Source of the DNA: Catellatospora methionotrophica
GTDB lineage: Bacteria; Actinomycetota; Actinomycetes; Mycobacteriales; Micromonosporaceae
DNA length: 64,000 bases
Direction of reading: 5' to 3'
Assembly (NCBI RefSeq): GCF_011297335.1
Contig: NZ_JAAOTJ010000003.1
Coordinates: 1 to 64,000, forward strand
How positions within the stretch are numbered: the first letter of the stretch is position 1; each line of letters begins with the position of its first letter. Shown in pieces: positions 1-64,000 of this stretch. Below the pieces are notes generated by a model that searched no databases, was not told the origin of the DNA, and saw nothing but the letters and a program-made list of their open reading frames with translations. The translations under genes were made by a program, and so were the position numbers.

Positions 1-398
1 AGGAGGATGAACAGGGGCAGGATGGCGACGGCGAAGGGGAACATGAGGCCGATGGCGAACAGGGTGAAGATGAGTTCGCGGCCTGCGAAGGCGAAGCGGG
101 CGAAGATGTAGGCGGCCATGGCGGAGGCGGTGACGACGACGGCTGCGGTGGCTAGTGCGATGAGGGTGCTGTTGGCGAGTTGTCGCCAGAAGACGGTGTC
201 GGCGAGGATGCTGGTGTAGTTGTCGGGTTGCCAGGGGTCGGGCCAGCCGAGGGGGTTGGTGGACAGTTGGCCGTTGTCTTTGAAGCCGCCGAGCACGCCG
301 AACCCGACGGGCACCACGATCAGCGCACCGATGGCGATGGACACGAGGTGCAGCACGGCGCGCCGGGCGCGCGCTGCCGGATTGTCGGTGGTGGTCAT
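1..398 (-). CDS. Sugar ABC transporter permease, MalG-like (partial, runs off the left edge)
   Basis: About 132 N-terminal codons are present; the C-terminal half, where the EAA loop would lie, is outside the window. The start is an ATG at 398 that overlaps the stop of the upstream permease as ATGA, so the two are translationally coupled. A short cytoplasmic N-terminus is followed by a hydrophobic segment (about residues 14-34) and, after an extracytoplasmic loop containing 'NPLGWPDPWQPDNY', further membrane segments. That loop is typical of the second inner-membrane subunit of carbohydrate uptake (CUT1) importers. It would pair with the permease at 395-1399 and the binding protein at 1458-2750. 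The divergent xylosidase and xylanase suggest xylo-oligosaccharides as substrate; this is an inference from position. Confidence 0.88.
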   Translation of the reverse strand, partial: MTTTDNPAARARRAVLHLVSIAIGALIVVPVGFGVLGGFKDNGQLSTNPLGWPDPWQPDNYTSILADTVFWRQLANSTLIALATAAVVVTASAMAAYIFARFAFAGRELIFTLFAIGLMFPFAVAILPLFIL

Positions 399-1399
399 CG
401 CTGCACTCCCCGGGTGGTGATCGCGCCCTCGATGTCGCGGCGCAGCACGAATCGCTGGTAGAACAGGGCGAAGACGAAGCTCAGCACGAACATGACGATG
501 CTGATCGCGCTGGCGTAGCCGACTTCGAAGCGGCGGAAGCCGCGGTCGAACATGGTGACGGCCATGGTCTCGGAGGCGTGGATGGGTCCGCCGCCGGTGA
601 GGACCCAGACCATGTCGAACAGCTGGATGCTGCCGATGACCGACAGGAACACGCTGATCCGGATCGTCGGACCGAGCAGCGGCAGCGTCACGTGCCGGAA
701 CACCTGCCAGGCGCTGGCGCCGTCGGTGGTGGCGGCCTCGCTGAGTTCGGCCGGGATGCCCTGGCGACCGGCCAGATAAAGGATCATGTGGAAGCCGAAG
801 TACTTCCACGAGATGACCAGGAACAGGGCGAACAGCACCGTGTCCGGGTCGGCGAAGATCGCTCCGGCGTCGGCGCCCAGCCACTGCGACAGCGTGTCGC
901 CCAGGCCCCGGTTCGGCGAGAACACGAGGGTGAACAGCACGGCGGTGGTGACCTCGGACAGCACGTACGGGGCGAAGAAGATGACGCGGTAGACGCTGCG
1001 GCCCTTGAGCTTCTGGTTGAGCAGCATCGCCAGGCCCAGCGACACCGGCAGCTGGATCAGCAGCGACATGCCGATGAGCACGAACGCCCGCCACAGGTCG
1101 CCGAGGAATGTGGGGTCACCGAAGGCGCGGGTGAAGTTGTCGACGCCGACGAAGTTCTCCGGCAGGCCGAAGCCGTTCCACTTGTACAGGCTGGCATAGC
1201 CCGCGACCACGATCGGGGTGATCACCAGCAGCCCGAACAGCACCAGTGCCGGGGCCAGGAACAGCGCGATGGTGCCCAGGCGGCGGCGCGGCCGGAGCCG
1301 GGTCCGGCGGCCACGCTGCTGCGCGGCCGCCGGATCCGCCGCCAAGAGCTCGGTCGCCGCGTCGCCGGTGCGCGGGCCGGTGATCGTCGATGGCGTCAT
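395..1399 (-). CDS. Sugar ABC transporter permease, MalF-like
   Basis: This 334-residue membrane protein has a basic N-terminus (about residues 1-42), a first transmembrane segment near 43-68, and the binding-protein-dependent transport domain over roughly 100-320. The EAA loop reads 'ELSEAATTDGASAWQVF', the contact site for the transport ATPase. It is the first permease of a CUT1 carbohydrate importer. It lies 58 bases after the binding-protein gene and overlaps the next permease by four bases. No ATPase gene is visible, so a shared MsiK-type ATPase probably energises it. The ATG at 1399 is the only good start in the open frame. Confidence 0.9.
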   Translation of the reverse strand: MTPSTITGPRTGDAATELLAADPAAAQQRGRRTRLRPRRRLGTIALFLAPALVLFGLLVITPIVVAGYASLYKWNGFGLPENFVGVDNFTRAFGDPTFLGDLWRAFVLIGMSLLIQLPVSLGLAMLLNQKLKGRSVYRVIFFAPYVLSEVTTAVLFTLVFSPNRGLGDTLSQWLGADAGAIFADPDTVLFALFLVISWKYFGFHMILYLAGRQGIPAELSEAATTDGASAWQVFRHVTLPLLGPTIRISVFLSVIGSIQLFDMVWVLTGGGPIHASETMAVTMFDRGFRRFEVGYASAISIVMFVLSFVFALFYQRFVLRRDIEGAITTRGVQR

Positions 1400-1457
1400 C
1401 GTGCCTGCTCCACTCGTTTCTCGTACGCGGTTACGGGTTCTTGGTCGATGAACATCG

Positions 1458-2750
1458 CTACTGGCTCTTCGCGACCTTGGTGATGTCCTTGACGATCTGC
1501 TCCGGGGTCTTGGAACCGGCGATCAGCTCGGCGACGCTGTCGTTGACCTGCTGACCCACCGCCGGCGGGTAGGCCTGGTCCAGGAACAGCTGGAACCCGG
1601 TGGCCGAGGCGAGGCTCGCGGCCACGACCTTGCTGTTGGGGTCCTTGATCGCGTCCGCGGCGTCCTTGACCGTCGGCAGCACCGCACCCGTCGCCGCCGA
1701 CTTACGCTGATTCGCCGCGTCCAGCAGCACCTTCAGGAAATCGGTCGTCGACGCCGGAGCGTCCTTACCGACCACGAACCCGTTACCACCACCGAACGCC
1801 TCCGCCACGGTCCCCTTGCCACCGTCGACCGCCGGGAACGCGAAGTAACCCAGCTTGTCCCCCAGGCCCTTCTTACTCGTCGACGACGACGCCTGCACCG
1901 ACGGAGCCCACTGCCCCATCAGCTCCAGCGCCGCACCACCATTGCCCATCGTCGCGGCCTGACCATCCGGCGACCCGTACTCCGCCCCCAGGAAACCCTT
2001 CTGGAACGGCTGCAGATCCACCAACTCCTTCAACCGCTGACCAGCCGCGATGAAATCCGGCGTATCGAAGTTGTTGTCCTTGGCAGCCTGCTGAAGCGCT
2101 CCCAGACCACCGATGCGCATAGCCAGATACGCCCAGTAGAAGTGCCCCGGCCACTTCTCCTTGCCCGCCAGGGCCATGGGGACGATGCCCTTGCCCTTGA
2201 TGGTGCTGACGGTGGTGAGCAGTTCCGCCCACGTGGTCGGCGTCGCGGTGACACCGGCCTTGACGAAAAGGTCCTTGTTGTACCAGAACCCGACCATGCC
2301 CACGTCGAACGGCACCCCGTAGATCTTCCCGTCGATCGTGAACGGCTGCACCGACGCGGGCAGCAGACTGCCGATCCACGGCTGCACATCGGCCGTGATG
2401 TCCTTGACCAGACCGGCGTCCACCTGCTGCTTGAGCACGCCACCGCCCCAGGACTGGAACAGGTCCGGCGGCGAACCGGCCTGCGTGGCCGTGGTCAGCT
2501 TGGCCTTGAACGCCTCGTTCTCCAAAGGCTGGATCACGACCTTGACGTTCGGATGCGCGGTCTCGTACTCCTTCGCGATCGCCGCCCAGACCGGCAGCAT
2601 CGGCTCCGTGTTCTGAATGTGCCACCAGTTGATGGTCTGCGGACCATCCGGTGTGCTCGGTTCGTCGCTGCCGCAGGCGCTGAGCAGGTATGCGCCCGCG
2701 CCGGCGCCCGCGATGCCGAGCAGCGTTCGGCGGGAGAGGTGCGCTGTCAT
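1458..2750 (-). CDS. Sugar ABC transporter solute-binding lipoprotein
   Basis: The 430-residue protein begins with a Tat-like signal ('SRRTLLG') and a lipobox ('LLSAC', Cys about 26), so the mature protein is a membrane-anchored lipoprotein facing outward. The rest matches the family 1 extracellular solute-binding fold, including the conserved 'WYNKDLFVKAG' region and a Gly/Ala-rich 'AFGGGNGFVVGK' segment. It leads an operon with two permease genes. The divergent GH43 and GH10 genes suggest that it captures xylo-oligosaccharides released outside the cell (inference). The 269-base gap upstream carries a GAAACTTTC palindrome that may control both directions. Confidence 0.9.
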   Translation of the reverse strand: MTAHLSRRTLLGIAGAGAGAYLLSACGSDEPSTPDGPQTINWWHIQNTEPMLPVWAAIAKEYETAHPNVKVVIQPLENEAFKAKLTTATQAGSPPDLFQSWGGGVLKQQVDAGLVKDITADVQPWIGSLLPASVQPFTIDGKIYGVPFDVGMVGFWYNKDLFVKAGVTATPTTWAELLTTVSTIKGKGIVPMALAGKEKWPGHFYWAYLAMRIGGLGALQQAAKDNNFDTPDFIAAGQRLKELVDLQPFQKGFLGAEYGSPDGQAATMGNGGAALELMGQWAPSVQASSSTSKKGLGDKLGYFAFPAVDGGKGTVAEAFGGGNGFVVGKDAPASTTDFLKVLLDAANQRKSAATGAVLPTVKDAADAIKDPNSKVVAASLASATGFQLFLDQAYPPAVGQQVNDSVAELIAGSKTPEQIVKDITKVAKSQ

Positions 2751-2824
2751 GTGCCATCCCTTCGAGGACTTACCAGGTGCTCGGATGCCGATCGGGTCGG
2801 CGGGAGGTGCGGAAACACGGCTCC

Positions 2825-2833
2825 GAAACTTTC
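2825..2833. promoter_or_regulatory. Putative xylan-regulator operator (GAAACTTTC)
   Basis: A nine-base palindrome with a central C lies in the divergent region between the importer and the GH43 gene. The GAAANTTTC pattern is known from xylan-utilisation promoters of actinomycetes controlled by LacI-type repressors (XylR/BxlR type). A related TTTTCAG half-site follows about 20 bases later. No LacI gene for this locus lies inside the window, so the regulator would be encoded elsewhere. Confidence 0.5.
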
Positions 2834-2954
2834 AGTACGCAGCCGGTATTTTCAGTTGATGGCGGGCACGTTACGACGTGGGCGCACACGGGGTCAAGGG
2901 GCTGTCTTATCTCGACTCGAACCGCTACGGTGGGCGGGATTTCTGAACCATCGG

Positions 2955-2970
2955 TCCGATAATTCTCGGA
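2955..2970. promoter_or_regulatory. Inverted repeat upstream of GH43 gene
   Basis: TCCGA and TCGGA arms flank six bases (TAATTC), about 50 bases before the GH43 start. The position suits a core promoter or operator. It is a weak signal on its own. Confidence 0.3.
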
Positions 2971-3019
2971 ACGGTGCCGGAAGACAGGTCAGTGCCACCC
3001 CGAACACAAGGAGCCGAAC

Positions 3020-4645
3020 ATGTCGACCGAGATCGCAGACGTGGCCACCGCCGCCCGGTCGATCCGCAACCCCGTCCTGACCGGATTCCACCCCGACCCC
3101 TCGATCCTGCGCGTCGAAGACGACTACTACCTGGCCACCTCCACCTTCGAGTGGTACCCCGGCGTCCGCGTCCACCACTCCCGCGACCTCATCCACTGGC
3201 GAGCCCTCGGCGGCATCGTCACCGAACGACGACTACTCGACCTACGCGGCTGCGGCGACTCCAACGGCATCTGGGCACCCGACCTCACCTGGCACGACGG
3301 CCATTACCACCTCGTCTACAGCGACGTCGCCAGCTTCGCCAGCGGCTACTGGGACCCCCAGAACTACCTCACCACCGCACCCGACATCACCGGCCCCTGG
3401 TCAGACCCGGTGGCCCTGCACTCGCACGGCTTCGACGCGTCGCTGTTCCACGACGACGACGGCACGACCTGGCTGCTGGCGATGAGCGCCGACTGGCGGC
3501 CGGGGCGCGACCGGTTCGGCGGCATCGAGATCCAGCGCTACGACCGGGCCAAACGGGAGCTGGTCGGCAACGCGCAGATCATCTTCACCGGCACCGCGGC
3601 GGGACTGACCGAGGGCCCGCACCTGTACCGCCACGACGGCTGGTACTGGCTGGTCACCGCCGAGGGCGGCACCAGCTGGGAACACCAGGTCACCGTCGCC
3701 CGGTCCCGCAACCTGCACGGGCCGTACGAGGTCGATCCGATCGGGCCGCTGCTGACCTCGGCCGGGCGTCCCGACCTGGCGCTGCAGAAGGCCGGGCACG
3801 GCAGCTTCGTCCGCACCCAGCACGGCGACTGGTACCTCGCCCACCTGGCCGCCCGGCCCTACACCCCGCTGGGCAACTGCGTACTCGGCCGGGAGACCGC
3901 GATCCAGAAGGTCGACTGGACACCCGGCGGCTGGCCCAGCATCCCCGGCGGCATCCCCGCCGACGAGATCGCCGCCCCCGGCCTGACCCCGCACGCCTGG
4001 CCCGCCGAACCCGCGACCGACCACTTCGACGCGCCCCAGCTGTCCACCTCGTGGTCGACCCTGCGCCGCCCGGCCGGCCCCGCATGGATCGACCTGCGCT
4101 CCCGGCCCTCGCACCTGCGCATCCGCGGCGGGCAGTCACCGGTCGGCAAGCAGACCCCCAGCCTCGTCGCCCGCCGCGTCGGCGCGACCCGCTGCGCCCT
4201 GGAGACCGTCGTCGAGTTCGACCCCGCCGACCACCGCCACCTCGCCGGGATCACCGCCTACTACAACACCCTCAACTGGCACTACCTCTACCTGACCAGG
4301 GCCGACGACGGACGCCCGGTGCTGGAACTGCTCAGCTCCGACAGCGGGCGGCGCACCGCCCACCCGGCCCTCACCGTCGACGTCAGCGCCGCGGGCCGGG
4401 TCGGCCTGCGCGCGGAGTTCGACGGGCCCGCGGTGCGCTTCGGTTACGACCTGGGCGACGGCTGGCGGCAGCTGCCTGTCGACCTGGACGCGACCATCCT
4501 GTCCGACGAACACGCCGCGCTGATCATCGACGGCGAACCCGCCGCGTGGGGCTTCACCGGCGCGTTCCTCGGCCTGTGGGTGCAGGACCTCGGCAACGAC
4601 GGCGTACACGCCGACTACGACCACGCCACCTACCTCGAGTACTGA
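3020..4645 (+). CDS. GH43 beta-xylosidase (possible arabinofuranosidase activity)
   Basis: The 541-residue protein has no signal peptide, so it is probably cytoplasmic and cleaves imported xylo-oligosaccharides to xylose. The five-bladed GH43 catalytic domain covers about residues 16-310: catalytic base Asp26 in 'FHPDPS', the pKa-modulating Asp139 in 'GFDASLF', and the general acid Glu198 in 'TEGPHLY'. A C-terminal beta-sandwich (about 335-540) is the XynB-type concanavalin-like domain that completes the active site in this subfamily. The start is supported by AAGGAG six bases upstream. It is followed after 44 bases by the xylanase gene, probably in one transcript. Some relatives also remove arabinose, so the exact substrate is open. 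Confidence 0.9.
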   Translation: MSTEIADVATAARSIRNPVLTGFHPDPSILRVEDDYYLATSTFEWYPGVRVHHSRDLIHWRALGGIVTERRLLDLRGCGDSNGIWAPDLTWHDGHYHLVYSDVASFASGYWDPQNYLTTAPDITGPWSDPVALHSHGFDASLFHDDDGTTWLLAMSADWRPGRDRFGGIEIQRYDRAKRELVGNAQIIFTGTAAGLTEGPHLYRHDGWYWLVTAEGGTSWEHQVTVARSRNLHGPYEVDPIGPLLTSAGRPDLALQKAGHGSFVRTQHGDWYLAHLAARPYTPLGNCVLGRETAIQKVDWTPGGWPSIPGGIPADEIAAPGLTPHAWPAEPATDHFDAPQLSTSWSTLRRPAGPAWIDLRSRPSHLRIRGGQSPVGKQTPSLVARRVGATRCALETVVEFDPADHRHLAGITAYYNTLNWHYLYLTRADDGRPVLELLSSDSGRRTAHPALTVDVSAAGRVGLRAEFDGPAVRFGYDLGDGWRQLPVDLDATILSDEHAALIIDGEPAAWGFTGAFLGLWVQDLGNDGVHADYDHATYLEY

Positions 4646-4689
4646 CCATCCCGTCGACTCCGGTCGACGCCCACCATGGAAGGACGCTC

Positions 4690-5877
4690 ATGAGAATCAA
4701 ACGGTGGATCGCCACCGGCGCCGTCGCCATCGCGACCGTCGGGGCGCTCAACACCCTGCCCGCCTCGGCCGGCCGCCCGTACAACCCGGCCGATCAGAGC
4801 CTGCGCAACCTCGGCCTACGCCACGACCTGTACATCGGCACCGCCGTCGACATGGCGGCCCTGAACGACGCCGCCGACCCGCGCTACCGCGAGCTCGTAG
4901 CCTCGCAGTTCTCGACGGTGACCGCAGAGAACGTGATGAAGTGGGAGAGCTTGGAGCCCACCCGCGGCACCTACGACTGGGCGCCGGCCGACGAGCTGCT
5001 CGCCTTCGCCCAGCAGAACAACCAGCGGGTACGCGGCCACGTGCTGGTCTGGCAGAACCAGCTGCCCGGCTGGCTCACCACCGGCGTCGAGGACGGCTCG
5101 ATCAGCACCGAGCAGCTGCGCGACATCCTGCGCAACCACATCACCACCGTGGTCAAGCACTTCAAGGGCCGGATCTGGCAGTGGGACGTCGTCAACGAGG
5201 CCGTCAGCGACCCCTGGGACAGCCCGTCGACCCTGCACTACAAGGGTTTCTGGGCGCAGCACCTGGGCCCGGACTACATCGCCGACGCGTTCCGCTGGGC
5301 GCGCGCGGCCGACCCGAAGGCGCTGCTGTTCTACAACGACTACAACATCGAGGCGTTCGGCTCCGGTGACCCCGCCGACGACAAGACCCAGTTCGTGTAC
5401 GACATGGCCAAGAACCTGCTCGCGCAGCGGGTGCCGATCGACGGGGTGGGCAGCCAGGGCCACCTGGGCACCCAGTACGGCAACTACGACACCCTGCAAG
5501 TCGCCGCGGCGTTGAAGAAGTTCGCGGGCCTGGGACTGGCGACCGCGTTCACCGAGGTCGACGTGCGCAGCCAGCTGACCGAGGCGGTGCGGAACGGGGA
5601 CTCCAACGAGATCAATCCCCGGCTGCAGGCGTCGGCGGCCAACTACAGCGTGCTGCTGCAGGCCTGCCTGGCCGACCGGCACTGCCTGTCGTTCACGGTC
5701 TGGGGCTTCACCGACAAGCACTCCTGGGTGCCGGACTGGTTCGGCAACGAGGGCATGGCCAACATCTACGACGAGAACTACCAGCCCAAGCGCGCGTACC
5801 ACCTGATGAAGGCGGACCTGATCTACGCCGGCCCGCCGTATGTGCTGCCGCGCATCGCGCAGAAGCCGCGCAGGTAG
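4690..5877 (+). CDS. Secreted GH10 endo-1,4-beta-xylanase
   Basis: This 395-residue protein has a signal peptide (basic 'MRIKRW', hydrophobic core, 'ASAG' cleavage region near residue 28) and a single GH10 (beta/alpha)8 barrel. It has no carbohydrate-binding module. The acid/base Glu170 is in 'WDVVNEAVSD' and the nucleophile Glu289 in 'TEVDVR'; 'KWESLEP' and 'GHVLVWQ' are further GH10 landmarks. It would cut xylan outside the cell, feeding the importer and the intracellular xylosidase. The open frame extends far upstream through the GH43 gene, but GGAAGGA before the ATG at 4690 and the signal peptide fix the start. A strong hairpin follows directly. Confidence 0.93.
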   Translation: MRIKRWIATGAVAIATVGALNTLPASAGRPYNPADQSLRNLGLRHDLYIGTAVDMAALNDAADPRYRELVASQFSTVTAENVMKWESLEPTRGTYDWAPADELLAFAQQNNQRVRGHVLVWQNQLPGWLTTGVEDGSISTEQLRDILRNHITTVVKHFKGRIWQWDVVNEAVSDPWDSPSTLHYKGFWAQHLGPDYIADAFRWARAADPKALLFYNDYNIEAFGSGDPADDKTQFVYDMAKNLLAQRVPIDGVGSQGHLGTQYGNYDTLQVAAALKKFAGLGLATAFTEVDVRSQLTEAVRNGDSNEINPRLQASAANYSVLLQACLADRHCLSFTVWGFTDKHSWVPDWFGNEGMANIYDENYQPKRAYHLMKADLIYAGPPYVLPRIAQKPRR

Positions 5878-5888
5878 CCCGACGGGGG

Positions 5889-5928
5889 CGAGGCCCTGCG
5901 GTCTGGTTCTCCAGACCGCAGGGCCTCG
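5889..5928. terminator. Strong hairpin terminator after the xylanase
   Basis: Perfect 18-base-pair stem with a four-base TTCT loop, starting 11 bases after the xylanase stop. There is no U-tract, as is common for actinomycete terminators. Confidence 0.85.
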
Positions 5929-6223
5929 GCGGGTCCGGGTGGATGGGACCGGGCGGCGCGACGCGGGCGGGCGGCCCTACACCGCCCGCCGCCGTCGTGT
6001 CCTCGCGCCGCCCGGCGACGCCGGGCCCCTCGGAACGGACCGGCTCTGCGGCCATGCCGCCGGCCTGCCGCCCCGGTCGCGCCCGGAGACACCCCGGCGC
6101 AACCCCGTGCGGTCGCCACCGCCGGTCACGGCGCCTCCTCCAACGCGCCGGGACAGCGGTGAACGGCCGACACGCTGGCCACAGCATTCGCAGTATTTTG
6201 CGCGGCACCGATCGACGTCAATG

Positions 6224-6236
6224 ACTTTCGGAAAGT
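6224..6236. promoter_or_regulatory. Palindrome ACTTTCGGAAAGT upstream of the deacetylase
   Basis: Perfect 13-base palindrome with a central G, in an otherwise gene-free stretch (5929-6381) about 145 bases before the deacetylase start. It could be an operator; no cognate regulator is identified. Confidence 0.3.
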
Positions 6237-6299
6237 ATCGGCGGCCGGTGGCCCCACCGACGCCGTCGCCCCGCCTCGCTCGACCGTCTCCGGAAGCCA

Positions 6300-6328
6300 T
6301 TGACGGCCCGGAGCGGCCTGGCGAGAAT
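6300..6328 (+). promoter_or_regulatory. Sigma70-like promoter of the deacetylase gene
   Basis: TTGACG at 6300-6305 and GAGAAT at 6323-6328 are separated by 17 bases. The spacing matches housekeeping actinomycete promoters and lies about 55 bases before the GTG start. Confidence 0.45.
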
Positions 6329-6381
6329 GGAGCGGCGTCCCGAATCGTTTACACCACACGGCCGAATGGTTTCTGATCCGC

Positions 6382-6999
6382 GTGAGCGCCGCCATCATCG
6401 ACACCGCACACGGCGACGGCGACGTCGTCAGTCTCACCTTCGACGACGGGCCCAACCCGGCCGACACTCCGGCTCTGCTCGACGTGCTGCGCCGCCACGA
6501 CGTCACGGCCGTGTTCTGCCTCCAGGGCGACCAGGCCGAACAGCACCCCGAGCTGGTACGCCGCATCGCCGCCGCCGGGCACACGCTGTGCAACCACGGC
6601 ATGCACCACGACGACATGAGCTCCTGGACACCCGAACAGATCGCCGCCGACCTCCGCGAGACCAGCGCCGCCATCCGCCGCGCTCTGCCGGGTGCCCGCA
6701 TTCCGTACTTCCGTGCACCGTATGGCGCCTGGGGCGGCAGCCCGGCCGTGGCGGAGGCACTAGGCATGCGGCCACTGGGCTGGCGGCTGGCCGTCGCCGA
6801 CTGGGAGACCCCCGGCACCGGTGAACTGGTGCGCCGCCTGCGGGCGGGCATCACGCCCGGCGCGGTGGTGCTCCTGCACGACGGCGGCGGCGACCGCAGC
6901 CAGACCGTCGACGCCGTCGACCTCGTCATCGCGTCCTTGAAGGCCCGCCGCTGGCGCTTCACCCAACCCCGGCCCGACTGGCCGCAAGCCCCGGCCTGA
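6382..6999 (+). CDS. Polysaccharide deacetylase (NodB domain, carbohydrate esterase 4)
   Basis: The 205-residue protein is essentially one NodB domain without a signal peptide. Motif 1 is 'TFDDGP' (catalytic and metal Asp at 21-22); the metal-binding His pair is in 'HGMHH' (72 and 76); 'RAPYG' (near 118) and 'LLHDG' (near 168) are the later motifs. Family members remove N- or O-acetyl groups from chitin, peptidoglycan or acetylated xylan. The neighbouring xylan genes make acetyl-xylan possible, but the lack of an export signal argues against an extracellular role. GTG start; it converges with the FxSxx genes on the other strand. Confidence 0.85.
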   Translation: MSAAIIDTAHGDGDVVSLTFDDGPNPADTPALLDVLRRHDVTAVFCLQGDQAEQHPELVRRIAAAGHTLCNHGMHHDDMSSWTPEQIAADLRETSAAIRRALPGARIPYFRAPYGAWGGSPAVAEALGMRPLGWRLAVADWETPGTGELVRRLRAGITPGAVVLLHDGGGDRSQTVDAVDLVIASLKARRWRFTQPRPDWPQAPA

Positions 7000-7006
7000 G
7001 CCGGGA

Positions 7007-8326
7007 TCACGCTGCGGCGACCGCCTTGTTCCGGTCCAGCCACTGGCGGTGTGAGGCGCTCAGTCCCTGCTCGGCCGCGGCGACCACCGCCGCGTCCAGC
7101 GGTTCGGCGAGCAGTTCGTCGGTGCGCTGCCGTAGCCCGACAGCGAGCAGCCGTCCCGCGCCGGTGAGGGCGCCGGATGCCTCGACCGCGCCGAGTCCCC
7201 GGTCGACCTGCAGGCGTGCTTCGGCGAACCGTGAACTGGCCAGTGCGGTGAGGCTGTCCTCGGCGCGCAGCGCGCGCCAGGCGTCGGCGACGCCGACGAA
7301 GGCGTAGACGCCCTGTAGGAGCCCGGCGAGCGGGCGCGGGTCGGTGCGCCACGGCGCGAAGTAGCGGCGGGTGTCGGCCGGGTCGGTCAGCGGGGTGATG
7401 TCGAGCAGGCCGCTGAGTTTCGAGTGCTGGAACTCGTGCACCATCGTGACGGCGAGGTCCGCCGCCGATGCGGGGCGGGTGAGGCCGAACGCGCCGAAGG
7501 CGTGCCGGACGGTGGCGCTGCGGGCCGAGTGCGGATCGGTCTGCGCCAGCGGCACCAGCACCCGCAGCCCGGCGGCGAGTTCGGCGGCACGTCCGGGCAG
7601 GTGCCGGGCGAGCATCGTCCAGGCCTGGGCGAACACGGCCTGCCACTGGGCGACTTCGGCGTCGTCGAGGCGGTTGGCGGGCGGCGCGTGGTGGCCGTGG
7701 CGGTAGGGGTCGACGTCGTCGAGGGCTACCCCGGGCGCGTCGGGGGCGGTGAGCCGCCGGACGGGCTGCCATCCGGGCAGGTCGTCGCCCTGCCACCGGG
7801 GCTCGCCGTCGCGCAGGTCCGCGGGAATCCGGAACGGGTCGCCGCCCGCGGTGACGGAAAGGCGGCCGTCGTCGGCGGTGAGCCGCGCGGCGGTGGCGTC
7901 ACCGACGGACAGCGCCCCCAGGCCGGGTACGGACAGCACGCCGTCGCGTACCGGCACCGGCAGGTCGGCCGGCACGCCCGCGGCGGCGGCGGCGACGGCG
8001 GCGAGGCCGCACAGTTGGCTGAAGTCGGCGGCGGCCGCGACGCCGCGTTCGGCGGCGCGCACGGTGATGCCGGTCCAGGAGCCGACCAGCGGTGCGCTCA
8101 GCACCTCGGCGAACCGGTCCGGGGCGGCCCGGCGGGCGCGTTCGAGGGTGTCGGCGATGGTGTCGCGTTCGGCGGTGCCGCCGGGCCAGTGGCGCAGCAG
8201 GTGGCCGATGAGCAGGAGATGGCGGCTGAGCTGCGCGGCCCGGAGTGCGGTCACGGCCTGAGGGCCGCCGTCCCCGCGGGCGAGCGCGGCGAACGGTGCG
8301 GGGCCGAGTTCGTGGTAGGTCGTCAA
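7007..8326 (-). CDS. HEXXH-motif protein of the FxSxx-COOH system (putative peptide hydroxylase)
   Basis: About 439 residues. The hallmark is 'VHEFQHSKL' with His297 and His301, followed by an acidic and aromatic stretch; the N-terminal half is Ala/Leu-rich and mostly helical. Proteins of this type accompany FxSxx-COOH radical SAM loci, and public annotation names the family HEXXH-motif or aKG-HExxH-type peptide beta-hydroxylase, implying a metal- and 2-oxoglutarate-dependent modification of the precursor. That activity is inferred here. A TTG start at 8326 fits best: GGAG lies five bases upstream and it overlaps the radical SAM stop as TTGA, so the two are coupled. The frame continues open upstream but only as a shadow of the radical SAM gene. 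Confidence 0.82.
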   Translation of the reverse strand: MTTYHELGPAPFAALARGDGGPQAVTALRAAQLSRHLLLIGHLLRHWPGGTAERDTIADTLERARRAAPDRFAEVLSAPLVGSWTGITVRAAERGVAAAADFSQLCGLAAVAAAAAGVPADLPVPVRDGVLSVPGLGALSVGDATAARLTADDGRLSVTAGGDPFRIPADLRDGEPRWQGDDLPGWQPVRRLTAPDAPGVALDDVDPYRHGHHAPPANRLDDAEVAQWQAVFAQAWTMLARHLPGRAAELAAGLRVLVPLAQTDPHSARSATVRHAFGAFGLTRPASAADLAVTMVHEFQHSKLSGLLDITPLTDPADTRRYFAPWRTDPRPLAGLLQGVYAFVGVADAWRALRAEDSLTALASSRFAEARLQVDRGLGAVEASGALTGAGRLLAVGLRQRTDELLAEPLDAAVVAAAEQGLSASHRQWLDRNKAVAAA

Positions 8327-9579
8327 GGCTTCTCCGGGGCGGCGGCGCGGCGCAGGTCGGCGGCGACGCGGGCGGACACGTGGTCGATGAGCCGTCTCAG
8401 GTCCTCGCAGTACACCGACGGGTGGCGAAAACCGGTGCCGGGCCGGTAGCGGTGGGCGTAGTGGCCGCCGCCGCAGACGGGTACGACCGGGCAGGACAGG
8501 CAGGTGGCGGATAGGGCGCGCAGGCCGAGCTGGCGGGCGATGACGCCGGGGTCGGCGAGGGCCGCGTCGAGTTCGTCGTGGCGTACGTCCAGGCCGGTGG
8601 CCGCGGCGCCCGGGTAGGCGGATTTGAGCGCGTCGACCTGTTCGAGGGCGCCGTCGGACTCGACGACCAGCATTCCGGCGGGGCTGAGCCCGACCTGTTC
8701 GGAGCTGCCTGCGCCGCCGAGCAGCAGGGCGAGGATGTCGTCGAACAGCCGGATGCGGACCGGTTCGCGGCGGCCGTACCAGTGGTCGAAGACGGCGATC
8801 AGCCAGTCGGCGTAGGGGGTCGTGCCGGGTCGGGCGTGCGGTGGCGGTGCGCTGGTGTTGGCGTGCGGGAGCAGGAAGTCGATCGTCGGCGGTGTGAAGG
8901 CCGACAGTGCCTCGAAGGTGCCGACGGGGTCGGTGTCGGGCGACACGGTGGTGAGGATCCCCGCGTAGACGGACCGGTTCGCGGGTTCGCGCAGCAGGTC
9001 CAGGGCGCGGGCGACGGCGGCGTGGCTGCCTCGCCCGGCGTGGGTGCGGCGGTGCCGGTCGTGGTCGGCTTCGGTGCCGTCGACGCTGACCCCGACGGCG
9101 ATGTCCAGCTCGCGCAGGCGGGTGACGACGGGGCGGGTCAGCAGCACGCCGTTGGTCTGCATGCCGACCAGGGTGCGGGTGGCGGGCGGCATCCGGGCCC
9201 GCAGGCGGCCGACGAGCCGTTCGATGCGGTCGAGACCGCACAGCAGGGGTTCGCCGCCGTGCAGGATCACCCGGACGTGACTCAGGTGGTGGGTTTCGGC
9301 GTGCCGGGCCAGGTTGTCGGCGGCGGCCTGCCAGACGTGGTCGGGCATGACCGCCGGGCGGTCGCGCCAGCTCTGGTCGCTCGACTCGTAGACGTAGCAG
9401 TAGTCGCAGGCGAGGTTGCACCGTTGATGGATTTTGAGGATCAGGTCGCGGACCGGGGTGGGCCGCCAGCCGGCGGCGTGCAGCCGCTGCGGGTCGAGCT
9501 CGGCGTACGGCCACGCTGCCGCCGCCTGCTGCGCCTGCCGCAGGGCCATCGTGCTGCCGCCGGCCGACGGCATGGTCAC
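8323..9579 (-). CDS. fxsB: Radical SAM peptide maturase, FxsB family
   Basis: The 418-residue enzyme has the radical SAM cluster motif in 'CNLACDYC' (Cys54, Cys58, Cys61), which binds the [4Fe-4S] cluster and S-adenosylmethionine, then 'LHGGEPLL'. A Cys-rich C-terminal segment ('CLSCPVVPVCGGG' and a later 'YCEDLRR') resembles SPASM-type auxiliary cluster ligands. It matches maturases that act on small peptides ending in FxSxx. The GTG start at 9579 overlaps the stop of the precursor gene as GTGA; an ATG six bases further in is an alternative. The HEXXH gene follows with a four-base overlap, so precursor and both tailoring enzymes are coupled. Confidence 0.9.
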   Translation of the reverse strand: MTMPSAGGSTMALRQAQQAAAAWPYAELDPQRLHAAGWRPTPVRDLILKIHQRCNLACDYCYVYESSDQSWRDRPAVMPDHVWQAAADNLARHAETHHLSHVRVILHGGEPLLCGLDRIERLVGRLRARMPPATRTLVGMQTNGVLLTRPVVTRLRELDIAVGVSVDGTEADHDRHRRTHAGRGSHAAVARALDLLREPANRSVYAGILTTVSPDTDPVGTFEALSAFTPPTIDFLLPHANTSAPPPHARPGTTPYADWLIAVFDHWYGRREPVRIRLFDDILALLLGGAGSSEQVGLSPAGMLVVESDGALEQVDALKSAYPGAAATGLDVRHDELDAALADPGVIARQLGLRALSATCLSCPVVPVCGGGHYAHRYRPGTGFRHPSVYCEDLRRLIDHVSARVAADLRRAAAPEKP

Positions 9580-9764
9580 GAAGTGAACGACTGGAACGCC
9601 GAGATGATCCCGTCGGGGTCGTCGAGCGCGCCGATCACGCGGCGGGCCGCTCGGGCCAGTGCGTCGTCACCGCCCTGGATCACTTCTAGAACAGGACGGT
9701 CGGCCAGGTCCACCAGCGGCGCCCACGTGACTGCCGCCCCTGACGTGTTTGCAGCGTCCACCAT
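9576..9764 (-). CDS. fxsA: FxSxx-COOH-type precursor peptide
   Basis: A 62-residue peptide directly upstream of, and coupled to, the radical SAM gene. It has an acidic, Ala-rich leader with 'VTWAPLVDL' near the N-terminus and ends in 'ISAFQSFTS'. Family precursors end exactly in F-x-S-x-x; here the F-Q-S core is followed by three residues (F-T-S), so the canonical motif is shifted by one position, or a second F-x-S (F-T-S) sits at the very end. The radical SAM enzyme is expected to crosslink or modify this tail. The ATG at 9764 has GGGGAG close upstream. Confidence 0.8.
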   Translation of the reverse strand: MVDAANTSGAAVTWAPLVDLADRPVLEVIQGGDDALARAARRVIGALDDPDGIISAFQSFTS

Positions 9765-9953
9765 TGCTCCCCATCACTGCGCTACGGTGGGCGGCCGGTC
9801 GGCGACATTCGGGTGCTTGGCAGCGCGCCCTGGAATCCCAAGATAGAGCCCGGAAGGGCGCTGAACTGTGCCAATCTTCCTGTTTGACAAAAATTGGCGA
9901 TCATCGACTCAGGTCCGCGTCCTATCTGGACGCGTTCGGCGCGCACGCGACCG

Positions 9954-10277
9954 TCAGGGGCTGTTCGCCCGCGCGTGCCTCCACCGCGCCTGGAACTCGG
10001 CGACCAGCACGGCCTCGTCCAGCGGGGCACGCGAGCGCCTGTTGAGCTCGACGATGATCGAGTGGTATTTCGGCCAGGACAGCAGGTAGGCGCCCCGCAG
10101 TGCGGCCCGGTAGGTCTCGTGTGAGACGACCTCCAGCGAGCGGTCCCGGTAGATGCTGGTGCTGACCACCCGCCCCGACGGGCATCCGGCGTTGAGGTAG
10201 AGCTCGTGCAGAGCGTCCACCAGGTCACGGAAGGGTCCCGGCGGGACGGTGTCCAGGCCAGGTCTGCTGATGTGCAC
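9954..10277 (-). CDS. Small helix-turn-helix-like protein near the FxSxx locus
   Basis: About 107 residues from a GTG at 10277, preceded by GGAG nine bases upstream; ATG starts further up extend the frame only into poorly conserved sequence. The body ('GPFRDLVDALHELYLNAG' and 'VSHETYRAALRG') resembles the N-terminal HTH-like module of many actinomycete NTPase/TPR regulators, in which the dipeptide HE in 'SHET' starts the recognition helix. Here the module stands alone. It lies on the same strand as the precursor gene, 189 bases upstream, and could regulate it; this is inferred from position only. Confidence 0.6.
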   Translation of the reverse strand: MHISRPGLDTVPPGPFRDLVDALHELYLNAGCPSGRVVSTSIYRDRSLEVVSHETYRAALRGAYLLSWPKYHSIIVELNRRSRAPLDEAVLVAEFQARWRHARANSP

Positions 10278-10431
10278 TGGGCGGCTCCGCACGGATGATG
10301 GCAGGGAGGTCGGACGGCGAAGACGCCGACGGTGGTGACACACCGTGGCGCCTCGTCACCTCCCGTGAGCATATCGATGGAAAGAAGCTTTATCCATCGA
10401 CATCCATCCCTGGCCTCGGCATCCGGCGGGC

Positions 10432-10722
10432 TCAGTTGCCCGCGCTCCGGCGGCGCTCGCGCTCGTCGCGCAGGATCTGCCTGGCCTCGTCACGGCTGAG
10501 CCCGAGCTCGGACAGCAGTTGCCGCTGCGGGATGAGCAGCAACGCACCGATGCCGACGCCCACCGCCGTGCCGCACGCCGGTGACAGCGTCACCTCATTG
10601 ACGATGAGCAGGGCCAGCACCCCGACCATCGCCACCGCGAACACCCACAGCGAGATCTTCAGATTGCGGTGCGAGCGCACCAGCCGCTCGAGATCCCGGG
10701 AACTCAGCTTGCGCATGGTCAC
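10432..10722 (-). CDS. Small membrane protein, unknown function
   Basis: About 96 residues from GTG 10722, or 94 from ATG 10716; the GGGAAGGG upstream sits between ideal spacings for the two. A basic N-terminus ('RDLERLVRSHRN') precedes two transmembrane segments (about 24-43 and 48-66). A charged cytoplasmic tail ('ELGLSRDEARQILRDER') is predicted to be helical. It lies between the FxSxx precursor unit and the divergent NTPase/TPR gene, but I know of no link to that system. I do not recognise the family. Confidence 0.6.
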   Translation of the reverse strand: MTMRKLSSRDLERLVRSHRNLKISLWVFAVAMVGVLALLIVNEVTLSPACGTAVGVGIGALLLIPQRQLLSELGLSRDEARQILRDERERRRSAGN

Positions 10723-10962
10723 CGAACCCTTCCCTATCGTGGACCGGCCTCATGCCGTCGCGGGGAAGCTAACCGGCAGGGCCCGCCGCCCGCTGCGGCA
10801 ACTGCCGCGCAGTGCCCGCGCTCGGCCTGCTCGGCAGGGGTGGTGCGGTTCTCGGCCGGTTCCCCGGTGCGGGCCGCTCCGGCGATCGGCGCGGGGCCCG
10901 ACCGTCCACATCGGTACGCCTAGAATCAGGTCGACGTCGGACACGGGAGGTCGCGGACCACG

Positions 10963-13608
10963 ATGGCGCAACTGTCGCAGGACCCCGACGGCGCGCCCCG
11001 GACCGCGTTCACCGCCGCCCTCGCGCAGCTGCGCGGTCGCCTGCCCGACGTCTCCGACGAGGTGCTGGCCCGGCGGGCGAGCCTGACCGCGCTGCCGTCC
11101 GGGCGGCGGGTCGCCGTCAATGCGCGACGGCTCGGCGAATGGCTCCACGGCCGCTCGGTGCCCCGCGACTTCGAGCAGGTGCACGCGCTCGTGCAGGCCG
11201 TCGAGACGGCCGCGGGCGGGTCGGCCACGAGCCAGTCGCTGCAACGGTGGCGCCAGCTGTGGCGGGCCGCGCAGGAGCAGCGCACCGCCGTACGCACCAC
11301 CCCGGCCGCCGGTGCCGAGCTGGTGGTCGGCCGTGCCCCCAGCGACGCCGCGTCACTGCGCCAACGCCCGGAGCTGGCCGGGGCGATCGATGACGCGCTG
11401 CGCGACCCCGCGGTGCGCCAGGTGCTGCTGACCGGACCGGGCGGGTCGGGCAAGTCGCAGCTCGCGGCTGCGGCGTTCCACCGGGCGCGCGGCGGCGGGG
11501 GCCTGTTCGCTTGGGTGTCGGCGTCGTCGCGGCAGTCGCTGCTGGCCGGATACGCCCGGGTCTGGCGGGCGGTCGCGGGCGGTGTCCTGGACGCCCCCGC
11601 CGCGCCGGGCGGGCGTCCGGCGCACCCGGACGGCTACGGCCACGACGAGGAGACCCAGGCAGATCTGCTGGTCGCGTGGCTGCGGTCCACGCCGCAGCGG
11701 TGGCTGGTGGTGCTCGACGACGCCGACGACCCGGCCGACCTGGACGGGCTGTGGCCGATGGGCGAGCACGGCCGCACCACTGTGACGACCCGCCGCCGCG
11801 ACGCGCTGGTGCTGCGCCCCGCCGCACGGGTCGTGCAGGTGGGTATGTTCACCGGCCCGGAATCGGTGGACTACCTGCGCAACCGCCTGTCGCTGGACCC
11901 CTCGGCCGGACGCGGCCAGCCCCCGCCCGACGGCGAACTGGCCGAGCTGGCGGCGGCGCTGGGGCACTTCCCGCTCGCCCTGTCACAGGCCGCGGCGTTC
12001 CTCATCGACACCGGCACGGACGTGGCGGCATACCGGCGGCTGCTCGACGACGAACGCGAACGGCTCGCCGACCTGTTCCCTCCGTCGTCACCGGCCGACG
12101 GTCACGACCGTACGGTGGCCAGCACCTGGCAGCTGGCCGCGCAGCGGGCCGCGGCGCTGGCCAAGCCCGGCACCGCCCAGCGGATGCTGGAGCTGGTGTC
12201 GCTGCTGGCCCCGGTGGGCGTGCCGCAGGACCTGCTGCTGACCGGCGCGGCCCGGACGTGGGTCGGCGCGCAACGCCGGGAGGCGCTGGCCGCGCTGCGG
12301 GCCCTGCACCGGCTCAGCCTGCTCACCCACGACGCGCCGACGGTGGCCATGCACGCGCTGGTGCAGCGCGCGGTGCGGGAAGCCGTCCCGGAGTCCGAGC
12401 TGCCCGCGCTGGCCCGCACCGCCGCGGACGCGCTGGACGAGGCCTGGGCGACCCCGGACCCCGCCCTGCCGGTGGCCGCGCTCTACGACAGCCTGCTGGC
12501 GCTGCGGCGGGCGGCCGGTGAACACCTGTGGCGCCCCGGTATGCATCCGGTGCTGCGGCGGCTCGCCGAACACCTGATGGCCGTGGGCCGGACCGGCGCG
12601 GCCCGCGACACCGCGGGAGAGCTGCTCGAACAGGCCCGCGAACGGCTCGGCGGCGAGCACCGCGACGTGATCTTCCTGGCGGCGCAGCAGGCCCAGGCCG
12701 TCGGCGAGCTCGGCGACCCCGCCACGGCCCACGCCGCACTGGCGGTCCTGCGGCGTGACGCCGAGCGGCTGCTCGGCGCGGACGATCCGGACACCCTGTG
12801 GATACGCCAGCGCGAGGCGCTGCAGCCGTTCGAGCTGGGCGCACCCGCCACGGCCCTGGCGGAGATGGTGCCGCTGCACGCGCGGGCCGCGGCCGTGCTC
12901 GGCGACGACCATCCGCTGACACTGTCGACCCGGCGGTACGTGGCGCTGTGCCGGGGCATGTCGGGTGATCCCGCCGGAGCCAGGCAGTGGTTCACGGCCC
13001 TGGCCGACGAGCTGGCGCAGCAGCGCGGCCCGGCCCATCCGGACACCCTCAGCACGCTGTCGGACCTGGGACGGTGGATCGGCGAGACCGGTGACGCCGA
13101 CGGGGCCGTCGACACCTACCAGCGTGCGATGCTGGGACTGGCCGCGGTGCACGGGCCGCTGCACCACGACACGCTGACCGCCCGGCACAACCTGGCCTAC
13201 TGGCGCGGCCTGGCCGGGCAGCCGACGGCGGCCGTCGAGGAGTTCAGCGTGGCCACCCAGGACGCCGAACGGGCCCTGGGGCCGCGGCACCCGACGACGC
13301 TGACGTTCCGCACCAACCTGGCCTACTGGACCGGGCTGGCCGACGATCCGGCCGCGGGCATGGCGGCCCTGGCGGAGCTGCAGATCGTCGTCGAGCAGGT
13401 GTTCGGGCACACCCACCCCCGGGCGTTGCGCACCCGGCAACTGCACGCGCAGCTGCGCCACCGCGGCGGCGACGCGGCGGGCGCGGTCGGCGAACTGACC
13501 GGCGTACTGACCGACATGCGGGCCGTACAGGGCGACGGCCACCTGCGCACCGTCGAGGTCGCACAGCTGCTCGCCACGTGGACGTCGGCACCGGACCCGG
13601 TGGGGTGA
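10963..13608 (+). CDS. fxsT: FxSxx-COOH system NTPase/tetratricopeptide protein
   Basis: The 881-residue protein has an HTH-like N-terminal module (about 14-85, 'RRLGEWLHGRSVPRDF'), then a STAND/NB-ARC ATPase. The P-loop is 'GPGGSGKS' (158-165) and Walker B is within 'RWLVVLDDADD' (about 245-255). A winged-helix-like region follows to about 500, then tetratricopeptide repeats from about 560 to the end, with repeated 'HPLTLSTR', 'HPDTLSTLSDL' and 'HHDTLTARHNL' units. Proteins of this build are named the FxSxx-COOH system TPR protein. It is probably a signal-sensing switch protein, divergent from the peptide operon. TAGAAT at 10921 may be its -10 box. Confidence 0.82.
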   Translation: MAQLSQDPDGAPRTAFTAALAQLRGRLPDVSDEVLARRASLTALPSGRRVAVNARRLGEWLHGRSVPRDFEQVHALVQAVETAAGGSATSQSLQRWRQLWRAAQEQRTAVRTTPAAGAELVVGRAPSDAASLRQRPELAGAIDDALRDPAVRQVLLTGPGGSGKSQLAAAAFHRARGGGGLFAWVSASSRQSLLAGYARVWRAVAGGVLDAPAAPGGRPAHPDGYGHDEETQADLLVAWLRSTPQRWLVVLDDADDPADLDGLWPMGEHGRTTVTTRRRDALVLRPAARVVQVGMFTGPESVDYLRNRLSLDPSAGRGQPPPDGELAELAAALGHFPLALSQAAAFLIDTGTDVAAYRRLLDDERERLADLFPPSSPADGHDRTVASTWQLAAQRAAALAKPGTAQRMLELVSLLAPVGVPQDLLLTGAARTWVGAQRREALAALRALHRLSLLTHDAPTVAMHALVQRAVREAVPESELPALARTAADALDEAWATPDPALPVAALYDSLLALRRAAGEHLWRPGMHPVLRRLAEHLMAVGRTGAARDTAGELLEQARERLGGEHRDVIFLAAQQAQAVGELGDPATAHAALAVLRRDAERLLGADDPDTLWIRQREALQPFELGAPATALAEMVPLHARAAAVLGDDHPLTLSTRRYVALCRGMSGDPAGARQWFTALADELAQQRGPAHPDTLSTLSDLGRWIGETGDADGAVDTYQRAMLGLAAVHGPLHHDTLTARHNLAYWRGLAGQPTAAVEEFSVATQDAERALGPRHPTTLTFRTNLAYWTGLADDPAAGMAALAELQIVVEQVFGHTHPRALRTRQLHAQLRHRGGDAAGAVGELTGVLTDMRAVQGDGHLRTVEVAQLLATWTSAPDPVG

Positions 13609-13657
13609 GCACCCGCCCGGCGTTGACCAGGTGCGGCCGACCGGCCACAGTGGAGGC

Positions 13658-14782
13658 GTGCACCGTGCCCTCCACGCGCTGACCGTGGCCGCGTACCTGA
13701 CGCTGGTCGCCGGGGTCGCCGTGGCCGAACCTCCGGTCACCATGCCGCACCATCCGGTCGCCGCGATCGTGCTCGGCGCGGTCTACGCCGGGGCGGCCAC
13801 GGCAGGTTTCGCCCGGATCCGCAGTGTGTCGCGGCGGGGGCCGCGCGTCGCGTACGTCGTGGCGCAGCTGGTGTCGGGTTATGCGGTGTTCGTGGCGTCG
13901 GGCGCGTCGGTGGGCGCCATCCTGCTGCTGCTGGTGCTGGTGAGCCAGAGCGTGCTGCTGCTGCCCTCGCGCGGAGCGCTGCTGGTCGTCGGCCTGGTCC
14001 CGTTCGCGCACCTGGGCATGGCGTGGCGGCCCGGGCTACGGGAGGGCCTGGGCATGCTCGCCGCGGCCGCGTTCGCCGCGGTGCTGACCCGTCTGATCGT
14101 GCGCGAGCAGCTCGCCCGCCAGGAGCTGACCCGCGCCCACGAGCAGCTTCGCGAGTACGCGCTGCAGGTCGAGCGGCTGGCGGTGGCGCAGGAGCGCAAC
14201 CGGGTCGCCCGTGACATCCACGACGGGCTCGGGCACTCGCTTACCGTGGTGCAGATGCAGGTCAAGGCGGCCCGGGCGGTGCTGGGCACCGATCCGGGCC
14301 GGGCCGACGCCGTGCTCGCCAAGGCGCAGGAACAGGCGGAGGAGGCACTGGCCGAGGTACGCCGGTCGGTGGGCGCGATGCGTGACCCGCGCGCCCAGGC
14401 GCCGCTGGCCGAGGCGCTGCGCGAGCTGGCCGAGCAGGCCTCGGCGTCGGGGGTGCCGACCAGCCTCGACATCGCCGGACAGGCCCGCCCGCTGCTGACC
14501 GCGGCGCAGGAGTCGCTGTACCGGGCAGCCCAGGAGGGCCTGACCAACGTGCGCAAACACGCCGGGGCGACCCGGGCCGCACTCGTGCTCGACTACACGG
14601 CGGGGGCCGCCGTGCGGCTGGAGGTCCGCGACGACGGCACGGGACTGCCCGCCGAGATCACCGACCTGGCCGGATACGGCCTGCTGGGGGTACGCGAACG
14701 GGCCGCGCACGCCGGTGGCCGGATGAGTATCGCGTCGGTGCCCGGTCAGGGCGCGACGCTGAGCGTCGAGGTGCCCGGGTGA
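13658..14782 (+). CDS. Two-component sensor histidine kinase (NarL/DesK type)
   Basis: From the GTG at 13658 the protein has 374 residues; a GTG at 13631 would add nine. Neither has an ideal ribosome-binding site, since GGAGG lies one base before the first. Four to six transmembrane segments fill residues 5-145. The HisKA_3 dimerisation helix contains 'RDIHDGLGHSL' with the phosphorylated His, and an HATPase domain follows ('RDDGTGLP' and 'GYGLLGVRERA' are N and G boxes). The stop overlaps the GTG of the response regulator. The signal is unknown; most of the sensing portion is embedded in the membrane. Confidence 0.88.
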   Translation: MHRALHALTVAAYLTLVAGVAVAEPPVTMPHHPVAAIVLGAVYAGAATAGFARIRSVSRRGPRVAYVVAQLVSGYAVFVASGASVGAILLLLVLVSQSVLLLPSRGALLVVGLVPFAHLGMAWRPGLREGLGMLAAAAFAAVLTRLIVREQLARQELTRAHEQLREYALQVERLAVAQERNRVARDIHDGLGHSLTVVQMQVKAARAVLGTDPGRADAVLAKAQEQAEEALAEVRRSVGAMRDPRAQAPLAEALRELAEQASASGVPTSLDIAGQARPLLTAAQESLYRAAQEGLTNVRKHAGATRAALVLDYTAGAAVRLEVRDDGTGLPAEITDLAGYGLLGVRERAAHAGGRMSIASVPGQGATLSVEVPG

Positions 14783-15435
14783 GGCCGGTGCGGGTGCTGC
14801 TCGCCGACGACCAGGCCCTGTTCCGCGAGGCCCTGGCCGTGCTGCTCGGCGTGCGCGACGACATCGTGGTGGTCGGTGAGGCCGGTGACGGCGCGCAGGC
14901 CCTGGACCGCGCCGCCGCGCTGCGGCCCGACGTGGTGCTGATGGATCTGCGGATGCCGGTCCTGGACGGGGTCGCCGCGACCCGGCGGATGCGGGCCGAG
15001 CACCCCGCGGTGCGGGTCATCGCGCTGACGACGTTCGACGACGACGAGGACGTGTTCGCCGCGCTGCGCGCCGGGGCGCTGGGGTATCTGCTCAAGGACG
15101 TGTCGTCGGCGCGGCTGGTGGAGGCGATCCTCGCCGCCGCCCGCGACGAGGCGGTCCTGCAGCCGTCGGTGGCGGCGAAGGTCGTCGCGCGGTTCGCGCG
15201 GCTGCCCGCCGAGCAGCCGCCCGCCCGGCCGCAGCCGCTGCTGGTGCCGCTGTCCGAACGGGAGCTGGACGTGCTGCGCCTGCTCGCCGACGGCCGCTCC
15301 AACCGGGAGATCGCAGCCGCGCTGTTCCTGGCCGAGGGCACCGTCAAGAACCACGTCAGCGGGGTCCTGGCCAAACTCGACGCCCGCGACCGCACCCAGG
15401 CGGCGCTGCGGGCCCGCGCGCTCGGACTGCTCTGA
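14779..15435 (+). CDS. LuxR/NarL-family response regulator
   Basis: The 218-residue protein has an N-terminal receiver domain: acidic pocket in 'LLADDQ', phosphoacceptor Asp in 'DVVLMDLRMP' near residue 54, and the switch Thr and Lys in 'ALTTFDDDE' and 'LLKD'. The C-terminal LuxR HTH (about 155-215) contains 'LSERELDVLRLLADG' and 'GTVKNHVSGVLAKL'. It starts with a GTG overlapping the kinase stop by four bases, so it is the cognate partner. Targets are not evident from the window. Confidence 0.9.
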   Translation: MRPVRVLLADDQALFREALAVLLGVRDDIVVVGEAGDGAQALDRAAALRPDVVLMDLRMPVLDGVAATRRMRAEHPAVRVIALTTFDDDEDVFAALRAGALGYLLKDVSSARLVEAILAAARDEAVLQPSVAAKVVARFARLPAEQPPARPQPLLVPLSERELDVLRLLADGRSNREIAAALFLAEGTVKNHVSGVLAKLDARDRTQAALRARALGLL

Positions 15436-15522
15436 TTTCCGCCCCGGTCGTGCCGAGGCGTGACCCCGCCCATGACTTCCGGCACCTGTGGGCGCGGCCC
15501 CGGCTGGTCCAGGATGGCTCCC

Positions 15523-15948
15523 ATGACGACTTCGACGCCCGACTCGACCGCCGCCGAGCACCCGCCCGCACGGTCGGCCACCCGCAAGAACCTGCGTTTC
15601 GCCCTGCACTATGCCGAGATGGTCGTCGCCATGCTCGTCGGGATGTTCGCGCTGGGCCCGCTGTGGTCGCTGGCCTGGCCCGGCCTGGCCGACCTGGCGG
15701 TGCCCAGCGCACTGGTGATGGCCACGAACATGACCGTGGGCATGGCGTTGTGGATGCGGCTGCGCAAGCACCGCTGGGCGCCCATCGCCGAGATGTCCGC
15801 AGCGATGTTCGCGCCGTTCCTGCTGCTGCTGGTGCCGTACGCGTTCGGTGTGCTCTCCGGGCACGGGCTGATGATGGGCGGCCACCTGCTGATGTTTCCC
15901 GCGATGCTGGCCGCGATGCTGTGGCGCCACCACGAGTACCGGCACTGA
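15523..15948 (+). CDS. Membrane protein of a conserved actinobacterial family, unknown function
   Basis: About 141 residues from the ATG at 15523; an ATG at 15514 is equally possible. Four hydrophobic segments fill residues 25-130, with Met- and His-rich stretches ('LHYAEMVVAMLVGMF', 'GHGLMMGGHLLMFP', 'WRHHEYRH'). The Met/His richness could indicate metal handling, but that is speculative. It follows the response regulator on the same strand and may be its target. Similar proteins are sometimes labelled FliP by automatic annotation, which seems unjustified. A strong hairpin follows. Confidence 0.65.
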   Translation: MTTSTPDSTAAEHPPARSATRKNLRFALHYAEMVVAMLVGMFALGPLWSLAWPGLADLAVPSALVMATNMTVGMALWMRLRKHRWAPIAEMSAAMFAPFLLLLVPYAFGVLSGHGLMMGGHLLMFPAMLAAMLWRHHEYRH

Positions 15949-15954
15949 GCACGG

Positions 15955-16003
15955 ACCGCCCGGTCCGCCGTCACCCGCACAGGGTGTCGGCGGACCGGGC
16001 GGT
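15955..16003. terminator. Bidirectional hairpin terminator between convergent genes
   Basis: Perfect 16-base-pair outer stem plus an inner CACCC/GGGTG stem, between the ends of the membrane-protein gene and the metalloprotease gene. It can terminate both transcripts. Confidence 0.85.
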
Positions 16004-16007
16004 GGTG

Positions 16008-18704
16008 TCACTGGACGCCGAGGTTGCCGTTGTCCAGCGTCACCACACCCGACTCGTACGGCGTGCCCGTGCCGGTGATGCGCAGCGAGAACGTGTCGTG
16101 GCCCTTGCCCGGGTTGCCGCCGTCGAACAGCGTGGCGCGCAGCGTGGCGGGGCTGCCGCCGAACCGGCCCGTGGCCTGGAAGACCGCCCGGTCACCGACC
16201 ACGACGAGCCAGGTGACGGTGTCGACGTCGAAGCGCTGCGCCGCGCGGTCGACGCGGACCGAACCGCTGGGTACGCCGCCCTGGTACCGGATCGAGGAGG
16301 TCATCCGCAGGTCGGTGCCCGCCCGGTCGTCGCCGCGGCCGGTGCCGGACACGCGGCCCGCCGGGTTGAACAGGACCAGCTCGGCGTCGACGGGCGGCCC
16401 GGTGAAGTACGCGCCGGTGAGGTCGGCGCGCAGCGCCCAGATGTCGGCCGGGGCCGCCGTCAGTGACACCTCCGCCCGTCCGGCGGCGTCGAACACCACG
16501 TCGTAGGAGCGGCTGCCGCTGGTCAGCGTCGGCGACAGGCTCAGGTGGGCGCCGGCCCGGCTGAGGTCGGCCGGATACCCGTCGGCCTCCTGGGTGGCCT
16601 GCAGTGTCAGCTTCGCACCGGTCCCCGCCGCTTGAACCAGGCCGGTCACGGTGAAGGTGAGGTTCTCCCGCTCGACGGTGAGTGTCGTGTCGGTGGCCGC
16701 CGCCTCGTACAGCCCGTCCGCCGGGGTGCGGGCCAGCACCGGGTAGTCGCCCGGGGCCCGGTCGGCGAGCCAGGTGGCCCTGGCTACGCCGTCGGCGCCG
16801 GTCGTCGCGGTGAGCGTCTGGCCGGCGACGGTGAAGTCGACCTGCCTGCCGGCAACGGGCGTGCCGGTGATGCCGTCGCGGACGACCGCCGACAGGGCCG
16901 CCGGGTCCGAGTGGTCGACGGAGGCGTCGCCGGTGTAGGAGATGTCCAGCGGCCTCTTGCGCACGTCGACGAGGAACTGGTAGTCGGTCCGGATGTCGGT
17001 GTCGGTGGTGCTGGTCCCCCGCGCGAACAGCGAGTGCTGGCCGACCCGTTCCCCGGCCGGGACGGTGACCTTGATGGTCGCCGTGGCCTGCTGCCCCGCC
17101 GCGAGCGTCATCCGCTGCGTGGTGGCCGTCCAGGTCGAGGGCACCAGTTCGGTGAAGTCGAAGGTGTCGGTCTCCTCGCCGGTGTTGCGCACCGTGAACG
17201 ACAGGTCGGTGGGCGTGCCCATGGTCAGCGTCGGCCGCGGGGCGTTGCCGCGGGCGTCGGCCGGGTCGACGAGCACACCGGGGCCCCGGACGTCGAGGTA
17301 GACCTGGGACCACCAGGTGTCGGCCGGGCCACCGGCGAAGAACGGCTTGCCGATGGCACGCACGGCGACCTTCGCGGGGGTGCCGTCGGCCCACGGCCGG
17401 TCCATGGTGCGCTGCGGCGTACGGGAGTCGCTCGGGTCCCACGCGTCGATGTCGCTGCCGCCGTCGCAGGCCACCGAAGTCTCGGCGGGGTCCTCGTCGA
17501 CGCGGCCGTCCCCGTCGTTGTCGATGCTGTCGACGGGGTCCTCGTCGGTGCGGCCGTCGACGTCCTCGTCGACACAGCCCGGGGTGCGCACCCCGTCGGG
17601 GCGCATCAGTTCGACGCCGCGTACGTGCTCCTGGGTGCTGCGCACGTTGCGCTCGTCGATGCGGAACACGACGACGCCGCTGTCCGGGACGCTCTGGTCG
17701 TAGGTGCCCGCCCGGGGTGTGCGGGCCTCGATGAGGAAGTAGTCCTCGGTGCCGCGCTCAGGGTCGTAGATCAGGTAGGTGGTGGCGATGCTGAGGTCAG
17801 AGACGGTGACGTAGCGGTCGGCGGTGACCACGACCGGTTTCTGCCCGCCGAGGTGCATCTTCGTCCACTGGTTCGGCTCGTACCACAGCTCACCTCCGGC
17901 GCAGGTGGGTCCGGCGAGGTCCCAGCTGCCGACGCCGAAGCCGTAGTGGTCGTACAGGTCGTACAGCTGGTGGCCGAGTTCGTGGGCGAGGGTGATGCGG
18001 TTGGTCGCGGTGCCGCTGTCGGCGGTGCGGAAGCCGATGGTCTTGCCGTCGAGCTTGCCGCCGGCGGCGACCTCGCGGGTCTGCCCGCAGTTGTCGGTGC
18101 CGGGCCGGGACGTGAAGATCGTGGCCACGCCGAGTTCGGTGTCCTCGACGGTGCCGTCGCGGTCGGTGTCGTAGCGCGCGAAGTCGACGAACGGGTCGGC
18201 GAGGTCGATCATCCTGCGCCGCCGCTGCGCCGGGTCCATCGCGATGCCCGGCCCGGACGCGCCCAGGTCGACCACGACGACGCCGTTGTCCGCGTCGCCG
18301 AAGGACTCGATGGCGGGCACCAGCACCCCGAGGTCGTGCTGGAGGTAGTAGTCGGCGACGTTGCCGAAGGTGAACAGCGGGAAGTACTTCGCCTCGATGT
18401 CGGCCTCGGTGACGTTGGTCAGGTCGTTGAACGTGGCGTATACCACCAGCAGCGGGATCAGCGTGTCGCCGCGGTCGTGGAACAGCGGGGCGTGCGGGCT
18501 GGCCGGGTGGCTGAAGTCCGGCAGCGGGAACGGGTACCCGGGCCCGGCGGCATGGGCGGGCGGGGCGAACGGCAGCAGCCCGGCCAGCAGCGCGAGCACC
18601 GTCGCCAGCGCGCCGAGCAGGCGCACGCGCAGCCTCGCGGGGAGGCGGACGGTGCGGATCCTGGTGGGATCCGGTTCGGACAGGGGTGATGCGGATGCGG
18701 CCAT
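16008..18704 (-). CDS. Secreted M6-like metalloprotease with repeat and Ig-like domains
   Basis: The 898-residue protein has a long signal peptide (hydrophobic core about 30-48, 'AHAA' cleavage region near 53). The catalytic domain carries 'HELGHQLYDLYD', the zinc-binding HEXXH with His241 and His245, as in M6 (immune inhibitor A-like) peptidases. Around residues 380-410 an Asp-rich insert ('DSIDNDGDGRVDEDP') resembles thrombospondin type-3 or dockerin calcium loops. The C-terminal half (about 470-890) consists of beta-sandwich modules, including an NPCBM/CARDB-like stretch and a bacterial Ig-like domain. It probably degrades extracellular protein. It ends at a shared terminator and its start faces the GH42 terminator. 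Confidence 0.8.
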   Translation of the reverse strand: MAASASPLSEPDPTRIRTVRLPARLRVRLLGALATVLALLAGLLPFAPPAHAAGPGYPFPLPDFSHPASPHAPLFHDRGDTLIPLLVVYATFNDLTNVTEADIEAKYFPLFTFGNVADYYLQHDLGVLVPAIESFGDADNGVVVVDLGASGPGIAMDPAQRRRRMIDLADPFVDFARYDTDRDGTVEDTELGVATIFTSRPGTDNCGQTREVAAGGKLDGKTIGFRTADSGTATNRITLAHELGHQLYDLYDHYGFGVGSWDLAGPTCAGGELWYEPNQWTKMHLGGQKPVVVTADRYVTVSDLSIATTYLIYDPERGTEDYFLIEARTPRAGTYDQSVPDSGVVVFRIDERNVRSTQEHVRGVELMRPDGVRTPGCVDEDVDGRTDEDPVDSIDNDGDGRVDEDPAETSVACDGGSDIDAWDPSDSRTPQRTMDRPWADGTPAKVAVRAIGKPFFAGGPADTWWSQVYLDVRGPGVLVDPADARGNAPRPTLTMGTPTDLSFTVRNTGEETDTFDFTELVPSTWTATTQRMTLAAGQQATATIKVTVPAGERVGQHSLFARGTSTTDTDIRTDYQFLVDVRKRPLDISYTGDASVDHSDPAALSAVVRDGITGTPVAGRQVDFTVAGQTLTATTGADGVARATWLADRAPGDYPVLARTPADGLYEAAATDTTLTVERENLTFTVTGLVQAAGTGAKLTLQATQEADGYPADLSRAGAHLSLSPTLTSGSRSYDVVFDAAGRAEVSLTAAPADIWALRADLTGAYFTGPPVDAELVLFNPAGRVSGTGRGDDRAGTDLRMTSSIRYQGGVPSGSVRVDRAAQRFDVDTVTWLVVVGDRAVFQATGRFGGSPATLRATLFDGGNPGKGHDTFSLRITGTGTPYESGVVTLDNGNLGVQ

Positions 18705-18926
18705 GACGGCTCCTCAGCGCAACGGACACCGGCGGCTTCAGCGGTGTGGACATCACTACGATCCGGCCGCGGCGCGCGGTCGCAACGGATTCCTCCACAA
18801 CGTGACAGACAGATATCTGCACGTCGGAGGGGAAGCACAAAGCTTACGTACCGGACAAGAAGGGACGTCAATGTGCGCTGCCGAGTGGTGCCCGAACGGC
18901 TTCCACGGAAAGGGTCGCCGTATCGG

Positions 18927-18968
18927 CGGACGGAGCGGGACCGCCTGCTCGCGGTCCCGCTCCGTCCG
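18927..18968. terminator. Hairpin terminator of the beta-galactosidase operon
   Basis: Perfect 18-base-pair stem with a six-base loop, beginning 24 bases after the GH42 stop on the minus strand. The remaining gap to the protease start (18705-18926) shows no gene. Confidence 0.85.
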
Positions 18969-18991
18969 ATGTCGCCGGTGGTGTGCCGGAC

Positions 18992-21028
18992 TCAAGCCAG
19001 GCGCAGCACCGCCGCGCCGCGCGGTGCCAGCGGCAGCTCCCCGTCCGGCCCGCGGGTTCCGACGAGCGCCTCGCCGGGCAGGCCGGTGACGGTCGTCGGC
19101 TGGTCGGTGCGGTTGACCAGGAACGCGAAACGTTCCCGTCCCCGGTGGCGCACGGTCAGCTCGACCGCGCCGCGTGCCTCGGCCGGCAGTTCGCTCGTCA
19201 CGCCCGCGGCCTCGGCCAGCCCGGCCAGGATCGCGGTGACGCCCTGCGCGCCGAGCCGGGTCGACACGTAGGCGGCTGAGCCTGCGCCGACGGCGCGTCG
19301 GGTGACGGCAGGGTGCCCGGCGTGCTCGCCGCCGGCATAGCGTGACAGCACGGCCACGTCGGACCCGGTGACCTGGACCCGTTCGGTCCACAGGGTCGCG
19401 GCCAGGTCGCCGTCGACGGTCACGGATTCCGTGTCGAGCAGCGGCGCGAACTCCTCGACGCGTACGCCGAGCAGGTCGCGCAGCGCGCCGGGGTGCCCGC
19501 CGAGCCAGACGTGGTCGTGCTCGTCGACGATGCCGGAGAAGTACGTCGTGACCAGGTGCCCGCCGGACTCGGCGTAGGCCTGCAGCTCCTTGGCGGCCGG
19601 TGCGCTGACCATGTGCAGCATCGGCGCGACGACCAGGGAGTATCCGTCCAGTGCCGTGCCCAGCGGGACGACGTCGGCGCGGATGCCGAGGTTCAGCAAC
19701 GCGGTGTACCAGTCCAGCGCCTCCTGGCGGTAGCGCAGCCGGTCGGTCGGGTGGGAGTCGGCCTCGGCGGCCCACCACGAGTCCCAGTGGAAGACGATCG
19801 CGGCGGGTGCCTGCTCGCGGGTCGTCCCGGCGACCGGGGCCAGGTCGCGCAGTGTCGCGCCGAGGGCGCCGGCGGCCCGGAACACGTCGCTGTCTTCTCC
19901 GGCGTGCGGGACCATCGCCGAGTGGTACTTCTCCGCGCCGGCCGCGGACTGCCGCCACTGGAAGAAGCAGACCGCGTCGGCGCCGTGCGCGACGTGGGTG
20001 AGCGAGTCGCGGGCAAGTTCGCCGGGCTTCTTGGCGACGTTGACCGGCTGCCAGTTGACGGCGCTGGTGGAGTGCTCCATGAGGAACCACGGGCGGCCCC
20101 CGGCGATGTTGCCGGTCAGGTTCGCCGAGAACGACAGCTCGTCGAACGCCTGCGGGCCGGGCTCGACGTAGTGGTCGTTGGACACGAAGTCGATGTCGGC
20201 GGCCCAGGCGGCGTAGTCCATGCCCTTGGTGCCACCCATGATCATGAAGTTGGTGGTGACGGGCACGTCCGGGGTGTGCCGGTGCAGGATGTCGCGTTCG
20301 GCCCGCAGGTGCTGGCGCAGCGCGTCGGAGGAGAAGCGCTTGAAGTCCAGCTGCTGGGTCGGGTTGGGGTGGGTCGCGGCGAGCCGGGGCGGCAGGATCT
20401 GCGCCCAGTCGCTGTACTCCTGCGACCAGAACGCGGTGCCCCAGGCGTGGTTGAGCGCGTCCAGGGTGGCGTAGCGGTCGCGCAGCCAGTCGCGGAAGGC
20501 ACGCGCGGCGTCGTCGGAGTAGTCGTAGACGTTGTGGCAGCCCAGCTCGTTGGACACGTGCCAGGCCGTGAGCGCCGGGTGGTCGGCGTAGCGGGCGGCC
20601 ATCTTGTCGACCAGGGCCAGGGCGTGCTCGCGGAAGATCGGGGAGGTGGGTCGCCAGTGCTGGCGTCCGCCGGGCCAGACCGTCTCGCCGCGGGCGTTGA
20701 CCGGCAGGATCTCCGGGTGCTTGGCGGTGAGCCACGGCGGCGGCGACGCGGTGGCGGTGGCCAGGTCGACGGCGATGCCGTTGTCGTAGAGCAGGCCCAT
20801 GACCTCGTCGAGCCAGCCGAAGCGCCAGGTGTCCTCGGCGGGCTGCAGCTTCGCCCAGGAGAAGATGGCGAGCGAGACGATGTTGACGCCGGCTTCGCGC
20901 ATGAGGCGTACGTCGTCGCGCCACACCTCCCGCGGCCACTGCTCGGGGTTGTAGTCGGCGCCGTAGGCGAGGCCGGGTGCCACGTTGTCGGGCCGGCGCA
21001 GCCACTGCGGGCGGGCGGGAGGGGTCAC
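18992..21028 (-). CDS. GH42 beta-galactosidase
   Basis: From the GTG at 21028 the protein has 678 residues; AAGGAG lies eight bases upstream, and upstream in-frame sequence is Arg/Pro-rich shadow. It has no signal peptide and would act in the cytoplasm. The barrel starts with 'YGADYNPEQWP'; the acid/base Glu161 is in 'WHVSNELG' and the nucleophile Glu318 in 'FLMEHSTSAVNW'. The GH42 trimerisation and C-terminal beta domains follow. It hydrolyses beta-galactosides brought in by the adjoining importer. It is the last gene of the minus-strand unit beginning at 24346 and is separated from the binding-protein gene by a segment with competing hairpins. Confidence 0.9.
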   Translation of the reverse strand: MTPPARPQWLRRPDNVAPGLAYGADYNPEQWPREVWRDDVRLMREAGVNIVSLAIFSWAKLQPAEDTWRFGWLDEVMGLLYDNGIAVDLATATASPPPWLTAKHPEILPVNARGETVWPGGRQHWRPTSPIFREHALALVDKMAARYADHPALTAWHVSNELGCHNVYDYSDDAARAFRDWLRDRYATLDALNHAWGTAFWSQEYSDWAQILPPRLAATHPNPTQQLDFKRFSSDALRQHLRAERDILHRHTPDVPVTTNFMIMGGTKGMDYAAWAADIDFVSNDHYVEPGPQAFDELSFSANLTGNIAGGRPWFLMEHSTSAVNWQPVNVAKKPGELARDSLTHVAHGADAVCFFQWRQSAAGAEKYHSAMVPHAGEDSDVFRAAGALGATLRDLAPVAGTTREQAPAAIVFHWDSWWAAEADSHPTDRLRYRQEALDWYTALLNLGIRADVVPLGTALDGYSLVVAPMLHMVSAPAAKELQAYAESGGHLVTTYFSGIVDEHDHVWLGGHPGALRDLLGVRVEEFAPLLDTESVTVDGDLAATLWTERVQVTGSDVAVLSRYAGGEHAGHPAVTRRAVGAGSAAYVSTRLGAQGVTAILAGLAEAAGVTSELPAEARGAVELTVRHRGRERFAFLVNRTDQPTTVTGLPGEALVGTRGPDGELPLAPRGAAVLRLA

Positions 21029-21060
21029 GGGGTCGCTCCTTGCGAGGTGGTGCGAGAGGG

Positions 21061-21140
21061 CCGCGCCGCGGACGGTCGGGGTGGTCCGTCCGCGGCGCGG
21101 GGTACGTCGCGGGCGGGGTCGTGTCCCGTCCGCGGCGCGG
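21061..21140. promoter_or_regulatory. Competing hairpin arms between binding-protein and GH42 genes
   Basis: A 15-base arm at 21061-21075 is perfectly complementary to 21086-21100, giving a 15-bp stem with a 10-base loop. It is equally complementary to an exact second copy at 21126-21140. Only one pairing is possible at a time. The segment may be a processing site, partial terminator or attenuator that sets expression of the hydrolase relative to the importer. Confidence 0.5.
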
Positions 21141-21147
21141 GCCACGG

Positions 21148-22488
21148 TCAGCCGACCGTGAAACCCTGGTCCTTGCCGTACTTGGCGGACGCGTCCTGCC
21201 AGGCCTTGAGCCCGTCGGTCAGCGGCTTGTCCGTCACGTACGCCTGTCCGACGGTGTCGTTGAAGATGCTGTTGGCGTACACCTGGAAGGGCAGGTACGA
21301 CCAGCCGGGAACGACGTCGGCGGCCGACTTGGCGAAGATCTCGTTGGCCTTCTGCCCGCCGAAGTAGCCGAACTCCTTGCCCAGGAACTCGGCGGACTTC
21401 AGCTCGGCGGTGGTGGCCGGGAACGCCCCGTTGTCGACGCGGATCTTCACGCCCTCACCGGCGGTGGCGTACTTGAGGAACGCGTAGGCGAGGGCGTTGT
21501 TCGGGCCGGCCTTCGGGATCGCCAGCGAGCTGCCGCCGTTCTCGGCCGCGGCGCTGGCCCCGGCGGTCCACTGCGGCATGGGCGCGACACGCCACTTGCC
21601 CTTGGCACCGGGCACGCCGGACTCCAGGTTGGCGGGCATCCACGCGCCGATGACCAGGGTGGCGATGCTGCCGTCGCCCAGGCCCTTGTACCAGCCGTCG
21701 CTCCACGAGCCGACGGGTGCGACGAGCTTGTCGCTGAGCAGCTTCTGCCAGGTGCCGGCGAACTTGGCCGAGCCCTCGTCGGCCAGGTTGATCTTCACGT
21801 TGGTGCCGTCGACGGCGAACGGCTTACCGCCGGCCTGCCAGATGAGGCTGGTGGTGAAGCCCGCGTCACCGGTGTCGTTGGTGATGTAGGCCTTCGGGTC
21901 GGCGGCGTGCAGCTTCTTGGCCGCGGCGGCGTACTCGTCCCAGGTGGTCGGCACTTCGATCTTGTGCTTGTCGAAGACCTCCTTGTTGTAGAACAGCGCC
22001 ATCGGGCCGGAGTCCATCGGCAGGCCGAAGGTGCCGCCGCCGGTCTTGACCGACGACCACGGGCCGGGGGTGAAGGTGCCGTCGAGCTCGCCCGCGCCGA
22101 ACGCGGTCAGGTCGGTCAGCGACTTGCCGAGGGCGAACTGGGGCAGGGCGTAGTACTCGATCTGCGCGACGTCGGGCACGCCCGAACCGGCGGCGACGGC
22201 GTTCTGCAGCGCGGTGTACTGGTCGTTGCCGGTGCCGGCGTTGACCAGGTTCACCTTGACCTTGGGGTACTTGGCCTCGAACGCGGCGACGGCCTGCTTG
22301 AGGGTCGGCTCCCAGGCCCAGACGGTGATCGAGCCGCCCTTGTCGAGCGCGGCCTGCACCTGGTCTGCCGAGACCGGGGTGGTGGTGTCGCCGCTGTCGT
22401 CGGAGCCGCAGGCGGCCAGGGCCGCGGTGGTGATCGCGGCCGTGGCGAGCGCCGCTGTGCGCAGGAACGCGCGTCGGTTGGTGAACAT
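21148..22488 (-). CDS. Sugar ABC transporter solute-binding lipoprotein (galactoside locus)
   Basis: The 446-residue protein has a Tat-like signal ('NRRAFLRTAAL') and a lipobox ending 'LAACG' (Cys near 27), so it is a surface lipoprotein. The family 1 binding fold is shown by 'ALFYNKEVFDKH' and the 'WQAGGKPF' and 'SSLAIPKAG' regions. AGAGGA lies six bases before the ATG. It is the third gene of the importer unit, after two permeases and before the GH42 gene. The likely ligand is a beta-galactoside oligosaccharide (inference from GH42). Confidence 0.9.
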   Translation of the reverse strand: MFTNRRAFLRTAALATAAITTAALAACGSDDSGDTTTPVSADQVQAALDKGGSITVWAWEPTLKQAVAAFEAKYPKVKVNLVNAGTGNDQYTALQNAVAAGSGVPDVAQIEYYALPQFALGKSLTDLTAFGAGELDGTFTPGPWSSVKTGGGTFGLPMDSGPMALFYNKEVFDKHKIEVPTTWDEYAAAAKKLHAADPKAYITNDTGDAGFTTSLIWQAGGKPFAVDGTNVKINLADEGSAKFAGTWQKLLSDKLVAPVGSWSDGWYKGLGDGSIATLVIGAWMPANLESGVPGAKGKWRVAPMPQWTAGASAAAENGGSSLAIPKAGPNNALAYAFLKYATAGEGVKIRVDNGAFPATTAELKSAEFLGKEFGYFGGQKANEIFAKSAADVVPGWSYLPFQVYANSIFNDTVGQAYVTDKPLTDGLKAWQDASAKYGKDQGFTVG

Positions 22489-22543
22489 CGGTGTCCTCTC
22501 AAACGGGGGTGTTGCGCCTTGCGTGAGCGGTGAGGTCGGTGGG

Positions 22544-23419
22544 TCAGTCCTTGACGCCGCCGGCGGCCAGGCCGGACTGCCAGTAGCGCTGCAGGAACAG
22601 GAACGCGGCCAGCAGCGGCAGGATGGTCAGCAGCGAGCCGGTGATGACCAGGTGGAAGATGGCCTGCCCGCCGGCGGTGGCGGCCTGGTCGTTCCACGCG
22701 TTGAGGCCCAGGGTCAGCGGGTACCAGTCCGGGTCCTTGAGCATGATCAGCGGCAGGAAGTAGTTGTTCCACGTGGCGACCATGGTGAACAGCGCGACGG
22801 TGACGATGCCGGGGGCCAGCAGCGGCATGCAGATGCGTACGAAGGTGCGCAGCTCGCCCGCGCCGTCGACGCGGGCGGCTTCCAGCAGTTCGCCGGGGAT
22901 GGCGCTGGCCGCGAAGGTCCACATGAGGTAGAGCCCGAACGGCGAGATCAGCGACGGGATGATCACGGCCCAGGGCGTGTTGGTGAGCCCGAGCTTGGAG
23001 AACATCAGGAAGGTCGGCACGGCCAGGGCGGTTCCAGGGACCGCGACCGCGCCGATGACGACGGCGAACACGCCGCGTTTGCCGGGGAAGTCGAACTTCG
23101 CCAGGGCGTAGCCGCCCAGGGTGGCCAGCGCGGTCGCGCCGCCCGCGCCCAGCACGACGTAGAGCAGGGTGTTGAGCAGCCACCGGACGAACACGCCGTT
23201 GTCGTAGGTGAGCGTGTCGTGGATGTTGCGCAACAACGCGAAGTCGCCGTCGAACCACAGCCCGAACGAGGTGAACAGGCCTTCCTGGGTCTTGCTGGCG
23301 TTGATGACCAGCCATACCAGCGGCACCAGGCTGTAGATCAGCATGAGCGCGGTGAGCGCGGTCAGCAGCGGGCTGCGTCTGGTCTGCTTGGCGCGCAGCG
23401 AGCGGCGGGGGCTCGTCAT
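22544..23419 (-). CDS. Sugar ABC transporter permease, MalG-like (galactoside locus)
   Basis: A 291-residue CUT1 permease with six predicted membrane segments. The EAA loop reads 'ELLEAARVDGAGELRTF' (about residues 175-195) for contact with the ATPase. Its ATG follows the stop of the upstream permease with no gap. 'WLVINASKTQEG' and 'RWLLNTLLYV' are typical of the MalG-type subunit. No ATPase gene is nearby. Confidence 0.9.
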   Translation of the reverse strand: MTSPRRSLRAKQTRRSPLLTALTALMLIYSLVPLVWLVINASKTQEGLFTSFGLWFDGDFALLRNIHDTLTYDNGVFVRWLLNTLLYVVLGAGGATALATLGGYALAKFDFPGKRGVFAVVIGAVAVPGTALAVPTFLMFSKLGLTNTPWAVIIPSLISPFGLYLMWTFAASAIPGELLEAARVDGAGELRTFVRICMPLLAPGIVTVALFTMVATWNNYFLPLIMLKDPDWYPLTLGLNAWNDQAATAGGQAIFHLVITGSLLTILPLLAAFLFLQRYWQSGLAAGGVKD

Positions 23420-24346
23420 CTACCTGTCCTTCCGCGTGCCACGCAGCTGGACGGCGTAGGCGACGATCATGGTGAGGATGCCCATGACGATGGCGACGGT
23501 CGCGGAGTAGTTGTACTGCTGGCCGGAGAACGACAGCGAGTACGCGTACATGTTCGGGGTGAAGTACGTGGTGATCGCGTTGGGCGCGAGACTCTGCAGG
23601 ATGCTGGGCTCGTTGAACAGCTGGAAGCTGCCGATGATCGAGAAGATCGTGGCGATGAGCAGCGCGCCCCGGATCGCCGGGAGCTTGATCGCCCTGATGA
23701 CCTGGAACTGGCTCGCGCCGTCGAGTTCGGCGGCCTCGTACAGCGACTTCGGCACGACCTGCAGCGCGCTGTAGAAGATCAGCATGTTGTAGCCGACGAA
23801 CTCCCAGGTGACGATGTTGCCGATGGAGGCCAGCACCAGGTCCGGGGACAGCGGGTCGGGCAGTGAGATGCCGAACGTGTCGTTGATGTTGCCGACCAGG
23901 CCGAAGCGGGAGCCGTACATGAAGCCCCACATGAGCGTGGCGACCACGGCGGGCACGGCGTAGGGCATGAACACCGCGACCCGGAAGAAGGCTTTGCCGT
24001 ACAGCCGGCCGCTGTCGATGGCCAGGGCGATCAGCAGCGCCAGGATCAGCATGATCGGCACCTGTACGAGCAGGAACAGCGTCACCCGCCAGGTCGCCGA
24101 CCAGAACTGCGGGTCGGTGAAGACCTGCTGGTAGTTCTCCAGCCCGACGAAGCTCGTGCCGCCGATCAGCCGGGTCCGGAACACGCTCAGGTAGATCGCG
24201 TAGGCGATGGGTGCGACGAAGACGAACGCGAACACCGTCATGAACGGGCCGACGAACGCCCAGCCGGTCCAGGAGCGGCGGCGGCGCGCCGGTCTGGGAG
24301 CGGTCTGGCCGGTGCGTGTGATGGTCGGAGGGGCAAGCACCGTCAT
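23420..24346 (-). CDS. Sugar ABC transporter permease, MalF-like (galactoside locus)
   Basis: A 308-residue CUT1 permease with a basic N-terminus and six membrane segments. The EAA loop is 'SLYEAAELDGASQFQV' (about 205-220). The ATG at 24346 is preceded by a strong AAGGAGGA. It is the first gene of the galactoside unit; upstream lie two 16-base palindromes suited to the divergent LacI regulator, the nearer one about 45 bases from the start. Confidence 0.9.
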   Translation of the reverse strand: MTVLAPPTITRTGQTAPRPARRRRSWTGWAFVGPFMTVFAFVFVAPIAYAIYLSVFRTRLIGGTSFVGLENYQQVFTDPQFWSATWRVTLFLLVQVPIMLILALLIALAIDSGRLYGKAFFRVAVFMPYAVPAVVATLMWGFMYGSRFGLVGNINDTFGISLPDPLSPDLVLASIGNIVTWEFVGYNMLIFYSALQVVPKSLYEAAELDGASQFQVIRAIKLPAIRGALLIATIFSIIGSFQLFNEPSILQSLAPNAITTYFTPNMYAYSLSFSGQQYNYSATVAIVMGILTMIVAYAVQLRGTRKDR

Positions 24347-24390
24347 GTCTCCTCCTTCCGACAGATCTCAAGAATGGCTGGTCAGGCCAG

Positions 24391-24406
24391 ATGTTTACGC
24401 AAACAT
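24391..24406. promoter_or_regulatory. LacI-type operator, near-perfect palindrome
   Basis: ATGTTTACGCAAACAT, one mismatch pair away from a perfect palindrome, 44 bases upstream of the first permease gene. It matches the perfect copy at 24468. Confidence 0.8.
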
Positions 24407-24467
24407 AGCGCTCACGTCACAGGCGTCCACATCTGCACAAAATGAGATCGCTCGATAACGCTACGTA

Positions 24468-24483
24468 ATGTTTACGTAAACAT
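24468..24483. promoter_or_regulatory. LacI-type operator, perfect 16-base palindrome
   Basis: ATGTTTACGTAAACAT has the central CG typical of LacI-family sites. It lies 77 bases from the first operator centre-to-centre, so a tetramer or looped repressor could control both the importer unit and the regulator gene. Confidence 0.85.
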
Positions 24484-24570
24484 CAGCTCGGTGATAGTGT
24501 CACCGACGCCGAACAGACGTCAAGAACCGGTTTCGGATTCGTTACCCGGAGCACTCCCGAAGGAGCACGG

Positions 24571-25593
24571 ATGAGCCGGCCGAAGGCGGCCCGCGTGTCG
24601 ATGGCCGACGTGGCCCGGCTCGCCGGCGTGTCCTCCCAGACCGTCTCCCGCGTGGCCAACGGCCACTCCAGCGTCGTCGGCAGCACCCGCCAGCAGGTGC
24701 TCGCGGCGATGAAAGAGCTCGACTACCGCCCCAACAGCGCCGCGCGCGCACTCAAGAGCGGCCAGTTCCGCACCATCGGCGTGATCCTGTTCACCCTGTC
24801 CAGCACCGGCAACAGCCGCACCCTGGAAGCCATCGCCGACCATGCGGCGCTGCAGGGATATGCCATCACGCTCATTCCTGTCGCCATGCCCACCCAGGAC
24901 AGCGTGCTCGGCGCGTTCACCCGCCTCGGCGAGCTCGCCGTCGACGGCGTCATCGTGATCATGGAAGTGCACCTGCTCGACGCGGCGACGGTCACCCTGC
25001 CGCCGAACGTCCAGGTCGTGGTCGTCGACTCCGACGCCGGCGACCGGTACACCGTGGTCGACACCGACCAGGCCGACGGCGCCCGCCAGGCGGTGGCGCA
25101 CCTGCTGGAACTGGGCCACCGCACGGTGTGGCACGTCACCGGGCCCGAGGAGTCCTTCGCCAGCCAGCGGCGTGCCCAGGCCTGGCGCGACACCCTCACC
25201 GCCGCCGGCCGTCAGGCACCCCCGGCACTGCACGGCGACTGGTCGGCCGCCTCGGGCTACCGCGCCGGGCTCGCCCTGGCCGACGAACCCGGCTGCACGG
25301 CCGTGTTCGTCTCCAACGACCAGATGGCGCTGGGCGTGCTGCGCGCCCTGCACGAACGGGGCCGCGCCGTGCCCGCCGACGTCAGCGTCGTCGGCTTCGA
25401 CGACATCCCCGACGCGGGCTCCTTCATCCCGCCGCTGACCACCGTGCACCAGGACTTCGCCGAGGTCGGCCGCCGCTGTGTGGACGGCATCCTGCGCCAG
25501 ATCGAGCGCGGCGAGACCGCACACGGCACCGCGCTCGTGCCGACCCGGCTGGTGGTACGCGACAGCACCGCCCCGCCGCCCGCCGACCGGTAA
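24571..25593 (+). CDS. LacI-family repressor of the galactoside locus
   Basis: The 340-residue protein has an N-terminal LacI HTH (about residues 9-58, 'MADVARLAGVSSQTVSRV') with the hinge helix in 'NSAARALKSG'. A periplasmic-binding-like effector domain follows, including 'VSNDQMALGVLRAL' and 'VSVVGFDDIPDAG'. It is divergent from the importer and GH42 genes, and two matching palindromes lie between them. By family rules it represses without inducer, and a galactoside-derived sugar is the likely inducer. AAGGAG precedes the ATG. Confidence 0.92.
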   Translation: MSRPKAARVSMADVARLAGVSSQTVSRVANGHSSVVGSTRQQVLAAMKELDYRPNSAARALKSGQFRTIGVILFTLSSTGNSRTLEAIADHAALQGYAITLIPVAMPTQDSVLGAFTRLGELAVDGVIVIMEVHLLDAATVTLPPNVQVVVVDSDAGDRYTVVDTDQADGARQAVAHLLELGHRTVWHVTGPEESFASQRRAQAWRDTLTAAGRQAPPALHGDWSAASGYRAGLALADEPGCTAVFVSNDQMALGVLRALHERGRAVPADVSVVGFDDIPDAGSFIPPLTTVHQDFAEVGRRCVDGILRQIERGETAHGTALVPTRLVVRDSTAPPPADR

Positions 25594-25771
25594 TTGCGCC
25601 CATCACCCGCTTTAGCCCCAACGCCGGGCTGCCACCGGTTCGACCGGTGATTCTGCCGATGCCCGTTCCGTTAACATCGATGAAACTGACTCCACTGCTC
25701 GATCGACCAGCCGCCCGTCCCCCGCAGCACCGCTGCTGGGCGCCTGGTTCCTCACCGTCAGGAGTGGAACA

Positions 25772-26644
25772 GTGCAGCAAACCATCTCGTCCCCCCGCCG
25801 CCGGCTCACCCGCCTGATCGCCACCACGTTCGTGGCCACCGCGCTGGCCGCCGGAACCGCCCTGGGCACCGGCACCCCCGCGTACGCCGACGAGATCGGA
25901 CAGGCGCCGACGTCGTCCAACATCACCGGCAACGGCAGCTTCTCCGTCTCGACGTACAACATCTCCAGCCTCGTCACCGGCTTCGGCGGCGGCGTGGCGT
26001 ACTACCCGAGCACCGCCGGGCGCTACCCGGTCGTGGCCGTGTCCCCCGGCTTCACCGCCCGCTGGTCCAGCATCAGCTGGATCGGCCCGCGCCTGGCCTC
26101 GTGGGGCTTCGTCGTCGTCGGCATCGAGACCAACAGCGTCTACGACCAGCCCGCCAGCCGCGGCAGCCAGCTGCTGGCCGCCCTCAACTGGGCCGTGAAC
26201 TCGGCCCCCAGCGCCATCACCTCCCGCGCCGACGGCAGCCGCCGCGGCGTCGCCGGCCACTCCATGGGCGGCGGCGGCACCCTGGAGGCCCTCGCGGCCG
26301 ACACCACCGGCAACGTCAAGGCCGGTGTGCCGCTCGCGCCGTGGAACTCCGACAAGACCTGGAACAACGTCAACGAGCCCGTCCAGATCATCGGCGGCGA
26401 GAGCGACACCGTCGCCGGTGTCAGCTCGCACTCCATCCCGTTCTACAACTCCCTCGGCGGCTCCAAGAGCTACGTCGAACTGAACGGCGCCAGCCACTTC
26501 TTCCCGCAGACCACCAACGCGACCACCTCGCGCGCCCTGGTCTCCTGGTTCAAGCGCTGGCTCAACCAGGACGCCCGCTTCACCCCGTTCACCTGCGGCT
26601 ACGGCGGCACGGCGGTCTCGGACTTCCGCACCAACGCCTGCTGA
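25772..26644 (+). CDS. Secreted cutinase / polyester hydrolase homologue
   Basis: The 290-residue protein has a signal peptide ('AYADE' cleavage region near residue 40) and an alpha/beta-hydrolase body closely resembling actinomycete cutinases of the Thermobifida/LCC group. The nucleophile is Ser164 in 'GHSMGGGG', with Asp212 in 'GGESDTVAG' and His242 in 'GASHFFP'. Phe94 in 'SPGFTA' replaces the usual Tyr beside the oxyanion hole, and Trp191 in 'APWNSDKTW' matches the flexible Trp. Cys275 and Cys290 fit the C-terminal disulfide. Likely substrates are cutin and other esters; activity on synthetic polyesters is possible for the family but untested here. GTG start with AGGAG seven bases upstream. 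Confidence 0.87.
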   Translation: MQQTISSPRRRLTRLIATTFVATALAAGTALGTGTPAYADEIGQAPTSSNITGNGSFSVSTYNISSLVTGFGGGVAYYPSTAGRYPVVAVSPGFTARWSSISWIGPRLASWGFVVVGIETNSVYDQPASRGSQLLAALNWAVNSAPSAITSRADGSRRGVAGHSMGGGGTLEALAADTTGNVKAGVPLAPWNSDKTWNNVNEPVQIIGGESDTVAGVSSHSIPFYNSLGGSKSYVELNGASHFFPQTTNATTSRALVSWFKRWLNQDARFTPFTCGYGGTAVSDFRTNAC

Positions 26645-26713
26645 AACACCTCCACGGACGCGCGGCGGGGCTGATCCCCCGCCGCGCCTCCGCGCGTCCG
26701 CGCCCCGTATATC

Positions 26714-27598
26714 GTGGATCGAATGCGGGTGACGACGTGGAACGTGAACTCCGTCAAGCAGCGGCTGCCCCGGCTGCTGCCCTGGCTCGACCAGCGGCGA
26801 CCCGACGTGGTCTGCCTGCAGGAGACCAAACTCGCCGACGCCGCCTTCACCGAACTGCTGGCCGGGGAACTGGCCGACCGCGGCTACGAATACGCCGCAC
26901 ACGGCGAGTCCCGCTGGAACGGGGTCGCGATCCTGTCCCGCGTCGGGCTCGACGACGTCGTGACCGGCCTGCCCGGCGGACCCGGCTTCCCCCACCCCGA
27001 AGCACGGGCGGTATCGGCGACCTGCGGCGGCATCCGCGTCCACTCGGTGTACGTGCCCAACGGCCGCACCCCCGACTCCGACCACTACCAGTACAAACTC
27101 ACCTGGCTCGCCGCGCTGCGCGACACCGTCACCGCCGGATCCGACGCCGTGATCGTCGCCGGTGACATCAACATCGCACCAGCCGACGCCGACGTGTTCG
27201 ACCCCGCCGCGTTCGCCGGTCACACCCACGTCACCGCCCCCGAACGGGCCGCACTGGCCGACCTGCAGGCCGCCGGGCTGCACGACGTCGTCCGCGAGCA
27301 CTGGCCCGACAAACGCGTCTTCTCCTACTGGGACTACCGCGCGGGCATGTTCCACCAGGACCTCGGCATGCGCATCGACCTGGTGCTGGCCGGTGCGCCG
27401 GTCGCCGCGCGGGTCAAGGCCGCCTGGGTCGACCGGCACGCCCGCAAGGGCACCGGCCCCAGCGACCACGCCCCGGTCATCGTCGACCTCGACGAGGCCC
27501 CCGACGGCGACATCGGCCCCGTCGTACCACCCCCGTCCGCCCCGGCGACCCGCCGCACCAAGGCCCGGCTGCCCCAGGCCGCACCGGACGACAAGTGA
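26714..27598 (+). CDS. xthA: Exodeoxyribonuclease III
   Basis: The 294-residue protein is a single endonuclease/exonuclease/phosphatase domain. Key residues appear in 'TTWNVNSV' (Asn near 10), 'CLQETK' (metal Glu37), 'VAGDINIAP' (Asp and Asn near 157) and 'GPSDHAP' (Asp-His pair near 258). It cuts DNA 5' of abasic sites and degrades 3' ends in base-excision repair. The annotated start is GTG; an ATG three codons in is also good. The stop overlaps the DUF72 gene by four bases. Confidence 0.92.
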   Translation: MDRMRVTTWNVNSVKQRLPRLLPWLDQRRPDVVCLQETKLADAAFTELLAGELADRGYEYAAHGESRWNGVAILSRVGLDDVVTGLPGGPGFPHPEARAVSATCGGIRVHSVYVPNGRTPDSDHYQYKLTWLAALRDTVTAGSDAVIVAGDINIAPADADVFDPAAFAGHTHVTAPERAALADLQAAGLHDVVREHWPDKRVFSYWDYRAGMFHQDLGMRIDLVLAGAPVAARVKAAWVDRHARKGTGPSDHAPVIVDLDEAPDGDIGPVVPPPSAPATRRTKARLPQAAPDDK

Positions 27599-28455
27599 AC
27601 GCCCCGCGCCTGCACGTGGGCTGCGCGATGTGGAGCCTCAAATCCTGGCAGGGCCGCTACCTGCCGCATCCGGCCACCGCCGAACAGCGCCTGCGGGCGT
27701 ACGCCGGATGGTGCGACGCGGTCGAGGGCAACACCACCTTCTACGCGACCCCCGCCCGGACCACCGTCGAGTCCTGGGCGCGGCAGACCGACCCCGACTT
27801 CCGGTTCGTGGTCAAACTGCCCAAGCTGATCACCCACGAGCGCCGCCTCGTCGGCGCAGACGCCGAACTGCGCGCCTTCCTGCACGCCATCGAACCCCTG
27901 GGCCCCCGGACCCACGCGGTATGGCTGCAGCTACCCGGCTCGTTCACCCCCGCCGACGTGCCGACCCTGGCCGCGTTCCTGCACCGCCTGCCCGCCGAGC
28001 ACCGCTACGCCGTCGAGGTCCGCCACCGCGCGTTCTTCGACGACGACCGCGCCGCCCGCCAGCTCGAAGACCTGCTCGCCGCAGCCGACGCCGAATGGGT
28101 GCCGTTCGACACGGTCGCGTTCTTCCGGTCCCCGCCGACCAGCGACGCCGAACGCGAAGCCTGGGCCAAGAAGCCACGCATGCCGCACCGCTCCCGCGCA
28201 CTGACCGACCGTCCCATCGTGCGCTACCTGGGCCGCGACGACACCGCCGCCACCGTCGAAGGCTGGCAGCCCTGGGTCGCCACGGTCACCGGCTGGCTGC
28301 GCGAGGGCCGCTCGCCGACCTTCTTCCTCCACACCCCCGACAACGCCGACGCCCCCGACCTCGCCCGCCGCTTCCACGACGAGGTCCGCGCCCACGTCCC
28401 CGACCTGCCACCGCTCCCCCAGCCCCTGTCGACCGAACCCCTGACCCTGTTCTGA
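27595..28455 (+). CDS. DUF72 domain protein
   Basis: The 286-residue protein has the DUF72 TIM-barrel pattern: 'VGCAMWSLKSWQG' at the N-terminus, 'VEGNTTFYATP', 'FVVKLPKLITH' and 'YAVEVRHRAFF'. The biochemical role of the family is not settled, though its frequent association with DNA-repair genes is matched here by coupling to exonuclease III (GTGA overlap). No catalytic claim is made. Confidence 0.85.
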   Translation: MNAPRLHVGCAMWSLKSWQGRYLPHPATAEQRLRAYAGWCDAVEGNTTFYATPARTTVESWARQTDPDFRFVVKLPKLITHERRLVGADAELRAFLHAIEPLGPRTHAVWLQLPGSFTPADVPTLAAFLHRLPAEHRYAVEVRHRAFFDDDRAARQLEDLLAAADAEWVPFDTVAFFRSPPTSDAEREAWAKKPRMPHRSRALTDRPIVRYLGRDDTAATVEGWQPWVATVTGWLREGRSPTFFLHTPDNADAPDLARRFHDEVRAHVPDLPPLPQPLSTEPLTLF

Positions 28456-28505
28456 CCCCGCGCAGCGCCGGTCATCCTCCGACACGGCAGACCGCCGCAA
28501 CGCGA

Positions 28506-28574
28506 CGAAGATCGCCGTTTCTGGTCAGAACCTAGGCTCAGACCTCGGCTTCTGGCCCGAACCAGCGATCTTCG
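28506..28574. repeat. Dispersed palindromic intergenic element, copy A
   Basis: Ten-base perfect arms CGAAGATCGC / GCGATCTTCG enclose a degenerate inner inverted repeat containing TTCTGGTCAGAA and TTCTGGCCCGAA. The same plan, with a GATC near the outer end and a GTCAGAA-like inner arm, recurs at 45724 and 50230. Confidence 0.7.
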
Positions 28575-28602
28575 CAACGGGCGTCCCCGGTAAGGTTCGC
28601 GG

Positions 28603-29037
28603 ATGCGCCGTCTCATCAGCCAGAGCAGGGTCGTCTCCGCGTCGGCGGAGGAGATCTTCGAGCTACTCACCGACCCCGCCCAGCACCCGCTCATCGACGG
28701 GTCCGGGTCGGTGCTGGCCGCTCGGGGCACGCCGCGCCGGCTGGCCCTGGGCATGAAGTTCGGCATGGACATGCGCATGGGAGCGGGCTACCGCATCCTC
28801 AACACCGTCGTCGAGTTCGAACAGGGCCGCCTGATCGCGTGGCGGCACTTCAACGGCCACCGCTGGCGCTGGCGGCTGGATCCGCACGCCGACGGAACCA
28901 CCCTGGTCACCGAGGAGTTCGACTGGTCGACCGCGCGCGTGCCGCTGCTGATCAGCCTCAGCTGGTTCCCGCGCCGCAACCGCCGCGCGATCACCCGCTC
29001 CCTCGACCGCCTCGCCGCCCGCTTCGCGCCGCGTTGA
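28603..29037 (+). CDS. SRPBCC-family protein (polyketide cyclase/dehydrase-like)
   Basis: The 144-residue protein has the START-like pattern: an N-terminal strand and helix ('VSASAEEIFELLTDP'), a central 'EFEQGRLIAWRHF' and a C-terminal long helix. Members bind hydrophobic ligands or act as small cyclases; the substrate cannot be read from sequence. It stands alone, downstream of the palindromic element. Confidence 0.75.
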   Translation: MRRLISQSRVVSASAEEIFELLTDPAQHPLIDGSGSVLAARGTPRRLALGMKFGMDMRMGAGYRILNTVVEFEQGRLIAWRHFNGHRWRWRLDPHADGTTLVTEEFDWSTARVPLLISLSWFPRRNRRAITRSLDRLAARFAPR

Positions 29038-29182
29038 CCGCACTTCACGGCCTGACCGGGTCTCAGGTCGACCCCGGTGCCCCACCCGCGACCGAGTTCG
29101 AGCATGTCAGAGGCCTGCGGTCTACTGGTTCCACCGGCTCGACCCACGCCGCCGGACCGTACGAAGGGCGACCGCAACCGTC

Positions 29183-30268
29183 ATGGCCGATCTGAAGGAC
29201 CACGTCAACGATGCGAGCATCACCCGGCTCGCCACGGCCGTCGCCCGCGTGCACCCCGCCTTCCCGAGCGCGGACTTCGTGACCGCCGCGCGCCGGGGGC
29301 TGGAGCCGCTCGCGCTCAAACAGCGCGTATCGGCGGTGTCGGCGCAGCTCGCCACGTTCCTGCCGCAGTCGTTCCCGCACGCCGCGCAGGTGCTGCGCGA
29401 GGCCGTCGCCGCGACGCCGCTGGACATGTGGAGCGGCTGGCCCGCCACCGACTACATCGCCGTGCACGGCCTGGAGCATCCCGACGACGCCCTGGCCGCG
29501 CTCGCCGCGCTGACCCCGCACGCCACGGCCGAGTTCGCGATCAGGCCCTACCTCGCCAGGCACCCCGAACGCACCCTCGCCCAGCTCCACCAGTGGGCCG
29601 CCGACCCCGACCAGCACCTGCGTCGCCTGGCCTCGGAAGGCTCCCGGCCCCGGCTGCCGTGGGCGTCGCGCGTGCCTACGCTGGCCGACCCGCAGGTCAC
29701 CCTCCCGCTGCTGGACCGCCTGCACGACGACCCCGAGCCGTACGTACGTCGCTCGGTCGCCAACCACCTCAACGACATCACCAAGGACCACCCGGACGTC
29801 GCCCTGGCCACGGCCCGCCGCTGGTCCGCGAGCGGCGGCGAAGGCACCGCCTGGGTGGTCCGGCACGCGCTGCGTTCACTGATCAAGCAGGGCCACCCGG
29901 AGGCGCTGGGGCTGCTCGGCTTCGACCACGGGGTCGACGTGACCGTGACCGACCTCAGTGTCACGCCGGACACGCTGGCGATCGGCGGGCAGGTCACCAT
30001 CGCGTTCACGCTCACCGCGGACAGCGACGTGCGGGCCGCCGTCGACTACGTCGTGCATTACGCCGGTGCGCGGGGGGCCCGCGCGCCCAAGGTGTTCAAG
30101 CTGACCACCGCGACCCTGGAACCGGGACTGCCCCGCCAGGTCACCCGCCGCCACACGTTCCAGCATGTCAGCATCCGTCAGCTGTATCCGGGACCGCACC
30201 GCGTCGACATCCAGGTCAACGGCCGGGTGCTGGCGGGCGCGGACATCGTGCTACGCGACGGCCACTGA
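29183..30268 (+). CDS. DNA alkylation repair protein, AlkC-like HEAT-repeat family
   Basis: The 361-residue protein is built of HEAT-like helical pairs. Landmarks are 'RRLASEGSRPRLPWA' (about 152-166), 'YVRRSVANHLNDITKDHP' and 'RHALRSLIKQGHPEAL', typical of the AlkC-type DNA glycosylases that remove 3-methyladenine. A C-terminal beta domain (about 255-360) follows, with an Ig-like look ('TIAFTLTADSDV'), as in long AlkC members. The first ATG of the frame is used. Confidence 0.8.
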   Translation: MADLKDHVNDASITRLATAVARVHPAFPSADFVTAARRGLEPLALKQRVSAVSAQLATFLPQSFPHAAQVLREAVAATPLDMWSGWPATDYIAVHGLEHPDDALAALAALTPHATAEFAIRPYLARHPERTLAQLHQWAADPDQHLRRLASEGSRPRLPWASRVPTLADPQVTLPLLDRLHDDPEPYVRRSVANHLNDITKDHPDVALATARRWSASGGEGTAWVVRHALRSLIKQGHPEALGLLGFDHGVDVTVTDLSVTPDTLAIGGQVTIAFTLTADSDVRAAVDYVVHYAGARGARAPKVFKLTTATLEPGLPRQVTRRHTFQHVSIRQLYPGPHRVDIQVNGRVLAGADIVLRDGH

Positions 30269-30322
30269 CCCGGTGTTCACGCGGCCGGACGCCCACCGCC
30301 GCCACTGTACGATGGCCTGCGA

Positions 30323-31030
30323 GTGAAGGGCCTGATGTCGTTGGTCACCCGAGGTAGGCGCACCGCGTCGCGCCCGGCGTTGAGCCGGGACCGCGTGCTG
30401 CGGGCGGCGGTCGAGATCGCCGACGAGGCCGGTATCGCCGCCGTGACGATGCGCCGCCTGGCCGAGAACCTCGGGGCCGAAGCGATGTCGCTCTACCACC
30501 ACGTGGCCAACAAGGATCAGGTCCTCGACGGCGTCGTCGACGTCATCGCGGCCGAGATCAACGAGGCCGTCGGCCGGATCACGCTGCCGACCCACGGCGC
30601 GGCGTGGAAAGCCGCGGCACGGGAGCGCATCCTCACCGCCCGGCAGGTGCTGCTGCGGCACAAGTGGGCTCCGGCACTGTTCGAGTCGCGGTCGACGACC
30701 AGCCCTGCGGTGCTGCTGTACTTCGACGGGCTGGTCGGCATCATGCGCGACGGCGGATTCTCCAACGACCTGGCCCATCATGCGATGCACGCGCTGGGCA
30801 GCCGGGCGATGGGATTCAGCCAGGAACTGTTCAGCCCCGGCGACCGACCGGCCACCGGCGAGCCCGATCCGGTGATGGCGGCGATGGCGGCCCGGCTACC
30901 TCATCTGGTCGGCATGCTGGCCGAGGTCATGCACGACGATCCCGACTCGACGGTGGGCTGGTGCGACGACCAGTCGGAGTTCGAGTTCGGGCTGGATCTG
31001 CTGCTCGAAGGCCTCGACCGCCGGCGTTGA
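30323..31030 (+). CDS. TetR-family regulator
   Basis: The 235-residue protein has a TetR HTH (about 24-70, 'AAVTMRRLAENLGAEAMSLYHHV') and the TetR_C-type helical ligand domain ('HALGSRAMGFSQELF'). GTG start; an ATG four codons in is possible. It might bind the CTTACAACGTAAG repeats 780 bases downstream, but that is positional guesswork. Confidence 0.88.
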   Translation: MKGLMSLVTRGRRTASRPALSRDRVLRAAVEIADEAGIAAVTMRRLAENLGAEAMSLYHHVANKDQVLDGVVDVIAAEINEAVGRITLPTHGAAWKAAARERILTARQVLLRHKWAPALFESRSTTSPAVLLYFDGLVGIMRDGGFSNDLAHHAMHALGSRAMGFSQELFSPGDRPATGEPDPVMAAMAARLPHLVGMLAEVMHDDPDSTVGWCDDQSEFEFGLDLLLEGLDRRR

Positions 31031-31074
31031 CCGCAATCGGTGTCCACCGGGTCGGCCGCCACTGCGCGGCGGTC

Positions 31075-31098
31075 GATTCTGCCGGTTGATTCTGCCGG
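31075..31098. repeat. Short direct repeat GATTCTGCCGG
   Basis: Two identical 11-base units separated by two bases, just after the TetR gene. The gap 31031-31317 otherwise shows nothing I can name. Confidence 0.4.
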
Positions 31099-31317
31099 GA
31101 ACTGCCGGGCAGGCCTCCCGGCCCGGACCGGCCAGACGCAGGTGGCGCGGCTGTTTCGTGTCTTATTTGGAGCGCTGAAGGAGACGGCTCCGATTCCGCT
31201 TGCCCTCCACCACGGCTGCATACCGTCGAGTCACTGGCGGTGCGGGTGATGCCGCGACGCCAGGTCGGCAGGAACGCCGGGCCGGTTCGGCCCGGCTGTC
31301 ATCCAGGGAGGATGCAG

Positions 31318-31611
31318 ATGAAGCTTCGTTCGAGGAAACTGGCAGCGGTGGCGGGTGGGCTCGGCCTGGCCTTCGCGGGTGTGGTGCTGCCCGCGAGCGC
31401 CGCACACGCGGCCTGGGCGCCCAGCTGCGTGGAGGTCTTCGGACCGCCGGCGACCCAGTCGGCGCTGGTGCAGAACGACTGCTCGACGACCCAGAAGGTG
31501 CGGGTCATCGTCGCCTGGGGCCCGGACAGCAGCTGCGTGACGCTGCAGGCGGGCTACGAGTTCACCTACCGGTGGTCGATCGGGTCGTACGACGGCGTGG
31601 CCCTCTGCTGA
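31318..31611 (+). CDS. Small secreted tendamistat-like protein
   Basis: About 97 residues from the ATG at 31318, with GGGAGG upstream. A signal peptide ('PASAAHAA' cleavage near 33) leaves a mature domain of about 65 residues with four cysteines. The spacing and flanking pattern ('PSCV', 'NDCSTTQKVRVIVAW', 'SSCVTL', 'GVALC' at the end) resemble the alpha-amylase inhibitor tendamistat, which has two disulfides in a beta barrel. The Trp-Arg-Tyr triplet that tendamistat uses to block amylase is absent; the loop reads 'FGPPATQSALVQNDC'. It may be an inhibitor of another enzyme or have a different role. Confidence 0.6.
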   Translation: MKLRSRKLAAVAGGLGLAFAGVVLPASAAHAAWAPSCVEVFGPPATQSALVQNDCSTTQKVRVIVAWGPDSSCVTLQAGYEFTYRWSIGSYDGVALC

Positions 31612-31673
31612 CGGGTCCGCCAGCCGTCAGGTGAGTCTTCCGAGCTGATCGCCGGGACACCGCTCTGACCTGA

Positions 31674-31710
31674 AGACGCCCCGGCCCTCCTTTGACGGGC
31701 CGGGGCGTCT
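31674..31710. terminator. Hairpin terminator after the small secreted protein
   Basis: A 14-base-pair perfect stem with a nine-base loop, 63 bases downstream of the stop. Confidence 0.8.
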
Positions 31711-31810
31711 CGCGTGAGTGGAAGGAACAAGCCGGACATCGCCGTTCGGGTGGACGCGCGTGGCCTGCCACACGAGGCCCGCCATTGACCGTCTTGCATC
31801 AGCCCGCTAC

Positions 31811-31837
31811 CTTACAACGTAAGACTTACAACGTAAG
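31811..31837. promoter_or_regulatory. Two tandem CTTACAACGTAAG operators
   Basis: Two identical 13-base palindromes (CTTAC-AAC-GTAAG) spaced by one base, 14 bases before the oxidoreductase start. This is the arrangement of a TetR-type or similar dimeric repressor acting cooperatively and blocking the promoter. Confidence 0.7.
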
Positions 31838-31851
31838 GACAGGAGAGACCG

Positions 31852-32841
31852 ATGAGGGCATACCTGCTCCACTCCTACGGATCGCCCGCGAACCTGCGGC
31901 TCAGCGACGTCGAGCAGCCCACGCCGGGGGCCGGTGAGGTCCTCGTCCGGGTCCGCGCGACCTCGATCAACCCCTACGACTGGCACCACATGCGTGGCGA
32001 GCCGATCGCCGCGCGGTTCATGGGCGGCGGGTTCGGCAAGCGCCGACCGAACGTGGCGATCCAGGGCTGCGACCTCGCGGGTGAGGTGGCCGCGGTCGGC
32101 TCCGGGGTCACCCGGTTCCAGACCGGCGACGCCGTATACGCACTGGTGAAACACGGCAGCTTCGGGCAGTACGCGATCGTCCGCGAGGACCACCTCGCAC
32201 CCAAGCCGCAGAGCCTGTCCTTCGAGCAGGCCGCGACGGTGCCGATGGCCGCGCTGACCGCGCTCGTCGCGATCCGCGACGACGCCAAGGTCCGAGCAGG
32301 GCAGAAGGTCCTCGTCAACGGGGCCTCCGGCGGGGTCGGCACGTTCGCCGTGCAACTGGCCCGAGCCGCGGGCGCGCAGGTCGCCGCGGTGTGCAGCACC
32401 CGCAACGTGGAACTGGTCCGGTCGCTCGGCGCGACCGAGGCCATCGACTACACGACGCAGGACTTCACCCGTGTCGCCCGCGGCTTCGACGCCCTGCTCG
32501 ACATCGCCGGAAGCCCGTCGGTGCGGGCCGCGCGGCGCACGCTGAACCCGACCGGCACGTACGTCGTCGTCGGCGGCGACGCCGGACGGTGGGTCCGCCC
32601 GGTCGACCACATGATCGCCGCCACCGCGATGGGCCGCTTCGCCTCCCAGTCCGTGGTCATCACCGCCACCCCGATCAGCCCCGCGAACGCCGCCGGGCTG
32701 GCGGAGCTGACCGCGCTGTTCGACAGCGGAGCGGTCACGCCGGTCATCGACCGCCGTTACCCGTTCACCGAGCTGCCCGAGGCGATGCGCTACGTCGAGG
32801 CCGGACGCGCCCGCGGCAAGGTGGTGGTCACTGTCGATTGA
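31852..32841 (+). CDS. NAD(P)-dependent zinc-independent oxidoreductase (MDR, quinone reductase-like)
   Basis: The 329-residue protein has an N-terminal GroES-like fold ('VRATSINPYDWH', 'GCDLAGEVAAVGSGV') and a Rossmann domain with 'VNGASGGVGTFAVQLA' (nucleotide-binding AxxGGVG near 150-165). The Cys/His zinc ligands of alcohol dehydrogenases are missing, so it belongs with quinone reductases. AGGAG precedes the ATG. Two tandem palindromic operators upstream suggest tight repression, as for oxidoreductases induced by quinones or electrophiles (inference). Confidence 0.87.
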   Translation: MRAYLLHSYGSPANLRLSDVEQPTPGAGEVLVRVRATSINPYDWHHMRGEPIAARFMGGGFGKRRPNVAIQGCDLAGEVAAVGSGVTRFQTGDAVYALVKHGSFGQYAIVREDHLAPKPQSLSFEQAATVPMAALTALVAIRDDAKVRAGQKVLVNGASGGVGTFAVQLARAAGAQVAAVCSTRNVELVRSLGATEAIDYTTQDFTRVARGFDALLDIAGSPSVRAARRTLNPTGTYVVVGGDAGRWVRPVDHMIAATAMGRFASQSVVITATPISPANAAGLAELTALFDSGAVTPVIDRRYPFTELPEAMRYVEAGRARGKVVVTVD

Positions 32842-32978
32842 AACGCGGGGCACGCCGTCCGCAACGCAGAAGCGCCGCCGGCGGCAGCGCCGCAGCCGAG
32901 CCGGGTATGCCTAGCCCTACCCCGGTTCGGCCCCTTGGGCGGCTGGGCCGGGCCGACCTCGCTGGCTAGCGTGAGCAC

Positions 32979-34301
32979 ATGCCCGCTGAGCAGCCACATT
33001 TCCTCCTCGCCGCCATCACCTCACGCCGCTACCTGATCTCGGAGTGGCCCTGGCGTGCCCTGTTCTCCGTCCTGACCGCCCTGCCGGTGGTCGGCATCGC
33101 CGCGCTGCTGCTGACGCCGGTCACGGTGGTCGGGACGGCCGCGATCGTCAAGCTCACCGGCGCGGGACTGCACGGCCCGACGCTGCTGTCGCTCGCCGGG
33201 CTCGCCACGTTCACGCTGGCGGCGTTCGGCACCCTGCTGGCAGCCCCGTTCGCGGCGGTCGAGCGCCGCCGGCTGGGCATCGTCGACCCGCGCCCGCTGG
33301 AACCGGTGCCGCGCGCCGACTCCGTCGCGTCCTGGATCGGTGCCCGCTACGCCGATGCCGCGTCGTGGCGCGAACTGCTGTTCCTGGTGCTGCTGGGCAC
33401 GGTCGCACCGGTCGTCTACGGCACACTGGCCTTCGCGACGTTCATCACCGGCACGCTGATCATCAGCCCGCTGCTGGTCCCCCGTGAACTCGACGGCGGA
33501 CCCGTCACCATCACCATGGGGCCCTGGCAGGCCGACACCCCCGCGCAGGCCATCCCGTTCGCGCTGCTCGGCCTGGCCCTGCTGCCCGTGCTGGCGTATC
33601 TGACGGGGCTGCTGGCGGCCGGGCACGCCGCGACCGCCCGCGCCCTGCTGGGCGGGACCGGGCAGGCCGAGCTGCGGGAGGTGGCCCGCTCGCGGACGCG
33701 GCTGGTCGACGCGTTCGACGCCGAGCGCCGCCGTATCGAACGCGACCTGCACGACGGCGCGCAGCACCGGCTGACCAGCCTGACCCTGCAGCTCGGCGTC
33801 GCCCGGCTGGACCTGGCCGACGACACCCCCGCCGCGGCGGCGCTGGACCGGGCGACGACCGAGGCCAAGGATCTGATGGTGCTGCTGCGCGACCTCGTGC
33901 ACGGCATCAGCCCGCAGACGCTGGCCGATCTCGGCCTGCCCGCCGCGCTGCGCGATCTCGCCGAACGCAGCCCCCTCGACGTCACCGTCACCGTCGCGCC
34001 GCAGGTCGCCGACCGCTACCCGGCCCGGGTCGAGAACACCGCGTACTTCGTGGCCTCCGAGGCGCTGGGCAACGTCGCCAAGCATGCGCGCACCGGGGCT
34101 GCGGCGATCCGGCTCGCCCGCCACGGCGACCTGCTGGTCGTCGAGGTCCGCGACGAGGGCGCGGGCGGGGCCGATCCGATGCGCGGCACGGGCCTGACCG
34201 GCCTGGCCGACCGGGTCGCGGCGGTCGGCGGGCGGTTGCTGCTGTCCAGCCCGGCCGGGGGCCCTACGCTCGTGCGTGTGGAGCTGCCGTGCCTGAGCTG
34301 A
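32979..34301 (+). CDS. Sensor histidine kinase with integral membrane sensor domain
   Basis: The 440-residue protein has about four transmembrane segments in residues 30-220, with a 'Sensor'-type domain between. HisKA_3 carries the phosphorylated His in 'RDLHDGAQHRL' (near 257), and the HATPase domain contains 'EALGNVAKHA' and 'GTGLTGLADRV'. It overlaps the response regulator gene by 13 bases. An imperfect inverted repeat (CCGAGCCGGGTA ... TACCCCGGTTCGG, about 32897-32930) precedes it and may be an autoregulatory site. Confidence 0.88.
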   Translation: MPAEQPHFLLAAITSRRYLISEWPWRALFSVLTALPVVGIAALLLTPVTVVGTAAIVKLTGAGLHGPTLLSLAGLATFTLAAFGTLLAAPFAAVERRRLGIVDPRPLEPVPRADSVASWIGARYADAASWRELLFLVLLGTVAPVVYGTLAFATFITGTLIISPLLVPRELDGGPVTITMGPWQADTPAQAIPFALLGLALLPVLAYLTGLLAAGHAATARALLGGTGQAELREVARSRTRLVDAFDAERRRIERDLHDGAQHRLTSLTLQLGVARLDLADDTPAAAALDRATTEAKDLMVLLRDLVHGISPQTLADLGLPAALRDLAERSPLDVTVTVAPQVADRYPARVENTAYFVASEALGNVAKHARTGAAAIRLARHGDLLVVEVRDEGAGGADPMRGTGLTGLADRVAAVGGRLLLSSPAGGPTLVRVELPCLS

Positions 34302-34954
34302 CCAGGGTCGTGCTGGCCGAGGACGGGGTGCTGCTGCGGGAGGGCCTGACCGGTGTCCTGGAGCGGTTCGGGTTCGCGGTGGTCGCCGCGGTCGGTGACG
34401 CCGCCGCGCTGCTCGACGCGGTCGCGGCCGAGGACCCGGACCTGGTGATCACCGACATCCGGATGCCGCCGAGCTTCACCGACGAGGGCCTGCGGGCCGC
34501 GCTGGCGTTACGGGCGGCGGACCCCGGCCGGGCCGTGGTCGTGCTCAGCCAGTACGTGCGGGCCGAGTTCGCCGCGCGGCTGCTCGACAGCGGCGACGGG
34601 CGGCGGGTCGGCTACCTGCTCAAGGACCGGGTCGTGGACATCGCCGCGTTCGTCGGGGCGCTGCGGGCCGTGGTGGGTGGCGGCACGGTCATCGACCCCG
34701 ATGTCGTACGCCATCTGCTGGCCCGCCGCCACGACCCGGTCGCCGAACTGTCCCCGCGCGAGCGGGAGGTGCTGGCGCTGGTCGCCGAGGGCCACTCCAA
34801 CGCCGCGATAGCCAGGCGGCTGACGGTCACCGAGGCGGCGGTCGGCAAGCACGTCGGCAACATCCTGGCCAAACTCGGACTTCCGCCGGACGACGACACC
34901 AACCGCAGAGTGCTGGCGGTGCTCGCTTACCTCCGCTCGACCCCGCCTGCCTGA
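34289..34954 (+). CDS. LuxR/NarL-family response regulator (second pair)
   Basis: The 221-residue protein has a receiver domain ('VVLAEDG', phospho-Asp in 'LVITDIRMPPS' near 55, 'LLKDR') and a C-terminal LuxR HTH ('LSPREREVLALVAEG', 'AAVGKHVGNILAKL'). GTG start inside the end of the kinase gene. It is the partner of the preceding kinase. Confidence 0.9.
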   Translation: MPELTRVVLAEDGVLLREGLTGVLERFGFAVVAAVGDAAALLDAVAAEDPDLVITDIRMPPSFTDEGLRAALALRAADPGRAVVVLSQYVRAEFAARLLDSGDGRRVGYLLKDRVVDIAAFVGALRAVVGGGTVIDPDVVRHLLARRHDPVAELSPREREVLALVAEGHSNAAIARRLTVTEAAVGKHVGNILAKLGLPPDDDTNRRVLAVLAYLRSTPPA

Positions 34955-34980
34955 CGTAGTGCCGTTCCTCGCGCAGGCGG

Positions 34981-35370
34981 TCAGGACAGTGCGAGCACGT
35001 CGTAGTCGTCGAGGTAGGCGGTATACGCCGACGGCGTGTAGGTGGCCAGCGTCGCACCTAGGTCCCGAACAGCGGCGACGGCTTGGGCTGCGGCGTGGTC
35101 CAGGCCGTCCATGTTGACCGCCACCCCGGGCACCTGATGGGCGGCCAGGCCGATGACCGCCACAGGACCATCCTCGCGCGAGGTCAGTTCGGTCACCAGG
35201 TCCCACTCCTTCGGAGAGAGCTCTCTGCACGCGTCGAGCAGCACCAGCACGGGAATCCCGGTGCGGGCGTCGCCCTCGTACGCGGAACTGATCAGCTCGC
35301 CGACCGCGATGGCGTCCATCCGCGCATACGCCAGCACAGCGCTCGCGTCGAGGACGACTCCGATCCTCAC
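34981..35370 (-). CDS. PIN-domain toxin-like protein
   Basis: The 129-residue protein starts 'VVLDASAVLAYA' (Asp8) and has Glu25 in 'VGELI' and Asp91 in 'GLDHAAA', three of the acidic residues that hold magnesium in VapC-type RNases. The fourth, usually in a 'TADP'-like motif, is replaced in 'LATYTPSAY', so the nuclease site may be incomplete. Its GTG overlaps the stop of the upstream RHH gene (GTGA), the usual order of antitoxin then toxin. Targets are unknown. Confidence 0.72.
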   Translation of the reverse strand: MRIGVVLDASAVLAYARMDAIAVGELISSAYEGDARTGIPVLVLLDACRELSPKEWDLVTELTSREDGPVAVIGLAAHQVPGVAVNMDGLDHAAAQAVAAVRDLGATLATYTPSAYTAYLDDYDVLALS

Positions 35371-35648
35371 GCAGCGCGCCGCAAACGGGCTGCCGCACGG
35401 CGCGCCTCGAGATCACGCAGGCGCCCGCCCATCTTGGCGATGCCGTCGGCGGTGACGGCATGGTCCCCGGTGTAGCCGTGCCGCTCGAACATCGCGTGCA
35501 GGGCCTCGGTCTCCTCGGCCTTCTTCTTGTCGTGCTCGATAAGACCAGCGATGTACTGCGAGGCGTTGCCCTTGCTACGGGCATACTCTGCCAGGTCGAC
35601 GGGCAGGCTGACGGAGGTACGGTCCGTCCCGGTACGCTCGGTGCTCAT
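35367..35648 (-). CDS. Ribbon-helix-helix antitoxin-like protein
   Basis: About 93 residues from the ATG at 35648. The N-terminal strand 'RTSVSLPVDLAEYARSKG' and following helices fit an RHH DNA-binding domain; a charged, helical C-terminus ('RLRDLEARRAAARLRR') would bind the toxin. A 13-base palindrome overlaps the start codon, as expected for autorepression by the antitoxin complex. Confidence 0.72.
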   Translation of the reverse strand: MSTERTGTDRTSVSLPVDLAEYARSKGNASQYIAGLIEHDKKKAEETEALHAMFERHGYTGDHAVTADGIAKMGGRLRDLEARRAAARLRRAA

Positions 35649-35660
35649 ACGATTATCGTA
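35648..35660. promoter_or_regulatory. Operator palindrome over the antitoxin start
   Basis: TACGATTATCGTA, six-base perfect arms around one base. Its first base is the A of the minus-strand start codon, so repressor binding would block both transcription and the start region. Confidence 0.65.
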
Positions 35661-35690
35661 CTCCCGTAACACAGATCAACACAGCCTGAG

Positions 35691-36335
35691 CTATCGAGCG
35701 TCGGCAACCCTCGCGGTGAGGTGGCGGGCGTTGGCCCAGACCGCGTAGAGGGCGGGGGCGGGCAGCAGGAACAGGCCGATCGCGGGTTTGGCGACGACTG
35801 CCGCGGCCAGGATGCCCAGGATCGCCAGGTTGGCCAGGCTGAGATACCAGTACCGGATCGACACGTAGGCGCAGGCCAGCACGGTGGTGCGCCGCAGGCG
35901 GGCGTCGGCGGCCAGCAGCGCGGTGGCGGTGGCGGCCACGAGTGCGATGAGCAGGGCGAGCAGCGGGGTCACCGCGCCGAACGGGCCGCCGAGGGCGAGC
36001 TGGAAGTCGGCGGCCAGCACGATCACGGCGGCGGCCGCGCAGGCGGAGACGGCGAGCGCCCGGCCGAACGAGGTGCGGTAGGCGTTCCAGAAGGCGCGAC
36101 CGACCCGGTGCTCGCCGTCGGACAGGGCCGCGAACGCGGCGAACGCGGCGGCTGCGGCCGGTCCGCACAGTGCCGCCAGCGCGGTGTAGAACGGCCAGGC
36201 GTGCAGTGGGCTGCCGCCGGCGGCGAGGGCCGCGAGCAGGGGCAGGCAGGCGGCGAGCAGGCACAGGTTGATCTTCAGTCCGGCGTACACGGTGCTGAAG
36301 ACGGTGTCGTAGGGCAGCCGGGCGAGTAGTCGCAT
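35691..36335 (-). CDS. DUF624 family membrane protein (YesL-like)
   Basis: The 214-residue protein has five or six transmembrane segments and starts with 'LLARLPYDTVFSTVYAGLKINLC', the typical DUF624 opening. Family members are regularly encoded with CUT1 sugar importers in pectin and other polysaccharide loci, where their function is unproven. It is the last gene of the minus-strand unit, six bases after the MalG-like permease. Confidence 0.82.
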   Translation of the reverse strand: MRLLARLPYDTVFSTVYAGLKINLCLLAACLPLLAALAAGGSPLHAWPFYTALAALCGPAAAAAFAAFAALSDGEHRVGRAFWNAYRTSFGRALAVSACAAAAVIVLAADFQLALGGPFGAVTPLLALLIALVAATATALLAADARLRRTTVLACAYVSIRYWYLSLANLAILGILAAAVVAKPAIGLFLLPAPALYAVWANARHLTARVADAR

Positions 36336-36341
36336 GTCAGG

Positions 36342-37196
36342 TCATCCCTTCATGCCGGAGGTGGCGATGCCCTGGATGAAGTGGCGCTGGCCGAGCAGGA
36401 AGATGATCGTGATGGGGAGTACGGACAGCACCGACCCGGTCATGATCATGGCGTAGTCGGCGTCGAACTGGCCGACGAACGAGCGCAGGCCGAGCTGGAT
36501 CGTCCACAGGTCGTTGCTGGTCAGGTAGATGAACGGGCCCATGTAGTCGTTCCAGGTGTTGACGAAGGTCAGCAGGGCGAGGCTGGCCAGCGCCGGTTTG
36601 GACAGCGGCAGCATGATCCGGGCCCAGATGCCGTACTCGGACAGGCCGTCGACGCGGGCGGCTTCGCACAGTTCGTCGGGGATGGTCAGGTAGTACTGGC
36701 GCATCAGGAAGACGCCGAACGCGCCGAAGGCCTGCAGCAGGATCAGTGACCAGAACGTGTCGGTCAGCCCGGCCTTCTGCATCATGATGTACTGCGGGAT
36801 CATGTACGCCTGCCACGGCACGGCGATGGTCGCGATGTACAGCATGAACAGCACGTCGCGGCCCCGGAAGCGCACCTTGGCGAACCCGTAGGCGGCGAAG
36901 CTGCCGGTCAGCACCTGCAGCAGGGTGATGACCAGGCTGAGGAACACGGTGTTGCCCAGGTAGGTGGCCAGCGGCACGCGCGACCAGATGTCGGCGAAGT
37001 TGTGCCACTGGAAGTCTTTCGGGATCCACTGGACCGGGATGGTGAACACGTCGTTGTTGCGTTTGAGCGACGCGCTGATCATCCACAGGAACGGCACCAG
37101 GATCGCCAGCGCGGCCAGGCCCAGCACGACATACAGAACGACCCGGCGGACCAGCGCGAACGCGCCGCGCGCGGGCTCGGATGCGGCGGTGGTCAT
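36342..37196 (-). CDS. Sugar ABC transporter permease, MalG-like (uronide-type locus)
   Basis: A 284-residue CUT1 permease from the ATG at 37196, which overlaps the stop of the previous permease (ATGA). 'WMISASLKRNNDVF' near the N-terminus and the EAA loop 'ELCEAARVDGLSEYGIW' are diagnostic. The open frame continues upstream only as shadow of the neighbouring permease. No ATPase gene accompanies it. Confidence 0.9.
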   Translation of the reverse strand: MTTAASEPARGAFALVRRVVLYVVLGLAALAILVPFLWMISASLKRNNDVFTIPVQWIPKDFQWHNFADIWSRVPLATYLGNTVFLSLVITLLQVLTGSFAAYGFAKVRFRGRDVLFMLYIATIAVPWQAYMIPQYIMMQKAGLTDTFWSLILLQAFGAFGVFLMRQYYLTIPDELCEAARVDGLSEYGIWARIMLPLSKPALASLALLTFVNTWNDYMGPFIYLTSNDLWTIQLGLRSFVGQFDADYAMIMTGSVLSVLPITIIFLLGQRHFIQGIATSGMKG

Positions 37197-38134
37197 CGGC
37201 GCTCCCGGCGGTTGTTGAACCAGAACTGGGCGAGGGTGAACACCAGCACGAGCATGAACAGCACGAGCGAGATCGCCGAGGCGTAGCCGAACTCGCCCTC
37301 GATGATGCCGCGGCGGTAGATCTGCTGGGACAGCACGAGGGTGGCGCGGCCGGGGCCGCCGTCGGTCATGACGACGATGAGGTCGAAGACCTTGAAGCTC
37401 TGCACGGTCAGCAGGATGAGCACGAGGAAGGTGACCGGCCGCAGGCCGGGCAGGGTGACGGCGCGGAAGCGCTGCCAGGTGCTCGCGCCGTCGACGGTGG
37501 CGGCCTCGTACTGCTCGTGCGGGATGGCCTGGAGTCCGGCCAGGAACAGCACCATGTAGTAGCCCATGTCGCGCCATACGCTGGTGAGGATGACCGCGGG
37601 CATGGCCCAGGTGGTGCTGGTGGTCCACCCGGGCGGGTCGTCGACGCCGATGAACTGCAGGAACTGGTTGACCGGGCCGAACTCGGGGTTGAACAGCATG
37701 TTCCAGACGATGGCGACCGCGACCAGCGAGGTGATGTAGGGGAAGAACGCGGCGGCACGGAAGAAGCCGACCCCGGCGATCCTCCGGTTGAGCAGCAGCG
37801 CGAGGCCGAGTGCGGCGAGCATGGTCAGCGGCACGTGACCCAGGGCGTAGAAGGCCGTGTTCCGCAGCGCGATCTTGGTGGATTCGTCGTCGAGCAGCCG
37901 CTGGAAGTTGTCCAGGCCGACCCACTCGGGCGGGTTGTAGGAGTCCCACTCCATGAACGACAGGGTGAACGCGGCGATCACCGGCACGAGGGTGAGCACG
38001 GCGAAGCCGAGGAAGTTCGGCAGGATGAAGCTCCAGCCGATGAGCGTGTTGCGCCGGGCGCGGCGTCGGTCGCGCGCCCGCGGCGACGGTGCGGGCTTCG
38101 CGGTCGCCGGTGCCGCGGTGAGCAGGTCTGCCAT
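37193..38134 (-). CDS. Sugar ABC transporter permease, MalF-like (uronide-type locus)
   Basis: A 313-residue CUT1 permease with a basic N-terminus ('RDRRRARRN'), six membrane segments and the EAA loop 'EQYEAATVDGASTWQRF' (about 206-222). It forms the importer with the next permease and the binding protein upstream. A perfect 12-bp hairpin sits between it and the binding-protein gene. Confidence 0.9.
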   Translation of the reverse strand: MADLLTAAPATAKPAPSPRARDRRRARRNTLIGWSFILPNFLGFAVLTLVPVIAAFTLSFMEWDSYNPPEWVGLDNFQRLLDDESTKIALRNTAFYALGHVPLTMLAALGLALLLNRRIAGVGFFRAAAFFPYITSLVAVAIVWNMLFNPEFGPVNQFLQFIGVDDPPGWTTSTTWAMPAVILTSVWRDMGYYMVLFLAGLQAIPHEQYEAATVDGASTWQRFRAVTLPGLRPVTFLVLILLTVQSFKVFDLIVVMTDGGPGRATLVLSQQIYRRGIIEGEFGYASAISLVLFMLVLVFTLAQFWFNNRRERR

Positions 38135-38147
38135 CTCGTCCTCCCGG

Positions 38148-38175
38148 GCGGGGACGGCCGGGTGGCCGTCCCCGC
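38148..38175. terminator. Hairpin between binding-protein and permease genes
   Basis: Perfect 12-base-pair stem with a four-base loop directly after the binding-protein stop, inside an operon. It probably reduces read-through or protects the upstream mRNA, favouring excess binding protein over permeases. Confidence 0.65.
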
Positions 38176-38184
38176 GTGCGTGGG

Positions 38185-39453
38185 TCAGTTGACTTCGCTC
38201 TTGACGCGGGACTCCATCTCCTTGATCGCGTCCTCGATCGCCTTCTGCTTGGTCATGATGAGCTGGTGTTCCTCGTTGAGGATCGTGTCGATCTTCGCGG
38301 TCTTGTCGCTGACCGGCATCTCAGGGTTGACCTTCTCGGGCGCGAAGGCCTTCTTCGACAGGTCGTCGGTGGGCATGCCCGGCAGCGTGAAGTACTGCTG
38401 GCGGATCTCGTCGCTCTGGTACGCCGGGACGACGCCGATGCCGGTGATCGCCTTCGCGCCGGCCAGCGAGCTGGCGAACTCGACGAACTTCTGCGCGGCG
38501 GCGGCGTGCTTGGCCTTCTTGTTGACCGCGAACGCGGTCGGTGCGCCGAACGTGGTGACGCCCGTCGCGCCGGGCCGCTGCGGCATCGGGGCGATGGCCC
38601 AGTCGGCGTCGGTGGTGCCCTTCTTCTTCTCCGACAGGATCTTGGCGATGTACCAGGTGCCCATCGGCAGCATCGCGGTCTTGCCGGATTCGAACATCGA
38701 GGCGTAGCCGGTCTTCTGGGTGACCGCGGTGCCGAAGTCGAGGGTGGCCCCGGCCTCCTGCAGCGCCAGCGCGGTCTTGTACTGGTCGGCGAAGAACTTG
38801 TAGTCGCCGCCGAGCTGGTCGCCGCCGGTCTGCGCGGCGGAGATGGCCTGCACGATGGAGCGCCAGGTGTGCTGGTAGGCGCCGTAGACCTTCTTCTCGC
38901 CGGTGCCCGACGTCAGCTTCTTGGCCAGTTCGACGTACTGGTCCCAGGTCAGGTTCGTCGGGTAGGGCTGGCCGGCGGCGTCGAAGATCTTCTTGTTGTA
39001 GTACAGGACCCAGAAGTCCTGCCGGTAGGGCAGCGCGTAGTACTTGTCGCTCTCCTGCTTGTACTGGTCGAGCCCGGCGAGTTTGCCGCCCTCGGCCGAC
39101 GTCGCGGCCGCGGTGATGTCCTTGAGCTGTCCGCGTCCGGCGAAGCGCACGTAGTCGGCCAGGGTCTTCATGGTGATGACGTCGGTGGTGTCGCCACCGG
39201 CGAGCATCGTGGTGACCTTGGTCGGGTAGTCGGCGGCGAGGATGTCGACCGGCTTGACGGTGATGTCGGGGTTCGCCTGGTGGAAGGCGTCGAACAGGGT
39301 CTGGAACTCGGGGGTGGAGGCCAGGCTCCACACCGCGACGGTGAGCTCGACGGGGCCGCTTTCGGTCTCGTCGCCGCCGGAGCCGCACGCGGTCAGCGGC
39401 AGGGTCGCCGCCATCGCCAGGGCGGCCGCTGCCAGCATCTTCCTTCTCTTCAC
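38185..39453 (-). CDS. Sugar ABC transporter solute-binding lipoprotein (uronide-type locus)
   Basis: The 422-residue protein has a basic start 'MKRRKM', a hydrophobic core and the lipobox 'LTACG' (Cys near 23). It is a family 1 binding protein with 'VLYYNKKIFDAAGQPYP' and a Lys-rich C-terminus. AGGAAGGA precedes the ATG. It lies 27 bases after the DUF2264 gene. The ligand is unknown; a uronic-acid oligosaccharide is inferred from the locus. Confidence 0.9.
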   Translation of the reverse strand: MKRRKMLAAAALAMAATLPLTACGSGGDETESGPVELTVAVWSLASTPEFQTLFDAFHQANPDITVKPVDILAADYPTKVTTMLAGGDTTDVITMKTLADYVRFAGRGQLKDITAAATSAEGGKLAGLDQYKQESDKYYALPYRQDFWVLYYNKKIFDAAGQPYPTNLTWDQYVELAKKLTSGTGEKKVYGAYQHTWRSIVQAISAAQTGGDQLGGDYKFFADQYKTALALQEAGATLDFGTAVTQKTGYASMFESGKTAMLPMGTWYIAKILSEKKKGTTDADWAIAPMPQRPGATGVTTFGAPTAFAVNKKAKHAAAAQKFVEFASSLAGAKAITGIGVVPAYQSDEIRQQYFTLPGMPTDDLSKKAFAPEKVNPEMPVSDKTAKIDTILNEEHQLIMTKQKAIEDAIKEMESRVKSEVN

Positions 39454-39480
39454 GAACGTTCCTTCCTAAAGGACGGCCGC

Positions 39481-41535
39481 TTACGCGGCGGAGGATCTGT
39501 TCTGTGCGTGGTGGTGCGGGCCGGTCGGCGGCGCGGGCAGCGCCGCCGTCGTGGTGACCTGGTCGGGCCACGTGACCCGGACGACCGGCGCGTCCTCGGG
39601 TCCCGAGATCTGGGCCAGCGGCGCGAGGTCGCCGCCGTTGAGCGCGAACGCGGCGGCGTGCCAGCCGGTCTGCGGCCTGGTCTGCAGCCAGGGGATGGCG
39701 GTGTGGGCGGCCAGCGGGGTGGCGTCGCGTACGGTGTGCACCCCGGCGACGTCGAGGCCGTACAGCCCGACGGCGGTCGAGGTCAGCGTCGTGCCGACGG
39801 CTTCGGCGACGGGCAGGCCGGGTCCGGCTGCCGGGCTGGCGGGCTGCGGATGCGCCGGGGCGTCGATCGGGCTCGACCGGTCCTCGGCCGGTGCCGCCGG
39901 GACGGGCCAGCCGCCGACGCGCAGTGCCGTGACCTGCTCCCAGCCGGGTGCCGCGGCCGGGTCGACGTGGATGAGCCGGACCTCCCACGCGCCGCGCACC
40001 ACCGACACGGTGGTGACGGTGGCCGCGTCGACGGCCTGGCCGGTCAGCCCGGAGCCGTAGTCGAGGGCAGCGGGGTCCGGGGTGACCCAGTGGCAGCGGG
40101 CGCGGGAGGCCAGCACGGCGGCGTCGCCGTCCAAGGCCCGTACGTCCAGGGTGGTGAAACCGCTGCGGTGGGTGGCCTCGCCGTGCGTGTCGAGCAGCAC
40201 GACCGACTGGTCCAGCGGGCAGTGCCAGCCGTCGTCGTCCATCGCGGGGGCGGTCGCGGTCGAGTAGCCGAACCGGGCGTACAGCGGCGAGTCGGTGCTG
40301 CGGTCGCCGGGGCGGGCGTGGTCGGTGCCGTGGTTGTAGACGCGCACGACGCCGTCGGCGGCGGTCGCCGACAGGGCCCAGCCGGGTGCGGCGACGACCG
40401 CGAACTGGTCGGCCTGCTCGACGGGCAGCGGCTGCTCGGTCGCGGTCCACACCGGATGTTCGGCGGGCAGGGCGAGTCCGAGCAGGCCCTTGGACGCCCA
40501 GTACGGCGAGCCGGTGCCGGAGTAGTGCTGGGCGATGGGCCGCCACGGGTGGAACCAGCCGAGGTTGAGCAGCCCGTCGTCGTCGGGTGCGCCGCGGTCG
40601 GTGAAGTGTTTGACGATCCCGGACGCGGCCCGGCGGGTCAGGCCCGGGGCCAGCGCGTCGCTGCCGGCCAGGGCGCCCGCCCAGAACGGTGCGGCGGCCG
40701 CGAAGCGGTAGGTGAGGCTGCGGCCCTGGATCAGCGGGGAGCCGTCCGCGCCGACCAGCCGGACCGCGTCGAGCAGGTAGCGGTCCAGGCGCTGGCGGTA
40801 GGTGGGCAGCAGCGGGGCGGCCCGGTCCTGCGCGCCGGTCATCCGGCTCCACAGGATCGGGTACAGGTGCAGCGCCCAGCCCGCGTAGTGGTCGTAGCTG
40901 CGCTCGGGCCCGTCGCAGTACCAGCCGCCGTCGCGGGCGAACGACTCGTGGGTGGCCAGGTCGGCTGCCATGTCGTCGGGTGAGAAGGGTCCGCCGACCG
41001 ACGCCAGGAACTGCTCGACGACGATGCGGAACCAGACCCAGTTCGTCTGCGGGTAGGCGTGGTCGCCGACGACCTGGGCGAGGTAGTCCACGACGCGGTC
41101 GCGTACGCCATGGTCGAGGTTGTCCCACAGCCACGGCCGGGTCATGTCCAGGATCAGCGCGATCGACGCGGCCTCGACCTTGGCCTGGCCGTGCTCGCGC
41201 GGCGTGGTCCAGCGTTCGGGCGAGCGCGGGTCGGTGCCCGCGGCGAGGCCGGCCGCGTAGCGTTCGAGCAGGTTGGCGGGGTCGTTGCCGTGTTCGCCGG
41301 TGATCTGGAACCCGGCGAGCAGGAAGGTGCGGGCGAAGCCTTCGAGGCCGTCGACGGCGGTGCCGTAGCCGCCGGGCGGCCCGGGCGGGGTGATCAGCGC
41401 TCCGGTCGGTGAGGCGTGCCGCCAGGCGGCGGCGAGCAGGTGGTCGGCCAGCGCGGACCAGTGGGTGCGGGTCCATCCGGTGTACGGCGACAGGCTCGCC
41501 TGCTGCTCGTCGACGGCGGTGCGGTGGGAGCTCAT
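39481..41535 (-). CDS. DUF2264 family protein
   Basis: About 684 residues from the ATG at 41535, which overlaps the stop of the dehydrogenase gene (ATGA). The N-terminal two thirds (about 20-400) match DUF2264, an (alpha/alpha) helical domain with 'GFARTFLLAGFQ', 'QTNWVWFRIVVEQFL', 'DGGWYCDGPERSYDHYAGW' and 'YWASKGLLGLALP'. The C-terminal part is beta-rich. Related proteins occur in polysaccharide-utilisation loci and resemble glycoside hydrolases or lyases in fold; no activity is firmly established that I can cite. No signal peptide, so it is likely cytoplasmic. Confidence 0.82.
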   Translation of the reverse strand: MSSHRTAVDEQQASLSPYTGWTRTHWSALADHLLAAAWRHASPTGALITPPGPPGGYGTAVDGLEGFARTFLLAGFQITGEHGNDPANLLERYAAGLAAGTDPRSPERWTTPREHGQAKVEAASIALILDMTRPWLWDNLDHGVRDRVVDYLAQVVGDHAYPQTNWVWFRIVVEQFLASVGGPFSPDDMAADLATHESFARDGGWYCDGPERSYDHYAGWALHLYPILWSRMTGAQDRAAPLLPTYRQRLDRYLLDAVRLVGADGSPLIQGRSLTYRFAAAAPFWAGALAGSDALAPGLTRRAASGIVKHFTDRGAPDDDGLLNLGWFHPWRPIAQHYSGTGSPYWASKGLLGLALPAEHPVWTATEQPLPVEQADQFAVVAAPGWALSATAADGVVRVYNHGTDHARPGDRSTDSPLYARFGYSTATAPAMDDDGWHCPLDQSVVLLDTHGEATHRSGFTTLDVRALDGDAAVLASRARCHWVTPDPAALDYGSGLTGQAVDAATVTTVSVVRGAWEVRLIHVDPAAAPGWEQVTALRVGGWPVPAAPAEDRSSPIDAPAHPQPASPAAGPGLPVAEAVGTTLTSTAVGLYGLDVAGVHTVRDATPLAAHTAIPWLQTRPQTGWHAAAFALNGGDLAPLAQISGPEDAPVVRVTWPDQVTTTAALPAPPTGPHHHAQNRSSAA

Positions 41536-42542
41536 GCGATCACTTCCAGGGCTTCGCTGGTGACGGCGTCGATCGGGGGTCGGCCGTGGACGTGGCGTTC
41601 GAGTTCGTCGAGGGCCTGGGCGCTCAGGCGGCGGGTCTCCGAGCCGAGCGACCCGGCGATGTGCGGGGTGATCATGACGTTGGGCAGCTGGGCCAGCAGG
41701 GATCCGGCGGGCAGCGGCTCGGGGTCGGTGACGTCGAGGATGGCGTTGAGCCGCCCGGTGGCGCATTCGCGTTCCAGCGCGGCGGTGTCGAGCACGGCCC
41801 CGCGGGCGGTGTTGATGACGGTCGCGCCGTCGGGCAGCAGGGCCAGCTCGCGGGTGCCGAGGGTGTGCCGGGTCTGCGGGAGTTCGGGCAGGTGCAGCGA
41901 GACGATGTCGGCGGCGGTCAGCAGTTCGTCGAGTTCGACCAGTCGTCCGCCGGCGGCGGTGACGGCGGCCGGGTCGGCGTACGGGTCGGTGACGAGCACC
42001 TGCGCGGTGTCCAGGGTGCGCAGCCGTTCGACGACGCGGCGGCCGATGCGGGAGAAGCCGACGATGCCGATGGTGCGGCCGTAGTTGGACAGGTCCTCGC
42101 GGTGGTGCACTGCGTCCCAGTTCGCGGGGCGACGGCGTGACTCGGCGGCCAGTACGTGGGCTTTCTTGCCGGCGAACACGATCGCGGCGAGGGTGTACTC
42201 GGCGACCGGGGTGGCGTTGGCCTCGGCGGCGCTGGTGACCAGGATGCCGCGCCGCCAGATCTCGTCGGAGACGAGGTTGCGTACGCTGCCGGCGCAGTGC
42301 AGGACGGCCCGCAGCCGGGGCGCGGCGGCCAGCCGCTGCGCGGTGAGCGTCGGGGCGCCCCAGGAGGTGAGCAGGACGTCGGTGTCGGCCAGGCGGGCCC
42401 GGACGTGCGGGTCGTCGAGGTCGTCGGTCCAGATCGGGTCGCCGAGGTCGGCCAGCGCGCGCAGCCGCTGCAGTTCTGCGGGCCCGAATTGGAGCCGGAA
42501 CGGTTCGGGCCCCATCACGAGCAGTGCCTGCGGACGGTACAT
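41532..42542 (-). CDS. D-isomer-specific 2-hydroxyacid dehydrogenase
   Basis: The 336-residue protein has the NAD-binding domain with 'IGIVGFSRIGRRV' (the usual GxGxxG reads G-F-S-R-I-G) and catalytic Arg in 'INTARGAVLD', Glu in 'DPEPLP' and His in 'ITPHIAGS'. Such enzymes reduce 2-keto acids with NAD(P)H; in this locus a sugar-acid intermediate is plausible but unproven. It is the first gene of the minus-strand unit that runs to 35691. Upstream are ATGTTYGTT repeats probably bound by the divergent regulator. Confidence 0.85.
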   Translation of the reverse strand: MYRPQALLVMGPEPFRLQFGPAELQRLRALADLGDPIWTDDLDDPHVRARLADTDVLLTSWGAPTLTAQRLAAAPRLRAVLHCAGSVRNLVSDEIWRRGILVTSAAEANATPVAEYTLAAIVFAGKKAHVLAAESRRRPANWDAVHHREDLSNYGRTIGIVGFSRIGRRVVERLRTLDTAQVLVTDPYADPAAVTAAGGRLVELDELLTAADIVSLHLPELPQTRHTLGTRELALLPDGATVINTARGAVLDTAALERECATGRLNAILDVTDPEPLPAGSLLAQLPNVMITPHIAGSLGSETRRLSAQALDELERHVHGRPPIDAVTSEALEVIA

Positions 42543-42581
42543 ATGCGGTGGCCTCTCCCCGGTTCACAGAGCCTTGCTGAT

Positions 42582-42606
42582 ATGTTTGTTTATGTTCGTT
42601 CGAACA
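42582..42606. promoter_or_regulatory. Operator cluster: ATGTTYGTT direct repeats and TGTTCG-TT-CGAACA palindrome
   Basis: ATGTTTGTT (42582-42590) and ATGTTCGTT (42592-42600) are direct repeats at a 10-base period, and the second runs into a perfect TGTTCG/CGAACA palindrome at 42593-42606. It lies 40 bases upstream of the dehydrogenase start. Ten-base repeats on one DNA face suit a DeoR-type HTH. Confidence 0.7.
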
Positions 42607-42697
42607 GTGCGCAAAGTAGACCAGTCTAGAAACTGCACGACAAGGGCCCGTTACGAACCTGTAACACGCAACGCGTAGACCTGGGCTTTTCTTTGTG

Positions 42698-42713
42698 AAC
42701 GAATATGTTCGTT
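42698..42713. promoter_or_regulatory. Second operator AACGAA-TATG-TTCGTT
   Basis: Perfect six-base arms around four bases; the right part repeats the ATGTTCGTT unit exactly (42705-42713). It lies about 160 bases before the regulator gene, so the regulator may also control itself and the heparinase-type gene. No gene is seen in 42543-42874. Confidence 0.7.
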
Positions 42714-42874
42714 TCAAGTGTGAGGGAGGGACCGATGGTGCGAGCAGCCCGCCGTCGATGCCCGTCCGGGCCGGTCGGATCCGCCCGGACGGCGGCCCGC
42801 CGCGTGCCGTGCCACACCGCGCGTCCGTGCACAATCGAGCCCGACACGCGCGACACCACCGTGGAGGCCCAGCC

Positions 42875-44002
42875 GTGACCCTGTCCGAGCCACCGCTGCT
42901 GCCCGACCAGCGCCGCGAACGGCTCCTGGCCGACCTGCACACCCACGGCACGCTGCGGGTCAGCGAGATCGCCCGCGCGCTGGGCGTCACCACCGTCACC
43001 GTGCGCCGCGACATCGCCCAGCTCGCCGACGAGGGCGCGATCGAACGCGTACACGGCGGCATCCGGCTGCCCCGCGCCAACGACGGGCAGCCGCACCTGC
43101 GCGTCGCGGTCGCCGAGCCCGGCCGCGCAGGAGCAGCCGACGAGTCGTCACTGCCCGCCGTCGGCATGGTCGTGCCGTCACTGGACTACTACTGGCCCGA
43201 GATCATCCGCGGGGCCCGTGACGCCGCGCCCGACGCGGGGGTGCGCATCGTGCTGCGCGGATCGTCCTACGACGACGTCGCCGACGTACGCCGCCAAACG
43301 ACGTGGCTGCTGGAGACCGCGGGCATCCAGGGTCTGCTGATCGCCCCGCCGACCCTGGGCGAGCAGGCCGCACAGCTCATCGACTGGCTGGCCGCACTGG
43401 ACATCCCGGTGGTGTTCCTCGAACGCACCGCCACCGTCGGCGTCTACCACGAGCACGTCGAATCGGTGTCCACTGACCACGCGTTCGGCGCGAGCCTGGC
43501 CGTGCGGCACCTGGCCGCGCGAGGCCACCGCCGGGTCGGCTTCCTCGCCTCGGCCAGCAGCCCGCACACCCCCGCGGTGCGGCGCGGCTGGCAGCAGACC
43601 GTCGCCGACATCGGCCTGGACCCCGGCACCCCCGAACTGATCAGCCCCGACCACCGCGATCCGCGCTGGGACGCCGAGATCGACCGCGGCATCGACGCCT
43701 GGCTCGCCACCGGCACGACGGCGCTGCTGGCCCACTCCGACCGGGAGGCGATCTCGCTGGTCACCCGCTGCGAGGAACGCGGCATCGGCGTCCCCGGCGA
43801 CCTGGCCGTGGTCGCGTTCGACGACGAGGTCGCGGGCCTGGCCAATCCGACGCTGAGCGCCATCCGCCCGGCGAAGTACACCATCGGCGAGAGCGCGATG
43901 CAGCTGCTGTCCCAGCGCATCCTGGACCCGGCCCGCCCGGTGCACCGGGTGCTGATCAGCCCCCAGCTGATCGTGCGCGACTCCAGCGGCACCCGCCAGT
44001 GA
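42875..44002 (+). CDS. Hybrid regulator: DeoR-type HTH with LacI-type sugar-binding domain
   Basis: About 375 residues from the GTG at 42875, with GGAGG seven bases upstream; the open frame upstream is a weaker start. Residues 12-65 are a DeoR winged helix ('RVSEIARALGVTTVTVRRDI', 'ERVHGGIRLP'). From about 95 the protein is a LacI/GalR periplasmic-binding-like effector domain ('GMVVPSLDYYWPEIIRG', 'GDLAVVAFDDEVAG', 'LIVRDSSGTR'). This combination swaps the usual sugar-phosphate domain of DeoR for a free-sugar sensor. It is divergent from the importer unit and overlaps the heparinase-type gene by four bases. Confidence 0.87.
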   Translation: MTLSEPPLLPDQRRERLLADLHTHGTLRVSEIARALGVTTVTVRRDIAQLADEGAIERVHGGIRLPRANDGQPHLRVAVAEPGRAGAADESSLPAVGMVVPSLDYYWPEIIRGARDAAPDAGVRIVLRGSSYDDVADVRRQTTWLLETAGIQGLLIAPPTLGEQAAQLIDWLAALDIPVVFLERTATVGVYHEHVESVSTDHAFGASLAVRHLAARGHRRVGFLASASSPHTPAVRRGWQQTVADIGLDPGTPELISPDHRDPRWDAEIDRGIDAWLATGTTALLAHSDREAISLVTRCEERGIGVPGDLAVVAFDDEVAGLANPTLSAIRPAKYTIGESAMQLLSQRILDPARPVHRVLISPQLIVRDSSGTRQ

Positions 44003-45663
44003 CCATGCCGGCCCTGGCACGCCCCGCGGGCGAGCTGACCTCGCTGCTGCGCGACATCCGGGCCGCGGCGACCGGTGAGCCCCTGCCCGACCTCGGCTTC
44101 TCGGCCTACCGCGACTACTTCGACACCGGCAACCGCATCCGCTACGAGCGCCGCTACTTCCGCCGCCGCGCCCGCCTGGCCGCGCAGGCCGCCCAGGCAC
44201 TGCTGGACCCGGACACCGACCTCGGGCCGCTGGCCGACACCCTGTGGTCGGTCTGCGACGAGTACACCTGGGCCCTGCCGGCGCACGTGCGCCACAGCGC
44301 CGACCAGGACCGGGGACCCGAACAGTGCCTGGACCTGTTCGCCGCCGAGACCGCCCACACCGTCGCCGAGACCGTGGCCGCCCTCGGTGACCGGCTCGAC
44401 CGGCGGGTGGGCGACCGGGTCCGGTCGCAGGTGCGGCGGCGCGTCTTCGAGCCGTACCTCGACGCGCGGCCGCTGAACTGGGAAGGCCACGGCAACAACT
44501 GGGAAGCCGTGTGCGCGGGCGCGACCGGGCTCGCCGCGCTCGCACTGCTGCACGACTCCCCCGCCGACGCCGCCGCACTGGCCGCGATGCTCGACCGCAG
44601 CCGCCGGGCCATGGACCGCTACCTGGGCGGGTTCGGCGACGACGGCGGCTGCGCCGAAGGCGTCGACTACTGGGTCTACGGCTTCGGCTACTTCGTCTAC
44701 TTCGCCGAGGCGCTGCGCGAGCACACCGGCCACGACCTGCTGGACTCGGCGAAGGTCGCGCAGATCGCGGCGTTCCCGCACCGGGTGGCGCTGGGCGGCG
44801 GGGCGTACGTGCCGTTCTCCGACGCCTCCGAGCGGCCGTGGCTGCCAGCGGGGCTGCTCACGCGGCTTGCCGAACGGTTCGGCACTCCGCCCGCGCGGGT
44901 CGTGCCGTCGCTGCACGACGACCACTGCTACCGGTGGGGGCACCTGTCCCGGACGCTGGCCTGGTTCCGGCCGCTGCCCGCGCCCGCGCCCACCGGGAAC
45001 AGCAGTTACCTGCCGGACCTGGCCTGGGTGGTGCACCGGGGGCGGACCGGGTTCGCGGCCAAGGGCGGCAACAACGACGAGCCGCACAACCACAACGACC
45101 TGGGCCACTTCGTCCTGCACACGCACGGCGTCAGCGTGCTGGACGACCTCGGCGCGGGCGAGTACACCGCCGGCTACTTCGGACCCGGCCGCCACGCGTT
45201 CCTGCACCCGTCGGCGCGCGGTCACTCCGTTCCGGTCATCGACGGCCAGGCCCAGCTACCGGGGCCGGACCGGGCCGCGAAGGTGCTGCACCACGCCGAC
45301 GACGGCGGCACGGTCAGCTTCGACCTCGACCTGACCGGCGCGTACCAGGTCGACGGGTTGCGCTCGCTGGTCCGGCGCTTCCGCTGGTCCGACGGGCGGC
45401 TCGAACTGACCGACGAGATCGACGCCGCACGGGACCTGCCCGTCGAGGAGCTGTTCATCAGCCGCCGCGAACCTGTGCTGGCCACCGGTTCTGCCGACTG
45501 GGACGGCCTGGCCACCCTCACCCACGACTGCCCCCAGGCGGCGGTCTCCGTGGAGCCGACCAGCGACCACCAGGCCCAACCCGACCGGGTATATCGCCTG
45601 ACCTGCACCACCCTGGCCCCAGCCGGGCGCTCCAGCCACCGCTTCGTGTTCGAGCTCGCCTGA
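43999..45663 (+). CDS. Heparinase II/III family protein (polysaccharide lyase-like)
   Basis: The 554-residue protein has an N-terminal alpha/alpha toroid (about 30-330; 'NWEGHGNNWEAVCAG', 'AEGVDYWVYGFGYF') and a C-terminal beta-sandwich whose signature 'GNNDEPHNHNDLGHFVLH' (about 355-372) is the heparinase II/III motif. Family members cleave uronic-acid-containing polysaccharides or oligosaccharides by beta-elimination. There is no signal peptide, so it probably acts on imported oligosaccharides. It is coupled to the regulator gene (GTGA) and is the main reason to think that the locus handles a uronide. Confidence 0.85.
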   Translation: MTMPALARPAGELTSLLRDIRAAATGEPLPDLGFSAYRDYFDTGNRIRYERRYFRRRARLAAQAAQALLDPDTDLGPLADTLWSVCDEYTWALPAHVRHSADQDRGPEQCLDLFAAETAHTVAETVAALGDRLDRRVGDRVRSQVRRRVFEPYLDARPLNWEGHGNNWEAVCAGATGLAALALLHDSPADAAALAAMLDRSRRAMDRYLGGFGDDGGCAEGVDYWVYGFGYFVYFAEALREHTGHDLLDSAKVAQIAAFPHRVALGGGAYVPFSDASERPWLPAGLLTRLAERFGTPPARVVPSLHDDHCYRWGHLSRTLAWFRPLPAPAPTGNSSYLPDLAWVVHRGRTGFAAKGGNNDEPHNHNDLGHFVLHTHGVSVLDDLGAGEYTAGYFGPGRHAFLHPSARGHSVPVIDGQAQLPGPDRAAKVLHHADDGGTVSFDLDLTGAYQVDGLRSLVRRFRWSDGRLELTDEIDAARDLPVEELFISRREPVLATGSADWDGLATLTHDCPQAAVSVEPTSDHQAQPDRVYRLTCTTLAPAGRSSHRFVFELA

Positions 45664-45723
45664 TCGAACGGCCCTCGACAGGAGGATCGCCTGCCATCGG
45701 CCAGGATCGGACGACCGCCGTCC

Positions 45724-45787
45724 ATGATCGCCGCTTAGGGTCACAAGTGGAGTCCTGCCGCACTTTTCGGCACGAGACGGCGATCAT
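45724..45787. repeat. Dispersed palindromic intergenic element, copy B
   Basis: Ten-base perfect arms ATGATCGCCG / CGGCGATCAT with an inner imperfect repeat (GGGTCACAAGTGG against CGCACTTTTCGGCAC). It sits in the gap between the heparinase-type and amine oxidase genes. Confidence 0.7.
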
Positions 45788-45872
45788 CGTCGGCGCTCGA
45801 CGCCACGCCGGGGCGATCTGCTCCTTTTTCCGCCTCTTCCGGCGGCGGCCCGGCGTGGTCGACAATTCTCCT

Positions 45873-47834
45873 ATGTCTGAGCAAAACGGTCATCCAGTGT
45901 CCGGTGACGTGTCCGGTGAAGGTCTGCACACGGTGCTCGTGATCGGGGCCGGGATCGCCGGACTGGCGGCCGCCACGGCGTTGCGCGGGCTGGGCCACAC
46001 CGTCACGGTCCTGGAGGCACGCGAGCGGGTCGGCGGGCGCATCTGGACCGACGCCGAGGGCGTCGACCTGGGCGCGCACTGGATCCACGGCACCGACGGC
46101 AACCCGATCACCGAGCTCGTCGAACGGCTGGAGATCGGCTACAGCTACGTCGGCGGGGACAGCTCCTACACCGGCGGCTTCGACAGCCTCGACCTGTTCG
46201 GCGCGGACCGGCGCATGATCGGCCAGGCCGCCAAGAACCGCACCCTGGAACTGGCCGACGGCGTACTGCACGAACTCGAACAGCGCGCCGAGCACGCCCG
46301 CCGACGCGAACTGCCGGACATGTCACTGGCCCAGGCCATCACGCAGATCCTCGCCGCCCGCGGCTACAGCCCCGACGACGAGCACGCCGTGCGCTACCAC
46401 CTCAACGTGGTGCTGCGCGAGGACGTCGCCGAGGACGCCGACCGGCTGTCGCTGAAGTTCTGGGAGGACGGCTACCTGGTCTACGGCCACGGCGACAGCG
46501 TCCTGCACCGCGGCTACCAGTCCGTCGTGGACGCCCTCGCCGACGGCCTGGACGTACGCCTGGGCCACGTCGTGACACGGATCGAGACCGGCGGGCCGGG
46601 ACCGGTCCGGGCCGTCACCGCCCACGGCGACTTCACCGCCGACAAGGTGCTGGTCACCCTGCCGCTCGGGGTGCTCAAGAGCGGGACCGTGGCCTTCGAC
46701 CCGCCGCTGCCCGAGCCGAAGCAGTCGGCGATCGACAGGCTCGGGTTCGGCACCCTCAACAAGATCGCACTGCACTTCGCGGAGCCGTTCTGGCCGCTGG
46801 AGCAGTACGCCTTCGGTTACCTGTGCCGCGACACCGACCGCCATCCCACGGTCGTGATCAGCATGTGGAAGTCGCACGGCAAGCCGATCCTGGTGATGCT
46901 GCTGGGCGGCTCGCTCGGCCGCGAACTGGAGACCTGGTCCGACGAGCAGGTCGCCGAGTACGGCGACACCGTCGTACGGGACCTGTTCGGCCCCGACGCG
47001 CCCGCCCCCGCGCACGTCTCCCGCACCGGCTGGTCCGGTGACCCGTTCGCGCGCGGCTCGTACGCCTGCATCGGGGTGGACGCCTCCCCGAAGGACATCG
47101 GCGTGCTCGCCGAACCGGTCGCCGGACGGCTGTTCTTCGCGGGCGAGGCCACCAACTCCTACCACTGGGGCTGCGTGCACAGCGCCTACGAGTCAGGCCT
47201 GCGCGAGGCCGCCCGGATCAGCGGCGACACCTCCCTGTACACCGCGCCCAGCGCCGAGACCCCGCGCCGCCAGCGCCGCGACATCGACCGGATGAAGCGG
47301 TTCGCCCGGATGCGGATGAGTCACCTCGCCGAACACGACCTGCGCGAACGCGTGGCGTGCCTGCGCGACGGCGTCGACCCGTACGGGGTGCGGCTGCTCG
47401 CGCCGCTGGTCGAGGCCGAACTGGAGACGCTGGCGTCGATGTTCGACGAGCTGTCGTTCGCGCCTGGCGAGGCCGTGTGCCGCGAGGACGACGCCGCGCA
47501 CGGGATCTACCTGATCGCCGACGGCCGCGTCGAGGTCGACTTCGGCGGGGTGTACGAGCCCGCGGTCATGTCCCGCGGGGCGCTGCTCGGCGCGCACGAC
47601 CTGTTCTTCAACGCCCGCACCGCGACCGTCACCGCCGTGGACGACGTGCGCCTGTACTACCTGGACCACTACCGGTACAAGACGTTCCTGTACGCGTTCC
47701 CCGACGTCATGATGCTGATGATCTCGGACCTGGTGACCCGCTGGGAGCAACTGGAGACCGCGCTGGGCGCGAGTGTCCTGCCGGGTGCGCAGCGCCGCCC
47801 GCAGCAGACCGACGGGGCGGTCACGGCGGGCTGA
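45873..47834 (+). CDS. Flavin amine oxidase fused to a cyclic-nucleotide-binding domain
   Basis: About 653 residues from the ATG at 45873. Residues 20-450 are an FAD-dependent monoamine/polyamine oxidase: 'VIGAGIAGLAAATAL', 'RVGGRIWT', 'DLGAHWIHG', and the C-terminal FAD motif 'LFFAGEATNSYHWGCVHSAYE'. After a charged linker (about 455-520), residues 530-640 resemble a cAMP-receptor-like domain ('FAPGEAVCREDDAAHGIYLI', 'GALLGAHDLFF', 'ATVTAVDDVRLYYLD'). The standard Arg-containing phosphate cassette is not obvious, so the ligand is open. The build suggests an oxidase gated by a small effector. No signal peptide is seen. Confidence 0.85.
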   Translation: MSEQNGHPVSGDVSGEGLHTVLVIGAGIAGLAAATALRGLGHTVTVLEARERVGGRIWTDAEGVDLGAHWIHGTDGNPITELVERLEIGYSYVGGDSSYTGGFDSLDLFGADRRMIGQAAKNRTLELADGVLHELEQRAEHARRRELPDMSLAQAITQILAARGYSPDDEHAVRYHLNVVLREDVAEDADRLSLKFWEDGYLVYGHGDSVLHRGYQSVVDALADGLDVRLGHVVTRIETGGPGPVRAVTAHGDFTADKVLVTLPLGVLKSGTVAFDPPLPEPKQSAIDRLGFGTLNKIALHFAEPFWPLEQYAFGYLCRDTDRHPTVVISMWKSHGKPILVMLLGGSLGRELETWSDEQVAEYGDTVVRDLFGPDAPAPAHVSRTGWSGDPFARGSYACIGVDASPKDIGVLAEPVAGRLFFAGEATNSYHWGCVHSAYESGLREAARISGDTSLYTAPSAETPRRQRRDIDRMKRFARMRMSHLAEHDLRERVACLRDGVDPYGVRLLAPLVEAELETLASMFDELSFAPGEAVCREDDAAHGIYLIADGRVEVDFGGVYEPAVMSRGALLGAHDLFFNARTATVTAVDDVRLYYLDHYRYKTFLYAFPDVMMLMISDLVTRWEQLETALGASVLPGAQRRPQQTDGAVTAG

Positions 47835-47893
47835 CCGAGGACTGGCACACCACCGGAGTGCATCGGCGGACTTCTCCGGAATATCGTGACGGC

Positions 47894-49267
47894 GTGCGCT
47901 CCGACTCCCCCGTCCACCGCGGCGACCAGGCGACCCCAGGCGACGACGCGCTGGTCACGGTACGCGCCGGCACGCTTCGCGGACGGCGCGAGCACGGGCT
48001 GACGGTGCTGCGCGGCGTACGGTACGCCACCGCGGCCCGGTTCAGCCCGCCCGTGCCCGAGCAGCCCTGGTCCGGGGTCCGCGACGCCGTGCAGCACGGC
48101 GGGGTCAGCCCGCAGCCGCAGGCGAGGCCCGGGTCCGCGGGCGGCCGACCGGAGATCGGCGCGCAGTCCGAGGACTGCCTCAACCTGACGATCGTCACCC
48201 CGGCCGCCGACGGGGCACGCCGCCCGGTGATCGTCTGGCTGCACGGCGGCTCGTACCGCTCCGGCGCGGGCTCCTGGGACCGCTACCGCACCGACCGTCT
48301 CGCCCGCGAGGGCGGCGTCGTCGTGGTCAGCGTCAACTCCCGGCTCGGGGCGCTGGGCTACCTGTCCGCACCGGGTGTCTCCCCCGGCAACCTGGGCCTG
48401 CTCGACCAGATCGAGGCCCTGCGCTGGGTCCGCGACAACGCCGCCGCCCTGGGCGGCGACCCGGACAACGTCACCCTGGTCGGGCAGTCCTCCGGCGCGC
48501 ACTCGATCGCCTGCCTGCTCGGTGTGCAGCAGGCCCGGCCGCTGTTCCGCCGGGTCGTGCTGCAGAGCCCGCCGCTGGGGCTCGGGCTGGGCGGCGCACC
48601 CGACACCGGGCGGCTGGGCGAGCGATTCCTGGCCCGGCTCGGCGTCGACCCCCGGCAGGCCACGCTGGAGCAGTTGCTCACCGCGCAGCAGGCGGCCGAG
48701 AAGGACCTGTCGGGGCGCGGGTTCACTCCGGCGTACGGGCCGGTGTCGGGTGCGGACCCGCTGCCCGGCGCCCCCGGATGGCTGGCCGCATGCCGGGCCG
48801 GTGCCGCCGACCTCGACGTGGTGCTCGGCACGACCCGCCGCGAGATGGCCTACTTCCTGGCCGGTGGCCCGATCTCGCAGCGGGTGCCGCTGGTCGGGCG
48901 CGCCGTCGAGAACGGCGTCATCGGCATGGTCACCTGGACCGCGTTCACCCGGCCCACGCTGCGGTTCGCCAGGTTGCTGGCCGGGGCGGGCGCGCGGGTG
49001 TTCATGTACGGCATCGACGGCGCGGCCTCGGCGTCGCCGTACCGGGCGGGACACTGCAGCGACCTGCCCTGGCTGTTCGGCGACGCCGACGCCTGGGCAC
49101 AGGTGCCGATGCTCGCCGGGCAGAGCTGGGACGACGTCACCGGGCACGGCCGCGCGCTGCGCCAGGCGTGGCTGTCGTTCGCCGCCGGTGGCGGGGCCGC
49201 GCTGACCGCGCACGGCTGGGCGCCCTACGACGGTCGGCGCGCGGCCGTGCACCGCTTCGGCAGGTGA
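47894..49267 (+). CDS. Type-B carboxylesterase
   Basis: About 457 residues from the GTG at 47894. The alpha/beta-hydrolase pattern includes 'EDCLNLTIVTP', the oxyanion loop 'WLHGGSYRSGAGS' and the nucleophile Ser in 'VGQSSGAHS' (near 201). It is slightly shorter than most type-B esterases (about 500) and the C-terminal His region is compressed ('DVTGHGRALRQAWLSFA'). It has no signal peptide. Substrate unknown. It lies 59 bases after the amine oxidase on the same strand and may be co-transcribed. Confidence 0.82.
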   Translation: MRSDSPVHRGDQATPGDDALVTVRAGTLRGRREHGLTVLRGVRYATAARFSPPVPEQPWSGVRDAVQHGGVSPQPQARPGSAGGRPEIGAQSEDCLNLTIVTPAADGARRPVIVWLHGGSYRSGAGSWDRYRTDRLAREGGVVVVSVNSRLGALGYLSAPGVSPGNLGLLDQIEALRWVRDNAAALGGDPDNVTLVGQSSGAHSIACLLGVQQARPLFRRVVLQSPPLGLGLGGAPDTGRLGERFLARLGVDPRQATLEQLLTAQQAAEKDLSGRGFTPAYGPVSGADPLPGAPGWLAACRAGAADLDVVLGTTRREMAYFLAGGPISQRVPLVGRAVENGVIGMVTWTAFTRPTLRFARLLAGAGARVFMYGIDGAASASPYRAGHCSDLPWLFGDADAWAQVPMLAGQSWDDVTGHGRALRQAWLSFAAGGGAALTAHGWAPYDGRRAAVHRFGR

Positions 49268-49270
49268 GGC

Positions 49271-49537
49271 TCACCGGCTCCCGTGCAGGCTGCGCTGGAT
49301 GCTGGCGGCGATGACGGCCAGGTGCTCGCCGTACTCGGGCTCGGTCGGCCAGAAGTCGTACCGCCAGCGGTGGCAGGTGCGCTCCTCGCCTTCGGCGGCG
49401 TGGACCGCGCGCAGGATGACCGGACGGTAGACCAGCTCGGCCCGCCAGCCGCCGACGTACCTCGCCTTGATGTGCGCCCGCACCGGGTGCCGCCGGTGAT
49501 GGCCGTACCCGATGACCGTGATCGTCTCGTTGCCCGT
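49271..49537 (-). CDS. Small hypothetical protein, start unresolved
   Basis: The C-terminal 88 residues look like real protein ('GYGHHRRHPVRAHIKARYVG', 'CHRWRYDFWPTEPEYGEHL') and end at 49271, four bases from the end of the esterase on the other strand. No ATG, GTG or TTG appears in frame near 49537; further upstream the frame is a shadow of the M23 gene. Either it starts inside the M23 gene, uses an unusual codon, or a sequence error or frameshift has joined frames. Function unknown. Confidence 0.4.
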   Translation of the reverse strand, partial: TGNETITVIGYGHHRRHPVRAHIKARYVGGWRAELVYRPVILRAVHAAEGEERTCHRWRYDFWPTEPEYGEHLAVIAASIQRSLHGSR

Positions 49538-49547
49538 GCCGGGCCGG

Positions 49548-50189
49548 CTACCGCTTGGCGCCCGCGCAGTTGCCGCTGGTGCGCATGACGGTGTACTCGC
49601 GGTCGTCGTCGACGATGCCCGACGCGACGCCGTCGAAGTACGTCTCGACCTTCTGCAGGCCACGGCGCTGCTCGTAGTGCAGGTGGGCCGCGCCGGAGGC
49701 ACCGGTGCTGCCGACCTTGCCGAGCTGATCGCCCTGCTCGACGCGCTGGCCCTCCTTGACCATCGGCGGTTCGAGCAGGTGCATGTACACCGTCACCCAC
49801 CGGCCGCCGTGGTCGATCTTCACCCAGTAGCCGCCGCCGCTACCCCGCGGACCCTGCGGATTCTTCTGCGTACGCCCACCCAGCTCGCCGTTGATCCCGG
49901 CCTCGACGACCGTCCCGCCGTAGGACGCGAGCACCGGCCGCCCCCAGGACTGCCCGGACATCGGGAACATGTCGACGTCGTTGGCGCCGTGCCCCGGATA
50001 GGTGCCCAGCTGCCACTTCTCACCGCACGCGACGGGCAGCTGGAACACCGGCCGCGGACCCGCGGGCCACAGCCAGACCGCCGCCCCGACCACCACGGCC
50101 AGCGCCGCCACCACCCCGGCCGTGCGCCACAGCCGCGCCCGCGCCCTGGAGCTGCGCCGCCCCTTCCCACCGCGATAAACCGTCGCCAC
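49548..50189 (-). CDS. M23 (LytM-type) peptidase, membrane-anchored
   Basis: The 213-residue protein has a basic N-terminus and one transmembrane segment (about 23-43). The M23 domain has zinc ligands His67 and Asp71 ('GHGANDVDMF') and His171 in 'AHLHYE', plus His137 in 'VYMHLLE'. Such enzymes cleave peptidoglycan cross-bridges; some homologues with substituted ligands are regulators, but all ligands are present here. Its start lies 41 bases from palindromic element C. Confidence 0.85.
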   Translation of the reverse strand: MATVYRGGKGRRSSRARARLWRTAGVVAALAVVVGAAVWLWPAGPRPVFQLPVACGEKWQLGTYPGHGANDVDMFPMSGQSWGRPVLASYGGTVVEAGINGELGGRTQKNPQGPRGSGGGYWVKIDHGGRWVTVYMHLLEPPMVKEGQRVEQGDQLGKVGSTGASGAAHLHYEQRRGLQKVETYFDGVASGIVDDDREYTVMRTSGNCAGAKR

Positions 50190-50229
50190 GCTCCGATAGT
50201 GGCAGGTCCCGGCAACGCCGTGGGACGCC

Positions 50230-50296
50230 GGAGATCACTGTTCCGTGTCAGAAAGTGAGGTCCGGCCCCACCTTTCGACCCAAAACAGTGATCTCC
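50230..50296. repeat. Dispersed palindromic intergenic element, copy C
   Basis: Thirteen-base perfect arms GGAGATCACTGTT / AACAGTGATCTCC; inside, TGTCAGAAAGTGAGG faces CCCCACCTTTCGACCC as an imperfect inner stem. It lies between the start of the M23 gene and the end of the mannanase gene. Confidence 0.75.
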
Positions 50297-50350
50297 ACCC
50301 GGAGCCCGAGCACGGAGCCGGAGCGCGCGCCGGAGCGGGCGGGACCGGAG

Positions 50351-50391
50351 CGGGAGCCGAGCCGGGCGTGCGACGCGCGGCTCGGCTCCCG
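50351..50391. terminator. Hairpin terminator after the mannanase
   Basis: Perfect 13-base-pair stem with a 15-base loop, just downstream of the mannanase stop on the minus strand. Confidence 0.8.
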
Positions 50392-50394
50392 CAA

Positions 50395-51789
50395 TCAGCT
50401 CGCGGTGCAGGTCACCGTGGGTACGGCGTTCGTGCCGGTGTGGGAGCCGAGGAACCCGAAGGTCGTGCCCGCACCGGCGGCCAGGCTGCCGTTGTAGCTC
50501 ATGTTGCGGGCGGTCACGGCCGCTCCGCTACTGGTGACGGTGGCGCTCCAGGCCTGGGTGACGGTCTGGCCGTTGGCGAACGTCCAGGTCAGCGTCCAGC
50601 CGGTGATCGCCGCGCTGCCCGCGGTCACCCGTACGTCGGCCTGGAATCCGCCCGGCCACTGGCCCACGACCGCGTACGTGGCGGTGCAGGCACGCCCGCC
50701 GGGCGGCGGTGACGCGCTCGGCGAGGTGGACGGGCGCGGCGAGGCCGACGGACTCGGGGAGGCGCTCGGCGACGCCGAGGGCCGCGGCGACGCCGACGCG
50801 CTCGGCGACGGCGTACCCCCGAAGATCGTGGCTTCCTTCGCGGTCGCCTTGAGGCCGTTGACGCCGTTGATCAGCCGCAGACCCCACGTGGTGAGCTGGG
50901 TGGGGTCGAAGTTGACGGTCATGTCCAGGTACGGATCGTTGTTGCCGGCCCAGGACCAGCCCAGGTAGCCCAGCCCGCGGGCCTGCGCCTCGGCGACCAG
51001 GGTCAGGTCGTCGACGTTGTTGGACGAGCGCTGCCAGCCGAATTCGCCGATGACCAGCGGCCAGCCGTTGTTGCTGAACCGGTCGAGGTAGTCGCGGATC
51101 GACGCGGCGGTGTTGAACACGTCGTACATGTGGATCGACAGCACCGTGTTGCGCTGGGTGTCGGCGCCGAGGATCGTGGCGGCGTTGTCGCGCATGACGT
51201 ACTGCCAGTCCTGGCCCCAGTTCGGTGCGTCGACCATGAGCAGGTGCTGGAAGCCGTTGGTGCGCATCTTCTGGATCGCCGCGGTGGTCGCGGCGGTCCA
51301 CTGCCCGGCGTTGGTGTTGCCGATGGGCTCGTTGCCGATGTTGATGACGACGTAGTTCTCCTGGCCGACCAGGGCGTTCTTCTGGCTGATCCAGTAGTTG
51401 ACCGCCTCGTCGAGGGTGGCCGCCGCGGCGTCCTCGCCGTATCCGGTGGTGTCGTGTACCTCCAGGACGCAGATCAGGCGGTTCTGCTTGCACAGGGTGA
51501 TGACGTCGGCGACGTCGGTGGACGGGCCCCAGCGCTTGCCGCTGCCGAGCACGACCCGCACGGTGTTGGCTCCGGCGGCCTTGATGTCGGCGAAGGCGCG
51601 GGTCTGGCCGGTGAACCAGACGTGTTCGTGGTTGACGCCGCGCATGATGAAGTTCTGGCCGTTGGCCTCGACGATGTTGCGGCCGCTGATGTGCAGGCCG
51701 ACGGCCGCCTCAGCGGGGGCGGCGGCGACGAGGACGGAGGCGGCGGCGGCCAGTACGGCGACGCCGACGGAAGTGAGCAGTCTTTTCAT
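50395..51789 (-). CDS. Secreted GH5 beta-mannanase with CBM2 module
   Basis: The 464-residue protein has a signal peptide ('PAEAAVG' cleavage near 29), a GH5 barrel (about 30-320), a Ser/Pro-rich linker (about 325-370) and a CBM2 (about 372-464) with Trp in 'VVGQWPGGF' and '[10 protein letters not shown]' for cellulose binding. The acid/base Glu154 is in 'NIGNEPIGN' and the nucleophile Glu249 in 'VIGEFGW'. '[12 protein letters not shown]' and '[14 protein letters not shown]' match the GH5 subfamily 8 mannanases of Streptomyces rather than cellulases. It would degrade mannans attached to plant cellulose. No importer adjoins it. Confidence 0.9.
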
Positions 51790-51971
51790 GACCTACCTCG
51801 GGGAGGAGGCCCCATGATGGGGCGGATCGCGTCATGCCCACAGGCACGTATGCCTGATCGCTGATCGCTGCCCCGACTTGCCCGCGCGGTGGCCAGCGTA
51901 GGCGCATTCGTCGGTACGTGCAACTAATAGGAACCACCCCTCCCCCGCCATCGATGACAGATGATCGGGCC

Positions 51972-52358
51972 ATGGACGTCCTCAGCAGCCGCATCCTGCT
52001 CCGCCCGGCCGACCCGCAAGCCTCGCAGCGCTTCTACCGCGACGTGCTCGGGCTGGCGGTCTACCGCGAGTTCGGGCCGCCCGAGCATCCCGGCGTGGTC
52101 TTCTTTCTCGGCCAGGGCCTGCTGGAGGTATCCGGCGGCACCGCGGACTCGGGCCCGGGGACGACCGGCATCTGGCTGCAGGTCCGTGACCTGCGAGCCG
52201 AGCACGAGCGCCTCGCGGCCCGGGGTGTGGCGATCGTGCGCGAGCCCCGGCGAGAGTTCTGGGGCCTGGACGAGATGTGGATCGAGGACCCGGACGGGGT
52301 GCGCATCGTGCTCGTCGAGGTTCCCGCCGACCACCCGCTGCGCCGCGACCAGCGGTGA
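51972..52358 (+). CDS. VOC-family protein (glyoxalase/bleomycin-resistance fold)
   Basis: About 128 residues from the ATG at 51972; a GTG at 51918 is less likely. Paired beta-alpha-beta-beta-beta modules are visible: 'QASQRFYRDVLGLAVYREFG' and 'DEMWIEDPDGVRIVLVEV'. Metal ligands are not obvious in the first half. The family binds or modifies small toxic molecules; no substrate can be assigned. Confidence 0.8.
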   Translation: MDVLSSRILLRPADPQASQRFYRDVLGLAVYREFGPPEHPGVVFFLGQGLLEVSGGTADSGPGTTGIWLQVRDLRAEHERLAARGVAIVREPRREFWGLDEMWIEDPDGVRIVLVEVPADHPLRRDQR

Positions 52359-52399
52359 GGTGACAGCCGAGCTCGGCCGCCATGCGGCCTTGCGTAGTC

Positions 52400-52424
52400 G
52401 AGTACTTTATCTGTTACAGTACTC
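52400..52424. promoter_or_regulatory. PadR operator GAGTACT-N11-AGTACTC
   Basis: Seven-base perfect arms around 11 bases, ending three bases before the PadR start codon. The spacing is usual for PadR dimers and indicates autoregulation. Confidence 0.75.
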
Positions 52425-52427
52425 AAC

Positions 52428-52841
52428 GTGCCCGAGAACACTGACAGCGATACCTTTCTGGCGAGCGACGCCTTCGCAGCCGACCTCCTGCGTGGGCATA
52501 CCGACACGATCGTGTTGGCGGTCGTGAGCCAGGGCGAGAGCTACGGCTTCGAGATCTTCAAGACGATCCGCGACGCCACCGGCGGTGCCTACGAGATCAA
52601 GGAGGCGACGCTCTACGCCAGCTACCGCCGCCTGCTCAAAGACGGCCTCGTCGAGGCCTACTGGGGCGACGAGACCCAGGGCGGCCGGCGCAAGTACTAC
52701 CGCATCACCGACGCCGGGCGTGCGGTGTACCGCGACAACGTCGGCGCCTGGGAGATCACCCGGGGCCTCATCGACACCCTGCTCGATCTCGGCAGACCAG
52801 CCCGTACGGGCACCACCCGACCCGGAAGGCCACAGCAATGA
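52428..52841 (+). CDS. PadR-family regulator
   Basis: The 137-residue protein has the PadR winged helix with 'VVSQGESYGFEIFKTI', 'IKEATLYASYRRLLKDGLV' and 'GGRRKYYRITDAG'. Its C-terminal helix is short, as in the small (PadR-s1) group. GTG start. It overlaps the next gene by ATGA, the common arrangement in which a PadR controls a membrane protein. Confidence 0.9.
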   Translation: MPENTDSDTFLASDAFAADLLRGHTDTIVLAVVSQGESYGFEIFKTIRDATGGAYEIKEATLYASYRRLLKDGLVEAYWGDETQGGRRKYYRITDAGRAVYRDNVGAWEITRGLIDTLLDLGRPARTGTTRPGRPQQ

Positions 52842-53725
52842 CCGACGGCAGCCTGGCGATCCACCGCCTGCTCGACGAGGCGTTCGCCGGAATCGAGATG
52901 ACCCCCGAGGCGCGCGACCTCAAGGAGGAGATGCGCGCCAACCTCGTCGCCCGCATCGCCGAACTCGAGAAGTCCGGCGTCGGCAGCGACACCTCCGCCC
53001 AGCGCGCCATGGCCGAACTGGGCGACATCTCCTCGATCGTGTCCGAGACCGCCGCCGCGCCGTCCACGGCCCCGTGGCTCGACCAGCGCGTCCGGCCACG
53101 TCCCGGCTACGTCGTACGCACCCTGCTGCTGTCCCTGCTGGCGGCCGCCGCACTGGCGCTGCTGGCCTGGTCCGTGCTCGACAGCGCCGCGCGCGGCTGG
53201 CAGCCGCTGGCCGTGGCGGTGCTGGCCCTGGCCGGTGGCGTCATCGTCGCCGACGCCTTGCGCCAGGAGACCACCTCCAGCTATCCCCTGCCGACCGCCC
53301 GCGCCGCCGGCTACGGCACCGCCGCGACGGTGGCCCTGGCCGGTGCCGGATGCGTGGCGGCCGCCTACCCCCGGTGGCCGGTCGGGCTGCTGGTCACCGG
53401 CGGGGTGCTGCTGCTCGCCGCCGCTGTCGCGTTCACCTGGCTCGGCGTGACCCAGACCAACCGGCACAAGCCCTGGATGGTCCGCCTGCAGCGCGAGCAC
53501 CAGCAGATCGGCGACGTGTTCGCGGGCGATCCGGCCGCCGCCGCCCGGTTCGGCATCTACACCGTGGCGATCTGGCTCGCCGCGATCGCCGGGTTCGTCG
53601 TGCTGACCGTCACGGTCGGCTGGGCGTGGTCGTGGCTGGCCCTGGTCGGCGGCGTCCTGGCGATGTTCGTCGTCATGGCGCGCAGCATGTTCCGCCCGCG
53701 CGGCACCGACGCGCACCGCTCCTGA
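52838..53725 (+). CDS. Membrane protein with permease-prefix domain
   Basis: The 295-residue protein has a cytoplasmic helical N-terminus (about 1-75; 'FAGIEMTPEARDLKEEM', 'SAQRAMAELGDI') matching the prefix domain found beside PadR regulators. Transmembrane segments cluster in residues 88-180 and 238-285. It probably senses or exports the compound that lifts PadR repression, but no ligand is known. Coupled to the PadR gene by ATGA. Confidence 0.78.
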   Translation: MTDGSLAIHRLLDEAFAGIEMTPEARDLKEEMRANLVARIAELEKSGVGSDTSAQRAMAELGDISSIVSETAAAPSTAPWLDQRVRPRPGYVVRTLLLSLLAAAALALLAWSVLDSAARGWQPLAVAVLALAGGVIVADALRQETTSSYPLPTARAAGYGTAATVALAGAGCVAAAYPRWPVGLLVTGGVLLLAAAVAFTWLGVTQTNRHKPWMVRLQREHQQIGDVFAGDPAAAARFGIYTVAIWLAAIAGFVVLTVTVGWAWSWLALVGGVLAMFVVMARSMFRPRGTDAHRS

Positions 53726-53736
53726 CGGAAACGGAG

Positions 53737-53766
53737 ACCGGCCGGGTGCGTCAGCACCCGGCCGGT
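53737..53766. terminator. Bidirectional hairpin terminator
   Basis: Perfect 13-base-pair stem with a four-base loop between two convergent genes. Confidence 0.85.
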
Positions 53767-53783
53767 TCGCGTCGGCGCTGGAT

Positions 53784-54212
53784 TCAGGCCAACTGCCGCC
53801 GCAGCCAGCCGGGATCGGGGTTGACGTGCGGCCGACCCGCGACCACGACGGTCGGCACCGTCTCGTCGCCGCCGGTGATGGCCCGCACCGCCGCCGCGCC
53901 GTCCGGGTCACGCCAGATGTCGACCCAGTGCACCCGGTGCGCCTGGGCACCCAGGCGCAGGCGGAGGCGCAGGCAGTACTGGCAACCGGGCCGCCAGTAG
54001 ACGATCGGGCGGCCGTCGGCCGCGCTGCGCCGCTGCGCCTCGGCCGCGGCGAGCGAGCGCGGGAACACCAGCGGCGACACCGCCACGGCCAGCAGGGCGA
54101 AGACCAGCCCCAGCGCGACCCCGGCACCGGGTGATCCGGTGCTCACCTGCCGCGCCGCCATCGCCAGGCCGACCAACGCGAAAAGAACGGCCAACATCCA
54201 TCTGCGCGCCAT
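53784..54212 (-). CDS. Membrane-anchored glutaredoxin/mycoredoxin-like protein
   Basis: The 142-residue protein has two N-terminal transmembrane segments (about 5-22 and 29-50) and a C-terminal thioredoxin-fold domain with the active site Cys77-Gln-Tyr-Cys80 in 'YWRPGCQYCLRL' and the cis-Pro loop 'ETVPTVVV'. Mycoredoxin-like domains reduce mixed disulfides with mycothiol. Topology suggests the domain faces the cytoplasm. It stands alone. Confidence 0.82.
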   Translation of the reverse strand: MARRWMLAVLFALVGLAMAARQVSTGSPGAGVALGLVFALLAVAVSPLVFPRSLAAAEAQRRSAADGRPIVYWRPGCQYCLRLRLRLGAQAHRVHWVDIWRDPDGAAAVRAITGGDETVPTVVVAGRPHVNPDPGWLRRQLA

Positions 54213-54256
54213 GCGGCCAAGGTAGCGGGCCGGTGCGCGCCGTCGGCGAGCGCGCC

Positions 54257-54700
54257 CTACCCGATCCGGTAGGAGACGTCGCCGCGCATCGGGATGCCGA
54301 TACCGCCCACGATCCTGAGCTCACCGGCCCCTGCCACCATCGACGGGCTCTGTGTGCGGGCGTTCTTGACCTGGAACGACAAGCCCTGCCGGAGGGCGTC
54401 GCCGCCGCGCGGCTGCGCGACGTAGAACTTCTCGGTGCCGCCGATCGACCAGCCGCCGTCGGCGGTCCTGGCGAACAGGCAGACCGTGTCCCAGCCGTTG
54501 CGGGGCACCGCGATCGGCACGGTCCGGCCCTCGCCGTCGGCGAAGGCGCACCAGCCCACGGCGTGGGAGTCCCGGCCGCCGCACAGCGCGACGAAGACGG
54601 TGCGGCTGCTGTGGTTGTGCACGGTCAGGTAGCGGTTCGAGTCGGTGACGAGCCACGTTCCGCCACCGCTGCCGGTTCCCAAGATCGCGAAAGGATCCAT
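54257..54700 (-). CDS. Hypothetical protein
   Basis: About 147 residues from the ATG at 54700; a start at 54820 would add 40 poorly conserved residues. The protein is beta-rich ('GGTWLVTDSNRYLTVHNHS', 'GGWSIGGTEKFYVAQP') and has two Cys ('VALCGGRD', 'VGWCAFADG', also 'DTVCLF'). No signal peptide and no family recognised. Divergent from the serine hydrolase gene. Confidence 0.55.
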   Translation of the reverse strand: MDPFAILGTGSGGGTWLVTDSNRYLTVHNHSSRTVFVALCGGRDSHAVGWCAFADGEGRTVPIAVPRNGWDTVCLFARTADGGWSIGGTEKFYVAQPRGGDALRQGLSFQVKNARTQSPSMVAGAGELRIVGGIGIPMRGDVSYRIG

Positions 54701-54931
54701 CTGCCGCCGCTTCCCGCCGGGGTTCGAGAACACCGTCAGGGTATCGACGTGTTTGACGCCCCGCAGGGCCGTCCGGATGACCACTGAGTGTCGGCGCGGT
54801 GTCGGTGCCCGTATGCGCAACTGGGCCGAAACCCTGCCGAGCGGTCTGGCATTTGATGTACTCGGTTGCAGTGGTATGGCAGCATTCGGCCTCCCCTCGG
54901 CGGCCGTGTCGCGTCAACACGGGGGTCCGGC

Positions 54932-56179
54932 ATGCAGCGGTTCGGCGTTGGCAAGGTGACCATCTCGCTCGTCGCGATGGCGGCGTTCACGGCCGCCTGC
55001 GGCAATACGATGGGCGAACCGGCCACCTGGGTCACCCCGACCCCGGCCGTGCCCGCGTACGCCGCGCAACTGGAGAGGACGCTGCAGACCATCGTCGGCG
55101 ACCTGCACGTGCCCGGGGCGGTCGTGATGATCACGTCCCCGGCCAAGGGCGACTGGGCGCAGACCTTCGGCACCGCCGAACTCGACGGCAACGCCCCGAT
55201 CAACGTCGGCGACCACTTCCGGATCGGTTCGAACACCAAGACGATGACCGGCACGGCGCTGCTGCAACTCGTCCAGGAAGGCAAGATCGGCCTGGACGAC
55301 CCGGTGTCGAAGTACCGGCCCGAGGTGCCCAACGGCGACAACATCACTATCGCCCAGATGCTGAGCATGCGCAGCGGGCTGTACAACTACTCCGAGGACG
55401 AGCAGTTCAACGCCGACCTGGACAGCGACCCGCTGCGCGTGTGGAAGCCCGACGAGCTGCTGGCCATCGCGTTCGCCAAGCCGCCGTACTTCGCCCCCGG
55501 CGCGGGCTTCCACTACTCGAACACCAACCTCATCCTGGCCGGGCTGATCGTCGAGCAGCTCACCGGCCACTCCCTGCAGGACGAGTTCCAGCAGCGCATC
55601 TTCGGCCCGCTCGGCCTCAAGCAGACGCTGCTACCCGCAGCCACCGAGTCCGACCTGCCCACGCCCCACCCGCAGGGCTACATGTTCGGCACGAACGTCA
55701 GCACCCTCACCGACCCCGCGCTGCCGCCCGCCGAGCAGGCCGCCGTCGCCGCCGGCACCCTGCAGCCCCGGGACGTCACCGTCAGCAACCCGTCGTGGGC
55801 GTGGGCGGCAGGCGGCGCGATCTCCACCGCCCCTGACCTGACCAGGTATGCCACGGCGCTGGTCGGCGGCGGGCTGCTCGACGCGAAGACGCAGCAGATC
55901 CGGCTGGACAGCATCCAGCCGATCCAGACCCCGGCGCCGATCGAGGTCGGCTACGGCCTGGCCATCGCCCGCTTCGGGCCGCTGTACGGCCACGACGGCC
56001 AGCTCCCCGGCTTCAACTCGTTCATGGCGCACGACCCCGTCCGCAAGGACACCGTCATCGTGCTGACCACGCTGACCGCCGCCGCGGACGGCAGGCAGCC
56101 CGCCAACGCGCTGGCCATGGCGATCATCGGCGCGCTGTACGACCTGCCCGCGGCCCCGTCCCCGACGCCGAGCCGCTGA
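54932..56179 (+). CDS. Serine hydrolase lipoprotein (beta-lactamase / D-alanyl-D-alanine carboxypeptidase fold)
   Basis: About 415 residues from the ATG at 54932. The signal ends in a lipobox 'FTAACG' (Cys23), so it is lipid-anchored outside. The class C-type fold has Ser100-x-x-Lys103 in 'GSNTKT', Tyr195-Ser-Asn in 'HYSNTN' and 'GHDGQLPG' in place of the KTG motif. Members include DD-peptidases, esterases and R61-like enzymes; the substrate is open. The C-terminus is Pro/Ser-rich. Confidence 0.87.
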   Translation: MQRFGVGKVTISLVAMAAFTAACGNTMGEPATWVTPTPAVPAYAAQLERTLQTIVGDLHVPGAVVMITSPAKGDWAQTFGTAELDGNAPINVGDHFRIGSNTKTMTGTALLQLVQEGKIGLDDPVSKYRPEVPNGDNITIAQMLSMRSGLYNYSEDEQFNADLDSDPLRVWKPDELLAIAFAKPPYFAPGAGFHYSNTNLILAGLIVEQLTGHSLQDEFQQRIFGPLGLKQTLLPAATESDLPTPHPQGYMFGTNVSTLTDPALPPAEQAAVAAGTLQPRDVTVSNPSWAWAAGGAISTAPDLTRYATALVGGGLLDAKTQQIRLDSIQPIQTPAPIEVGYGLAIARFGPLYGHDGQLPGFNSFMAHDPVRKDTVIVLTTLTAAADGRQPANALAMAIIGALYDLPAAPSPTPSR

Positions 56180-56187
56180 CCGGCCAC

Positions 56188-57276
56188 TTAGCGGCGGTAG
56201 TCGGGGACGTCGAGGGTCACTCCGCCGCGCATGGCCGCTTCGTGCGCGACGATGCCTGGCGCGGTCCAGGCCGCAGCGGTGTCGGCGTCGATGCGCGACG
56301 GGCGCCCTTCGACGATGCTGCGGACGAACTCGTGCACCAGGTGCGGGTGCGAACCGCCGTGCGCGTCGCGGTGAGCGGCGAACCCGGCGATCTCCCGGGG
56401 CAGCAGATGGCCGTGGTCGGCGGGCTCGAACACGGTGCGTTCCACCGGATTACCGCGCTGGCCTGGCCCCGGCGCCGTCATGTCGAACCGGGTCAGCGGG
56501 CCGCCTTCGACAGAGGGCCATTCGATGCCGGTGCGGTCGCCGTAGACGCAGAAACCTTCGGTGTACGCCCGTGCCGTCTGATGGAACGCCATCGTCACCT
56601 CGGCGACGGCATCGCTGCCGCGCAGCCGGAACAGGCCCGCCTCCAGCGGGTACGGGTTGCCGAACGAGCCTTCGCGGTCGCCGGTGAGCCTGCCCGAGCC
56701 GAGGCAGTGCACGCTCGTGACGGTCGTGTCCAGCAGCGCCAGGATCGGCGAGAGTGCGTGCGTCACGTACGCCATCGGCGGGTAGCCGCGCCAGTAGGCG
56801 GCGAAACCGTCGAGGTTCTGGATGTGAAAGCCCCGGTAGAACGTGACCGCGCCCAGTTCTCCGCTGCGGTGCAGCCGCTCGACGGCGTGATACTCCCGGG
56901 CGTACACCGATGTCTCCATCATCATGTACACCCGGCCCGATGCGTGCGCCGCGGCGCGGACCGCGCCGAGGTCCTCCAACGACATCGCCATCGGGACCGC
57001 GCAGGCGCAGTGTCGTCCCGCGGTCAGCGCTGCAATCGATTGCCGGGCGTGGAAGGCGACCGGTGTCAGCAGGTGAACGGCGTCGACACGAGGGTCGTTC
57101 AGCACCGCGTCGAGGTCCGTGGCCCGGTCGGTGACACGGTGCCGGTCGCCGACCTCGGCCAGCCGGGCCGGGTCGGCGTCGACGATCGTGATGTGGCCGA
57201 CGTCCGGATGACGCTGGTAGATCGGCAGGAACGCCTCGCCGAACCCCAACCCGACGACCGCCACACCCACGCTCAT
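56188..57276 (-). CDS. Gfo/Idh/MocA-family oxidoreductase
   Basis: The 362-residue protein has the Rossmann motif 'VVGLGFGEAFLP' and the family layout ('VDAVHLLTPVAFHARQSIAAL'). At the position where most members carry the catalytic Lys in an EKP motif it reads 'CACAVPMAM', so Glu and Lys are missing; catalysis may differ or be lost. 'THALSPILALL' in the second domain keeps a His. Family members act on sugars, inositols or sugar acids. Its start is 20 bases from a perfect LacI-type palindrome. Confidence 0.83.
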   Translation of the reverse strand: MSVGVAVVGLGFGEAFLPIYQRHPDVGHITIVDADPARLAEVGDRHRVTDRATDLDAVLNDPRVDAVHLLTPVAFHARQSIAALTAGRHCACAVPMAMSLEDLGAVRAAAHASGRVYMMMETSVYAREYHAVERLHRSGELGAVTFYRGFHIQNLDGFAAYWRGYPPMAYVTHALSPILALLDTTVTSVHCLGSGRLTGDREGSFGNPYPLEAGLFRLRGSDAVAEVTMAFHQTARAYTEGFCVYGDRTGIEWPSVEGGPLTRFDMTAPGPGQRGNPVERTVFEPADHGHLLPREIAGFAAHRDAHGGSHPHLVHEFVRSIVEGRPSRIDADTAAAWTAPGIVAHEAAMRGGVTLDVPDYRR

Positions 57277-57296
57277 GGTCCCCGAGCATGGCCACT

Positions 57297-57308
57297 GAAA
57301 TCGATTTC
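57297..57308. promoter_or_regulatory. LacI-type operator GAAATCGATTTC
   Basis: Perfect 12-base palindrome with central CG, between the Gfo/Idh/MocA gene and the divergent hypothetical gene. No LacI gene adjoins, so the repressor acts from elsewhere. Confidence 0.6.
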
Positions 57309-57369
57309 GTCAACCGGACCCGGCAAAACGTCGCGGGCGCGGAGCACGGACTGGCATACGCTGCCGAAC

Positions 57370-58101
57370 GTGGCCACGACTCCCGACCCGCTGCTGGACC
57401 CGCTCGCCGAACTGGCAGCCCAGCGTGCCGAGTTCGACTGGGACGGCCACGACGTACTGCGGCTCGACGACCGCTACCGGCGGCGGCACCTTCCCCTGCT
57501 GCACGAGTCCCCACGGCCCCCGTTCGCCGACGGTGACCTTTCGCCCGGCGAGTACTGGCCGCCGATCAGGTCCGCGGTGATCCCGATCGACGACGCCGTC
57601 CTGCGCGCCGACACCTGCTTCACCGCGTTCCTCGACGAACTGCGCGACGCGGCCGGCCCCTGCGTCTGGTGGCCCGGCCTGCGGCTGCGCGCCGAGCTGG
57701 TCCACACGACCCTGGCCCCTGAACTCGACCCGGACACGCGGCTGACCGGTGACGTCCTCGCCCCGGTCCACCTGATCGTCCGCGGCCCGTGGCTGGGCCG
57801 CCTCAACGCCGGGCGCATCTACCTGCCGGTCCAGGCGACCGACACGGCCTCGGCCCGGCAACTGACCGCGGTGCGGGCCCGGCTCGGCAGCCCGCCCCGG
57901 CCGATGCTGGCCGGTTACCTGCAGCTGACCGGCGACGTGCACGGCGAGCAGTACGCCGCGCTGCGTGACCTGGTCCGCCGGTACCAGCGCCGGGTCCAGG
58001 TCGCGGTCCGGCCGCCGGACCTGTGGCTGATGGACACGATGGACGACCTGGTCCTGCGTTCGCGTGTGGTGCAGCGGCTGCCGTTGTCCGCCGCCGGGTG
58101 A
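57370..58101 (+). CDS. Hypothetical protein, unrecognised
   Basis: About 243 residues from the GTG at 57370. It is globular, without signal peptide or membrane segment, and rich in Trp/Leu/Arg ('VLRLDDRYRRRHLPLLHES', 'CVWWPGLRLRAELVHTT'). The composition and even codon usage suggest a real gene. I recognise no family. A short hairpin (58121-58146) follows. Confidence 0.55.
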   Translation: MATTPDPLLDPLAELAAQRAEFDWDGHDVLRLDDRYRRRHLPLLHESPRPPFADGDLSPGEYWPPIRSAVIPIDDAVLRADTCFTAFLDELRDAAGPCVWWPGLRLRAELVHTTLAPELDPDTRLTGDVLAPVHLIVRGPWLGRLNAGRIYLPVQATDTASARQLTAVRARLGSPPRPMLAGYLQLTGDVHGEQYAALRDLVRRYQRRVQVAVRPPDLWLMDTMDDLVLRSRVVQRLPLSAAG

Positions 58102-58120
58102 GGATCCCGGCCCGGATCCG

Positions 58121-58146
58121 GGCACCCGATATGATCACCGGGTGCC
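58121..58146. terminator. Short hairpin upstream of ispF
   Basis: Eight-base perfect arms GGCACCCG / CGGGTGCC with a ten-base loop, next to a 14-base GC-rich palindrome (58110-58123). Probably the terminator of the preceding gene. Confidence 0.5.
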
Positions 58147-58205
58147 GCGGCGGCGCCGGGCGTCGGCAGGCAGCCCCCGCCCGGGTCAATGGCTGAGGAG
58201 CGCGG

Positions 58206-58673
58206 ATGCTGGTAGGTCTCGGAGTCGATGTCCATCCCGTCGAGGCGGGTCGTGACTGCTGGATCGCGGGCCTGCACTGGCCGGGCGTCAGCGGCTGCTC
58301 GGGCCACTCCGACGGCGACGTCGCCTCGCACGCCCTGTGCAACGCGCTGCTGTCGGCGGCCGGTCTCGGGGATCTGGGTGCCGTGTTCGGCGTCGACGAC
58401 CCGCGCTGGGCGGGTGCGAGCGGCCTGACCCTGCTGGCGGAGGTCAAGCGGCTGCTCGACGAGGCGGGCCTGTCGGTCGGCAACGCCGTCGTGCAGGTCA
58501 TCGGCCCCGCCCCGAAGATCAAGAGCCGGCGTGAGGAGGCGCAGCGCGTCCTGTCCGAGGCGATCGGCGCGCCGGTGTCGGTGACCGGCGCGACCACCGA
58601 CGGTCTCGGCTTCGCCGGCCGTGGCGAAGGCCTCGCCGCGTTCGCCACCTGCCTGCTGCTGCGCAACCCGTAA
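58206..58673 (+). CDS. ispF: 2-C-methyl-D-erythritol 2,4-cyclodiphosphate synthase
   Basis: The 155-residue protein matches IspF: metal ligands Asp8 and His10 in 'GVDVHP', then '[12 protein letters not shown]' with a further metal His, and the C-terminal '[16 protein letters not shown]' signature. It cyclises CDP-methylerythritol phosphate in the non-mevalonate isoprenoid pathway. IspF genes usually lie beside ispD; here it stands alone, so it may be a second copy. That cannot be decided from this window. The residues after the His ligand differ slightly from the usual consensus ('CNALL'). Confidence 0.88.
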
Positions 58674-58682
58674 AACGTGCCG

Positions 58683-58712
58683 GCCAGGCCCGGTGACTGC
58701 ACCGGGCCTGGC
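58683..58712. terminator. Bidirectional hairpin terminator
   Basis: Perfect 13-base-pair stem with a four-base ACTG loop, between the convergent ispF and acyl-CoA dehydrogenase genes. Confidence 0.85.
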
Positions 58713-58725
58713 AACCGGCGGCGAG

Positions 58726-60426
58726 CTAAGGCCGCATCTCGTACGCCCCGCACAGCGCCTCGACCCGCGCCCACACGGCGGCGGTCCGCGCAGCGTCACG
58801 GACCGGGCGGCGCAGGTGCGCCACGGCCCAGTCCGCCTGCTGCGCGGTGGTCGCGGCCTTGCCGTGCAACTCCGTCGCGTACGCCGAGAAGTCACCGACC
58901 AGCACCGCGAAGATCTCGTCGAGCACGTCGCGGTCCAAACCGGTCAGCTCCGCCTGCTCCAGAATCAGCTGCCCGTAAACGACCAGCGCGAACAGTTGCC
59001 CCACGGTCAGCAGGAAGTCCAGATCCCGCTGCTGCTCCTCATCGGGGGCATGCGCCAGCAGCAGCGCGCACAGCCCGTCGGCCTGCTCCCGGAACACCGC
59101 GACGCTGGCGACGTCGCCGTGCCGGTCGTACGGGCCGCGCCAGTCGTGGAACCGGATCGCCCCGAGCCCGCGCGCGGGCCCCTGCCGGAACAGGAACTCG
59201 TCGTCGGCGGCGTCGAGCCGCGTCGGCACGGGTGCGTAGTCGGCCGGGCCGAACAGGTAGTTCGGCATGAACTTGAGGATCAGCGCCAGGTTGACGTGCA
59301 CGGTGCCCTCGAGCTTCGGCAGGCCCCGGATGTCCTTGGCGGCCTTGTCGAAGTAGGTGTCGGCCTCGAAACCCTTCGCGGCGATCACGTCCCACAGCAG
59401 GTCGACGACCCGCTCGCCCTCGGTGGTGACCTTCATTTTCGTCATCGGGTTGAACAGCAGATAACGCCGATCGTCGGGGCCCGCGGACCGGAAGTAGTCC
59501 ACGGCCCGGTCACTGAACAGCTTCATCGCGACCAGCCGGGCGTAGGCGTCGGTGAGCTCGCGGCGCACGTGCGGGAAGTCGGTGACCTTCCTGCCGTACA
59601 GCTCGCGGCGGTGCGCGTGGGTGACCGCCTCGTACATCGCGTGTTCGCAGATGCCGATGGAGGCGGTGCACAGGTTGAACTTGCCGACGTTGACGGTGTT
59701 GAGTGCGGCGTCGAACGCGGCCCGGCCGGTGTGCAGCACGTCCTGCTCGCGGACCGGATAGTCCTGCAACCGGAACTCGCTGACGTACATCTGCCCGTTC
59801 ACCACGTTCTTGACCAGGTGGTATGCCGGGTGGCGGCTGTCGGCGGCGAAGAAGACATACCCGTCGGGCCCGTCCACGTCGGCGCGGCGCCCGAACACCG
59901 ACACGAGCCCGGCGACGTTGCCGTTGCCGATGTAGTACTTGCCGCCGGTCGCCGTGAACCCGCCCGCGCCGTCCGGGGTGAGGACCATGTCGGTGGCGTA
60001 GATGTCGGCGCCGTGGGTGCGCTCGGACAGGCCGAACGCCATCACGTGGCCGTCGGCGAGCAGCCCGGCGGCGCGGGCGCGGGCGGTTCCGTTGGCGCTC
60101 TGCCACACCGGGCCCAGGCCCAGGACGGTCACCTGCCACGTGTACCAGTAGCCGAGGCCGTAGAAGGCGAGGATCTCGCTCAGCGCCGCGTTGCGGGCGG
60201 TGTCCCAGCGGGTCCCGGTGCCGTCGGCCGCCGGGGTCAGGAACGTCGCGAACAGGCCTTCCTTGGCGACGAAGTCCAGGAAGTCGGCGTACCAGGTGCG
60301 GTCGTTGTAGCTGTCGACCAGCACCTTCTTGCCACGGTCCTCGAAGAAGCCGATCGTGGCGCGCAGCAGCCTGCGGGTGTCGTCGTCGAAGTGCGCGGGG
60401 TCGTAGGTGTGCGGGTTCAGCAGCAT
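58726..60426 (-). CDS. Acyl-CoA dehydrogenase-like flavoprotein
   Basis: The 566-residue protein has the acyl-CoA dehydrogenase plan: helical N-terminus, beta middle domain ('AFGLSERTHGADI', 'GGKYYIGNGNVAGLV') and a helical FAD domain ('AHRRELYGRKVTDFPHVR'). A C-terminal extension (about 430-566) is longer than in short-chain enzymes. The catalytic Glu position is not certain. It probably oxidises an acyl-CoA or related thioester. The PadR gene upstream on the same strand, 23 bases away, may control it. Confidence 0.82.
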   Translation of the reverse strand: MLLNPHTYDPAHFDDDTRRLLRATIGFFEDRGKKVLVDSYNDRTWYADFLDFVAKEGLFATFLTPAADGTGTRWDTARNAALSEILAFYGLGYWYTWQVTVLGLGPVWQSANGTARARAAGLLADGHVMAFGLSERTHGADIYATDMVLTPDGAGGFTATGGKYYIGNGNVAGLVSVFGRRADVDGPDGYVFFAADSRHPAYHLVKNVVNGQMYVSEFRLQDYPVREQDVLHTGRAAFDAALNTVNVGKFNLCTASIGICEHAMYEAVTHAHRRELYGRKVTDFPHVRRELTDAYARLVAMKLFSDRAVDYFRSAGPDDRRYLLFNPMTKMKVTTEGERVVDLLWDVIAAKGFEADTYFDKAAKDIRGLPKLEGTVHVNLALILKFMPNYLFGPADYAPVPTRLDAADDEFLFRQGPARGLGAIRFHDWRGPYDRHGDVASVAVFREQADGLCALLLAHAPDEEQQRDLDFLLTVGQLFALVVYGQLILEQAELTGLDRDVLDEIFAVLVGDFSAYATELHGKAATTAQQADWAVAHLRRPVRDAARTAAVWARVEALCGAYEMRP

Positions 60427-60449
60427 GGCGGCAGCCGCCTTCCGGGATG

Positions 60450-61010
60450 TCAGCGGCCGAGGCCGTGGAGAGTGTCGAGGACGTCGTCGAGCCAGGCCAG
60501 AACCATCCGCTCGTACGCGATACCGCCGCGCAGCACGACGTGCTGCAACCGCTGGCCTTCGCCGAGGGTGGCTTCATCGGGGAAGTCGCGCTGCTCGCCG
60601 GTCAGGTAGCGGTGCAGCGTGGTCTTGTGGTCGGCTCGGTAGTGCTCGACCTCGGCGATCAGCGCGGCCCGGCCCGCCGCGTCGTCGAACGCCGCACCGC
60701 GGATCTTGACCGCGAGTTCGTGGCGGACGGTCTCCGGCTGGACGGGTTCGCGCAGCCAGGTCGTCAGCGCGGCACGGCCGGGTGCGGCCACCGAGTAGGA
60801 CCGCTTGTCGGGGCGGCCCTCCTGGTCGACGTCCTGCCCGGTGACCCAGCCGTCGACTTCCATGCGCTTGAGGACGCGGTAGATCTGCTGGTGGGTGGCG
60901 GTCCAGAACCGGCCGATGGACCTGTCGAAGCGCCGGGCCAGCTCATAGCCGGATCCCGGCTGCTCCAGCAGCGAGACGAGGATCGCGTGTTCGAGTGCCA
61001 CGCGAGCCAT
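60450..61010 (-). CDS. PadR-family regulator (long form)
   Basis: The 186-residue protein has the PadR winged helix ('LLEQPGSGYELARRF', 'THQQIYRVLKRMEVDGWV', 'RPDKRSYSVAAPG') and a long C-terminal helical domain of the PadR-s2/Vir_act type. It precedes the acyl-CoA dehydrogenase gene in probable operon order. A 24-base palindrome lies two bases from its start. Confidence 0.9.
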   Translation of the reverse strand: MARVALEHAILVSLLEQPGSGYELARRFDRSIGRFWTATHQQIYRVLKRMEVDGWVTGQDVDQEGRPDKRSYSVAAPGRAALTTWLREPVQPETVRHELAVKIRGAAFDDAAGRAALIAEVEHYRADHKTTLHRYLTGEQRDFPDEATLGEGQRLQHVVLRGGIAYERMVLAWLDDVLDTLHGLGR

Positions 61011-61012
61011 GA

Positions 61013-61036
61013 TGCTATGAAACTAGTTGCATAGCA
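61013..61036. promoter_or_regulatory. PadR operator, 24-base near-perfect palindrome
   Basis: TGCTATG and CATAGCA arms flank a central AACTAGTT; 22 of 24 positions are symmetric. The location just upstream of the PadR start indicates autorepression of the PadR/acyl-CoA dehydrogenase unit. 61037-61262 shows no gene. Confidence 0.8.
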
Positions 61037-61262
61037 AGAAAGCGCTAATCGGCTCGATACGGGGGCCAGTCAGCGCCTGCACGGGCCAACGTTCGCGGAC
61101 GGGTTGCGCGCAAAGGTGAACACGACCCCGTATGTCTGCCCGGTATCTCGACCACCCGCTTCACCGGCTCTCGGAAGCACGGCGTAGCGGCCAGTTCCCG
61201 CCCTACGTACGGGCAGAGTCGTCGCCTACGGCCCTCCGTGCGACCTCGCTGAGCTCGGCCGA

Positions 61263-61946
61263 TCAATCGATCGGAATTGCGCTCTCCCAGGGGATGTGCC
61301 ATGGACGGTAGCCGGTTTTCTCGCATGTGACGATGAGTCGCAGCCTGCCGTTTCTGTACTGCCGCTCCCAATCGGGCTGCTCTATCCAGCGCGGTGCCCG
61401 TGAGGCCTCCAACGCGAAGACGAGGTAGCTGCCCACTGGCAGCGGCCTTCTGGGCACACTTCGTCCGACAGGGTCTGCTTCGTCAACGTGGGGCTTGAAA
61501 CGAAGCGGACCCCAGATCGTGTCGGCGAGTTCCTGGGCCGTCGGAGCATTGACCCCCGGTACCTGCGGCGTGTGGTCGCCATCATCGCGGACCGACACGG
61601 TCAGCCCATCGACACCATCCAGGCCCACTGGCCCGTCGAGGTGAATGTGAAGGCGAACTTGGTCGACTAGCCGGTTCGGCTTCTCTAGTTCGTACCGGAG
61701 AGCTGGCGTTAGCTCACGATGCCACCTGTCATGCTCGACCTGAGCTATAGCCGATGCAGTGTGCGCAGCGCTCACCGCGATCGAGTTTGCCGTTTCTGCG
61801 ATGGTGTTCGCCTGTTCGGCGACCTTCTTTGCCGCTGCTGTTGTACGCCACGCGAAGAACGCAGCAACGGTGCTCGCAGCAGTTGCGGCAGCGGCGCCGG
61901 CGGCTATCCAGAGTTCAGTTGCGGAGGTGTCGGGCACAGCGGCCAA
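61263..61946 (-). CDS. Membrane-anchored hypothetical protein
   Basis: The 227-residue protein has one N-terminal transmembrane segment (about 11-32). An Ala-rich coiled-coil-like helix follows ('AEQANTIAETANSIAVSAA'), then a globular part from about 70 with Trp-rich C-terminus ('GYRPWHIPWESAIPID'). Codon bias is less GC-extreme than in the neighbouring genes, suggesting accessory DNA. No family recognised. Confidence 0.6.
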   Translation of the reverse strand: MAAVPDTSATELWIAAGAAAATAASTVAAFFAWRTTAAAKKVAEQANTIAETANSIAVSAAHTASAIAQVEHDRWHRELTPALRYELEKPNRLVDQVRLHIHLDGPVGLDGVDGLTVSVRDDGDHTPQVPGVNAPTAQELADTIWGPLRFKPHVDEADPVGRSVPRRPLPVGSYLVFALEASRAPRWIEQPDWERQYRNGRLRLIVTCEKTGYRPWHIPWESAIPID

Positions 61947-61976
61947 GCATAGGTGTAATCGGCTCCCTCTGCTTCG

Positions 61977-62672
61977 TCATGTTCGTGAGGACCATCCGGC
62001 TTGCCGTCTTGCGCCTCGTCCAGAGCTTTCCGAGAGACGCATTCCGCTGTCGAACTGTCGACTCGACCGATAGAAGCCCCGCCTGACGGGCAGAACTGGC
62101 GGAACGGCGGGAGGTACGACCGCGGCAGGGCCGCTCATCGTGGCCTTGAGCAACTCCTCGGTCATTACCGCCATGAAGTAGGCGTCCCGACGGCTTGGCT
62201 GCCGAATCCAAGTCGCACCTACGTCGGTCCAAAAGGCGCGAGCGACGGAGCCTCTGAAGAATCTCTCCGCTGAGGCGCGGAGCATCAGTTCATCGATGTC
62301 GCGAATGCGCCACAGCGTCAGCCAGTGGGTACAGATGAGATTACAGAAGACGCGGAGCCGGTAGTTCGGATCGTCGCCCTCTTCGCCCCAACTATAGGTC
62401 AAGGCAGGATTTTCGAGCGTGTACTTGACCAGCTCGAACTGCCGCTGGTTCATCGTGTACAGCAAGTTAGTCCGATGCTCCCGATGCTGTAACACGAGCG
62501 AGACCGACACCCCGCAGAGCGCGATCGCTGCTACTAGTGCCGAGACGCCTTCCGCGCCAGGCATGGATAGGGCCGAACGTGCTTGCACCGCCAGAAGGGA
62601 CGAGGTGGCAACGAATCCGGCGGTGGAAATTACGGAGATCGCAACAAGGGTTGACCGCTTCACCTGGAGCAT
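61977..62672 (-). CDS. DUF6082-like membrane protein
   Basis: The 231-residue protein has two N-terminal hydrophobic segments (about 9-28 and 44-62) and a cytoplasmic domain with 'LLYTMNQRQFELVKYTLENP' and 'LRVFCNLICTHWLTLW', a pattern I associate with DUF6082. The C-terminus is Arg/Ser-rich and may be unstructured. It lies 30 bases upstream of the previous gene, so the two anchored proteins may work together. Function unknown. Confidence 0.6.
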   Translation of the reverse strand: MLQVKRSTLVAISVISTAGFVATSSLLAVQARSALSMPGAEGVSALVAAIALCGVSVSLVLQHREHRTNLLYTMNQRQFELVKYTLENPALTYSWGEEGDDPNYRLRVFCNLICTHWLTLWRIRDIDELMLRASAERFFRGSVARAFWTDVGATWIRQPSRRDAYFMAVMTEELLKATMSGPAAVVPPAVPPVLPVRRGFYRSSRQFDSGMRLSESSGRGARRQAGWSSRT

Positions 62673-62887
62673 GTGGCCATCGTGTCAGCGAGCCGCAACC
62701 TGCCGCCTCATGTTGTCGCTATGCCGCTTCCGGCTTCCGCTCCCTGCCCGAGTTTCTTACCGCACGGCATTTTCACCCCTGCGCAACCTGTGGTCGTCGA
62801 GGTCTGAGGCGTCGGTCGCCCTTCTCACTAATCGAAAGCCCATTAACACATTCCAGCGAGCGATGCACGTCCCGTGTTAGCGGGAAC

Positions 62888-63865
62888 TTAGCGTGTTTGA
62901 TGCGATGGGGACGCCGGCGGGCGCGGATGCCTGATGCCGCTACCCCAGCCGACCTCCCATCCCTCTGTATCGTCGAAGTAGTCGGCGTAAGCGATCGGGG
63001 GCGCGTTGTGCTTCTCGACGAGCTGCATGAGTCCAGCGAACCAGGCGACGTACGCGGGATCGTCATGGGTGACCGCGATCGTAGGCAACGCACCGAGTAT
63101 GAGGTCGGCGACTACATCGGGCGCGGTGGTGACGGTGACCTCTCCACCCGCGAACGCGGTCAGCGCGCCAGTCGTGTAGCAGACCGCCTGCTTCTCGTTG
63201 CGTACGTGGAGGTAGCCGTGTTCGCTGACGAAGTTGTCGGGAGCGGCGACCGCGACCCGCCAGTACATGCCAGACGCGCTCATCCCCGGTAGTACGCGCA
63301 CGCTGTGATAGCCACGTTGGTGCAGAGTTTGCACGCCTTGAAGGATGCGTAACGGCGTCGAGCGTGCGAGTGCCCGGCGAACCTCCTCAAGGACGTCCTC
63401 GTCCGTAACCACAAGCCGTACTTCGTCAGCGCGAGTGGCGGCGGTTGCGATCGTCGCGACGGCTGCGGAGATGGCGTCATGTCGCGGCCAGCCATAGGCG
63501 CCAGAGCCGATGAGTGGAAACGCCACAGTGCGCAGGCCGAGATCGTCGGCGACTTCCAGTGCGCGCCGGTAGCAGGACTCCAAGACCGATCGATCGCGCT
63601 GCCCAGCCGTGTAGTCGGGTCCAACTGTGTGGATGACCCACTTCGCAGGCAGGTTGCCCGCCGTAGTCCAGGCCGCATCACCGGTAAGAAGCCCGTTCGG
63701 AAACCTGGTGATGCAGTCGTGGAGAATCGCTGGTCCTCCCAGCCGATGAATCGCGCCGTTCACTCCACCGCCACCTCCACCGATCACCGCGTTGCTCGCG
63801 GTGTTGACGACGGCGTCCACGGCCTGCTTCGTGATGTCTCCAACGACGGCGATAAGCGTGGTCAC
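62888..63865 (-). CDS. Macro-domain protein with an unassigned C-terminal half
   Basis: About 325 residues from the GTG at 63865; upstream codons to 63994 look non-coding. Residues 1-160 are a macro domain: 'VVGDITKQAVDAVVNTAS', 'GGGGVNGAIHRLGG' and 'AFPLIGSGAYGWP', the ADP-ribose-binding loops of O-acetyl-ADP-ribose or ADP-ribosyl hydrolases. From about 175 to 325 a separate domain follows ('GMSASGMYWRVAVAAPDNF', 'TVTTAPDVVADLI', 'DDTEGWEVGWGSG') that I do not recognise. The region may be an anti-phage or toxin-defence element (inference). 62673-62887 downstream shows no gene. Confidence 0.72.
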   Translation of the reverse strand: MTTLIAVVGDITKQAVDAVVNTASNAVIGGGGGGVNGAIHRLGGPAILHDCITRFPNGLLTGDAAWTTAGNLPAKWVIHTVGPDYTAGQRDRSVLESCYRRALEVADDLGLRTVAFPLIGSGAYGWPRHDAISAAVATIATAATRADEVRLVVTDEDVLEEVRRALARSTPLRILQGVQTLHQRGYHSVRVLPGMSASGMYWRVAVAAPDNFVSEHGYLHVRNEKQAVCYTTGALTAFAGGEVTVTTAPDVVADLILGALPTIAVTHDDPAYVAWFAGLMQLVEKHNAPPIAYADYFDDTEGWEVGWGSGIRHPRPPASPSHQTR

Positions 63866-63922
63866 GACACCAGTCTGCGGTGAGCGCCGTTCGCGATCAA
63901 TGCTGAGGGCGGCGATAAGAAC

Positions 63923-63953
63923 CGCCCCGCCCTCGTGTGAAGAAGGCGGGGCG
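63923..63953. terminator. Hairpin upstream of the macro-domain gene
   Basis: Nine-base perfect arms CGCCCCGCC / GGCGGGGCG with a 13-base loop. It is probably the terminator of a gene to the right of the window. Nothing else is seen in 63954-64000. Confidence 0.5.
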
Positions 63954-64000
63954 CTCTCATAGCTCGCACCGTTGTCAGCGTACGACTTAGTCACTCAGGT

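Follow-up and report, generated by a model that had tools for sequence, protein, structure and literature searches.

The question raised by this locus is whether a precursor peptide that ends F-Q-S-F-T-S, rather than stopping two residues after the Ser of F-x-S as in the canonical FxSxx-COOH motif, may be crosslinked at a different site from its characterised relatives, as the original prediction for this DNA had proposed. The locus lies on a stretch of 64,000 nucleotides from the soil actinobacterium Catellatospora methionotrophica (NZ_JAAOTJ010000003.1, positions 1 to 64,000; hereafter the window), which is part of an 8.4-Mb draft genome (G000). The features needed here are as follows, with the evidence for each in brackets.

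6382..6999, plus strand: left flank gene, presumably polysaccharide deacetylase-like (flank comparison)
6981..10427, no strand: reduced fxs island between conserved flanks (congener comparison)
7007..8326, minus strand: stand-alone aKG-HExxH-type protein, 439 aa (TIGR04267, conserved residues, structure matches)
8323..9579, minus strand: FxsB radical SAM/SPASM enzyme, 418 aa (TIGR04269, cysteines, structure match)
9576..9764, minus strand: 62-aa precursor of the FxsA type with the tail FQSFTS, the ring probably at F57-Q58-S59 (family, alignment, profile)
9954..10343, minus strand: 129-aa open reading frame, the N-terminal stub of an upstream FxsT-like NB-ARC/TPR protein, body missing (congener comparison)
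10963..13608, plus strand: right-hand NB-ARC/TPR gene, FxsT-like but under the cut-off, 286 < 300 (NF040586 family score, genus survey)

The precursor and its two enzymes

Translation of 9576–9764 (minus strand) yields a 62-residue precursor whose last residues are IISAFQSFTS-stop, in agreement with the tail originally read from the DNA; three residues follow the first F-x-S unit and none the second, and “one extra residue” and “overlapping F-x-S units”, the two descriptions then offered, both fit these letters. Because the precursor is 74–79% identical to those of three congeners, with dN/dS of 0.09–0.26 in the same comparisons and synonymous changes among its tail codons, the open reading frame is not a chance one. 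Its score against TIGR04268, the FxSxx-COOH precursor model, is 17.4 bits, below the curated cut-off of 28, which is also missed by the canonical-tailed controls L066 (26.1) and L149 (13.4). A Pfam scan of the precursor gave no match, and a genome-wide profile search found no second precursor, the next best match having E 0.09.

The assignment of the locus to the FxSxx-COOH peptide family was right, FxsB scoring 461 bits against TIGR04269 (curated cut-off 370) and the HExxH protein 163.5 bits against TIGR04267 (cut-off 40). Cysteines C54, C58, C61, C360, C363, C369 and C391 of FxsB (CxxxCxxC plus SPASM-type) are conserved in all 61 aligned sequences, and the enzyme matches the ChlB structure 9gm3 by sequence at 268 bits; a genome-wide search found no second FxsB over the cut-off, and PADLOC gave two weak viperin matches only for FxsB (44 and 24 bits) and no match for seven other proteins. 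In the HExxH protein, H297 is kept in 42 of 43 aligned proteins, E298 and H301 each in 41, and W326, R327, R331 and P332 in 41–42. It matches the structures 22nu (E 7e-51) and ChlH 8s5f; a Pfam scan gave no match, and no second HExxH match was found in the genome at E 0.01.

Tails and gene junctions across related loci

Relatives were gathered through FxsB, the best 80 of 152 confirmed relatives being used; among these best 80, the closest to the window FxsB come from records named Catellatospora. G010, G003 and G005 were taken as C. vulcania, C. coxensis and C. sichuanensis (loci L012–L014), coordinates being equal. When a 14-row precursor alignment was used as the query, 117 of 350 Micromonosporaceae genomes matched at E ≤ 0.01, many weakly. 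The resulting locus set comprises 112 stretches (80 relatives, 31 further stretches and the window), with an FxsB match in 104; an iterated precursor profile gave 63 candidates adjoining FxsB and found no precursor in 43 of the 104 FxsB-positive loci. One candidate (L035, 4085–4393) was discarded as spurious, leaving 62 precursor rows from 61 loci, a set biased towards kin of the window. L088, in which the motif is absent at the end, was excluded from the tree and from the table of i+2 residues, and aromatic-x-[SN] is absent from the tail in L072 and L077.

If the pattern aromatic-x-[SN]-x-x-end is the sole criterion, 22 of the 62 rows count as canonical. Among them are six members of the window's group (L017, L018, L019, L022, L024 and L136), which qualify through a second unit only; in the remaining 16 there is a single terminal unit, except that the core of L047 is repeated. 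The unit NFNSFI occurs twice in L047 (4659–4862), and an FQN unit twice in L132 (3920–4195).

The window's group comprises 31 loci with 27 distinct tails, all of which passed a tail-extraction rule that itself requires F-x-[SN]. Three residues follow the first F-x-[SN] in five loci, four in another five, five in 15 and six to nine in the other six; a tail of exactly two residues is found in none of the 31. The ending FQSFTS is common to the window, L012 and L013, the third congener (L014) has FQSAVS, and Hamadaea tails read FQSFTSA, FQSFTSS and FQSFTSAS. In the FxsB tree, 29 of the 31 group loci, all extended-tailed and with the window among them, fall on one branch with SH-aLRT 99, L139 and L145 lying outside it; this tree, of 60 rows, was made by a quick method with SH-aLRT as its only support measure, and carries long-branch warnings for L148, L149, L153 and L077. 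It had been proposed that an extra residue in many close homologues would make the tail an ordinary subfamily trait, and since all 30 other group loci carry three to nine residues, that is what it is. The departure from the canonical motif is thus real, but it is not special to this locus; as judged from these sequences, the unusual peptide ending is normal within its own branch of the family.

The table of i+2 residues (61 precursor rows) has Ser in 38 rows with an HExxH gene in the stretch and in 3 without, and Asn in 3 rows with and 15 without, two HExxH-bearing rows having no motif; the association is confounded by phylogeny (Actinomadura FDN) and by the limits of the stretches.

As regards the junctions between the genes, the overlaps are as first described: the GTG start of FxsB overlaps the TGA of the precursor (GTGA), a 4-base overlap that places the precursor directly beside fxsB, and the TTG start of the HExxH gene overlaps the FxsB stop (TTGA). 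The GTG start of FxsB is provisional, since two codons further on there is an ATG in the same frame, and L014 has ATGA where the window has GTGA. Translational coupling of precursor and FxsB in the window is plausible. The fixed stoichiometry that had been suggested finds no support, because a 4-base precursor/FxsB overlap is possible in only 13 of the 31 loci (all four Catellatospora included), with some other overlap in four and none in 14, Hamadaea L015 and L026 among these.

Crosslink register and predicted chemistry

In order to place the canonical unit within an extended tail, a profile was built from eight canonical-tailed precursors outside the window's group (L066, L080, L086, L148–L151 and L153). 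In all 31 loci the Phe of this profile aligns with the first unit (F57-Q58-S59 in the window) and in none with the second, several of the scores being low (5 to 44 bits). The TIGR04268 match likewise stops in the window at the first-unit Ser, model position 42 of 44, as it does in L017, L018, L019, L022 and L024, all of which also end F-x-S-x-x; the sixth double-unit relative, L136, gave no match to this model, and in L014 and L137 the match extends to position 44. (That F-x-S-x-x forms the last model positions is read from the family name.) Throughout the 14-row precursor alignment F57 and S59 stay unchanged; F60 and S62 vary. Given the profile placement, the TIGR04268 register and this invariance, the first unit is canonical by descent.

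It follows from the same comparisons that the changed crosslink site originally envisaged is unsupported. That the only crosslink should lie at the terminal F60-S62 is very improbable: F60-T61-S62 is a legal F-x-S unit, and in six of the 31 relatives the second unit does end as F-x-S-x-x-COOH, but the residues kept are F57 and S59, the profile never chooses the second unit, and that unit is incomplete in 17 of the 31 loci.

A rather different proposal is that FxsB closes both F57-S59 and F60-S62, turning FQSFTS into a C-terminal double cyclophane. F or Y stands at position 60 in 25 of the 31 loci and S at position 62 in 15, with both in 14; 15 tails are five residues long, as though position 60 held the canonical distance from the end, and because the second unit fits by C-terminal position in the six relatives just mentioned, there is room for a second ring. 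Duplicated units are present in L132 and L047, and a title cited in the available part of PMC12636437 calls ChlB a “multiple cyclophane synthase”. Even so, the loci with an incomplete second unit include the congener L014 (FQSAVS), and no significant association ties aromatic-60 to S/N-62 (Fisher p 0.17 over loci, 0.34 over distinct tails), so that two rings in the window peptide seem distinctly unlikely.

The reading preferred here is that the three genes form an FxsB (triceptide) RiPP trio, with one cyclophane at F57-S59, beta-hydroxylation by the HExxH protein, trimming of the leader, and F-T-S as an extension. The family of MscB, IPR026335, is one that we take to be the FxsB family. MscB forms C4(Phe)–Cβ(Ser) links, and triceptide links run from residue i to i+2 (from the accessible text of PMC11002830). 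By analogy, FxsB of the window would make a Phe–Ser i/i+2 cyclophane. Judging from relatives, the leader of the precursor would be recognised by FxsB, which would then link the ring of Phe57 to the C-beta of Ser59 to give the three-residue cyclophane F57-Q58-S59; a beta-carbon near the ring would next be hydroxylated by the HExxH iron/2-oxoglutarate enzyme, and the leader would be removed by a protease. Residues 60–62 (F-T-S) would then be a C-terminal extension, the length and letters of which drift within the subfamily. We put the probability of this scheme at roughly 0.8; its chemistry is predicted, and it is built upon gene identities, intact catalytic motifs, a register of the canonical motif and a subfamily branch that are established.

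The part played by the HExxH protein deserves separate comment. HExxH is the zincin signature, and the protein might accordingly be taken for a metallopeptidase that frees the C-terminal peptide. Cleavage of the peptide by the HExxH protein is indeed what is said in section 24 of PMC7159879. Such a peptidase is improbable, given that TIGR04267 is currently described as an aKG-HExxH-type peptide beta-hydroxylase, and that ChlH hydroxylates Asp and His beside a cyclophane (excerpted text of PMC12636437). Hydroxylation of the cyclophane peptide is therefore what we infer for the HExxH protein, by analogy with ChlH; cleavage nevertheless keeps some room, because PflC and PosC, HEXXH enzymes too, cut the backbone oxidatively according to the same excerpt.

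Among known systems, the FxsB/MscB triceptide systems (TIGR04268, TIGR04269) are alike in having a radical SAM/SPASM enzyme that adjoins a small precursor with a C-terminal aromatic-x-Ser; the window differs in having three residues after the first F-x-S instead of two, and a precursor under the curated cut-off. With ChlB/ChlH, where the radical SAM enzyme is fused to the aKG-HExxH enzyme, it shares both enzyme types, each matching a solved structure by sequence, but it has two separate genes and a different core peptide. The locus is a genuine RiPP cluster of a type already known, and belongs to a subfamily whose tails are lengthened.

A reduced island and its missing partners

At one Catellatospora site the fxs island is found in three states: 19.4–20.0 kb long in G010, G003 and G005, about 3.4 kb in the window (where it holds the precursor, FxsB, the HExxH gene and the 129-aa FxsT stub), and about 58 bp in G002 and G004. 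About 16 kb is thus absent from the window site relative to the three congeners. The G010 island, the one subjected to a domain scan, has NACHT and WD40 in one frame, an upstream FxsT (NB-ARC/TPR; 556 bits against NF040586) and a downstream second FxsT (834 bits) with EAD2 and VMAP-M0; three further G010 open reading frames in the part absent from the window (158, 537 and 285 aa) matched nothing in Pfam or NCBIfam and could be spurious. The islands of G003 and G005 align with that of G010 at the DNA level. The 129-aa stub of the window, for which a Pfam scan gave no match, shares 72–78% identity with the beginning of the upstream FxsT in L012–L014, and at least that FxsT has therefore been lost; the second has probably gone too, to judge from its presence in Hamadaea and others. 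The empty-site congeners G002 and G004 have other FxsB systems elsewhere (L148–L151), with the canonical tails YASTI, FDSRI and, twice, FQSSI, and in L150 and L151 a single frame encodes both FxsB and HExxH.

All 30 other loci of the window's group have at least one FxsT-profile match in the stretch (the weakest best score being 303 bits, in L133), the profile having been built from the gene at 10963 and not separating true FxsT from other NB-ARC/TPR proteins. That gene (10963..13608) was itself considered as the system's FxsT and rejected: it has a match in every one of the 11 Catellatospora genomes, including five in which FxsB has none, and is therefore taken to lie outside the system. A search for a coupled AP-ATPase/TPR gene at the window locus found only the stub, near this genus-wide gene. 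FxsT-type genes above the NF040586 cut-off occur in nine of the 11 genomes, and since these include G007, G008 and G009, which have no FxsB match, FxsT alone is no marker of the system. The window's own genome has an unlinked full-length FxsT at G000:C1:293786-296227 (882 bits), about 29–30% identical to either island FxsT; in the 16 kb around it neither FxsB nor HExxH was matched, and the best precursor candidate (E 0.13) was unconvincing.

Section 24 of PMC7159879 predicts radical SAM crosslinking and a role, as toxin or as signal, that is coupled to an AP-ATPase. The VMAP ternary conflict peptide-processing systems of that paper, as its available text describes them, have counterparts in the window's HExxH protein, FxSxx-type peptide and radical SAM enzyme, to which congener G010 adds the NB-ARC/TPR protein with EAD2 and VMAP-M0; unlike them, the window locus has no intact FxsT that could be found.

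One might suppose, from the FxsT stub and the missing 16 kb, that with its FxsT and NACHT-WD40 neighbours gone the locus is a functionless remnant. For fxsB and the HExxH gene taken together, the window branch has an omega of 0.33 (bootstrap 0.24–0.43), slightly above the 0.26 of relatives; it is below 1, however, and the difference (−0.04 to 0.20 by a counting method with 200 resamplings) is not separable from zero, a comparison with little power if the loss was recent. The two enzyme genes look constrained, without clear relaxation, and as all three RiPP genes are open with their catalytic residues in place, decay seems unlikely. A natural uncoupling, in which the trio shed its NTPase partners (two FxsT and the NACHT-WD40 protein) and yet was kept by selection, is a tentative suggestion about which we remain doubtful.

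As to what this means for the family, the two-residue end implied by the name FxSxx-COOH is not general, a Micromonosporaceae branch having three to nine residues beyond its first F-x-[SN]; the tails of the congeners, FQSFTS and FQSAVS, together with the F-x-S-F-x-S-x-x relatives, are natural substrates for the question of one ring or two. More curious than the tail is that the peptide genes stayed when their large partner genes went. Comparing a single site in its full, reduced and empty forms would be one way to learn whether the peptide depends on its NTPase partners, and if the uncoupling were true, in contrast to the close coupling to an AP-ATPase that has been published, the modified peptide would either have a job of its own or be served in trans by an unlinked FxsT.
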